Origin: Bdellovibrionales bacterium
Lineage (GTDB): Bacteria; Bdellovibrionota; Bdellovibrionia; Bdellovibrionales; UBA1609
Reading direction: 5' to 3'
DNA length: 44,419 bases
NCBI GenBank assembly: GCA_007128005.1
Contig: SKYF01000165.1
Coordinates: forward strand, 1-44,419
The first letter of the stretch is position 1. Each line of letters begins with the position of its first letter. The position numbers were made by a program, and so were the translations under genes. Below the pieces are notes generated by a model, which was given only the letters and a program-made list of their open reading frames with translations, was not told the origin of the DNA and did no database searches. Positions 1 to 44,419 of the stretch are shown here, piece after piece.

Positions 1-2
1 CG

Positions 3-1070
3 GAGACAAGTGGAGAGTTTGGAGGTTTAGGCATTGAAATCACGGTCAAAGATGAAGTCCTGACGATCATTTCCCCTATTGAAGATACTCCCGCAGCAAA
101 GGCAGGTCTTCAGGCCGGGGATCGGATTGTGAGTATCAACGGTGAGTCTACGAAGGGTTTGAACCTAGTAGAAGCTGCTCAGCGTATGAGAGGTGATATG
201 GGCTCTAGTGTGACTTTGGGAATTATGCGCGAGGGTCTCAGTGAGTCCAAGGACTACGTGATTCACCGAGGAAGAGTGAAGGTTCGGTCGGTGAGATTTT
301 CCGACTTAGAGGACGGTTACGCTTATGTTCGATTGACAACTTTTATTGAAAACACGGCGCGAGACTTGGAACGAGTGCTGAGGAGTCATGAAAAGAAAAA
401 TGGAGGTATTAGGGGGCTAATTTTAGATTTGCGACGCAACCCTGGGGGGCTTTTGGAGCAGGCAGTTAGGATCTCAGATATGTTTCTTGAAGAAGGTGTT
501 ATTGTTAGCACCAAAGGCAGGAACAAGATGGAACAAGAAGTCCGCCATGCGAGAGGTCCCGCAAACTTTGCAGGCTTTCCCATTGTGGTGCTGATTGATG
601 AGTATTCGGCTAGCGCCAGCGAGATTCTAGCCGGGGCTTTACAGGACAACAAACGCGCTCTTGTAATGGGGCAAAGAAGTTTTGGTAAAGGAAGCGTGCA
701 GTCTGTGGTGAAACTAGGTGACGGTTCAGGCCTAAAGTTAACTGTGGCTAGATACTACACTCCCAATGGACGCTCTATTCAAGCAGAAGGGATTGCTCCT
801 GATGTGGAAGTAGCGGCAGTCAATATGGCAGCCCTGGAAAGAGCAAAAAGCCGAGGTCCTGTGCGCCGGGAGCAGGATGTGGTGGGGCATTTGCAAGGAG
901 AGCCCCAAGTGTCTGGCAAGGAATCTCCGTTGCGGAGAAACTGGTGGAGAGGGAGGGAGCGAGAGTCCACACCCTTACCCTTGAGTGAAAGAGAAAAACT
1001 TCTCCAGGAGGACTATCAATTGACCCAGGCCTTCAACTACTTAAAGGCCTTTCAGGTTATGAACAACTAA
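3..1070 (+). CDS. S41 family C-terminal processing peptidase, 5' truncated by window edge (PDZ plus protease domain)
   Basis: Frame stays open from nt 3 (ETSGEFGGLGIEITVKDEVLTIISPIEDTPAAKAGLQAGDRIVSIN = PDZ); S41 motifs LILDLRRNPGGLL, EYSASASEI, GQRSFGKGSVQ. Confidence 0.93.
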   Translation, partial: ETSGEFGGLGIEITVKDEVLTIISPIEDTPAAKAGLQAGDRIVSINGESTKGLNLVEAAQRMRGDMGSSVTLGIMREGLSESKDYVIHRGRVKVRSVRFSDLEDGYAYVRLTTFIENTARDLERVLRSHEKKNGGIRGLILDLRRNPGGLLEQAVRISDMFLEEGVIVSTKGRNKMEQEVRHARGPANFAGFPIVVLIDEYSASASEILAGALQDNKRALVMGQRSFGKGSVQSVVKLGDGSGLKLTVARYYTPNGRSIQAEGIAPDVEVAAVNMAALERAKSRGPVRREQDVVGHLQGEPQVSGKESPLRRNWWRGRERESTPLPLSEREKLLQEDYQLTQAFNYLKAFQVMNN

Positions 1071-1088
1071 GGGAAAAAAGAGAAATTC

Positions 1089-2372
1089 CTAGGAAATGAT
1101 TTTCGCTTTTTCAATAAGATGGTTAATGACCTTCTCCTCGGTGATCTGAAAGGCAAGACGCGGAAGTCGACCCTGTTCTTCATAGAACTCTTGAATTCGA
1201 CTTATTTCGATTCCGGTTTGTTGAGCATATTCCATCAGCTTTTGAGTTAGATCATCTATTGTGGCCTTTAAGTTCAATTGATTGGCCAAGGTGTCTACCA
1301 AAAAGGTCGACTGAACCATCAAAGAGGCAGACTCCTCAAAGTCCGAGTTCCATTTTTGTCGATATTCATCAAACTGCTCTGGAGTAAGCCCCTGATCACT
1401 CATGCGCTTTCGTACGTCTTCAATAATCATCTCTTTTTGCTCTTGACGAAGGCTTTCAGGGACTTCTACGGGGTTGGCCTCGACCAGAGCTTTGATAATT
1501 TGATTCCGCAAGTCCTCCTTTATGCGCTTTTCCTCTCGGGCAAGAAAGTCTTTGCGAATATCCTCTTTGAGAGCTTCCAAGTCGGCAAATTCTCCGACTT
1601 TTTTGGCCAATTCGTCGTTGAGTTCGGGTACATCCTTGGCCTTTATTGACTTTAGGGTCACTTCAAAGCGAATGGCTTGTCCGGCTAAATCCTTATTGTG
1701 ATAGTCCTCAGGGAAAGTGAGATTCAAAGTTCTCTGCTCACCGGCCTTCATGCCGATGACACCCTCTTCAAAGCCGGGGATAAAGCTCTTGGACCCAATT
1801 TCGAGCAAATGCCCATCAGCTTGGGCTCCCTCCAGGGGCGCCTCGTTGACAAAACCCTTAAAATCAAGTTCGGCAATGTCGCCCTCTTTGAGGGGACGGT
1901 CTTCAAAAACAGGTTTCATCTCAGCTTGGCTTTGGCGGATATTTTCTAAGACTTCATCTACCTTGCTTTCATCCACCTGAGGAGTTTCCTTTTTTATCTC
2001 AAGTCCTTCAAACTTCTGAATGGTCACTGTGGGGCGAACCTCTAGCTCAGCTGTAAAAGTAAAGCCTTGGTTTTCCTCAATGCCCTTTTCAAAGTGGATT
2101 TTGGGCAAGCCAATGGGCTCCAGTGAGTGCTGCTCAAGAGCTTTGCTGTAATGCTCAGACACCAACTCTTGCAAGACTTCTCCTTTGACCCTGTCTCCGT
2201 ATAGACTTTTGACCTTGGTTAAAGGGGCTTTGCCTTTGCGGAAGCCCTTGATTTCAGCGTCGCGTTGAATCTCTTTATAAACTTTATCAAATCCAGCTTT
2301 GACCAGGTCAGAGGGAAGCTCGATGCTGAGTTTGCGCGCCAGTCCACCGAGTGTGTCCATAGAGGATTTCAT
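1089..2372 (-). CDS. tig: trigger factor, peptidyl-prolyl isomerase chaperone
   Basis: KGFRKGKAPL ribosome-binding signature, FKBP-like core (GDIAELDFKGFVN...GSKSFIPGFEEGVIGMKAGE), helical C-terminal domain. Confidence 0.95.
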   Translation of the reverse strand: MKSSMDTLGGLARKLSIELPSDLVKAGFDKVYKEIQRDAEIKGFRKGKAPLTKVKSLYGDRVKGEVLQELVSEHYSKALEQHSLEPIGLPKIHFEKGIEENQGFTFTAELEVRPTVTIQKFEGLEIKKETPQVDESKVDEVLENIRQSQAEMKPVFEDRPLKEGDIAELDFKGFVNEAPLEGAQADGHLLEIGSKSFIPGFEEGVIGMKAGEQRTLNLTFPEDYHNKDLAGQAIRFEVTLKSIKAKDVPELNDELAKKVGEFADLEALKEDIRKDFLAREEKRIKEDLRNQIIKALVEANPVEVPESLRQEQKEMIIEDVRKRMSDQGLTPEQFDEYRQKWNSDFEESASLMVQSTFLVDTLANQLNLKATIDDLTQKLMEYAQQTGIEISRIQEFYEEQGRLPRLAFQITEEKVINHLIEKAKIIS

Positions 2373-2434
2373 AAAAACTCCTTTGAGATTAGAGGTATTT
2401 AACGCATATCATGTATAGGGAACGGGTGGCTTAA

Positions 2435-3328
2435 ATGCAACAAAAGATTGTTCTAGTAACAGGCAAGGGTGGAGTCGGGAAATCCTCTGTGGCTGCGGGT
2501 CTGGCGTTAAAAGAGGCCCGCAAGGGGCGACGGGTTCTATTGGCCGAGCTCGGAGAGCGCAGTTATTTTTCTGAGCTTCTTCCCTCCGGTCCTATGGAAA
2601 TTTCCTATCAGGCTAAGGCCATAGAATCTGGCTTGGAGCTGGTAAAATGGGACGGAGAGTCCTGTCTCAAAGAGTATTTATTTCACTACATTCCCATTCG
2701 CAGGGTTGTGGATTTGTTTTTTGAAAACCCGGTGATGAAGGCTCTGGTTCAGGCTGCTCCGGCCCTAAAGGAATTGGCTATCCTAGGCAAAGCGACCAGT
2801 GGCAAAAGGAATGTGGGCCCGGCATTTGATTATGATGTGGTTGTGGTGGATAGTTACGCCACGGGTCATTTTCAGGCCTTGGTGCGGGCTCCTCAGGGGA
2901 TGGCCGAGGCCATCGGTTTTGGTCCCATGGGAGAACAGAGCCGGTCCATAGAGAGGTGGATTTGTGATCCTGAGTTCTGTCAGATTGTTATTGTGGCTTT
3001 GCCCGAGGAACTGCCGGTGGTGGAAGCCTTGGAGTTGTCTGAGTCCGTTCAGGCCGATTTGGGGCAAAAAGTTGAATTTGTTCTCAATAAAGTTTGGCCC
3101 AAGACCTGGAGAGCGGAGGATATCCAGGCTCTAGGCCGTTTGCAGAGTTTGGAGTGGCCTCAGGGGCTCAGTGATTTTAGAGAAGTACTCGCACAGTCTC
3201 TTGGTCAACAATGCCAGTACCTGGACCAGCTTTCAACACGAGGCCGCGTCCATAGCCTCCCTTGGCTTCTTGAGCCCAGCTCTTGGGGTCTGTTAAAATC
3301 TCTATCCCAGCAGCTGGAGGATCTTTGA
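2435..3328 (+). CDS. ArsA/Get3-family P-loop ATPase, first of tandem pair
   Basis: Deviant Walker A KGGVGKSS near the N-terminus; ArsA-like architecture. Confidence 0.85.
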   Translation: MQQKIVLVTGKGGVGKSSVAAGLALKEARKGRRVLLAELGERSYFSELLPSGPMEISYQAKAIESGLELVKWDGESCLKEYLFHYIPIRRVVDLFFENPVMKALVQAAPALKELAILGKATSGKRNVGPAFDYDVVVVDSYATGHFQALVRAPQGMAEAIGFGPMGEQSRSIERWICDPEFCQIVIVALPEELPVVEALELSESVQADLGQKVEFVLNKVWPKTWRAEDIQALGRLQSLEWPQGLSDFREVLAQSLGQQCQYLDQLSTRGRVHSLPWLLEPSSWGLLKSLSQQLEDL

Positions 3329-4455
3329 GTTCGTTTTTTAAGTCTGAAAAAGTGATTGTCTGTGCAGGAAGTGGTGGCGTCGGAAAGACCACAATTGCTG
3401 CTTGCTTAGGGATTGGCTTTGCCCGAAGAGGGAAAAGGGTGTTGGTGTTGACTATCGACCCGGCCCGCCGTTTAGCATCGGCTCTGGGCTTGGATATGAA
3501 CGATTTGGGTTCTTTAGTTGAGGTGAAAGTCCCAGGTCAGAGCTACAAGGGCGAACTCTTTGCCTCAATGATTCAACCCCAAGCGGTCTTTGATGAGTTT
3601 GTGCGCCAGCGGGCTTCGTCAGCTCAAGCTGCAGAGAAGTTAATGCGCAACAGTCTCTATCGACAGCTCGTGAGCAGCCTGAGTGGCTCTCAGGAATTTA
3701 CCTCCCTGGAGCGACTGCTGTCGGCTGTCCAGTCAGAGCGCTACGACATTGTGATCTTAGACACCCCGCCAACTCAGCATGCAGTGGATTTTCTCAGAGC
3801 CCCGGAGCGCATCTATTCGCTCTTTCAGGAGTCTGTCACTAAGTGGTTTGCCGCGAAGAGTACTGAGTCCGGAGGCACAGTAAAGACTCTTTTGGGGAAG
3901 GTGGTAGAGCGTGGCACTCACACGGCTTTGCGAGCCCTGGAAAAGATCACTGGATCTGCCTTTGTCGGTGAGCTGGGAGAATTTTTTGCTGCCATGGCGG
4001 ACTTACAGGACCAGGTCAGTGCACGAAGCATAGAGGTCCACAGGCTGTTGACGAGTGAAGCTACGAGCTTTGTTCTCGTCACAGGCTTTGATCACTCTAA
4101 GCTTGTAGAGGCTAAGGATTTTTTTGTTGAACTAAAGAGGGGTGGCTATCGGCTTTCGGGAGTGATTGTGAACAGGAGTCAGCCGGCATGGCTAGAGCTT
4201 GAGCCTCTGCAGGCCAATCTAGCGGACAGAGCCCATAACTTGTCGGTACCCCATATAGAGAGGAGATTTCTTCAACTCTATCAAGAACTTCAGGGCTACT
4301 ATTCATTGAGAAAAGACACCTACCTCAAATTTGAAACAGGGCTGAAGGGGGAGGTGGCCTATTGCCTGATGCCAGAGCTGAAGGAAGTAGTTTATGGTTT
4401 AGAGGGACTTGAGTCGATGAGCTCTATCCTAGAGACAAAGATGGCCTGGGAGTAA
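3325..4455 (+). CDS. ArsA/Get3-family P-loop ATPase, second of tandem pair; likely TTG start at 3325 overlapping the upstream TGA (ORF track starts at 3283)
   Basis: GSGGVGKTT Walker A, TIDPARRLASALGL, LDTPPTQHAVDFLRAP motifs; TTGA overlap at 3325-3328. Confidence 0.85.
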   Translation: MSSFFKSEKVIVCAGSGGVGKTTIAACLGIGFARRGKRVLVLTIDPARRLASALGLDMNDLGSLVEVKVPGQSYKGELFASMIQPQAVFDEFVRQRASSAQAAEKLMRNSLYRQLVSSLSGSQEFTSLERLLSAVQSERYDIVILDTPPTQHAVDFLRAPERIYSLFQESVTKWFAAKSTESGGTVKTLLGKVVERGTHTALRALEKITGSAFVGELGEFFAAMADLQDQVSARSIEVHRLLTSEATSFVLVTGFDHSKLVEAKDFFVELKRGGYRLSGVIVNRSQPAWLELEPLQANLADRAHNLSVPHIERRFLQLYQELQGYYSLRKDTYLKFETGLKGEVAYCLMPELKEVVYGLEGLESMSSILETKMAWE

Positions 4456-4494
4456 GATGAATGTGAGTAAGATGAATGTGAGGGGGGAGCGCTC

Positions 4495-5658
4495 GTGAAG
4501 ATTGTTATGGGAGCTTTTGAAGGGAAATTTGTGTTTCTGATGGTTTGTGCCCTCTGTGTAGCCTTATTGAGCTCGGGCTGTGCCCTGTCGGGCAAAGGAA
4601 AGCCCTCTCAGGAGGAGGGTGTAGTCTTGCCGCCAGAGGCTGTTGACCAGTATGAAGCGGGAATGTCTGCCTTAGAAAATGAGGACTATGCTCAAGCTGC
4701 TCAAATTTTCTCGGATATTCTAAGACGATATCCTGGTAGCCAGTTTGATCTGGTTTTAACTTATAACTTGGCAGCGGCTCAAGAGGGGCTCAGGGACTGT
4801 GAGCCGGCTCGTCAAAACTATTTAACAGCTGCGCGCAGTGCTCGAAGCCGCAATGCCCGCATAGAAGCCCTGAGCTTCTATCGACTGAGTTATGTCTATG
4901 AGTGCTTGGGACAGGAACAGAGGGTTATTGCAAGTTTATTGGATGCTCGCAATCGTGGTGAAGCTCTTCCAGATGAAGTTCGCCTGACAGAGATCCCTGC
5001 GCGACTGGCAGTGACCTATGCTCGAATTGGTGAAATAGAGATCGCAGAGCAGTATTTTCGTGAAGCCGACCAGGGAATTCAGCAGCTCATTGCCAGGGCT
5101 TCTAACCAAAAAGAGCTTGCCGATCAACTGGCAAGAACTCTGTATCACATGGGAAGAATGTCTTTGGGAAATCGAGAGCATGTGGATTTGCCTGCAGCTA
5201 AGGAGGACTTAACAACACTCAGTCATCTCCAGAAGTATCTGCTGCGCTCTGTGGAGCTCAGTATTCGGCCATGGTCTGACCTAGCCGCAACCAATATTGA
5301 TCAAGCCTATTCTCATATATGGCAAGTTGCTCAAGTTTTAAAGCCCGATCCTGGCCTAGAGGGAGCCTTAGCTCGACAGAACTTGCGCCACAAGCAGGTG
5401 GCTTTACTCACAGAGGCCTACCGGGTCTTAAAGCAACTGAAGCTTGCTCAATTCCCAGACCCCAGCCCTCCAGCATCTGTAACTAGGCTTCAGGCCCAGC
5501 TCACCCAACATGAACAGCGGATGAGTCAGGCCCTGGTTCGCCTTGGTGTGAAGACTCTTCCCACGGCTGAGGCTGAACGACGTGAGGGTTTAAGGCGAGA
5601 TGGTCGAATTCGAGCTACAGAGAAGAGTCCCCTAGAGCAGAGGAGAGAGAAGCCATGA
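4495..5658 (+). CDS. TPR-containing lipoprotein
   Basis: Signal peptide with lipobox LLSSGC; TPR-like repeats (YEAGMSALENEDYAQAAQIFSDILRRYPGS). Confidence 0.75.
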   Translation: MKIVMGAFEGKFVFLMVCALCVALLSSGCALSGKGKPSQEEGVVLPPEAVDQYEAGMSALENEDYAQAAQIFSDILRRYPGSQFDLVLTYNLAAAQEGLRDCEPARQNYLTAARSARSRNARIEALSFYRLSYVYECLGQEQRVIASLLDARNRGEALPDEVRLTEIPARLAVTYARIGEIEIAEQYFREADQGIQQLIARASNQKELADQLARTLYHMGRMSLGNREHVDLPAAKEDLTTLSHLQKYLLRSVELSIRPWSDLAATNIDQAYSHIWQVAQVLKPDPGLEGALARQNLRHKQVALLTEAYRVLKQLKLAQFPDPSPPASVTRLQAQLTQHEQRMSQALVRLGVKTLPTAEAERREGLRRDGRIRATEKSPLEQRREKP

Positions 5659-6911
5659 TTCAGGATGCAATTCACCGGGCTATTTTGCGACACATTGATG
5701 ATGTACAGGAGTGGTTTAGAGAGCAAAAAAAATCAGCTTTTTTGCCCTTTTATTCTAGCTTTGATTTGCGGGATTCTAGTTTTAAAGTGGCGCCAGTGGA
5801 TGCCAATGCTTTTCCAGCGGGATTCAACAACATTTGTCAGGTGGATAAAGAGAGTGCTGTAGATTTGGTAAAAACTTACCTGTCTACTCATTATCCTGAG
5901 CTCAAGAAGGGGATACTTCTTTTGACCGAGGAGCACACGCAAAACCCCTATTACTGGGACAACGTGGTCGCTTTGAAAACTCTTCTAGAGCAGGCCGGTC
6001 AAAGGGTTGTTTTGGCGATTCCTGGCCAGGAACCAGGAAAGCAAAAACTTAAAAGTGCCTCTGGATACGAGGTGGAACTGTATCATGCTCTACGCCAGGG
6101 GGAATCTGTGCAGGTCAATGGCTTTGAGCCGGAGCTTATAATCAGCAATAATGATTTTTCACAGAGTTATGAGAACTGGATCGAGGGGCTTCAGACTCCG
6201 ATCAATCCACCCCACACCATGGGCTGGCACAGACGCAGAAAGGACCAATTCTTTTCAGTGTACAATGGGCTTGCAGAGAGTTTTGCAAGATTAATTGATA
6301 TCGATCCCTGGTCCTTGCAAATAGAAACGCGGCTATTTAAGAACTTTGATTTGACGGAAGAAAACACAAGAGCTCTTTTGGCAGAACAGGTGCAATCTTT
6401 GATCTCTGATCTGGAAAAGGCTTACGAGGCGAGGGGCATTCGCCAGAAGCCTTTTGTGTATATCAAAAACAACTCTGGAACCTATGGCTTGGGAGTGATT
6501 CATACCCACAGTGCCGAGGAGATTCTCAACTGGAGCTACAAGGCCAGGAAAAAAATGAAGGCGGCAAAAGGGGGAGGCGGAATCAGGGAGGTTATCCTTC
6601 AGGAAGGGGTAGCTTCGGTGGTTCGTGCTGATGAGTTTACGGCAGAGCCAGTCATATACATGGTAGGCTGTGAACTGGCGGGTGGGTTTTTGCGCAGTCA
6701 CAGTGGCAAGGGGGCAGAGGAGAGCCTCAATAGTCCTGGTGCTGTCTATCGAAGACTGTGTGTCTCTGATTTGCAGGTAGATGTGGAAGGGGCTCCGATG
6801 GAAAATGTCTACGGTTGGGTGGCGCGACTGAGTTTTCTGGCCGTGGCCAAAGAGCTCCAGGTTATAACTGGGTCTACAGCTCTTGGTAGGCCACCTTCTG
6901 GGACCACATGA
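5655..6911 (+). CDS. gshA: glutamate--cysteine ligase, GshA type found in Acidithiobacillus and many proteobacteria
   Basis: VDANAFPAGFNNICQVD, FVYIKNNSGTYGLGVI, REVILQEGV; ATGA overlap with upstream CDS. Confidence 0.85.
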   Translation: MIQDAIHRAILRHIDDVQEWFREQKKSAFLPFYSSFDLRDSSFKVAPVDANAFPAGFNNICQVDKESAVDLVKTYLSTHYPELKKGILLLTEEHTQNPYYWDNVVALKTLLEQAGQRVVLAIPGQEPGKQKLKSASGYEVELYHALRQGESVQVNGFEPELIISNNDFSQSYENWIEGLQTPINPPHTMGWHRRRKDQFFSVYNGLAESFARLIDIDPWSLQIETRLFKNFDLTEENTRALLAEQVQSLISDLEKAYEARGIRQKPFVYIKNNSGTYGLGVIHTHSAEEILNWSYKARKKMKAAKGGGGIREVILQEGVASVVRADEFTAEPVIYMVGCELAGGFLRSHSGKGAEESLNSPGAVYRRLCVSDLQVDVEGAPMENVYGWVARLSFLAVAKELQVITGSTALGRPPSGTT

Positions 6912-7560
6912 GTTTAAGGGGCTGGGCCCGATAGCGCAACAGGGACTCCCATTCGATCACAATTCCCTGGTGATATTCGCCGGTTTTATAGTGTCGGAAA
7001 GAGTAAACCTCCCACTCTGAGGGCAAAGTGCCACCCAGGGACTCAAAGCGCAAAGTGATGGGATCCGGCGTGCTCATAAAGGTGTACTCGTCAGCAAGCT
7101 GTGGAGTGTTGAAGATCTCAGCAATAGGAACATAGAGAGGTTGGATTTGAGAGAAATCTGGGGATAGCCGACAGGTCCCATGCAAAATCATTTTGGGAAC
7201 CTGTCCGGAGTGGGCAACCCCGATGGCCCTAAAAACCACTTCGATGCGGTCGTGGAGTTGGCAAGACAGAGCAGCTTGACCGTCAGGGGCATTCAGGGCG
7301 TAGTTGCCGAGCTGAATGGAAAAGCCCTGGGGGTCCGAGTTCAACTGAGCAGCCTGAGAGAGCTGCCTCTCTGAGGCGATCTTTAGGTCGCGACCATCCA
7401 GACGCACAAAGTTGAGGCCTTGGTCAATGGAGGCGGGAACCCGTTGTCCTCCCACATAGACATAGATTTTCTGACTGCCAAATTGGTTGGGTATCCAAAC
7501 CCCTAAAAGGAGAACTCCTAAAATCAATCCGAAGGACATGATCTGAAGTCTTGTTGTCAT
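6874..7560 (-). CDS. membrane-anchored hypothetical protein (possible GDYXXLXY-type)
   Basis: N-terminal TM segment; complete ORF convergent with gshA, 3' ends overlap by 38 nt. Confidence 0.6.
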   Translation of the reverse strand: MTTRLQIMSFGLILGVLLLGVWIPNQFGSQKIYVYVGGQRVPASIDQGLNFVRLDGRDLKIASERQLSQAAQLNSDPQGFSIQLGNYALNAPDGQAALSCQLHDRIEVVFRAIGVAHSGQVPKMILHGTCRLSPDFSQIQPLYVPIAEIFNTPQLADEYTFMSTPDPITLRFESLGGTLPSEWEVYSFRHYKTGEYHQGIVIEWESLLRYRAQPLKLMWSQKVAYQEL

Positions 7561-7675
7561 CGTCCATTACCTCGCAAGGTGAAGAGCTTAAAATCTTGGC
7601 GAAAATAGGGAACTCGTATCCCTTTTGTCTCTTCTCGGCAGCCTCACTCTCCAACTTAAAGCCCAGAGGTGTTTT

Positions 7676-9262
7676 TTAAAACTGTCGAGCGAGCTCGACA
7701 AAGGTCCGAATCATGACACCAGAGGCACCCTTTTTAGGACAGTAGGAGAGACGGCTTCCAATGTTCCAGGCTGTCCCTGCCACGTCAAAATGGGCCCAGG
7801 GAATGTCTGCATCAACAAATTGTTCGAGAAAGGCCGCGGCCGTGGCGCTTCCTGCTCCTCGGGAGGAAGAAATGTTGCTGAGGTCGGCAAAGCTGCCCTT
7901 GATATCTTCCACATGGTGGTCCGTCAAAGGCATGGGCCAAACGAGCTCACCACTCTGCTTAGAGGCGCGTTGGATCTTATCTATGAGCTTTTCGTTTCGG
8001 CTATACACTCCCGTATGGGTATTGCCCAGGGCAACGACCATGGCCCCAGTGAGAGTGGCTGCATCTATAATGGCCTGAGGCCTCTGCTCACTAGCATAAC
8101 TCAGGGCGTCGGCCAAGATCACACGGCCCTCGGCATCAGTATTGTTCACCTCAATTGTTTTGCCGTTGCGAGCCTTTAAAATGTCTCCAGGCTTGTTGGC
8201 CATAGGACCGAGAGCATTTTCAGTTGCGGGAACAAAACCCATCACATTGACTTTGAGCTTGAGTTTGGCGATGGCGATAACAGTGGCAATGACATTTGCT
8301 CCTCCACACATATCATACTTCATTTCTTCCATACCTTGGGCCGGCTTAATACTGACTCCTCCCGTGTCAAAAGTGAGCCCTTTGCCTACAAAGCAGAGGG
8401 GCTTTTTCTGAGTTCCAGCTCCCCGGTATTCCATGATGATAAAGCGAGGCTCTACTCCACTTCCCAGAGAAACACCCAGCAAACCGCCCATGCGCTCCCT
8501 TTTGATCCGAGCTCTGTCCCAGGTGGTGACCTTGACTCCGGTGCCCTTGGCCATTTTGACAGTCTCTTCTGCCAAAATCTGTGGGGTCATCAAGTTGCCG
8601 GGAGTGTCTCCCAAGCGGCGGGCAAAATGAGTGCAGTCCGAAAGAATCTCAGCTTCGTGCAGGGCCTTTTCCCATTGAGCGGAGCCGGGACCCAAAAGTT
8701 CGATCTGTTTTGGCCCTTGAGTGTTAGAATTTACTTTAGAATCCTTACTTTTGGCCTTGCTCTTAAACTCATCGAAGGAATAGCTGGCCAATCTCAAGCC
8801 CTCGGCGAGGGATTGAACCAGCTCAGCCCCGGTTTTGCTCCCAGCCAATTTGCTCCAATTGCTTGTGAAAATAGATGCTGAGGAAATCTTATGGGCCTTG
8901 AGTTGGGAGTAAAGGGCTCCTCCGACACTGCGAAAGCTCTCCGCGTCAACCTTGTCTTTTGGACCAAGTCCGATCAGGCATAAGCTCTTGCCGCTCTCCA
9001 AGCAGGAGCGATAGACGAGGCACTCTTTTGTGGAGGCCTGAAATAGGTTTTTTTCAAGGGCTTTATTGAGGAGAGAAAGGGCTCCTTCCTCAAGATTTGG
9101 AAACTGAGAGGCAGAGAAATGAACTTTGGTCTGGGAGGTTTTTGCTGCGCGGCGTTCTTTGCGGGTCGACTTGTCTTGTTTTGAATCAGAAAGCTGTGGG
9201 ACCAGCAGGACTAAGGACTCGGATTCAGTGGCAAGGTTTTTTTTCTGCAAGAATACTCTCAT
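7676..9262 (-). CDS. pepA: leucyl aminopeptidase (M17 family)
   Basis: FVGKGLTFDTGGVSIKPAQGMEEMKYDMCGGA and NNTDAEGRVILADAL M17 signatures. Confidence 0.95.
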   Translation of the reverse strand: MRVFLQKKNLATESESLVLLVPQLSDSKQDKSTRKERRAAKTSQTKVHFSASQFPNLEEGALSLLNKALEKNLFQASTKECLVYRSCLESGKSLCLIGLGPKDKVDAESFRSVGGALYSQLKAHKISSASIFTSNWSKLAGSKTGAELVQSLAEGLRLASYSFDEFKSKAKSKDSKVNSNTQGPKQIELLGPGSAQWEKALHEAEILSDCTHFARRLGDTPGNLMTPQILAEETVKMAKGTGVKVTTWDRARIKRERMGGLLGVSLGSGVEPRFIIMEYRGAGTQKKPLCFVGKGLTFDTGGVSIKPAQGMEEMKYDMCGGANVIATVIAIAKLKLKVNVMGFVPATENALGPMANKPGDILKARNGKTIEVNNTDAEGRVILADALSYASEQRPQAIIDAATLTGAMVVALGNTHTGVYSRNEKLIDKIQRASKQSGELVWPMPLTDHHVEDIKGSFADLSNISSSRGAGSATAAAFLEQFVDADIPWAHFDVAGTAWNIGSRLSYCPKKGASGVMIRTFVELARQF

Positions 9263-9345
9263 AAAAACTCTCCTATTTGACGATATCTAGTAGCACAGGG
9301 CATAAGTCTCATAAAGGACAAAAACGGATAAACAATGAGGTCAGC

Positions 9346-9969
9346 ATGGCATTAGTTCCCATAGTCATTGAACAAACCCCAAGGGGAGAGCGAAGTTACG
9401 ACATCTATTCCAGGCTTTTAAAGGACCGAATAATTATTTTGGGCACTCCCGTGACCGACGACATTGCCAATAGCATTATTGCTCAAATGTTTTTCTTAGA
9501 AATGGAGAACCCAGAAAAAGACATCCATCTTTATATCAATTCACCAGGAGGAAGTGTGACAGCGGGCCTGGCAATTTATGATATTATGCAGTTTATAAAG
9601 TGTGATGTGAGCACCTATTGCATAGGGATGGCAGCTAGCATGGGCTCTTTGCTGCTTGCCGCGGGGGCGGCTGGAAAAAGATATGTTTTGCCTCATTCAC
9701 GGGTTATGATTCACCAGCCTCATATTATGGGTTCTGGTATTTCAGGCCAAGTGAGTGACATTGAAATTCAGGCCAAAGAGATGATTAACACAAAGCGGCG
9801 ACTAACAGAGATTTATGAGGTCCACACGGGCAGGGACTACGACAGTTTAGCTGTGGCGATGGATCGAGACCGCTATATGAGTGCCGAGGAGGCTGTGGAC
9901 TTTGGCCTGGTAGACCATGTTGTGAAAAGAAGAAAGTCAACCCAGCAGCAGGGGAGTGAGAAATCATGA
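9346..9969 (+). CDS. clpP: ATP-dependent Clp protease proteolytic subunit; start placed at ATG 9346 (track starts at 9277)
   Basis: [33 protein letters not shown], catalytic [11 protein letters not shown] and [15 protein letters not shown] at 9337-9340 as SD. Confidence 0.97.
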
Positions 9970-11291
9970 GTAATACCAAGAAAAGTGGTGGGTCGGGATA
10001 TGGAACTCTCTGTTGCAGTTTCTGTGGCAAAAGCCAAAAGGAAGTTAAGAAGTTAATTGCAGGACCTGGAGTCTACATTTGCGATGAGTGTATTGACCTG
10101 TGTAACGATATCATTGCAGAGGAAAGGGGGCGGGAGGAGAACACTCGTGATTCTCTCGCAGTGCCAAAGCCTGCGGAAATCAAAGCTTACCTAGATGACT
10201 ATGTGATTGGTCAGCATAAGGCCAAAAAAGCTCTATCAGTGGCGGTTCACAATCATTACAAAAGAGTCAATGCGGCCGGAAAGGGGCGCAAAAAAGATGA
10301 TGTGGAAATCTCCAAAAGTAATATTCTTCTCGTGGGCCCCACGGGTTCAGGCAAGACCCTACTTGCACAGACAATTGCCAAAATCCTCAATGTGCCCTTT
10401 GCCATGGCAGATGCAACGGCCCTCACTGAAGCCGGCTATGTGGGTGAAGATGTCGAGAATGTGATTTTGAGTTTATTACAGGCTGCTGACTATGATGTGG
10501 AGAAAGCGCAAAGGGGAGTTATCTATATCGACGAGATTGATAAGATAACCAGAAAGTCGGAAAATCCATCGATCACCCGTGATGTCAGTGGAGAAGGGGT
10601 GCAGCAGGCCTTGCTTAAAATTCTGGAGGGGACAGTGGCAAATCTACCCCCTAAAGGTGGAAGGAAACATCCTCAGCAAGAGTTTATTCAGGTCAACACG
10701 GCCAATATTTTGTTTATTGTTGGCGGGGCCTTTGTGGGCTTGGAGAAAATTGTCGAGCAGAGGATTTCGAATAAGTCCATGGGCATTGCTGCAGACATCA
10801 AGACCAAAGAGGAGCGCCTGCGAGAGGATGAAAATCTTCTTCAGCGGATGGAGCCAGATGATTTGGCTCGTTATGGCTTGATCCCAGAGTTTATAGGTCG
10901 TCTTCCCGTGGTTGCGGTCCTAGACCCCCTGGATGAAGAAGCACTCATGGATATTTTGGTGAAGCCTAAAAATGCTCTGACGAAACAGTATCAAAAGCTC
11001 TTTGATTATGAGAATGTCGATTTAAAGTTTGAGGACGATGCTGTGCGTGCAATTGCCCAAGAGGCCATTAAGCGCAACACAGGTGCTAGAGGACTTCGCG
11101 GCGTCATAGAGAATGCTATGCTTGAAGTCATGTTCGAAATTCCTTCCAAGGCCAACGTAAAGGAATGTATAATTACCAAAGAGGTCATCACTCTTGGTGA
11201 AAGACCTCAATTGGTGTTAGGACATAAGGCAGAGAGCGGTTCAGTGGCCGTTGAGCCAGGCAGTGGAAGCGATTCAGCAGAGAGCGCCTGA
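9966..11291 (+). CDS. clpX: ATP-dependent Clp protease ATP-binding subunit
   Basis: N-terminal C4 zinc finger [31 protein letters not shown], Walker [13 protein letters not shown] overlap with clpP. Confidence 0.98.
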
Positions 11292-11337
11292 GCCCAAGTA
11301 GAGTCAGAACCGCTTCTTGCATGCGAAGGAGCAGCAT

Positions 11338-13788
11338 ATGACTCATGGCGTTGGAGAGCAGTTCAAGAATCTTCCTCTTTTACCCCTGCGGGACTTGATC
11401 ATTTTCCCCCATATGATGATGCCTCTGTTTGTCGGTCGAGAAAAGAGCATCAATGCTCTCGAAGATGCTATGAGCAAGCAGACAGACATTGTCTTGGCGG
11501 CTCAAAAAGATGCCAAAACCAACAATCCGGAGCCTAAAGACGTCTACTCCGTGGGAACCTTGGGGACTATCATTCAGCTTCTTCGCCTTCCTGACGGCAC
11601 TGTGAAAGTTTTGGTAGAGGGAAAAAAGCGAGTTGAAATAAAAGATTTTAAACAAATAGACGGCTTCTTTTTGGTCGATGCCCAAGAGATTGTTGAGGCC
11701 ACGGCCAATGAGGTTGAGGCCAGAGCACTGATGCGCTCAGTGAAATCGACCTTTGAAACCTATGTTAAACTCAACAAGCGGATTCCCCCAGAAATCCTTA
11801 TGCGAGTTTCCACCATCGACGAAGTCGGGGAGCTTGCTGACATTATCGTGGCTCAACTGAACCTCAAGCTTGAGGACAAGCAGCGTCTGCTAGAGATCTT
11901 TGATCCCGGCAAGAGGCTTGAGGAGTTGCTGAACCTGATGACGGGCGAGATTGAGATTCTCGAAGTTGAGAAGAAAATTCGTAACCGAGTCAAGAAGCAG
12001 ATGGAGCGCTCCCAGAAAGAGTATTATCTAAATGAGCAGATGCAGGCCATCCAGAAGGAATTGGGGGAAAAGGATGACTATCAAGCTGAGTTGATGGAGC
12101 TGGAAGAGCGAGCGGCCAAAATGCACTGGAGTAAGGAGGCTGGAGATCGCTTTAAAAAAGAGCTTAAAAAATTACGAATGATGTCGCCCATGAGTGCTGA
12201 GGCCACAGTTGTGCGCAATTATATCGATTGGATGTTGGACCTACCTTGGTATGAGTATGCCGAGGAAAAACATGACTTGGCTGAAGCCGAGCGGATTTTA
12301 GATGAGGATCATTGGGGCTTAGAAAAAGTCAAAGAGAGAATTTTAGAGCATCTGGCCGTGCAGGCTTTAACTGACAAGCTCAAGGGGCCAATTCTCTGTC
12401 TGGCAGGCCCTCCTGGAGTGGGAAAGACCTCCTTGGCTCGTTCAGTGGCTAGGTCTTTAAACCGACCCTTTGCCAGAGTTTCCCTTGGCGGTGTGAGAGA
12501 TGAAGCGGAGATCCGCGGACATCGCAAGACCTATGTGGGAGCTATGCCGGGAAAGATCATTCAATCCTTGCGCAAAGTGGATAAGGGCAATCCATTGCTG
12601 CTTTTGGATGAAATTGACAAAATGAGTATGGATTTTAGGGGAGACCCTTCGGCCGCTCTTCTTGAGGTCTTGGATCCTGAGCAAAACAGCACTTTTCAAG
12701 ATCACTACTTGGAGCTGGATTACGACCTATCTCAGGTTATGTTTATCACCACGGCCAACTCTCTTCACCCAATTCCCCGTCCTCTTTTGGACCGAATGGA
12801 GATCATTCAACTTGAAGGTTATATCGAGAGCGAGAAATACAATATCGCCGACAAGTATCTCATTCCAAAGCAGATTGAAGCCCATGGGCTTGGACCTTAC
12901 AAGGTGAGCTTCACCGAGGCTGCCGTCAGGGAGATGATCCGCTCCTACACCAAGGAGGCTGGGGTTAGGAATTTGGAAAGACAGATTGCCACTGTCTGCC
13001 GCAAGCTGGCCAAAGATATTGTGCGCCTGGAGAGTAAAGCTGCCGGTTCGGCAAAGGGACAGGGCAAAAAGGGATCCAAGGCCCATCAAGTCACCCCCAA
13101 GAGAGTCATTGAGCTTTTGGGTCCTCAAAAGTACCGCTATGGAAAAATTGAAGGAAGCAACGAATTGGGTCTTACCAATGGTTTAGCTTGGACAGAGGTT
13201 GGAGGGGATCTGCTGGTTGTCGAGGCCTCTGTGGTTCCAGGCAGGGGTAAGTTCACTATTACGGGCCAGCTTGGCGACGTGATGAAGGAGTCCTGCGCTG
13301 CGGCCATGAGTTATGTCCGTTCGAGAGGGCCTCTTTTTGGTTTTGATCGGGAGTTTTACTCGAATATTGATGTGCATATCCACGTGCCAGAAGGGGCTAT
13401 TCCCAAAGATGGTCCTTCGGCAGGAGTGGCTTTAACAACCAGCATTGTTTCGGCAATCACTAAGATCCCTGTCAAAAAGACAGTGGCGATGACTGGTGAG
13501 ATCACTCTCCGCGGAAGGGTGTTAGCCATTGGCGGCCTTAAGGAGAAAATTTTGGCGGCCCATCGTGGAGGAATAAAAACCGTGATTGCCCCCAAGGAGA
13601 ACGAGAAAGACTTGAAAGACATTCCTAAAGAGGTTTTAGGTGAGCTGAAGGTTATCTTGGTGGATCATGTGGATCAGGTTTTGGTCAACGCCCTTGATAT
13701 TAAAAATGCCAAGGAACTTTTTAAGGTTCGCAGTGAGCGTCAAATGGGCTTGAGAGCTCAGTACACCGGACACACCCTGCAGCATTGA
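11338..13788 (+). CDS. lon: endopeptidase La (Lon protease); start placed at ATG 11338
   Basis: [16 protein letters not shown]-domain, [13 protein letters not shown], catalytic [23 protein letters not shown] about 10 nt upstream of 11338. Confidence 0.98.
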
Positions 13789-13818
13789 TTCACTTTGGGT
13801 TGACGAAAAAGACATATT

Positions 13819-13854
13819 CTGTCAGAAATTTTTACATTATTTCGACAGTTTTTT
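13819..13854 (+). terminator. putative intrinsic terminator of the clpP-clpX-lon transcript
   Basis: CTGTCAGAAAT (13819-13829) / ATTTCGACAG (13839-13848) stem with one bulge, followed by TTTTTT. Confidence 0.5.
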
Positions 13855-13870
13855 ACAGGTCTTTTAAGAT
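13842..13870 (+). promoter_or_regulatory. putative sigma70-type promoter for the TPR-winged-helix regulator
   Basis: TCGACA (13842-13847), 17-nt spacer, TAAGAT (13865-13870). Confidence 0.4.
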
Positions 13871-13897
13871 CCCCTAAAGTGAATCCCAGGAGAGAGG

Positions 13898-15022
13898 GTG
13901 GCAGAAGTTCAAGTGAAATCACAGGCCTCTTTGTATGAGTTGGCTCAGTTGTACTGTGAGCGCGGTGATTTATTGATAGCTCTAGAGAAGTTGAAAGAGG
14001 CTGCGGCGACCTATAGATCTCAGCAAGACTTCGCGAACTTTTTAAAATGTCAAAATATGCTTCTGAGGATCTATGCGGAGCTTGAAGATCATAAAGCTAT
14101 CAATTCCACCAAGGAACTTTTGCAAGACTTGGTCATTAAGGAAGAGCTTGAACTCAGTTCTAAGACTTACTACAGCTTAGCTCTTTGTGCCTCCTATAAG
14201 AGGCAACACAAGGTTGCTCAGGAGTATTTGGAAAAAGCCCTGGCCTTGGCTTTGGAAAAGGATAGCAAGGAGGACATTTGCTACGCCATTCATGGTCTGG
14301 CCTTGGTTTACTATGCGCAAAAACGCTACGAGGATGCGCTGAAGGAAGTCTATAATCTTCAGGTCTTTTTTCAGCTTCTGCCGCTGCCAGAGCTTATGCT
14401 CTCCAGCCGAATCCTCAATGGGCTTATCGTCAGGGATATGGGGCAAAAAGAGCAAGCCTTGGATATTTTTTGGCAGTGCTACGACATTGTAAAGTCGCAG
14501 AAAAACCTCTACACCTACCTACATCTACTCTATTCCATGGGCTCGACCTACCAAGATATGGGTCATCACGATCTGGCCCGCATTTATTTGATGCTGGCGA
14601 AAAGGTCTATTGATCCAGAGAATTTGCGTTATCTCAGTCGTCGAGTGGATGCTCGCTTGGCCGCGATGGGAGATGCCGATCAATCTGACTACGACTTGGT
14701 TTTCGACAGGTCTTCAAACTCTTTGATTGAGAGGAAGAAGGGAAAAATTGATTTTAAAAACCAGTTTATCTTGCTGGACTTGCTAAGGCTTTTCTTGCGC
14801 AACCCGGGCGAAGTTCACTCTAAAGAGGCTTTAGTTAAAAAAGTGTGGCGTCAGGACTACGACCCAGCTGTCCATGACAATAAAATCTATGTAACTATTA
14901 AGCGCCTCAGAAAAATGATTGAACCGGATTATGACAAACCGAAGTATATCTTTCGGGCAAAAAATGGCTACTATTTGAGTAAAAATACTAAGGTGTTATT
15001 TCAGGCAGAGGGCACTCAATGA
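13898..15022 (+). CDS. TPR-repeat protein with C-terminal OmpR/PhoB-type winged-helix DNA-binding domain
   Basis: TPR-like helical repeats; C-term RNPGEVHSKEALVKKVWRQDYDPAVHDNKIYVTIKRLRKMIEPDYDKPKYIFRAKNGYYL; GTG start preceded by AGGAGAG. Confidence 0.8.
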   Translation: MAEVQVKSQASLYELAQLYCERGDLLIALEKLKEAAATYRSQQDFANFLKCQNMLLRIYAELEDHKAINSTKELLQDLVIKEELELSSKTYYSLALCASYKRQHKVAQEYLEKALALALEKDSKEDICYAIHGLALVYYAQKRYEDALKEVYNLQVFFQLLPLPELMLSSRILNGLIVRDMGQKEQALDIFWQCYDIVKSQKNLYTYLHLLYSMGSTYQDMGHHDLARIYLMLAKRSIDPENLRYLSRRVDARLAAMGDADQSDYDLVFDRSSNSLIERKKGKIDFKNQFILLDLLRLFLRNPGEVHSKEALVKKVWRQDYDPAVHDNKIYVTIKRLRKMIEPDYDKPKYIFRAKNGYYLSKNTKVLFQAEGTQ

Positions 15023-15525
15023 GAATGCAAATAGTGATTTTGATTCTAGTGCTGATTGGGGTGTCTGGAGGCAAGGCTCAGGCTCAGTTTGATGACCCGC
15101 TTCCTTGGCCCTGGGGCTCGGAGTGCCCATTCCCTTGGAGCCAACTCACTGGATTGTGGCAGATTACGAATACTGAAGCCGGTGGCTACTTTTATTTTCA
15201 TCTCGAGGGTCATTTTGACCCTGGAGAAAGGCCGTTGTTGAGGATTTGGAGATACACTTCGGAAGGCCTCTTACAGTCCTATGGTCGCACTCATGTGGAC
15301 TGGAATGAAAAGGTGGTACAAATCACTTTAGGGCCCGCCCGCGACTCAGTCATCAGCTATCAAATGATTTTACGCAGTTATCCCAATCACTCTATAAGGG
15401 ATGGGAGACGGGGAAATTGCTACAGTGTGGGCGGTCAAGTCATGGTCTTTACTCTTAGGAAAATCGTTGATGGCAAGTCTGTGGACCTGCACTACAGGCT
15501 CAACCGCATAAGGTTTTCTCCTTAA
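15019..15525 (+). CDS. secreted hypothetical protein
   Basis: Signal peptide MRMQIVILILVLIGVSGGKAQAQ; ATGA overlap with upstream regulator. Confidence 0.6.
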   Translation: MRMQIVILILVLIGVSGGKAQAQFDDPLPWPWGSECPFPWSQLTGLWQITNTEAGGYFYFHLEGHFDPGERPLLRIWRYTSEGLLQSYGRTHVDWNEKVVQITLGPARDSVISYQMILRSYPNHSIRDGRRGNCYSVGGQVMVFTLRKIVDGKSVDLHYRLNRIRFSP

Positions 15526-15567
15526 GGGCAAAGGGGGGGGATAACGCCCGTGGTCAACAAAAGAGTC

Positions 15568-15596
15568 TGGACAGTAAAGGGATAATTCAATATCTA
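15568..15596 (+). promoter_or_regulatory. putative promoter of tRNA-Val
   Basis: TGGACA (15568-15573), 17-nt spacer, TATCTA (15591-15596), 35 nt before tRNA 5' end. Confidence 0.35.
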
Positions 15597-15631
15597 AGTG
15601 CTTCCAGTTTCATGGATAAGCATGATCCTTT

Positions 15632-15707
15632 AGGGCCTTAGCTCAGTTGGTAGAGCGCCACCCTTACAAGGTGGATGTCGTCGGTTCGACCCCGGCAGGC
15701 CCTACCA
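15632..15707 (+). tRNA. tRNA-Val, anticodon TAC, CCA encoded
   Basis: Cloverleaf: AGGGCCT/AGGCCCT acceptor, GCTC/GAGC D-stem, CCACC-CTTACAA-GGTGG anticodon arm, GTCGG-TTCGACC-CCGGC T-arm, ACCA end. Confidence 0.96.
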
Positions 15708-15731
15708 CCGCGGTCTTTGATGTGTCCAGGG

Positions 15732-16472
15732 TCAATTCCATACAAGAACCTGCTCGCGGCGGTATCCCACCAAAGTGAAGATTAAAAACAGGATAGAAAA
15801 CCCAAAAACAATGATCAGACTCTCCCAGGGGTAGTTTTGACTGGCAGGAGCAGTGGATGCCCAGACGAGCTCTCCATAGTGACGAGTGGGTGTCCACTGA
15901 CTCGCCCGGTGAAGAGCCTCGGGCAGCATCTGTGGGGGGGTGAGAAGGCCTCCGATGTAGGACAAAGGCAAGTAAATCAAATTTGCTAAGGGCAGAGCGG
16001 TCTTTTCGCTGACCCAATAGCCAAAGGCTATCCCCATGGGGGCGAAGCACAAGCAGCCAAGGATCAGGGTTCCATAGAGCTGAAAGAGCTCCATAGCACT
16101 CCAGGTCGCTGGAGTCAGCCACAGCCCGAGCAAAATCACCAGGCTTGCACTGAGCAATCCGATGAGGGTGGCAATCAGAGCCCGAGTCAGCAGTGGGAAC
16201 CATGGGGGAGCGGGAAGAGTGCGCACGTAGAGGGTCCATTTGCTGGCTCTGTCCTGGGCTGTGCCAATTCCAAACTGGAAAAAGACAACACCAAAGATGG
16301 CAAAAGCACAAAAGGAGCCGGTCATAAAGGTGGCTTGGGATGGATCTTGGCTTTCAGGTACGGCAAACAAAAAATAAAATAGACTGGGAAAGGCAAGGGT
16401 GGGGATGGTGTAACCAGGCTGTCTCAGTAGCTCAATGAGCTGAAAATAGAAGCTGTGGGCTAAGAGTTTCAT
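15732..16472 (-). CDS. ABC-2 type transporter permease
   Basis: Six predicted TM segments; overlaps the adjacent ABC ATPase stop by 4 nt. Confidence 0.8.
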   Translation of the reverse strand: MKLLAHSFYFQLIELLRQPGYTIPTLAFPSLFYFLFAVPESQDPSQATFMTGSFCAFAIFGVVFFQFGIGTAQDRASKWTLYVRTLPAPPWFPLLTRALIATLIGLLSASLVILLGLWLTPATWSAMELFQLYGTLILGCLCFAPMGIAFGYWVSEKTALPLANLIYLPLSYIGGLLTPPQMLPEALHRASQWTPTRHYGELVWASTAPASQNYPWESLIIVFGFSILFLIFTLVGYRREQVLVWN

Positions 16473-17335
16473 TGACCCTTCTCCGTTAAATGCATGAAGG
16501 CCTCCTCGATAGAAGGTGGGGAAACCTCCAGTTGGGAAAACTCAATTTGCTCCTCAAACAATTTTTTGAGCAGGCGCTCAGGGGCAGGGTCATAGCAACT
16601 GTAAAAGGAGTCCCTTTCGCGAGTCCAAGAGGCATCCAGTGCCTCTAGGTCCCGTGAGCATCGGAGTCTTACCGACCTAGACCGAAGCAGAGACCGCATA
16701 TCTTGAGGAGTGCTTTCCGCTAAGAGTTGGCCCTGATGAAGAATGATAAGCCGGTCGCCGAGCCGCTCGGCTTCATCCATTTGATGAGTGGAGAAGAATA
16801 AGGTGGCCTTCTCTCTGGAGATGTAGTCAGTTGCAAAATCATAAAAGCGATGGCGGTTTTCCAAGTCCACTGCCGTTGTCGGTTCATCTAGGATCACGAC
16901 TTGAGGGCGACCTAAGAAAGCTAATGCCAAACCCAGTCTTCTTCGCTCTCCTCCACTGAGTCCTCCAGTCTGTCGATCCAACAGGTGTTTTAAGCTGAAG
17001 GCCTCAGCAAGCTCCTCTTTTTTGAGGGGCTCTGGGTAATGCTTTGCCACCCAGTTCATAACCTCTGAAACTCGAGAGTAAGAGGGGAACTCACTTTCCT
17101 GAAGACAGAAGCCCACCTGAGACTTTAGCTCTGGATGCCCAACGGGCAGATCTAAAATGTGAATATTTCCTGAAGAAGCTCTGCGAAAGCCACAGAGTAA
17201 AGAAATCAGTGTGGACTTGCCGGCCCCATTGGGCCCAAGCAAGGCCACCTTTTCTCCCGAGGGCAGAGAAAAGGACAGGCTCTTCAAAGCGACTCTGTTG
17301 TGAAAGCTTTTACTTAAATTTGTGATTTTGATCAC
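16469..17335 (-). CDS. ABC transporter ATP-binding protein; likely GTG start at 17335 (track TTG at 17356)
   Basis: GPNGAGKST Walker A, LSGGERRRLGLALAFL signature, VVILDEPTTAVD Walker B; GGGAG 8 nt before GTG. Confidence 0.88.
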   Translation of the reverse strand: MIKITNLSKSFHNRVALKSLSFSLPSGEKVALLGPNGAGKSTLISLLCGFRRASSGNIHILDLPVGHPELKSQVGFCLQESEFPSYSRVSEVMNWVAKHYPEPLKKEELAEAFSLKHLLDRQTGGLSGGERRRLGLALAFLGRPQVVILDEPTTAVDLENRHRFYDFATDYISREKATLFFSTHQMDEAERLGDRLIILHQGQLLAESTPQDMRSLLRSRSVRLRCSRDLEALDASWTRERDSFYSCYDPAPERLLKKLFEEQIEFSQLEVSPPSIEEAFMHLTEKGQ

Positions 17336-17338
17336 AAA
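17319..17338. promoter_or_regulatory. CRP/FNR-like palindrome TTTGTGAT-TTTG-ATCACAAA
   Basis: Perfect 8-bp arms; core matches TGTGA-N6-TCACA. Confidence 0.4.
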
Positions 17339-17457
17339 ACGAACTCCCAAAGACAAGTTTCAACCATTGAAGCTCCCAAGAACAAAAATGTCATGAAAAA
17401 AAGTTGGACATTCCCATGATTTTGAATAGCCTATGAGACCAGTTTTGGGGGGGTGGG

Positions 17458-18507
17458 ATGTCTGAAACCTGGAGTTCATTCAGTGGAGCTGGTGAGCCTG
17501 AATTTAAAGGCTTGGTTTTGGATCAAGTCGAAGAACTTATGGCGGACAGTCTTCATCGACTCAAGACCCATCGTTTGGCCCAACTCAGCCTTGAGCATTT
17601 AAGCTCAGGAGGCCGGCGATTGAGAGCTCGACTGGCTCTGGATGTGGGCAAAGCCCTAGGCGTAGAGACTCACCTCAATGTGTCATGGGCTGCTGCCTGT
17701 GAGCTTCTTCACAATGCCACTTTGGTATTAGACGACATTCAAGATCAAGATGAGGAAAGACGTGGGCAGCCCACTTTGTGGGCTAAGCACGGCTTGCCTG
17801 CAGCCCTCAATGTGGGAGAGCTGCTTTTGATGCTTCCCCATTGGATCATCAAGCAGATGCATCTGCCTGCGGAGAGACAAGTTGAGCTGTTGGGAAAAAT
17901 GACTGACACCTGCATCTGCCTGGTCTCTGGACAGATGGATGAGACCACGCTTCAAGATCAACTGGAGAGGGTTGACCTTTGGCAGAGTTACTTAGAGGCA
18001 ATCAGTGGAAAAACTTCCCCCCTTTTTGAGCTCCCTGTTTGGGGAAATGTCTTTATTGCAACGGGGGATGTCGCCCTCGCCCAGCGCTGGGCACAACCCT
18101 TTCGTCACTTTGGCGTCGTCTTTCAACTGGCTGATGATCTGGCGGATGTTTTGGGAAAAAAGGAAGGACGCAGGCGGGGGGCTGACCTCATGGAGGGCAA
18201 AGTGTCTGCCTTAATTCCTCTCTATCTCAAAGATCGACCCGAAAAGACGCAGGAGCTAAAGCGGTTCCTGCAAACAGATCGAGGACAATTGGATACTAAG
18301 ATCATCAATTATTGGCTGGAGGAATTCGAATCCCAGGGAATCTTTGATGAGCTTCATGCTCGAATACTCTACTGGCTCAAATCATTTGGACAGAGTTCGC
18401 TTCGCCAGGAGCAGCCAGAGGTCTATCAAATAGGTGTTTTTTACCTTCGCCAAGTTTTATCAACTTTTGGTTACAGTCAGGATGAGGATTTTTATGGCAT
18501 TTTATAA
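17458..18507 (+). CDS. crtE: polyprenyl synthetase (GGPP synthase-like)
   Basis: First Asp-rich motif DDIQD, second DDLAD; first gene of the carotenoid operon. Confidence 0.85.
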   Translation: MSETWSSFSGAGEPEFKGLVLDQVEELMADSLHRLKTHRLAQLSLEHLSSGGRRLRARLALDVGKALGVETHLNVSWAAACELLHNATLVLDDIQDQDEERRGQPTLWAKHGLPAALNVGELLLMLPHWIIKQMHLPAERQVELLGKMTDTCICLVSGQMDETTLQDQLERVDLWQSYLEAISGKTSPLFELPVWGNVFIATGDVALAQRWAQPFRHFGVVFQLADDLADVLGKKEGRRRGADLMEGKVSALIPLYLKDRPEKTQELKRFLQTDRGQLDTKIINYWLEEFESQGIFDELHARILYWLKSFGQSSLRQEQPEVYQIGVFYLRQVLSTFGYSQDEDFYGIL

Positions 18508-20098
18508 TACTGAGTTTCAAGCTGAATTTGGAAAGAGTTCTACGCGAGCAGTTGTTATTGGGACTGGTTTTGGCGGGCTAGCTGCAGCGATCCGGCTGAG
18601 GGCAAAGGGCTATCAGGTCACCATGGTCGAAGGGACTGACCAGCCGGGGGGAAGAGCATCTGTTTTTAAAAGAGATGGTTTTACTTTTGATGCCGGACCA
18701 ACCGTGATCACGGCTCCCTACCTTCTTCAAGAGCTGTTTACTTTATTGGGAGAGGACTGGCAGGAGTTTTTTTCTCTAGTTCCGATTGATCCCTTTTACC
18801 GGATTGTCTTTCATGACGGCAGTCACTTTGACTATGTGGGTGAGGAGGACAGAATTTTAGAGAACATCCGCAGTCTTAGCCCTCAGGATGTCGATGGCTA
18901 CCGTAAACTTGCTGAGCATTCCCGGCGTATTTTTGACGTAGGCTATACAAAGCTTGCAGATAAACCCTTTGAGAAATGGACAGATATGCTCAAAGTGGCT
19001 CCTGATATGATTCGCCTGCAGAACTATCAGAGCGTTTACGGTCTGGTCAGTCGATATATCAAAGACGAAAGGCTGCGTCAGGCCTTTAGCTTCGAGCCCT
19101 TATTGGTGGGAGGAAACCCATTTACTACAACTAGTATTTACTTATTGATTCATTGGCTTGAGAGAAAGTGGGGAGTGTGGTTTGTAAAGGGAGGCACAAC
19201 TGCTTTGGTGCAATCCATGGTGAGGCTGTTAAAAAAGCATCATGTAGACATTCAGTTGAGCTCTCCCGTACATAAAATTCGCGTTGAAAAAGGGAAGGTC
19301 CAAGGAGTTGAAATTGAGGATGGTCGATTTATTCCCGCTGATCTTGTGGTGTCCAATGCAGACCCCATGAGAGTGTATGGGCAGATGATTGATACTCAAT
19401 GGCTGAAAAAGCACAGTCCAAGGAGACTGGCCCGGAAAAAGGCTTCGATGAGTCTATTTGTAGCTTATTTTGGAGCAAAAAAGACTTATCCGGACTTAGC
19501 TCATCACACAATTCTGTTGGGGCCGCGATACAAGGGTCTGCTTAAGGACATCTTCTCTAAAAGGGTTTTGGCGGATGATTTTAGCCTCTATCTTCATGCG
19601 CCCACCCGCACGGATGCCTCTCTGGCTCCCGAGGGCCACGAGTGTTTTTACGTGCTGTCGCCTGTACCCAACAACCTTAGTGGGATCAATTGGCAAGAAG
19701 AGGGAGAGAGATACTGTGAAAAGATTTTCAATTGGCTGGACAAAAACCATTTGCCCGGTTTGAAGGCCAATCTCATTTCAACATCCTTTGTCTCGCCCGA
19801 CTATTTTGAAAGGAACCTGCGCTCTCACCAGGGGTCCGGTTTTGGTTTAGAGCCAAATTTTCGTCAGTCAGCTTATTTTAGATTTCACAACCGCTCAGAG
19901 GATGTGGAGGGCTTGTACTTTGTGGGAGCCAGCACTCATCCGGGGGCGGGAGTTCCTGGGGTGTTGAACTCGGCCCGGCTTTTGGACAGACTGATTCCGC
20001 AGGTTCAGGATTTAGGGAGATCAACCTTCCGAGGAGCAGCGGATGCTGTTCAAGAAATGGGTGGACCAAAGAGGGGAGATGAGCTTGCAGCCCCGTGA
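18494..20098 (+). CDS. crtI: phytoene desaturase; start placed at ATG 18494
   Basis: VIGTGFGGLAAAIRLRAKGYQVTMVEGTDQPGGRASVF dinucleotide fold; C-term GLYFVGASTHPGAGVPGVLNSARL; SD GAGG at 18484-18487. Confidence 0.95.
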   Translation: MAFYNTEFQAEFGKSSTRAVVIGTGFGGLAAAIRLRAKGYQVTMVEGTDQPGGRASVFKRDGFTFDAGPTVITAPYLLQELFTLLGEDWQEFFSLVPIDPFYRIVFHDGSHFDYVGEEDRILENIRSLSPQDVDGYRKLAEHSRRIFDVGYTKLADKPFEKWTDMLKVAPDMIRLQNYQSVYGLVSRYIKDERLRQAFSFEPLLVGGNPFTTTSIYLLIHWLERKWGVWFVKGGTTALVQSMVRLLKKHHVDIQLSSPVHKIRVEKGKVQGVEIEDGRFIPADLVVSNADPMRVYGQMIDTQWLKKHSPRRLARKKASMSLFVAYFGAKKTYPDLAHHTILLGPRYKGLLKDIFSKRVLADDFSLYLHAPTRTDASLAPEGHECFYVLSPVPNNLSGINWQEEGERYCEKIFNWLDKNHLPGLKANLISTSFVSPDYFERNLRSHQGSGFGLEPNFRQSAYFRFHNRSEDVEGLYFVGASTHPGAGVPGVLNSARLLDRLIPQVQDLGRSTFRGAADAVQEMGGPKRGDELAAP

Positions 20099-20984
20099 AA
20101 TTATGGCCCATCATGCGAAGTCCTTTTATTGGGCTTCGCAGTTCTTGTCCCCAGTGACTTTTGACCGAGTGGCCAGTCTCTATAGCTTTTGTCGCCACAT
20201 TGACGATGCGGTCGATAGGAACAGCCTTGAGGAGGGGCAGCGCCAGTTGACTCAGATTGGGGCTGAGATGCAGGGCCTTGAAGTGCCGCGAGCAGAGGTC
20301 AGAGCTCTATTGGATTTGATGGTGGAGACGAAAATTCCTGTGGAGTGGCCTCTTCAGCTCTGGTTAGGAGCAGAGTCGGACTTGACGGGTGTGGATATCC
20401 AAACTGAGGCAGACCTCCTAGTGTACTCCTACCGGGTGGCCGGAGTTGTAGGCCTGATGATGTGCCCTCTTTTAGGAGTTTATGATCGCAGAGCTTGGCC
20501 TTTTGCCATTGACTTGGGAATTGCCATGCAGCTGACCAATATTTGCCGAGATGTGGGAGAGGATGCGGAGATAGGGCGCAATTATCTTCCTGCGGAGTGG
20601 TGGCAGTTATCCGCAGGCAGATATCCTACTGTTGCCGATTTGGTTCCAAGAGCTGTGAATCTGGCTGAGATTTATTATGAAAGTGGACGACAAGGCTACC
20701 CCTTTATTCCCTGGCGGGAAAGGTTGGCAATTGCGGTGGCAGCTCGTGTTTATAGAGGTATAGGCCTTAAGGTTCTCAAGGACCCAGGTCAGGTCATGTC
20801 TAAGAGAGTTTATTTGACGAAGTGGGAAAAAATTTATTGGACTTTAGTTGGGCTCAAGGATTTTTTTGTGAGTTTGAGGCAAAGTGGGGTTGGGCAAGCA
20901 AGAGCCCATCAACAGCATTTGCATAAGACTTTGAGGAATCTTCCAGGAGTGGTCGAAGACAAACCAGTAGGAGTGCAGCTATGA
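20079..20984 (+). CDS. crtB: phytoene/squalene synthase; start placed at ATG 20079
   Basis: AKSFYWASQFL, YSFCRHIDDAVD, AMQLTNICRDVGEDAEIGRNYLP motifs. Confidence 0.93.
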   Translation: MSLQPREIMAHHAKSFYWASQFLSPVTFDRVASLYSFCRHIDDAVDRNSLEEGQRQLTQIGAEMQGLEVPRAEVRALLDLMVETKIPVEWPLQLWLGAESDLTGVDIQTEADLLVYSYRVAGVVGLMMCPLLGVYDRRAWPFAIDLGIAMQLTNICRDVGEDAEIGRNYLPAEWWQLSAGRYPTVADLVPRAVNLAEIYYESGRQGYPFIPWRERLAIAVAARVYRGIGLKVLKDPGQVMSKRVYLTKWEKIYWTLVGLKDFFVSLRQSGVGQARAHQQHLHKTLRNLPGVVEDKPVGVQL

Positions 20985-21742
20985 CCTATGCTCAGTTTCA
21001 TCTTGTGTTCACAGTGCCTTTATTGGCCGTCCTATTTTTTTTGGCTCGTCGGACTTGGCAGCAACGGGAGGTTCAGTTTTTTTCAGGGCTGATATTTCTG
21101 AGCCTGATTGCCTTTGTCTATACCACTCCATGGGATAACTATTTGGTGTACAAAGGGGTATGGACCTATGAGCCACACAGAGTTTTAGCGGTGATTGGCT
21201 ACGTTCCCATTGAGGAGTATGCCTTTTTTATTCTGCAGACACTCATTACGGGAGTGGCTCTTTGGCTGCTGCGGCACCACTGGCGGGCGAGGACCCTGAA
21301 GCGACTCGTTGTATCCTCCTTTTTTATAAAATCCCTAGGGGTGGCCGTTTATTTGGGGGCGGCTTTACTAGGGGTTTTTCTATGGGGTCAGGAGTCCTGG
21401 ACCTATCTGTCCTTGATTTTGGTTTGGGCCTATCCAGTCTTGGCTTTTCAATGGGCCTATGGGGGAGACCAATTGGTCAAGGATTGGCCCTACTTTGTTG
21501 TGGGTGTTGGAGTTACGACTCTTTACTTTTGTATCGCCGATGCCATTGCAATTGGTTTAGGTGTATGGGAGATATCGACTCAATGGACATCGGGATGGGC
21601 CATTGGAATTCTGCCCTTTGAAGAGGCGTTTTTCTTTTTCACCACCAATTTATTAGTTGTGCAAGGTCTGTGGCTATTTTGGTGGGCCTGGGATCAAGGT
21701 AAAATCCCTGGTCAAGGCGAGCTTGTGAGGAAGCTCGCCTGA
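20981..21742 (+). CDS. crtYcd: lycopene cyclase of the CrtYcd type, both subunits fused
   Basis: Two repeats of the lycopene-cyclase domain: YVPIEEYAFFILQTLITG and ILPFEEAFFFFTTNLLVVQG; multiple TM helices; ATGA overlap with crtB. Confidence 0.88.
   Translation: MTYAQFHLVFTVPLLAVLFFLARRTWQQREVQFFSGLIFLSLIAFVYTTPWDNYLVYKGVWTYEPHRVLAVIGYVPIEEYAFFILQTLITGVALWLLRHHWRARTLKRLVVSSFFIKSLGVAVYLGAALLGVFLWGQESWTYLSLILVWAYPVLAFQWAYGGDQLVKDWPYFVVGVGVTTLYFCIADAIAIGLGVWEISTQWTSGWAIGILPFEEAFFFFTTNLLVVQGLWLFWWAWDQGKIPGQGELVRKLA
21716..21739. other. perfect 9-bp hairpin in the last codons of crtYcd
   Basis: GGCGAGCTT-gtgagg-AAGCTCGCC, ending immediately before TGA. Confidence 0.6.
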
Positions 21743-21778
21743 GTGAGGCCACTGCCCCTGACTGTGCTGTGGACCACC

Positions 21779-22600
21779 TCAATCCAAAGAGCACAGGAAC
21801 TCGACTGTTGTAGCCAGAGCCTGTTCTACAAGATCTCTTTGCGTGAACATCAGGCGGTCAGCAGAATACTCTAAATCCGGGCCAAGAGGAGACCAATCCC
21901 CCGCCCTTCTGAGGAGAGCCTCAATTTCCAAAGCACGAGCCTCTGCATCCGGAGAAAATTCAGGGGGCAGATGATAGGAGCGGATGAGTTCCATAAGGTT
22001 AACATAAAGGGCAACCCAGGCCACACCTCGGACCATTGTTCCTCTTACTCTTCCTCCTCCGTAGATCTGAGGGTAGTGATGGAGGGCTTGCACCAGGATT
22101 ACTGAACCCATGGTCTTAAAGGCAGGGCCAATTCCTTGAGCCAACCTTTGCGAGCTCCGCGAGCTCTCCCCGGCTTCCTGAAGGCGGTCCAGCTCTTCTG
22201 TGAGGAGATTTGCGTAGGCCACATTCACACTGGGAAAGTAATCCAGGGGGAGCCACCGGTCACTGAGCCAGGAGCATTGAAAGTCTTCATAACTCGAAAC
22301 TAAAGAGGCCCTGGGGTATTCGCCGCTAGACTCGCAGATTGCGTAGTTAAAGAACTCGTCACGTAGATGCAAAATCAGACTGCGGCGAGTTCTCTGTAAA
22401 GAGGAGGTGTTGTAAAACTGAGCCTGCTGAAGCTGGGTTTGAGCTGGACTGTGAATCCAGTCATCTTGGGAGGGGCAGAGAACAAAATCCATCTCTTTAG
22501 CGTCGGCCTGAGCAGCGGGGCTGACATTGAAAAGACAAAAAATGCTAAAAGCCAAGTAAGAGGCTAGACTTTGCAACTTCACAACTTCAGCCCTAGCCAA
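21779..22600 (-). CDS. secreted hypothetical protein
   Basis: Complete ORF with N-terminal hydrophobic signal LASYLAFSIFCLFNVSPAAQA. Confidence 0.6.
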   Translation of the reverse strand: MARAEVVKLQSLASYLAFSIFCLFNVSPAAQADAKEMDFVLCPSQDDWIHSPAQTQLQQAQFYNTSSLQRTRRSLILHLRDEFFNYAICESSGEYPRASLVSSYEDFQCSWLSDRWLPLDYFPSVNVAYANLLTEELDRLQEAGESSRSSQRLAQGIGPAFKTMGSVILVQALHHYPQIYGGGRVRGTMVRGVAWVALYVNLMELIRSYHLPPEFSPDAEARALEIEALLRRAGDWSPLGPDLEYSADRLMFTQRDLVEQALATTVEFLCSLD

Positions 22601-22741
22601 TGTGGCAAGGGGAATCTAGTTTTTTATTTGATTTGTAGAAAATACCTGGGGCCCGATGGGCCCACATCGAAAACTCTATGCATTGTCAGGCAGAGAGGTC
22701 TTTCGTAACTTCTCAGGGCAACAAATTAACGAGGGGGGCTT

Positions 22742-23851
22742 ATGTCCATAGGATTATTTTTTAATCGGGTTTTCATTCTGAGTGGAATTCTTTTTTTTGC
22801 TACTGGGGTTCAAGCCAAGCAGCTGGATTATAGGGGGGGATTTGTTGAGTACTCTGAACCCACTTATCTATTTTGTGATGGCAATGTGGAATTGGCCGAA
22901 CACTTGGCTCGGGGAGCAATCACGTCCCTGCAAAACATCCTTTTAGAGATCAATGAGCGCCATCCCATTCCTGATCTGGTGATGGACTATGACACCATTG
23001 TTCAGATGGACCGCCATGAGGATGAGATTGTCAGGTCAGTGGGCCGAATCAATGAGTTTATCGCAAAACAGAGGGAGCGCCGAGGGGGAGAGTGGGGTTG
23101 GCATCAACTCTGTCCGAAGGCCCTGGTGGTGGTCGGGGGGGCCAGCTTTGGCAAAAAGAGCTTTCTTGTGGCTCCTGGAGGCTCCGTAGCCATTGGTCTT
23201 GTAGTTATGCCCACCATAAAGTCGCGCTACGATAGTCGCACGGGAGAGTTTTTAGGTGCCTACTTCTCACCTGAGATGGCCATCGTGGGTTGGCCCAATG
23301 CCGATATTGGGTTGGGTATTGGTGAGAAGACATCTTCGGGCCGACTTTTTGGTGGATTTATTTGGGACATTGAGGATGTGATGGCGAAAGCTGAAGACTT
23401 TCACGGCTTTGCCATGGGTGGATCTGGAACGGCTGCAGGCCTACCCAGCCGCTTAGTTTCCTTGCCGATTCTCTCCGGCCTGAACACCTTCCTGGCGGGG
23501 CGTGGGGTGAATGTGAAGCTCGGTGGGGTCAAGCAGGTGTCTCGAGCTTCTGAGGCTCAGGTTGAGTTTGCTTATCTTCTATTTGGATCTAATCTCTCCA
23601 AGTTTACTCAGCCTCCAAGAGTTCGCTTTGAATCCCATGTCAACATCGCCTCAGTTCTATCTTTTGATAGTTTAATCAAAATGTTAGGCACTGCGGTTGT
23701 GGACTCAAGTCGACGCCAGGAGCAGGCTATTCAGGATGCCATTCGAAGAGCTGTTGAAGATGCACTGATTGACCCCGATATGCAACCCCGGCCTCCTGGT
23801 CGGGGAACGACAAATCCCCCAAGGCGAGGGGTGCAGGCGGAAGCTGAATGA
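22742..23851 (+). CDS. secreted hypothetical protein
   Basis: Signal peptide MSIGLFFNRVFILSGILFFATGVQA. Confidence 0.65.
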   Translation: MSIGLFFNRVFILSGILFFATGVQAKQLDYRGGFVEYSEPTYLFCDGNVELAEHLARGAITSLQNILLEINERHPIPDLVMDYDTIVQMDRHEDEIVRSVGRINEFIAKQRERRGGEWGWHQLCPKALVVVGGASFGKKSFLVAPGGSVAIGLVVMPTIKSRYDSRTGEFLGAYFSPEMAIVGWPNADIGLGIGEKTSSGRLFGGFIWDIEDVMAKAEDFHGFAMGGSGTAAGLPSRLVSLPILSGLNTFLAGRGVNVKLGGVKQVSRASEAQVEFAYLLFGSNLSKFTQPPRVRFESHVNIASVLSFDSLIKMLGTAVVDSSRRQEQAIQDAIRRAVEDALIDPDMQPRPPGRGTTNPPRRGVQAEAE

Positions 23852-23913
23852 TGCACTGAGTTCATGACAGCAAATAGCTTCTTTGTTAGCCTCGTTCCTT
23901 TAAGGAGGAAGTT

Positions 23914-24597
23914 ATGAGTTTCAAATGGATTTCTTTGTTAGGATTAGTGGCTCTTGTAGGTTGCACGGCTCAGGTGAGTGACGATCAGCTCAGGCAGTGG
24001 GTGATGGACAACCCCGAAGTGATTATGGACTCAGTCATGGCTTATCAGAGAGCCGAACAGGAGAGAAACCAGCCTCAGCCAGCTATGGTGAGCGAGTTTC
24101 GCAGACAGCTCTTTGAAAGCGCCTCAAGTCCTGTTGCAGGAAACCCCAAGGGCAAAGTGGAAGTGGCCTACTTCTTTGATTTCAACTGTGGTCACTGTGC
24201 TCGGCAAAGTGAGACGATCAACGCGGTTATCGAGGCCAACAATGACGTAAAAGTCGTCTATAAGAACTTTCCTGTTCTGGGGCCCTCATCTGAGCTTGCA
24301 GCTCGAGCCGCTTTGGCCGCTCACCAGCAAAACAAGTTTAAAGAGTTTTATTCTGAAGTTTATAAGACTCGTGAGAGAAGTCCAGATGCTTTTAAAGCCA
24401 TCGCTTCCCGTCTGGGCCTGGACGTGGCCAAGTGGGAACAGGACATGGACTCTGACAAGGTAAACCAAGAGCTTCAGGCAACCCGAGACCTGGCCCAGAA
24501 GATGAAGATTGGCGGGACACCATTTTTGGCCATTGCTCCCGACAAGGTCTTCCCTGGGCGGGTGGATGAGCTAAAAGCTGTCATTGAGAACCTCTAA
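23914..24597 (+). CDS. DsbA-family thioredoxin-like lipoprotein
   Basis: Lipobox LVALVGC; VEVAYFFDFNCGHCARQSE (CGHC active site); cis-Pro region GTPFLAI; SD AAGGAGG. Confidence 0.87.
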   Translation: MSFKWISLLGLVALVGCTAQVSDDQLRQWVMDNPEVIMDSVMAYQRAEQERNQPQPAMVSEFRRQLFESASSPVAGNPKGKVEVAYFFDFNCGHCARQSETINAVIEANNDVKVVYKNFPVLGPSSELAARAALAAHQQNKFKEFYSEVYKTRERSPDAFKAIASRLGLDVAKWEQDMDSDKVNQELQATRDLAQKMKIGGTPFLAIAPDKVFPGRVDELKAVIENL

Positions 24598-24629
24598 AAA
24601 CCAGTCAGTAAAAATGCCTGGCTTTTTTT
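24595..24629 (+). terminator. putative intrinsic terminator after the DsbA-like gene
   Basis: AAAAACCAG...CTGGcTTTTTTT imperfect stem followed by T-run. Confidence 0.4.
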
Positions 24630-24757
24630 GTCCGTGAGGCCCTTTTTTGTCACCTAAAGGGGCCTGAAATTGCTTCTAGAGTGTGAGAATTCCTTCTAAA
24701 TATGGCACAGGCCTTGCTGTACCAGTGGGAGTAGCAAAGCCCGAAAAGGAGTCTCTC

Positions 24758-25405
24758 ATGAAGAAGATTATTAGTTCCCTGAGTCTATTTTTAGCTGTGG
24801 TCTTTTCACTGCAAGTTCAAGCTAGGTCCATTGCCAGCATCCATGAGTTGGATTTTGACCTGGAGGCAGAAGAAATGCAGTTTTTTGATGCTCAGAAGCT
24901 CGAGGAAAGAGCTCGAGAGGAGGCCCTTGCTCTGGAGAGGGAGGCGGCCCGTCTGGAGAGAGAGATTAAGCGCTCTGAGCAAGAGAGAGGGCGGATTGGA
25001 ACCCGAGTTCAGAGGCTATCTCAACGCTACGATCAGAGCCTGGCAGTGTATCAACGCGTAGAGAAGAGGGCTCAGGCAGAGGAGCGCAGGTTGCGTCAGG
25101 CAGAGGCAGAGTTGAATAAAGTAGAAGCTCAAGTGGATAAGGTTGAGGCCCAGGCCATTCAGGCCAGAGAGCGACGTCAGGCCGCCGAGCAACGCATTGC
25201 TCAGGCTGAGCGGCGGACCGTTCAGCTTTACAAGCGTTTAGAGCAACTTAAGCGCCAACTGCAGGAGGAGCAGCAGCGGGCTCAGTCTCTGGGTCAAAGA
25301 GAGCAGCGGATTGAAAGGGAAAATCAGAGAGTTTCCCAACTGGTTGAAAGAGAGCGGCAGAAGCTTAACTTCTATTCCGAATCCGCTTTCGATAACTGGC
25401 AGTAA
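24758..25405 (+). CDS. secreted coiled-coil protein; start placed at ATG 24758
   Basis: MKKIISSLSLFLAVVFSLQVQA signal peptide with SD AAAGGAG; long E/R/Q-rich heptad-like region. Confidence 0.75.
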   Translation: MKKIISSLSLFLAVVFSLQVQARSIASIHELDFDLEAEEMQFFDAQKLEERAREEALALEREAARLEREIKRSEQERGRIGTRVQRLSQRYDQSLAVYQRVEKRAQAEERRLRQAEAELNKVEAQVDKVEAQAIQARERRQAAEQRIAQAERRTVQLYKRLEQLKRQLQEEQQRAQSLGQREQRIERENQRVSQLVERERQKLNFYSESAFDNWQ

Positions 25406-25406
25406 T

Positions 25407-26246
25407 TCAGATATCATCCTCAACGGGGCCGGTGTAATTCCAGCCACGCAGAATGCCCTGCTCCTCTTCAGCGGACTTGGCTTTTTTAAACAAGGCCCCC
25501 TTGCGGTTTTTTACTCTGGCCTCACACTGGCTCCAAGTCTTGTGTCTAAAAGCTCTGCCGTCCACAAGGCTCAAATAAGAGTGGGGCGGTTTCTTTTCTG
25601 TAGAACTAGATTTTGAGCTCATTGGGGGAAGGGAGGCCTTTTCAGGAACCACCGACAAGTCAATGGAATAGCCCTCGCTGGGCCCGGAGTAAAGGCTTGG
25701 CCAAAGCCCCTGACTAAATAGGACGGCAATTTGGTCACATCGCTCATTGCCAGGATTTCCGGAGTGCCCGCGCACATAGATCCAATGCACTGGAAGGCGA
25801 GACCTTTTCAATTTAAATATCAAGGCATCTAACTCTTGCCACAGGTCTTGGTTGAGGACGGGCTCTCCTTGACTGGAGACCCAGCCTCGTCTCTTCCAGG
25901 CAAAAATCCACTGGGTGATTCCCCTTATGATGTAAGTGGAATCCGTATAGAGGTTGATCTCTTGTTCGTGAATCTTTTCTGGGTGACTTTTTAGAGAGGA
26001 CTCGATTCGGCGCAAAGCCTCAATGCTTGCGAGCATCTCCATGCGGTTGTTAGTCGTCTGATGGTCCGCTCCCCCCAATTCGCAGACCTGGTTTAGCGAT
26101 GGAATTGAGAGGATTGCACCCCAGCCTCCGGGACCTGGGTTGCCTGAGCAGGCTCCGTCGGTGAAAACTGTGATATGCTGGTTCTGTTTAGCCGCGACGG
26201 TAGCCTCCTCCGCCACCTCCTCCACGACGAAAACCTCCACCTCCAC
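25407..26246 (-). CDS. rnhA: ribonuclease HI with C-terminal viroplasmin/hybrid-binding-like domain; true start uncertain, within the RRM gene 3' end
   Basis: TDGACSGNPGPGGWGA, NRMEMLASIEAL, LYTDSTYI, GHSGNPGNERCDQIA; C-term SYLSLVDGRAFRHKTWSQCEARVKNRKGALFKKAKSAEEEQGIL. Confidence 0.88.
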   Translation of the reverse strand: MEVEVFVVEEVAEEATVAAKQNQHITVFTDGACSGNPGPGGWGAILSIPSLNQVCELGGADHQTTNNRMEMLASIEALRRIESSLKSHPEKIHEQEINLYTDSTYIIRGITQWIFAWKRRGWVSSQGEPVLNQDLWQELDALIFKLKRSRLPVHWIYVRGHSGNPGNERCDQIAVLFSQGLWPSLYSGPSEGYSIDLSVVPEKASLPPMSSKSSSTEKKPPHSYLSLVDGRAFRHKTWSQCEARVKNRKGALFKKAKSAEEEQGILRGWNYTGPVEDDI

Positions 26247-26505
26247 CCTCGCGAGGAGCTTGGGGTCGAGCCTCAGCTACGGTGATATTGCGGCCATCAA
26301 GGTCCTTGCCATTGAAATGGGAGATGGCCTGCTCGGCCTCCTCGTCTGAAGACATCTCCACAAAGCCAAAGCCCTTTGAGCGCCCACTGTCTCGGTCGGT
26401 GATCACTCTGGCAGAGTCGACTTGGCCAACTTCAGAAAAGGCCTCTTTTAAAGATGAATCATCTGTTGAGTAGGATAGGTTGCCTACATAAAGTTTTTTA
26501 CCCAT
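26188..26505 (-). CDS. RRM-domain RNA-binding protein with Gly/Arg-rich tail; start placed at ATG 26505
   Basis: RNP2 LYVGNLSY, RNP1 KGFGFVEM, GGGGGFRRGGGGGGGYRRG tail; SD AAGGAG. Confidence 0.93.
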   Translation of the reverse strand: MGKKLYVGNLSYSTDDSSLKEAFSEVGQVDSARVITDRDSGRSKGFGFVEMSSDEEAEQAISHFNGKDLDGRNITVAEARPQAPREGGGGGFRRGGGGGGGYRRG

Positions 26506-26642
26506 TAGGTATCTCCTTAGGAACTGATAAGACTCCAAACCCAACTGCACCCCAACTGCGGGGAGAGCCAAGTTTGGCAAAAATAACTCTGCTTCAGACT
26601 TTACCATGTGATTTTAGCTCTTCGCCACTGAATTTTTAAGGC

Positions 26643-28520
26643 CTATCCGCGGCGGATAATGCTTCTCATATTGGCTTGCAGCACCTTTTTTCGCAGACGA
26701 ATATTTTGCGGGGTCACTTCAATCCATTCATCATCATCAATCCATTCGATGCAGCGCTCAAGAGTCATTTGTCTCAAGCCCCGAAGAGTCACATGGGCAT
26801 CGGAGCCCGCAGCCCTGACGTTGGTGAGCTTCTTCTCTCGACAGGCGTTGACGTTGAGGTCGTTTTCTTTGTTAAATTCCCCAATGATCATGCCCTCATA
26901 GACAGGTACCCCAGGGGGAGTAAAGAGAACACCCCGATCTTCTAAGTTCAATAGAGCGTACTCCATGGTGGTCCCGTCGCGGTCGGAGACCAGGGCGCCC
27001 CAGCTGCGGTGAAGCATCTCCCCCTTCCAAGGGACGTACTCGACAAAGCGGGAGCTAAAAATACCTTCTCCCCGAGTGGCGGTTAAAAACTTTGTGCGCA
27101 TTCCCAAAAGCCCTCGGGTGGGAATATCAAACTCCAGGCGAATGCGGTTTTGAGTGCCCTCAGGGCCCGACTGGGTTCCGCTAGGCACATAACTTACAAG
27201 AATGCCCTTACGCTCTTGAAACATTCTGGTGACCTCGCTGGCATAGCTTTCTGGAACATCCAAGGTGGCTCTTTCCAGGGGCTCGGTCTTTTGACCGCTT
27301 TCGTCCTTTTTAAACAGTACGGCTGGGCGGCCCACCATAAACTCAAGGCCCTCGCGCCGCATCTGTTCAATGAGGATGGCAAATTGGAGCTCTCCTCGTC
27401 CGAGAATGCGGAATTGGTCTGGCTGGTCAGTCTCTTCAAAGCGAATGGCCACATTGTGGAGAACCTCTTTGAGCAGTCGCTCTCTCAGCTTTCGCGACTG
27501 AACTGCCTCTCCTTCCCGACCGGAAAAAGGGGAGGTGTTGACTGAAAAGACCATGGCCAGGGTGGGGGGGTCGATCTCTATTCTGGGTAAAGTGGGAATA
27601 GCATCTTCTCCAGCCAAGGTGTCGCCAATCTGGATGTCCTCACAGCCGGCCACCACGGCAATGTCCCCGGCCTCAATCCTCTGTGTCTCAATCTGTCTGA
27701 GTCCGCTGTAGGAAAACAGTTTGGTGATGGTGAAAGTCTCCTTAATCTCCTGGCCCTGCTGATTTTGTCCTCTTCTCTGAATGCGGTCATTGGGCTGAAG
27801 GGATCCGGACAGAACTTTGCCAATGGCCAGCCGCCCGACAAAATCAGACCAGCCCAGGTTGGCCGTCATCATCTGAAGCCCGCCTAAGTCCTGAGTTTGA
27901 GGAGGGGCCAATCTTTCCACAATGACATCAAATAGGGGTTGGAGGGACCCCTGAATCTCGCCACTGATTAGGCGAGGCACATCGGTCCAATCAGGTGTGC
28001 ACCAACCATCTCTTGCGCAGGCGTAGAGGATAGGAAAGTCAGCCTGCTCCTCACTGGCCCCAAGATCGATAAAAAGATCAAAGGTCTGATTGACGACCTC
28101 AGCAACTCGTATGCCATCGACACATTCGGGGCGGTCCACCTTGTTGATGACCAGAACCACCTTTTTACCCTGTGACAGGGCCTTGTGCAGAACAAAGCGC
28201 GTTTGAGGAAGGGGGCCCTCGGCTCCATCTACAAGGAGAACCGCCCCGTCGACCATGCCTAGAATCCTCTCGACCTCACCCCCGAAGTCTGCGTGGCCTG
28301 GGGTGTCTACAATGTTGATTCGGGTGGATTTGTATTGGATGGCGGCATTTTTGGCCTGGATGGTGATTCCTCTTTCTCTTTCCAGATCCATGGAATCCAT
28401 AACCCGGTCTTCGACCACATCTCGTGACGAAAAGGTTCCAGCCTGTTTGAGCATATGATCTACCAATGTGGTTTTCCCGTGATCGACGTGGGCAATGATG
28501 CAGATATTTCGTAAATCCAT
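26643..28520 (-). CDS. typA: translational GTPase TypA/BipA
   Basis: AHVDHGKTTLVDHMLKQ, RERGITIQAKNAA, DTPGHADFGGEVER, NKVDRP; BipA C-terminal region. Confidence 0.97.
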   Translation of the reverse strand: MDLRNICIIAHVDHGKTTLVDHMLKQAGTFSSRDVVEDRVMDSMDLERERGITIQAKNAAIQYKSTRINIVDTPGHADFGGEVERILGMVDGAVLLVDGAEGPLPQTRFVLHKALSQGKKVVLVINKVDRPECVDGIRVAEVVNQTFDLFIDLGASEEQADFPILYACARDGWCTPDWTDVPRLISGEIQGSLQPLFDVIVERLAPPQTQDLGGLQMMTANLGWSDFVGRLAIGKVLSGSLQPNDRIQRRGQNQQGQEIKETFTITKLFSYSGLRQIETQRIEAGDIAVVAGCEDIQIGDTLAGEDAIPTLPRIEIDPPTLAMVFSVNTSPFSGREGEAVQSRKLRERLLKEVLHNVAIRFEETDQPDQFRILGRGELQFAILIEQMRREGLEFMVGRPAVLFKKDESGQKTEPLERATLDVPESYASEVTRMFQERKGILVSYVPSGTQSGPEGTQNRIRLEFDIPTRGLLGMRTKFLTATRGEGIFSSRFVEYVPWKGEMLHRSWGALVSDRDGTTMEYALLNLEDRGVLFTPPGVPVYEGMIIGEFNKENDLNVNACREKKLTNVRAAGSDAHVTLRGLRQMTLERCIEWIDDDEWIEVTPQNIRLRKKVLQANMRSIIRRG

Positions 28521-28527
28521 TTTGTCT

Positions 28528-29523
28528 CTAGCTCTCCTTGGGCAATGACACTCTAAAGCAGGCTCCGCCCAATGGAGACCGACCTAGGCTGACAGACCCA
28601 TTATGAGCCTCAGCACACATTTTCACTGAAAACAATCCTAGTCCTCGCCCCTGCCCCTTAGAGCTCTTAAAGGGTGCAAAGACCTGCTCCTTTTCTACCT
28701 CTCCTATGCCAGGACCATTGTCATGCACTTCCACCAAGAAAGAGTCAGGGGCCTTAATTAGATGTACTTCAATTAAGCCCTGCTGTTCAAGGACAGCTTC
28801 TGATGCATTGAGGACTAAGTTGATCAGCATCTGTTGAATGAGCACTGGGTAGCTCAGATAAGGCTCTGGGGACTCCCCCAGGCTGTCCATTATTTTCACC
28901 TGAACTCCTCTTGTGTCCAACTGGTAGGACAGTAGACCGGCAACTTCTCTGGTCAGTTCGCGCAGATTGACAAAACTCTTTTCCCCAAAGGAGTTCTGTT
29001 CTCCCACATGGCGCATCTGATGGGCGAGCTGAGTCAAACTGTCCAAGCCCTTCAAAAGGCGCTCCACCTCAGATAGAAGAGGGTCTGGAGAGGTTGCCGA
29101 AGAAGCTTCTGGTGGCTGGTCCATAAGGCCTCTGAGCCTTTCAGCAATAAAGTTCATCGATTGTAGAACGTTGTTGTAGTCATGGGCTATGGAAGCCAGT
29201 GACAGTCCGGTTAGAGCCTGGGGCTGTGATTTCATCAGCAGCTTTTGGTTGGCTTGCAGTTGATGGCGAGCCCTCTGCCGGGAGATCAGACAGGACAGCA
29301 GTAGGCCAAACAACAGAATGGCTCCAAAGGCTGCCAAAGTCGTCGCCTGGGGGCCTTTGCGTATATTAAATTCATCAATAGTTTCAATGACTTCAGTAGC
29401 ATCGACGATCCACATATTACCCCAATAAAGGGAGGTAAAAGACAGTATGAAAAAAATGCCCGCAATAAGTAGGGCGGGAACAAGGGCTGGGATGACTAGG
29501 GTCTTAACGTGTTGTCTGCGCAC
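28528..29523 (-). CDS. membrane sensor histidine kinase
   Basis: Two TM segments; H-box SIAHDYNNVLQSM; N-box LINLVLNASEAVL; DNGPGIG; GRGLGLFSVKMCAEAHNGSV. Confidence 0.87.
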   Translation of the reverse strand: MRRQHVKTLVIPALVPALLIAGIFFILSFTSLYWGNMWIVDATEVIETIDEFNIRKGPQATTLAAFGAILLFGLLLSCLISRQRARHQLQANQKLLMKSQPQALTGLSLASIAHDYNNVLQSMNFIAERLRGLMDQPPEASSATSPDPLLSEVERLLKGLDSLTQLAHQMRHVGEQNSFGEKSFVNLRELTREVAGLLSYQLDTRGVQVKIMDSLGESPEPYLSYPVLIQQMLINLVLNASEAVLEQQGLIEVHLIKAPDSFLVEVHDNGPGIGEVEKEQVFAPFKSSKGQGRGLGLFSVKMCAEAHNGSVSLGRSPLGGACFRVSLPKES

Positions 29524-29660
29524 AAAAACTTTCAGCTCTTGAAATCTTGATCAAGGCCCTTGCGAACTTGAATCTTTTCGGGTTTAAGAATGGCTTATAT
29601 GAAAACTGCCCAGATATTAGCGATGGGTTCTGTTTTTGGTCAATATTTAATGGAGGTTTT

Positions 29661-30797
29661 ATGAAGAGCATCCCTCGTCAGAGTTTTCGTGAGCTGGTTG
29701 AGCACAGCCAGGCCCCAAGTGTCAGTATCTATTCTCCCATGGTGGTCGCGGGCTCTGAAGTTCAACAAAACCCCATCCGTTTCAAAAACCTTCTCAATGA
29801 GGCCAAGAAGGTCTTAACTGAAGAGCAGCAACAGATGCTGGCACCTGCTGAAAAACTTCTGGAGGATCCCATGTTCTGGCAGCACCAGGGACCAGGTTTG
29901 GCCGTGTTTTTGGCCAAAGATTTTTTTAAGTACTACCAACTCCCTATGGATGTGAAGCCCCTGGTGCAAGTCAGTCGGCACTTTCACATCAGTCCTCTTG
30001 TTCGGGTGTTCAATGAGGACGGACAGTTTTACGTCTTGTCCCTAAGCATGGGGGGGGCTCACCTGTATCGAGCCTCTCACTTTGATCTGGAGGAGATGGA
30101 GCTGGGAGCCGCCGTGCCCAAGAGCCTGGATGAGGCCTTGGAGGGGCTGCAAAAGGAAAAGGCCCTTAACTATCATTCTCAGAACACAGGTGGAGGGGCT
30201 GAGGCCGTTTACCATGGCCATGATGACCCAAATGCCCACCGCCAGGATTTATTGCGTTGGTTCAGGCCTTTAGCTCAAGAAGTCAGAAGACTGCTCAATG
30301 AACAGGGAGGTGGTCCCTTGGTCTTGGCAGGGGTGGAGTATCTGCACCCCATTTTTAGAGAGGCCATAGATTACAGTGGTCTTACGGATACAGCTGTGAT
30401 GGGTTCAATTGAAGAAATGTCAGAAAAGGAGCTTTTGGAGAAGGCCTGGCCCTGTGTAGAAGAAGTGATCAAGTCCAGGGAGATGGCCACCTTGGAGAGA
30501 CTAAATAATTTATCGGGGTCGGGTAAGACCTCTGAGCAACTTGAGGAAGTAGTCAAGGAGTCTCTGCAGGGCCGTGTGGACACCTTGTTTTTGAGTCAAG
30601 AGCATCAGGTTTGGGGTCAGTGGCAGGAAGAATCTGAACCAAATAATTTTTCCTTTGAAACTGCCAACCCGCCTGCAGCTGAGGAGTTGATGAATCTGGC
30701 CGCCATTCACACTATCCGTAAAGGCGGTAAAGTGCATGTTGTGGCCCCAGAGCAGATGCCTAGAGGGGCTGGGATGGCAGCCCTGTTTCGCTACTGA
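29661..30797 (+). CDS. bacterial archaeo-eukaryotic release factor-like (baeRF) protein; start placed at ATG 29661
   Basis: SVSIYSPMVVAGSEVQQNPIRFKNLLNEAKKVL and GPGLAVFLAKDFFKYYQLP N-terminal pattern, C-terminal eL30e-like region; SD TGGAGG. Confidence 0.65.
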   Translation: MKSIPRQSFRELVEHSQAPSVSIYSPMVVAGSEVQQNPIRFKNLLNEAKKVLTEEQQQMLAPAEKLLEDPMFWQHQGPGLAVFLAKDFFKYYQLPMDVKPLVQVSRHFHISPLVRVFNEDGQFYVLSLSMGGAHLYRASHFDLEEMELGAAVPKSLDEALEGLQKEKALNYHSQNTGGGAEAVYHGHDDPNAHRQDLLRWFRPLAQEVRRLLNEQGGGPLVLAGVEYLHPIFREAIDYSGLTDTAVMGSIEEMSEKELLEKAWPCVEEVIKSREMATLERLNNLSGSGKTSEQLEEVVKESLQGRVDTLFLSQEHQVWGQWQEESEPNNFSFETANPPAAEELMNLAAIHTIRKGGKVHVVAPEQMPRGAGMAALFRY

Positions 30798-31903
30798 GTT
30801 TTTTCTGGAGCTTTTTCTGCCCCACCCTTGGAGAGGTCATTCACATAGACCGTGCGGGTGGGGTAGGCAAAGCCGATCCCCTTTTCGGAAAAAGTCTTAA
30901 AGAGTTCGAGATTGATGGCCTGTTGGGTGTCCATATAGGTCAAATAAATTCGGTCGCGAATATAGTAGACGACTTCAAAGTCCAGTGAGAAATCTCCGTA
31001 TTTAAAAAAGTGAGCTCGATCAAAGTGAGCCATGGGCTGCTTTTCAACAATTTTGCGCACGATCTCAGGAATTTCAGCAAGCTTATCGTAAGGGGTTTCA
31101 TAGAGGACTCCAAAATGAAAAACTGCTCGTCTCTCGTTCATACTCTGGAAGTTGCGAATTCGGCTTTGCAGTAAGTCTGAGTTGGAAAAGACCAAAAGTT
31201 CTCCGCTCAGACTGCGGACTCTTGTTGTTTTGAGCCCCACTCGCTCCACCGTTCCAGAGAAGTCTCCCACGACTAAAAAATCGCCCACTGCAAAGGGCTT
31301 GTCCAAAACGATAGTGAGAGAGGAAAATAGGTCGGAGAGAATGTTCTGCAGGGCCAGAGCAATGGCCACCCCGCCAATTCCAAGACCGGCAACTAGGGCC
31401 GTGATATTGATACCCATTTGATCCAGAGCCAACAACACCAAAAGTCCCATTAAGACAGACTTGGCAACAAAAGTCGCAAGCCCTAGAGCCGTGCCCATGG
31501 TGCGGTCATCCGGAGGGCGAGTCTCGCTGTAGACCTTCGCATAGTGATCAATAAGGCTGTTTGCCCAGATAATGATCTGTCCAAAGATGGCCAAAGTGGC
31601 GATAAGATCTATGACTTGTTGTGTTTTTTCAGGGATGGTCAAAAAATAGAGGGCTGAGTAAAGGGACAAAACAGCCAAGACCAAAAAGTATGTTCGCCTG
31701 GTCGCCGGGCGTAAGACTTTAAAGACGGGGTTTGTCTGTCGAATGGAGCCTGGTTGCCCCTCTCGTTGGAGCCAGTTGCGCGCTGACTTTAACAGGTAAA
31801 AACTCACAAGAAAAACCAAAAGCGCAACAAGCCAGGCCCAGATGCTGTTACCGGACAACTGATAGTCTTTAGACCATTGGTAATAGTTTAAAAGTGGCTC
31901 CAT
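30791..31903 (-). CDS. MscS-family mechanosensitive ion channel; likely ATG start at 31903
   Basis: GLGIGGVAIALALQNILSDLFSSLTIVLDKPFAVGDFLVVGDFSGTVERVGLKTTRVRSLSGELLVFSNSDLL. Confidence 0.93.
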   Translation of the reverse strand: MEPLLNYYQWSKDYQLSGNSIWAWLVALLVFLVSFYLLKSARNWLQREGQPGSIRQTNPVFKVLRPATRRTYFLVLAVLSLYSALYFLTIPEKTQQVIDLIATLAIFGQIIIWANSLIDHYAKVYSETRPPDDRTMGTALGLATFVAKSVLMGLLVLLALDQMGINITALVAGLGIGGVAIALALQNILSDLFSSLTIVLDKPFAVGDFLVVGDFSGTVERVGLKTTRVRSLSGELLVFSNSDLLQSRIRNFQSMNERRAVFHFGVLYETPYDKLAEIPEIVRKIVEKQPMAHFDRAHFFKYGDFSLDFEVVYYIRDRIYLTYMDTQQAINLELFKTFSEKGIGFAYPTRTVYVNDLSKGGAEKAPEKTQ

Positions 31904-31928
31904 CTGGTACACACCTTTCTGCTAAAAA

Positions 31929-32843
31929 TTAAAGGGGAGAGCCTAATAGGTCTTCCCTCAGATGCACGGGTTGAAAGCGTTTTTGAGCGCCTTCAGTTTC
32001 TTCAATCTCGCAAGCACAGTAACGATCATCGTGGGTCAAGAAAACCAGCCACTGTTCGGCAACAGCTCGCTGGTAGAGTTTGCGCTTTTCATCAATCAAC
32101 AGTTCGGGAAAGCGGTCATAACCCATCGTGATGGGCAAGTGGACCCAATGACGGCCAGGAATAAGATCCCCAGCATAAAAAATCCTTCTCGTCCTCCCGG
32201 TAAAAAGACTGTGCATTTGCCCGGGAGTGTGACCGTCGGAATAAATAAACTCTAAACATGGGTGAACCTCAGGGGGCAAAACCCCTTCTGGAGCCATTGG
32301 ACCCGAAACCAGGTGAAGTCGGCCACTGGCCTCAAGCTTGTCTGTGAGCCCGGGGATAAAGGAAGCCCTATCTCTGGGGTGGGGACTTAGAGCTCTCTGC
32401 CAGGCCTGCTCACCCACCAAATACTTTGCTCGCGGAAACAACAGTCGGTCCTGGCCATTTTCAATCTCCCGATAGGTGGGCAGAAGTCCCCCTGCATGAT
32501 CAAAGTGCAGATGGGAGAGAATTACGCAGTCGATATCTTCCTCTTTGAGGCCAAGGCTTTGAATGTTTTCGAGGAGTTGATGTTGATCAGGCTTTTGCAC
32601 TCCGAAGCGCTGGGCGAGTTTGGGCTCAAAAAAAGCCCCGATCCCCGTTTCACACAGAATCCGGAAGCCTTGGATTTCCACCAGGAGAGCTCGGCAGGCG
32701 AGGAGGATACGCCCCTGATCATCGGCCGGGCACCACTTTTCCCAGATGGCTCTTGGGGCGTTGCCAAACATGGCCCCTCCATCTAAGCGCTGGGGGTTGC
32801 CCTCTATGGATGTGACACGAAAATCAGCTGATTCTTGCTGCAT
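31929..32843 (-). CDS. MBL-fold metallo-hydrolase
   Basis: SHLHFDHAGG (HxHxDH) and downstream SDGHTPGQM / FYAGDLIPG. Confidence 0.9.
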   Translation of the reverse strand: MQQESADFRVTSIEGNPQRLDGGAMFGNAPRAIWEKWCPADDQGRILLACRALLVEIQGFRILCETGIGAFFEPKLAQRFGVQKPDQHQLLENIQSLGLKEEDIDCVILSHLHFDHAGGLLPTYREIENGQDRLLFPRAKYLVGEQAWQRALSPHPRDRASFIPGLTDKLEASGRLHLVSGPMAPEGVLPPEVHPCLEFIYSDGHTPGQMHSLFTGRTRRIFYAGDLIPGRHWVHLPITMGYDRFPELLIDEKRKLYQRAVAEQWLVFLTHDDRYCACEIEETEGAQKRFQPVHLREDLLGSPL

Positions 32844-32904
32844 AGCCCCTTAATACCATTTTGGGTCTCAAAGTAAATGTTTAAAGAAGCCAACATATTA
32901 GGTC

Positions 32905-32933
32905 TTGAGGAAGCTAAAGCAATGCGCCATACT
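32905..32933 (+). promoter_or_regulatory. putative promoter of the dps-like gene
   Basis: TTGAGG, 17-nt spacer, CATACT, 24 nt before the ATG. Confidence 0.3.
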
Positions 32934-32957
32934 GCGCGCTGAAAGAAAGGAGCATTT

Positions 32958-33428
32958 ATGCAGCCCAATATTGGTATTAAGGAGTCCGACCGTAAAACCA
33001 TTGCTGAGGGAGTGAGCCGAGTTCTTGCCGACAGCTACACCCTCTACCTCAAAACTCATAATTTTCACTGGAACGTCACCGGGCCCATGTTTCAAACGCT
33101 TCATGCCATGTTTGAGCAGCAGTACACTGAGCTTGCGGTGGCTGTGGATGATATTGCCGAGAGAATCAGAGCGCTTGGAGAGTTTGCCCCCGGCACCTAT
33201 ACAGAATTTGCCAAACTCAGCTCTGTTAAGGAAGCCAGTGGAGTGCCCTCAGCTCGTGAAATGATTGGTCAATTGTTAGAAGCCCATGAGACGGTGATTC
33301 GAACTGCTCGTGAGGTGATTCCCCACGCCGATAAGGCCAACGATGAGGCCACCTTAGATCTTCTCACTCAGCGCATTCAGCTCCATGAAAAGACTGCTTG
33401 GATGTTGCGCAGTCTGCTTGAGGAGTAG
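32958..33428 (+). CDS. dps: Dps-family ferritin-like DNA-protection protein
   Basis: [60 protein letters not shown]. Confidence 0.92.
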
Positions 33429-33438
33429 GTCCCACAGC

Positions 33439-34452
33439 CTATTGGGCGATCTTTACCAGTCGACGAAGAGCAGTCTTGCGCAGGAGCATATTTTGGCTGG
33501 CCTGGGGAATATCCTCCAGGCTCAATGTCTCCTCAACAAAAGACTCTAGGTTTTTGGGTTTCCACTGTTGGGCTAAAAGCTTCCAGAGTTGAAGCCGCAA
33601 GGGCCGAGGAGTGTTGTTGGAGCTAATGCCTAGAAGGCTGACCCCTCGTAAAATAAAGGGCATCACCGTCATGTTGAGGTCACTGCCCCCAGCCAAGCCC
33701 ACACAGGCAATATTGCCCCAAAGTCCAATATGCCGGCTGAGTCCAGAGAGCAGTTCTCCTCCCACATTGTCGATGGCTCCGGCATAGAGAGCCTTTTCTA
33801 GGGGGCGGTGGCCAAAGTTAAGTGCATTGGGGGAGAGCACTTCAGCGGCCCCTAAATTTAATAAATTTTGTCTTTGGTCGGCTTTTCCGGAAACGGCAAT
33901 CACCTCGTAGCCTCTCTGTGCCAAAATAGAAACCGCAAAACTGCCCACTCCTCCGCTGGCTCCGGTGACCACAATAGGTCCCTTTTCCGGAGTCTGGCCG
34001 TTTTCTTCCATACGATATAGACTCAGGGCTGCTGTGAATCCTGCAGTCCCCAAAATCATGGCCTCTTGTGAGCTTAAGGTCTGGGGAAGCGCAACCACAG
34101 AGCTTTCAGGGGCTCGGACAATTTCTGCAAAGCCCCCATCTTGGTCCTCGCCCAGCCCACAGCCAGTGATAAGTACCTTTTGTCCCAGCTGAAACTCACT
34201 GCTGTGGCTTTCGATAACTTCTCCAGCCACGTCGATGCCCGGGATAAGGGGGTATTTTTTAAGAATAGGGGCTTTGCCAGTGACGGCCAGAGCATCTTTG
34301 TAGTTCAGGGAGGAGTACTCAGCTCGAATCACCACCTGACCTGGCTCCCCTGGCTTTTGACCAATTTGGTCGGAGTGCAAGAGTTCAATGGAAGCCGGAG
34401 CTTGGTCAAGGGCGTGAAGGCGCAATGCTTGGAAGGGTGATTTCATCCTCAA
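33439..34452 (-). CDS. YhdH/AcuI-type quinone oxidoreductase (acrylyl-CoA reductase-like, MDR family)
   Basis: SSLNYKDALAVTGKAPILKKYPLIPGIDVAGEV, VTGASGGVGSFAVSIL. Confidence 0.88.
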   Translation of the reverse strand: MRMKSPFQALRLHALDQAPASIELLHSDQIGQKPGEPGQVVIRAEYSSLNYKDALAVTGKAPILKKYPLIPGIDVAGEVIESHSSEFQLGQKVLITGCGLGEDQDGGFAEIVRAPESSVVALPQTLSSQEAMILGTAGFTAALSLYRMEENGQTPEKGPIVVTGASGGVGSFAVSILAQRGYEVIAVSGKADQRQNLLNLGAAEVLSPNALNFGHRPLEKALYAGAIDNVGGELLSGLSRHIGLWGNIACVGLAGGSDLNMTVMPFILRGVSLLGISSNNTPRPLRLQLWKLLAQQWKPKNLESFVEETLSLEDIPQASQNMLLRKTALRRLVKIAQ

Positions 34453-34485
34453 GGGTTTAGCACAACTTCACTCTTCAGACATGGA

Positions 34486-35580
34486 TTAGCGTTCGATGCG
34501 AAATTTTTTTCGCAATTCGATCGAGCCGCCGATTTTGGCGTGAGCGGTATAGGTTCCTGGAAGCCGTCGCAGTTGAGGTCGGGGCTCTGTGGATTTTATC
34601 AGGTGTCCGTTGGGAAGGGTGATGGTCCACTCGTAGAGTAGCTCGCCGGGGTCTTCTTGGGGGACCTCTGCGCTAAGTGTGACTTCCCTTGCGGACTGGG
34701 AGATGGGAACAGTGAGATGGAGGTCTGACAGGTGAGCCACTTGCGTGACGACGGCGTGAAAGGCCTGCCGGGCCACTTGACGGCTGAGGGCTGGCCGGGG
34801 GGCTTCGCCCTCCACTGGCGGATAGAAGTTGGGATCCAGAGGATGAGCTCGCCAGTCGCAGTGGATATGGGAGCGGTAGAGTTGGTAAAAGCTGGCCCCA
34901 TGTTCTAAACAGAGTTGGGCGAGAGTTTGCAAATCAGCGCCGGGAGAGTGAAAGTCGAGGGCATCCCCGTAGGTATGACGTGACCAGCGGGCTCCTCCCA
35001 CTCGTCCATTGTGGCCGGGACTTCGGTAGGCACTGGTGACTAAAATGGCCTGACCCAGTCGATTGCGGATCTCCTCAATGGGCAGCAGAGCTTGATTGGA
35101 ATAGAGGCCAAAGGCCCCCCGTCTGAGCCAGAGCAGTTCTGAGATCTGAAAATGAGGTGAGAGCCTGAGGTCCTCGGGCCAGCGTCCGATATCGAGCAGT
35201 CGCGAGGGGGGGCGGTATTGGTGAGGATCAAAACTGACTGGAAAGCCGGGATCTTGGTAGGGGTTCAGGTAGTGAAAGTCCCCGGCTTGAGGGTGTCTTT
35301 CCTGAACTTCGGTCTTGTCAAGGGTCTCAAGGCAGAGCCCCTGTTCATCTGGGCCGGGAAAACAGGCATAATCCACTTGGGGCAGGGGGAGAGGAGAAAG
35401 GCTGGGGGAGTCATCGGGTGCAGTGGGTGGATAGGCCTCATCTGGGCTATTTTCACTCTCCTGCCCCTGCTCGCCCCTAGGCGGGAGCTGAAGCTGGCTG
35501 GAGCTTTCGACGTCCATAGGAGCACAGCGGAGCAGCAGCCCTGCTGTGAGCAGGACTGTAAGGACCTTCACTTTTCTCAT
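34486..35580 (-). CDS. peptidase M15A-type (YcbK-like) putative lipoprotein; likely start at 35580
   Basis: VTSAYRSPGHNGRVGGARWSRHTYGDALDFHSPG and SHIHCDW zinc-ligand pattern; N-terminal LLTAGLLLRCAP. Confidence 0.72.
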   Translation of the reverse strand: MRKVKVLTVLLTAGLLLRCAPMDVESSSQLQLPPRGEQGQESENSPDEAYPPTAPDDSPSLSPLPLPQVDYACFPGPDEQGLCLETLDKTEVQERHPQAGDFHYLNPYQDPGFPVSFDPHQYRPPSRLLDIGRWPEDLRLSPHFQISELLWLRRGAFGLYSNQALLPIEEIRNRLGQAILVTSAYRSPGHNGRVGGARWSRHTYGDALDFHSPGADLQTLAQLCLEHGASFYQLYRSHIHCDWRAHPLDPNFYPPVEGEAPRPALSRQVARQAFHAVVTQVAHLSDLHLTVPISQSAREVTLSAEVPQEDPGELLYEWTITLPNGHLIKSTEPRPQLRRLPGTYTAHAKIGGSIELRKKFRIER

Positions 35581-35686
35581 AAATAGAGTATGCTGCCTCA
35601 TACTTCATATGGACAAGCAAGGCCCTGGAGATCGGCTATTGAAGGCTGCTGGATTTAGACTATAGTCTGGGGTAAGGGGAGTCATT

Positions 35687-36289
35687 ATGGTGGATTCAAA
35701 AGTAGATGGGGAAGATTTTAAGGGCTTTGGGCCCGTTTTGAATGAGCTCATCAGGGCTCGGCGCACCCTTCAAGTATTTACGCCGGCACCCAACGATCCG
35801 GAGTTGATAGAAAGAGCCCTGGAGCTTGCCCTATGGGCTCCTAACCATCGGCTGACCTTTCCGTGGCGTTTTGTTGTGGTGGAAGATTCAACTCGCCAGA
35901 GGCTGGCAGATTTGGCCCTTGAACTCAAAAGGGCAGAGTCCAGCCAGAAGCTGTCAAAGGCTCAGGAGCTTGCCATTCGCAATAAAATACTAGAGCCAGC
36001 AGCTCTTGTAGGCCTGGGCTGCTTGAAAAATGCAGACCCTCTTGTTGAGCGGGAAAACTATGCCTCAGTGGCCTGCGGGGTGCAAAACATCAGTCTCTAC
36101 CTCTGGTCGCAGGGATGGGGCAGCAAATGGGGCACTGGGGCCCTGACCCGCCAGCCTCAGGTCTATGAGCTGTTCAATTGGAACCCTGACCAGGTAGAAA
36201 TTGTGGGTTTTTTGTGGGCAGGCCCTTATGACCGCTCTCCGAGGGTGCCCGAGCGCCCCTCCCTCGATCAATTTCTCGCTCGAGTTTGA
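35687..36289 (+). CDS. nitroreductase family protein
   Basis: RARRTLQVFTPAPNDPELIERALELALWAPNHRLTFPWRFVVVED. Confidence 0.87.
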   Translation: MVDSKVDGEDFKGFGPVLNELIRARRTLQVFTPAPNDPELIERALELALWAPNHRLTFPWRFVVVEDSTRQRLADLALELKRAESSQKLSKAQELAIRNKILEPAALVGLGCLKNADPLVERENYASVACGVQNISLYLWSQGWGSKWGTGALTRQPQVYELFNWNPDQVEIVGFLWAGPYDRSPRVPERPSLDQFLARV

Positions 36290-36678
36290 GGAGAAGGAGG
36301 CCTGAGTTGAGCCACTGCTTTGAGGGGGGCAGGGACCTCAGTCATCTGGAGCTTCATTTCCTCAACCAGACGGGTTTTGGAAAAGCCCTTCTGTTTTATG
36401 GAGGAAACAAGCTCAAGTAGAGGGGCGTATTTGTAGGTCAGGTGCTTACCGGCCACTTGCAATTCAAAGGCGGATCGAGGAAGAGCTTTCAGTCGCGAGA
36501 CCTTGGAGATTGGAGCTTCATCTACGCCCAGGGTGAGGCCCCTGTGGTCAAAGGTCAGACACAGTAAGAAGCCGGCCCAATCCAAACTGACACCCATTTG
36601 GGGCATGGCAGCTACTGTACGTGGAGCATCCGTGCGTGCAGAAAAGTTTTGATTTTCAATTTGCAGTTGTATGGGCAT
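36268..36678 (-). CDS. hypothetical protein; start placed at ATG 36678
   Basis: GGAGG SD 7 nt before the ATG; 3' end overlaps nitroreductase by 22 nt. Confidence 0.6.
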   Translation of the reverse strand: MPIQLQIENQNFSARTDAPRTVAAMPQMGVSLDWAGFLLCLTFDHRGLTLGVDEAPISKVSRLKALPRSAFELQVAGKHLTYKYAPLLELVSSIKQKGFSKTRLVEEMKLQMTEVPAPLKAVAQLRPPSPQTRARN

Positions 36679-36881
36679 GGGAAAACCTCCGTTCATCGAC
36701 CTCGACCTTAAGCGCAAATTTAATCCCAACCCGAGACAAGATCAATTGGCTTTAACAGGGGGTCCAGCTGTGGTCTGGTTCTTCCTGGCAAATCTTCAGT
36801 TTGACCCAAATATCTGCGACATTAAGGTGTGTGAGAATGCGATTCGGGGGAAATTTAAAAACGGGCTTGAGGGGAGGTTCT

Positions 36882-37562
36882 GTGGGACTCAGACGCTTTG
36901 GAATTTTATTGGCTTTTTTAGTTACCTCTCCTTCAATTGTTTGGGCCCAGATGGCCCCTCGCCCCAACGTCGAGATGCGGGGTGTGGCGGGAAGCCTTGG
37001 GGGAGGCTACACCGACTTCTATGTGATTTCGCCTGCGCAGAACTTCAAATTGGATCGGGGCGTATTTTTGGCTGGAGCCGGTGAGAGGGGATTTAATTTT
37101 CTAAACCTTTATCTGACCTTTACCTTAAGCATGATGATTGCCGAGGGAGTGACCAACTACGACTACACGACTTTGAACAACCAAAACTACACTGCGACTG
37201 ATGTTCAGTTCCGCAGCAATATGCTTGAGGCCAACCTGGGGCTTAAGTTTAAGTTGATCGACAACTACTGGGTGAGGCCCTACGCCGAAGCGGGCGGGAT
37301 TGGTGGATACCATGAAGTCTCATACACCAACAAACAGGCGGAGCTCAGTGCCCAAGGTTCAGATTTTAAGCGCAAGGACGCGATCATGGGTGGAGGGCAC
37401 TACAAAGAGTTCGGGATTGAAGTGGACTTTAGTGAGGCCTTTGGCATCAAGGTCGCAGCTCGATTTTCAGAGTTTGAAACTAAGAAGCTAGAGACCTTGG
37501 CCAATCAGCCCATTCGGTTCAAAGCGGAGACCTACTATCTTTCGGCGCTTCGCAGTTTTTAG
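36882..37562 (+). CDS. outer-membrane beta-barrel-like protein; likely GTG start at 36882
   Basis: SD AGGGGAGG before GTG; signal peptide MGLRRFGILLAFLVTSPSIVWA; alternating beta-strand pattern, C-terminal YYLSALRSF. Confidence 0.7.
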   Translation: MGLRRFGILLAFLVTSPSIVWAQMAPRPNVEMRGVAGSLGGGYTDFYVISPAQNFKLDRGVFLAGAGERGFNFLNLYLTFTLSMMIAEGVTNYDYTTLNNQNYTATDVQFRSNMLEANLGLKFKLIDNYWVRPYAEAGGIGGYHEVSYTNKQAELSAQGSDFKRKDAIMGGGHYKEFGIEVDFSEAFGIKVAARFSEFETKKLETLANQPIRFKAETYYLSALRSF

Positions 37563-37573
37563 CGGCGCAGTTT

Positions 37574-37759
37574 TTAACGTCGTAGCTTTTTCCTAGCATA
37601 GCGACTTTCGTAGCGTAGATAGAGAATTGCAGCGCCTGCTAGGAACAGAACTAGGACGCTGAGTTTTAAAAGTGCACTCTCAGGAACTGTAGGACTAACG
37701 AACCATGCTCCAGCTAGCAATGCAAAAGGCTTCATTTCGTATATTAAAGTTGGCAGCAT
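37574..37759 (-). CDS. small single-pass membrane protein
   Basis: 61-aa ORF with hydrophobic helix LLKLSVLVLFLAGAAILYL followed by a basic tail. Confidence 0.4.
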   Translation of the reverse strand: MLPTLIYEMKPFALLAGAWFVSPTVPESALLKLSVLVLFLAGAAILYLRYESRYARKKLRR

Positions 37760-37887
37760 ATGAATAATCCCCCTTTTAACTCATACTACACTGGACCAAA
37801 GTGAAATGGAAATTTTTTTGTTTACATGTCTCAAACTAAGACATAGAGCTGTCTAATGATTTTTCAGTAGAAAAGGAGATTGACGCT

Positions 37888-38601
37888 TTGAAAGCTTTAA
37901 AAACCGAGAATTTAGGTTCTCTTGAGGTGTTGAGCACTGAAGCTGTCAGTCCGGACTCAAGGTCTTTAACGATCATTTTATTCCATGGCTTTGGAGCCAA
38001 TTGCCACGATCTCTTTCCTCTCAGTCAAGAGGTGAGGGTGCCTGCAAAAACCCAGTGGATTTTTCCCAACGGTCCCCTTGAAGTGGAGATCGGCCCTGGC
38101 TTTTACGGCCGCGCCTGGTTTCCCATTGATATGAAAGAGCATCAGCTGGCTCAGGCTCAGGGCCGCCAAGTAGACTACTCGACCAAGAGCTCAGCAAGAA
38201 TTCTTCCCGCCCGAGATAGAGCTTTAAAAATGTTAAAGGCCTTGAACCGGCCCATGGATCAAGTGGTCTTGGGAGGCTTCAGCCAGGGCGCGATGTTGGC
38301 CTTAGAGCTCACGTTGAGCTTGCCTCAGCCCCCCAGAGGCGTGGTCTTGCTTTCGGGCACGCTGATTGATCAGAGTTCTTGGGCTGAGAGAGCTCAGCGC
38401 CACCCAGGCTTGAGCTTCTTTCAAAGCCACGGGACAAAGGATCCCGTCCTTCCCTATTCCGGAGCCCAGGGCTTAGAGGAGCTCTTAAAATCCGCTCAAT
38501 GGCAGGGGAATTTGGTATCCTTTTCCGGAGGCCACGAAATCCCATTCACCGTGATCAAATCCCTCTCCCAGTTTCTCGGCGGGCTTTCGCCCTCTAGTTA
38601 A
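37888..38601 (+). CDS. alpha/beta hydrolase (phospholipase/carboxylesterase family)
   Basis: LFHGFGANCHDLFPL, GGFSQGAMLALEL nucleophile elbow, SHGTKDPVLPY, GGHEIP; TTG start after AAAGGAG. Confidence 0.87.
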   Translation: MKALKTENLGSLEVLSTEAVSPDSRSLTIILFHGFGANCHDLFPLSQEVRVPAKTQWIFPNGPLEVEIGPGFYGRAWFPIDMKEHQLAQAQGRQVDYSTKSSARILPARDRALKMLKALNRPMDQVVLGGFSQGAMLALELTLSLPQPPRGVVLLSGTLIDQSSWAERAQRHPGLSFFQSHGTKDPVLPYSGAQGLEELLKSAQWQGNLVSFSGGHEIPFTVIKSLSQFLGGLSPSS

Positions 38602-38610
38602 GAGGGGGGG

Positions 38611-39768
38611 CTAAATTTCGTCCTCATAGCAGGAGTATTCGAGAGTGTAGCTCCCTGATGGGAGGCCACTTGAAAATAACAGATTATTTTCTTCCACAGA
38701 AAAAGAAGTTTCCACAAGACCATCATTACTCATGATCTTCAGATCAATGGCTCCAGTCTCGCTCTTCTCTAAAGGTTCGCAGGCCAGCTTTGTCTCATAA
38801 GCCAGTTGTTTGACGAGGCTGCCTAGATCAGAAAGCTGTTGTCCGTAGTCTTCGGCACAGACAAGCCCCACGAGTCCACCGGTCTCATTGCTAAGTTCTC
38901 GGTAGGTGTTGCCCTCTCTAGCCGCTCTATGGGCTCCGGGACATTGACCTTGCTTATGAATAAAGGAGTTAAAGACAAATCTTTTTTCTTTTCCAAATTG
39001 GGACCTTACCTGCTCCAAAAGGTTTTCCGGGAGGCTCTTTTCAGGACTGTGACTTGTTGAGCAAACCCCGTTGCTACACTCGTCTTCATCGGAGATAAGA
39101 ACAACGGCCAATGCCGAATCCTGCCGGAAGAAAGCAGCCTGACCAATATCCGACGATCTTCTCTCGAGGGCTCGATAGGTGGCGCGTATGCCTCTTTCAT
39201 CCCCACTGCCCCGAGCTCCCATTTCAATGGCATTTGCCAGCAGCAGCTGGGCCTGACCGAGAGTAGAGGGGTCGTTCGCTCGGAGAATGGGCTGATGCTC
39301 TGAGGAGAGGAAACTGCGAAATTGACCATCACCCCAGCTCACTCTATGTCCCCTGCGGTCTCGGGTTATTTCATTGGGGTCCGTGGATGTCACCGCAATT
39401 TGCCAGTCAAGGCCCTCTAGATGATCTAAAAAACCGGAAATCCTTTCACCCATATTTTGTTGATACGCGGTCATAGACCCAGAGTTATCAATTACAAAGA
39501 GAATATCCAATGGCTTCTTGTCAATCTGAACCTGCTGTCGAATTTGGACTACGTTTCTCTCAGGAGGCTGTATAGCAGGAGGTAGGTTTAAGGGAGGGTT
39601 AGATGTATGGGTTGTATCTGAGATTGAAGCCCCTTGGCTGTCTTCAAGTGAAAGGACTTCAATGCTTGAAAATTGGACATCTGTGGCGCAATTATTGAAA
39701 AGCCAAAGTGGCACAAGAAGCGACAGGCTTAAAGCTGCCGTAAAATAGTGACGTTCTGAAATCCTCAC
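38611..39768 (-). CDS. von Willebrand factor A domain putative lipoprotein
   Basis: LDILFVIDNSGSM MIDAS motif, VVLISDEDECSNG; N-terminal lipobox-like LWLFNNC. Confidence 0.83.
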   Translation of the reverse strand: MRISERHYFTAALSLSLLVPLWLFNNCATDVQFSSIEVLSLEDSQGASISDTTHTSNPPLNLPPAIQPPERNVVQIRQQVQIDKKPLDILFVIDNSGSMTAYQQNMGERISGFLDHLEGLDWQIAVTSTDPNEITRDRRGHRVSWGDGQFRSFLSSEHQPILRANDPSTLGQAQLLLANAIEMGARGSGDERGIRATYRALERRSSDIGQAAFFRQDSALAVVLISDEDECSNGVCSTSHSPEKSLPENLLEQVRSQFGKEKRFVFNSFIHKQGQCPGAHRAAREGNTYRELSNETGGLVGLVCAEDYGQQLSDLGSLVKQLAYETKLACEPLEKSETGAIDLKIMSNDGLVETSFSVEENNLLFSSGLPSGSYTLEYSCYEDEI

Positions 39769-39811
39769 AAAGACCCCCTATTCAAATAATGTTCAGTGAT
39801 GGGAATTAAAA

Positions 39812-39842
39812 AGCTCTTACAGCATCATTGAAAGCAAGAGCT
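39812..39842 (-). terminator. putative intrinsic terminator between the PA14 and VWA lipoprotein genes
   Basis: AGCTCTT/AAGAGCT stem followed by TTTTT on the minus strand. Confidence 0.35.
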
Positions 39843-39918
39843 GTTCCCAATCAATGAGGCTTATTTTTGAATAGAGGCCCGAAAACTGTTTAATCGTGAG
39901 TTTGTGTATAAAAGTTCT

Positions 39919-39955
39919 CCGCCTCAAAATGAATCATTGGATCAAAATGAGGCGG
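39919..39955 (-). terminator. hairpin immediately 3' of the PA14 lipoprotein gene
   Basis: CCGCCTCA (39919-39926) / TGAGGCGG (39948-39955) perfect 8-bp stem, 16 nt past the stop codon; weak T-tract. Confidence 0.4.
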
Positions 39956-39971
39956 GTCCGATTTTCCAACT

Positions 39972-41111
39972 CTATTGGACGTAGATCACCTTGGCTTCAC
40001 TGAGGGACTTGCCATAGGTCTCTGAGATAGAAACACCCTGGATCAAGTAATGGCTTCCGGGGGCAAGACCTTGCAAGAAGATAGAATGCTCTGTGCGCAG
40101 CACATTGTCGCTCAAGGTGAGGGTTTCGGCTCCATCCCCCATATTTACATAGCGAACCTGCGAGGTCGCAGGAATGTCTGTCGTCCAAGATACCTGCACG
40201 ACTCCATCAAGGAGGTCTTCTACTTGGAAGTTACTGATGATGGGAGCTTGACCATGGACACAGGGGTTGAACTGTGACTCCATGGGCAGGGCGTAATTGG
40301 CGGCATCAAGAGGTTTCCAGCCCCGATCCAGCAAGTCCAAGTAAGGCTGTCGGGGGGTGGAGTTGTTGTTGAAGTCAAAAAAGGTATTGTTTCCTGTCAC
40401 ACCACAAAGAGGGTCGGGCTCAGGGTTCAGACTGTCAACCTTGCGCCACATTGGAATCAGTGCAATGTGGTGTCTTGGGCCCTGGTAGTAATCGAGTTGT
40501 AAGAGGTGTTGCTCTCCCGCCTTCATTTCTATGACATCACCACATCCCATGCGAGTGGGGTGATTGTTGTCGTTGTTGACCACGTCCACCCATTCTCCGT
40601 TCTTTTGAAGACGTAAAATAGAGCCGTCGTCTGAAAGAACCGCCAATTGGTAAAGTCCTTCACTGTCGTCAGGGCCCAGGGTGAGACTGCTTGTGAAGCG
40701 AAGAGCAAACCACTCGTTTAAAACCTCTCCGTCATCGCGTTTGACAAGGTCTCCAGTTTCAGTGGGAAAGCCCAGAGAAAAGAGTCGAGTGGGAACATTG
40801 ATTTGGGAAAAAAACAGAGTCTGATCTGACTTCGTCCCCTCACTAAAATAGGGAGCGAGACTAGAAAATTTAGGCTGGCCCTCACTTCGATAGTAGAGTT
40901 CAGCTTTTAACCCCTTATCGAATGTCGTATCCGAGCCCCCATCAAAGGGGTCGCAGATAAGTTTGTTCATTGGGTAGAGGTTCACATCAAAGGAGCTATA
41001 GACAATGTTGGCATTGGAGTCCTCGGCAGCCTTGTCGAAGGGATCTTTGTAGGCTGTGCAGCCAATCAGAGTGGCCGTGAGTAGGCTGGCTGGAATAGAG
41101 ATATTTCTCAT
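39972..41111 (-). CDS. lipoprotein with PA14-like and C-terminal fibronectin type III-like domains
   Basis: Lipobox LTATLIGC; PA14 pattern GLYQLAVLSDDGSILRLQKNGEWVDVVNNDNNHPTRMGCGDVIEMKAGEQHLLQLDYYQGPRHHIAL; FN3-like VQVSWTTDIPATSQVRY...LAPGSHYLIQ. Confidence 0.75.
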   Translation of the reverse strand: MRNISIPASLLTATLIGCTAYKDPFDKAAEDSNANIVYSSFDVNLYPMNKLICDPFDGGSDTTFDKGLKAELYYRSEGQPKFSSLAPYFSEGTKSDQTLFFSQINVPTRLFSLGFPTETGDLVKRDDGEVLNEWFALRFTSSLTLGPDDSEGLYQLAVLSDDGSILRLQKNGEWVDVVNNDNNHPTRMGCGDVIEMKAGEQHLLQLDYYQGPRHHIALIPMWRKVDSLNPEPDPLCGVTGNNTFFDFNNNSTPRQPYLDLLDRGWKPLDAANYALPMESQFNPCVHGQAPIISNFQVEDLLDGVVQVSWTTDIPATSQVRYVNMGDGAETLTLSDNVLRTEHSIFLQGLAPGSHYLIQGVSISETYGKSLSEAKVIYVQ

Positions 41112-41124
41112 ATTTTCCCCCTAC

Positions 41125-41153
41125 AAAAAAGGTTGAGTCCACAAACCTTTTTT
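41125..41153 (-). promoter_or_regulatory. terminator/attenuator-like hairpin in the 5' region of the PA14 lipoprotein gene
   Basis: AAAAAAGGTT-(9)-AACCTTTTTT perfect 10-bp stem, 13 nt before the ATG on the minus strand. Confidence 0.5.
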
Positions 41154-41305
41154 AGAATTCCATAGAACTCAGCCGCCTCCCAGCAAATCTCACGGCCGTA
41201 GGCAAAATAGGACACTGGAATTTAGACACTTTTTAGAAGATCGAGGGAAGTCTCAAGTTATTGACAAACTCATTGACGCAATTGTTGCAAATGCTGCGAT
41301 CAGTC

Positions 41306-42130
41306 TCAGAGGTATTCATTCACATCAATCGCCCTCATATTTATATCGTTACTGAGCAGGTCACGGATGACAGCAATATGACCCTGTCCACCTATTACAA
41401 TTAGCCTTTCTCCAGGTTTTAAAAAAGTCTGAATCAGAGCAAGCATACGAAAATTACGATGCCACCAACTTGCGGAAGCGTCTGCTCCCGCAAAATTTGT
41501 ACCGGCGCCAGCAACGTTAGTGAGCAGATAAAACCCTTTGTTTAGATGGTCCATTCTTGGGCTATTGTATCTTTTTAGAAGCTCTTGGAGCGACATCGAG
41601 GCATGAGCTCTATTCTCTTCATTGACCATATTTTGGATACTCATGTTGAAATTTCTTTCAAGAATGGGCTCTTTTGCAAGTTGTTGGAGTAAGCGTTCTG
41701 ACTCCCATTTTATATCCCTGTGGTCAAATCCATGGACTTTATCTAAACCAGAATGTTTAGCAATGCGAAAACCAAGTTGCTCAATCTCATTAGGTCCTAG
41801 ATTGTGTTTACCTTCTCGATATTCGCTATATTTTAAATTAACTGCATCAGAGCTTTGGGGCTCAAACTCTAAGAGTATAAGGGTGGGCTTAAATTCAGCG
41901 ATCCTTCTTGCAAGCTCATCTAAGTAGATTTGCGAATCTTCGCTCATTACGTCTTTAACATGATTAAAGACTTTATCTTTTCCAGGATTTGCAAAATGAA
42001 AGGTGCTAAATAACATTATTTCGTAAGATTGATTTTCTAAGTGGTTGTTTTTATTAGTTCTAGTTGCGCAACCCAACCAGAGAAAACAAAAGATTAGAAG
42101 AGTAGGCAAAAGGCATTTATGCAGATTCAT
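41306..42130 (-). CDS. TraB/ChaN-like (DUF5694-like) lipoprotein; start placed at 42130
   Basis: Lipobox LWLGCATR; IMLFSTFHFANPGKD, PTLILLEFEPQ, GERLIVIGGQGHIAVIRDLL. Confidence 0.65.
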   Translation of the reverse strand: MNLHKCLLPTLLIFCFLWLGCATRTNKNNHLENQSYEIMLFSTFHFANPGKDKVFNHVKDVMSEDSQIYLDELARRIAEFKPTLILLEFEPQSSDAVNLKYSEYREGKHNLGPNEIEQLGFRIAKHSGLDKVHGFDHRDIKWESERLLQQLAKEPILERNFNMSIQNMVNEENRAHASMSLQELLKRYNSPRMDHLNKGFYLLTNVAGAGTNFAGADASASWWHRNFRMLALIQTFLKPGERLIVIGGQGHIAVIRDLLSNDINMRAIDVNEYL

Positions 42131-42138
42131 TGCATTTT

Positions 42139-42981
42139 CTATTCCTGAGTTGAGGGGTTTGCGGAGATCGCCTCTGGAGAGGTCTGACCCACATTTCTGC
42201 GCAACTGACACTGGTAGTGAGCCACGCCGCCGGGCCCCCCTCCTTGAGTCAAGCCAGTGCAGCTGATATCGGGGCCACGCTTTTCTGGGGCGGTCATATT
42301 GTCATGGAGAAGTCGGGCCTCCAGGCCAGTGAGGGTGACATTTATCAGTCCAGGCCGAGGTGAACTCTCGGAAGAGCTTGGAGGGTCCCATGTCAACCTT
42401 GGGCTTTGGTAGACACCTGAGGACGAAGCAAAACGGGTGGGAGAAAAGGGAAGGTCCACAAGCTCTCCAGATTTATAGTTGATGGCGACGCCGCATCTGT
42501 AGTTCCCAGAGGTGGAGGGGGCGTCTGAACTTGTCAGGGAAGTCTGTTGTTGGCAGGACAGGAGCTGGCTGCGTTTTTCTCGAATGACTAGGACTTCACC
42601 AGTTGCACTGGGCAGAGAAGCCTCTCTGGGCGATGCAATCATCTGCTCATAGAGGAATCGGGCATCCTCACCATGGAGAAAAATCGCTCCAGAGGCCCTA
42701 GGTGTGGGGCGATCTTGACGACTTATTTCCAAGGCGAGATTTTCTCCCAGGTACTGACCCCTAAGTATCAATTCTCCGTTGATATCAATAAAGTCTCCGG
42801 AATCTAGAGGTGAGAGGTCATTTTGCTTTTCAAGATTTAAAAAACTCAGTAGATATTTGCTGGAAGCCCCTCCGGGGCTAGAGCTTGTGGACTGATTCGA
42901 GTCAGAGCAGCCCACCGAAAGTGTCAGGCTGATCAGCACTGTCAGCAGGATGAAATGGTTTAAAGAGGGGGAGAGTCTCAT
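42139..42981 (-). CDS. lipoprotein of unknown function
   Basis: Lipobox SLTLSVGCSD; complete ORF ending 8 nt before the next gene. Confidence 0.65.
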   Translation of the reverse strand: MRLSPSLNHFILLTVLISLTLSVGCSDSNQSTSSSPGGASSKYLLSFLNLEKQNDLSPLDSGDFIDINGELILRGQYLGENLALEISRQDRPTPRASGAIFLHGEDARFLYEQMIASPREASLPSATGEVLVIREKRSQLLSCQQQTSLTSSDAPSTSGNYRCGVAINYKSGELVDLPFSPTRFASSSGVYQSPRLTWDPPSSSESSPRPGLINVTLTGLEARLLHDNMTAPEKRGPDISCTGLTQGGGPGGVAHYQCQLRRNVGQTSPEAISANPSTQE

Positions 42982-43098
42982 TGCCTTTTCCTTTCAATTT
43001 TACATCCTCAAAGGCTTCAAAAAAGATGCCAAAAGCAGCTCGACTTTAACTGGATGAGATCAAACACAGGCGAGGCTCAGGTCTGCTCCGAGGTGAAA

Positions 43099-43124
43099 GC
43101 CTGCTGGCCCTTCGCTCAACAGGC
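43099..43124 (-). terminator. possible hairpin downstream of the cytochrome gene and repeat element
   Basis: GCCTGTTG/CAGCAGGC stem on the minus strand with one G-U pair, followed by TTTC. Confidence 0.3.
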
Positions 43125-43165
43125 CAATTTTTGGCACAGCCCCTACAGGGCATGGCATTCATTTA

Positions 43166-43291
43166 GTGACTGGCGCGAAACCGCCAAAGACAAGGCGCCC
43201 GGCTCAAATCGAACGCAGGCGTACTTGAGCGGTACGTTGGAGTGAGATTTGAGACGAGCAACGCTGTATTTGGCGGTTTCGCGCCAGTCAC
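43166..43291. mobile_element. MITE-like element, 126 bp, no internal gene
   Basis: Perfect 23-bp TIRs GTGACTGGCGCGAAACCGCCAAA (43166-43188) / TTTGGCGGTTTCGCGCCAGTCAC (43269-43291); flanking direct repeat CATTTA at 43160-43165 and 43292-43297; nested internal inverted repeats. Confidence 0.75.
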
Positions 43292-43294
43292 CAT

Positions 43295-43663
43295 TTAGGG
43301 CTTTAGGGAGGCATAGTAGGCCGCAAGGTCCGCAATGTCCTGGTCGCTGAGTCCTGCTGCCATGGGTCCCATCAGCGGATCTTTGCGCTGGCCACTGCGG
43401 TAGGCCCTTAAGGTGTTGGCTAAGTAGACCTCTTGCTGGCCTGCCAGGTTGGGCCAAATGGGATTGGCACTGATCCCCTTGGGACCATGACAGGCCTGAC
43501 AGCTCACTGACTTGCGCTCCCCAGCCTGGATGTCACCCACCAAGGCGGCCGATCCCAAGCTCATGGTCTGGCCTTGGGTTAAGGCAAAGGCCCCCACCAG
43601 AGCCACGGATAAGCTTTGCACTGTTCGTACGAGGTTCCACTTTTTTGTTAGAGTCTTAGCCAT
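43295..43663 (-). CDS. class I c-type cytochrome (c553-like), periplasmic
   Basis: Signal peptide; CQACHGPKG heme motif; distal Met in [22 protein letters not shown]. Confidence 0.9.
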
Positions 43664-43689
43664 AAATAGGTCTCCTTAATTGAATGATA

Positions 43690-44419
43690 TCAATAGCTGA
43701 CTTGCAGCATGGTCCAAAAGGCGTCCTGCAGGGAAGAGCCATCGGGATCACTCTGCGGGTGCCCTCCGCTGGCCATCTCGTAGCGGGCCCGTAAAATCGT
43801 ATTGCCCGCCACCCAGTGATTAAAACCCACCCCGTGGCGCTTAAAGGCGTCGGCGGGAAAGTTCTTGTCCAGCAGCATCTCGTCGTAGCGATAGATCAGC
43901 TCAAAGCGGGGGGTGATGGTATAAGCCAACTCAGTCTGTAGAGCTTGGGCTTGGGATTTGGCAAGGGCGTTGAGATAGTCTTCGTAAGAAGAATCTGGCT
44001 TTGTAGCCACCATGGCCTGCAGATCTGGATTGCCCTGATTCACATGTTGAGCGCCTACAAACTCCACACTGACAGTCATGGGCAGGCGCCCTTGAGTCCA
44101 GCGGGTGAGGGAGGCCAAGGCGTAGGCAGAAAAGGCCCAGGGGGAGTCCCCTTTTTCCTGAGCGGTGCTGTCAAAGCGCTCAAAGGAGGCTCCACTCAAA
44201 CCCAGCATCACTGGCAAGCCGGTCCAAGGGGAGTTCCAGCGCAAATTGGCCACAGCTCCATGCAGCCCGGATTGTCCCGCTCGCAAATTCCCCGCCGAGC
44301 CACTGCGGGCACTCACCGGCTCCCCATTGCTGAAGGCCAAATCGTAGTGGAGTTGGGGGCCCAGATCTCCGGCTATGGCAAAGCCCAATAAAAAGTCATT
44401 CCAGGTGCTCCGGGTGACA
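43690..44419 (-). CDS. outer-membrane porin-like protein, 5' end truncated by window edge
   Basis: Frame open to the window end; alternating beta-strand pattern; C-terminal DAFWTMLQVSY typical of barrel proteins. Confidence 0.65.
   Translation of the reverse strand, partial: VTRSTWNDFLLGFAIAGDLGPQLHYDLAFSNGEPVSARSGSAGNLRAGQSGLHGAVANLRWNSPWTGLPVMLGLSGASFERFDSTAQEKGDSPWAFSAYALASLTRWTQGRLPMTVSVEFVGAQHVNQGNPDLQAMVATKPDSSYEDYLNALAKSQAQALQTELAYTITPRFELIYRYDEMLLDKNFPADAFKRHGVGFNHWVAGNTILRARYEMASGGHPQSDPDGSSLQDAFWTMLQVSY

Follow-up and report, generated by a model that had tools for sequence, protein, structure and literature searches.

A probable new MITE family with TANNTA target duplications, one copy of which sits at the stop codon of a cytochrome c gene in a Bdellovibrionales bacterium

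Correia/NEMIS of Neisseria and RUP of pneumococcus are non-coding, foldable sequences of about 100-160 bp with inverted ends and a target duplication, and for RUP, mobilization in trans by IS630-Spn1, whose ends are similar, has been proposed (PMC2229807). REP/REPIN sequences with RAYT are short palindromes present in multiple copies, mostly outside genes. A tandem duplication of left-end sequence has been reported for IS1272, which also has inverted ends (PMC5678879). The element described here resembles each of these systems in those respects, the doubled left end of IS1272 having its counterpart in the A+B units of most copies. It lies in a stretch of 44,419 nucleotides from a Bdellovibrionales bacterium (contig SKYF01000165.1), referred to as the window, with the following features.

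43160-43165, no strand: left copy of the target site duplication (TSD), CATTTA, 6 bp, read in the window
43166-43291, plus strand: the element, very probably a MITE in a perfect-ended variant, non-coding, 126 bp, with 27 matches in its own genome
43166-43188, plus strand: left terminal inverted repeat (TIR), GTGACTGGCGCGAAACCGCCAAA, 23 bp, exact reverse complement of 43269-43291
43203-43210, plus strand: internal arm CTCAAATC, which pairs with 43246-43253, a pairing kept in the BJ13 relative L055
43246-43253, plus strand: internal arm GATTTGAG, partner of 43203-43210
43269-43291, minus strand: right TIR, 23 bp, inverted-repeat match to the left TIR
43292-43297, no strand: right TSD copy, CATTTA, which includes the cytochrome TAA stop (43295-43297, minus strand)
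43295-43663, minus strand: cytochrome c gene, intact, 122 aa, Pfam Cytochrom_C, with the C-terminus SLKP as in the sister-species ortholog

The original prediction described an element of 126 bp that ends in perfect 23-bp inverted repeats and is flanked by a 6-bp CATTTA duplication, and these features are present exactly as described. Perfect 23-bp inverted repeats with arms at most 300 bp apart are expected about 2e-7 times in a random window of the same size, so the inverted ends are not due to chance; if extended, the arms match over 27 nt at 96%. When 431 kb of the genome were scanned for identical TANNTA-like 6-mers beside 10-bp inverted ends, only the window element was found, which indicates that such structures do not arise by chance. 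The predicted foldability also holds: the internal arms pair as proposed, and the end-to-end fold has an energy of -78.1 kcal/mol, with a z of -10 relative to dinucleotide shuffles. At a threshold of 100 aa, a single ORF reaches into the element (43143-43457, minus strand, 104 aa). It is an out-of-frame overlap with the cytochrome gene, in line with the predicted lack of a convincing internal ORF.

The TAA of the cytochrome CDS, read at 43297-43295 on the minus strand, falls within the right CATTTA, as had been claimed. Because the duplication would regenerate the stop, the insertion leaves the cytochrome protein unaltered. A second proposal, that a native terminator at 43099-43124 had been displaced from the gene, does not hold. 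The T run of this stem is on the plus strand and the cytochrome gene is on the minus strand, so the stem is not its terminator; nor was the stem among the calls of the terminator scan. The cytochrome ortholog of a sister species in the same genus (G001) is 86% identical, carries no element and ends at the same residues (SLKP), indicating that the insertion sits at the natural stop. No copy of the element is present anywhere in the G001 genome. The expectation of a relative with an empty site is thereby borne out in part: G001 has the ortholog without the element, but its sequence beyond the stop is non-homologous to the window, so no empty site could be delimited to the base. A different gene follows the cytochrome gene in each of the two species (window 42139-43160 versus L189, G001:C138), and gene order therefore breaks at or near the insertion point.

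With a 138-bp query, 27 matches of 88-98% identity were found in the own genome, besides reverse-strand echoes and fragments; 17 are whole with both flanks and 10 are cut by contig ends, giving a copy number of roughly two dozen. The whole copies are 125-140 bp long and have a mean pairwise identity of 93% (17 copies). The 6-bp duplication varies between sites and has the consensus TANNTA. Between the two sides, the 6-mers of whole copies match at 4.94 of 6 positions, with identity in 9 of 17 and some imperfect duplications, and those of the shortened forms described below at 4.08 of 6; the agreement of neither class was reached in any of 10,000 permutations. These data match the prediction of many copies with differing 6-bp duplications and exclude a single copy conserved in position. 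The ten matches at contig ends (G000 C19, C61, C24, C149, C158, C151, C186, C104, C84, and C22) indicate that the repeat causes part of the assembly fragmentation, and they could be used for contig linking. By the flanks read, the cut ends seem to pair as L016/L014 (TACTTT), L010/L007 (AATTTA), and L012/L018 (around TATCTTA).

In most whole copies (139-140 bp) the left end is doubled, with unit A, GTGACTGGCGCGAAA, followed by unit B, GTGACTGGCGATAACCGCC, and the shorter ones (125 bp) have unit B alone. TIRs in the other copies are 10-15 bp long. The left end GTGACTGGCGCGAAACCGCC occurs in the window copy only and renders its ends perfectly complementary; it could have arisen through loss of 14 bp from A+B or through conversion by the right end. 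Units A and B are identical over their first 10 bases, so in-place loss of A keeps the duplication beside B, and the duplications consequently cannot separate such loss from transposition of the short form. Twelve mini forms were also read, which are 20-41-bp palindromes with the ends of the element. Each size class has the consensus that would remain if a full copy, with unit A or lacking it, lost the DNA between CGCCA, TGGCG, or CGCG repeats located in its two arms, with junction microhomologies of 4-5 bp. This correspondence makes palindrome-deletion scars the best reading of the mini forms, and it is possible that a scar moved later.

The inverted ends, the variable duplications, and the dispersal in multiple copies that lack an internal transposase gene place the element among MITEs, as originally proposed. 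We are highly confident that it is moved in trans by a transposase that recognizes GTGNCTGGCGCGAAA and cuts TANNTA-like targets with a 6-bp stagger. In the proposed mechanism, the transposase would bind the ends of the gene-less element, probably use DDE-type chemistry, and belong to a partner that is presumably lost, absent, or unassembled in this genome. Later deletions between short repeats, one in each arm, would reduce some copies to 20-41 bp.

Insertion at a stop codon is common in this genome. When empty sites were rebuilt by keeping one copy of the duplication, 15 of the 29 overlapped the natural stop codon of a flanking gene, versus 19 of 600 TANNTA sites in 431 kb of the same genome. 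Gene calls were plain ORFs of at least 300 nt, with an identical rule for elements and null. The excess persists against non-coding sites only (one-sided p = 1e-5) and when six coding-called sites are taken as intergenic (p = 3e-4). Seen from the gene, the stop is formed by the first three bases of the duplication at 6 sites, by its last two bases plus the next base at 8, and by its last three bases at 1. In the second class, a TAG is kept after insertion because the element starts with G, which turns TA into TAG and allows the reading frame to survive. Of 26 classified copies, 11 are flanked by convergent genes. The bias at stop codons may reflect target choice, or the insertions that survive in this gene-dense genome may be the harmless ones. 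In the BJ13 genome the bias is weak (stops at 4 of 34 sites, compared with 28 of 1012 for the null from the own genome; one-sided p = 0.018), and it is not evident at the long element of JACPWY01 described below. Selection is therefore favored, and we do not attribute the bias to the transposase itself. A more specific account, to which we give a low probability, is that the transposase represents an as yet undescribed IS group that targets palindromic TANNTA and has G-initial ends, so that insertion into TA(A/G) rebuilds the stop and is harmless at gene ends.

The end sequence was found in many copies in only two of 141 genomes of the order, the own genome and G040, and a survey of 369 genomes of the phylum added G274, for two other genomes in all. 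We infer that G040 is JACTMU01 'Proteobacteria bacterium BJ13' and that G274 is JACPWY01 'Deltaproteobacteria bacterium NC_groundwater_823'. The MITEs of BJ13 (120-163 bp) have a different core but the ends and TANNTA duplications of the own genome, and two decayed relatives of the window's core (84-85% identity) are also present. BJ13 additionally carries a second end sequence, GGGGCTGTCCGGTAATTC (L088, L092, L093, and L143), whose elements share the TANNTA duplications and the internal core; the two ends of L143 are of different types, as though the families exchange ends. A compound array at L055 (1497-1670, G040:C8) has a relative of the window's core beside a second partial element, with nested ends. 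This patchy spread among genomes suggests horizontal movement or repeated loss.

The MITEs of JACPWY01 (178 bp) have the same ends and TANNTA duplications. A longer element, also repeated in this genome, carries these ends (15 bp) and is likewise flanked by TANNTA duplications. Its left end (GTGGCTGGCGCGAAACTCCCTGC...) and right end (GTGGCTGGCGCGAAAACGCAG...) are on separate contigs that pair by duplication: TAGTTA (L132/L167), TACGTA (L149/L147), TATGTA (L175/L177), and TACATA (L141/L146). This element is the best candidate for the partner of the MITEs, and the anticipated full-length transposon with the same ends is supported to that extent; only its two ends are seen, and its interior is absent from the bin. 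Six-frame peptides of these ends gave no convincing Pfam or NCBIfam family, and the long element may itself be non-coding. No transposase of the two families searched, Y1 and DDE_Tnp_1, was found with these ends in any of the three genomes, and the 22 Y1 or DDE_Tnp_1 loci read lack them. An IS4/IS5-like (DDE_Tnp_1) origin is not supported, as the DDE_Tnp_1 loci of G001, G040, and G274 lack the ends; the own genome has no DDE_Tnp_1 match. A 2.8-kb end pair at G040:C73 encloses ruvC-, ruvA-, and ruvB-like genes rather than a transposase and is probably two separate MITE remnants. Plasmid and phage collections contained no DNA similar to the element, and plasmids had nothing similar to the long-element ends and chance matches only to the second end family. 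In viral contigs, the core pattern had no match and the end pattern had five single matches, with no inverted partner in the 260 bases read. Genome-scan hits in Bacteroidetes, Planktothrix, Legionellales, and Pseudorhizobium (L138, L150, L162, and L179) also have no inverted partner and fit chance expectation.

The elements could also be REP/REPIN-like palindromes whose spread depends on a tyrosine transposase, REP-associated (or TIR-associated), that moves single-stranded hairpins. Their high foldability, the 20-41-bp palindromic forms, and one Y1 transposase match in the own genome (C105:62564) are consistent with this explanation, which is nevertheless very improbable given that the 6-bp duplications differ between sites and agree within a site. 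HUH Y1 enzymes are not known to make such duplications. The ends are missing from all Y1 loci read in four genomes, and in the sister species five Y1 matches occur without any element. Moreover, the ends read GTGAC...GTCAC, without a GTAG or CGTC tag (PMC3733652). Least probable of all is a domesticated functional RNA or terminator kept by selection at gene 3' ends, which would suit the strong fold and the placement at stop codons and between convergent genes, but the outer hairpin has no T tract after it, terminator calls are at chance level only, no Rfam family exceeds threshold (one chance-level match), the sister species lacks the element, and diverged copies fold less strongly (z about -2 in L027).

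The MITE reading thus describes a new family of an already known kind; no earlier description was found in the part of the literature covered. It adds a MITE family to a phylum that has been little studied. Its 6-bp TANNTA target could not be matched to any described family, and it is a clear example of transposon insertions on stop codons that keep reading frames intact. In descriptions of Correia/NEMIS and RUP, the ends or the targets are TA, whereas the duplication here is the 6-bp TANNTA, the end sequence is unrelated, and the copies in this genome are associated with stop codons. Unlike REP/REPIN with RAYT, the element combines untagged ends with true target duplications and has no linked Y1 gene (PMC3733652). 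For IS1272, replacement of inverted-repeat targets has been reported, with no target duplications (PMC5678879), whereas the duplications here are clear.
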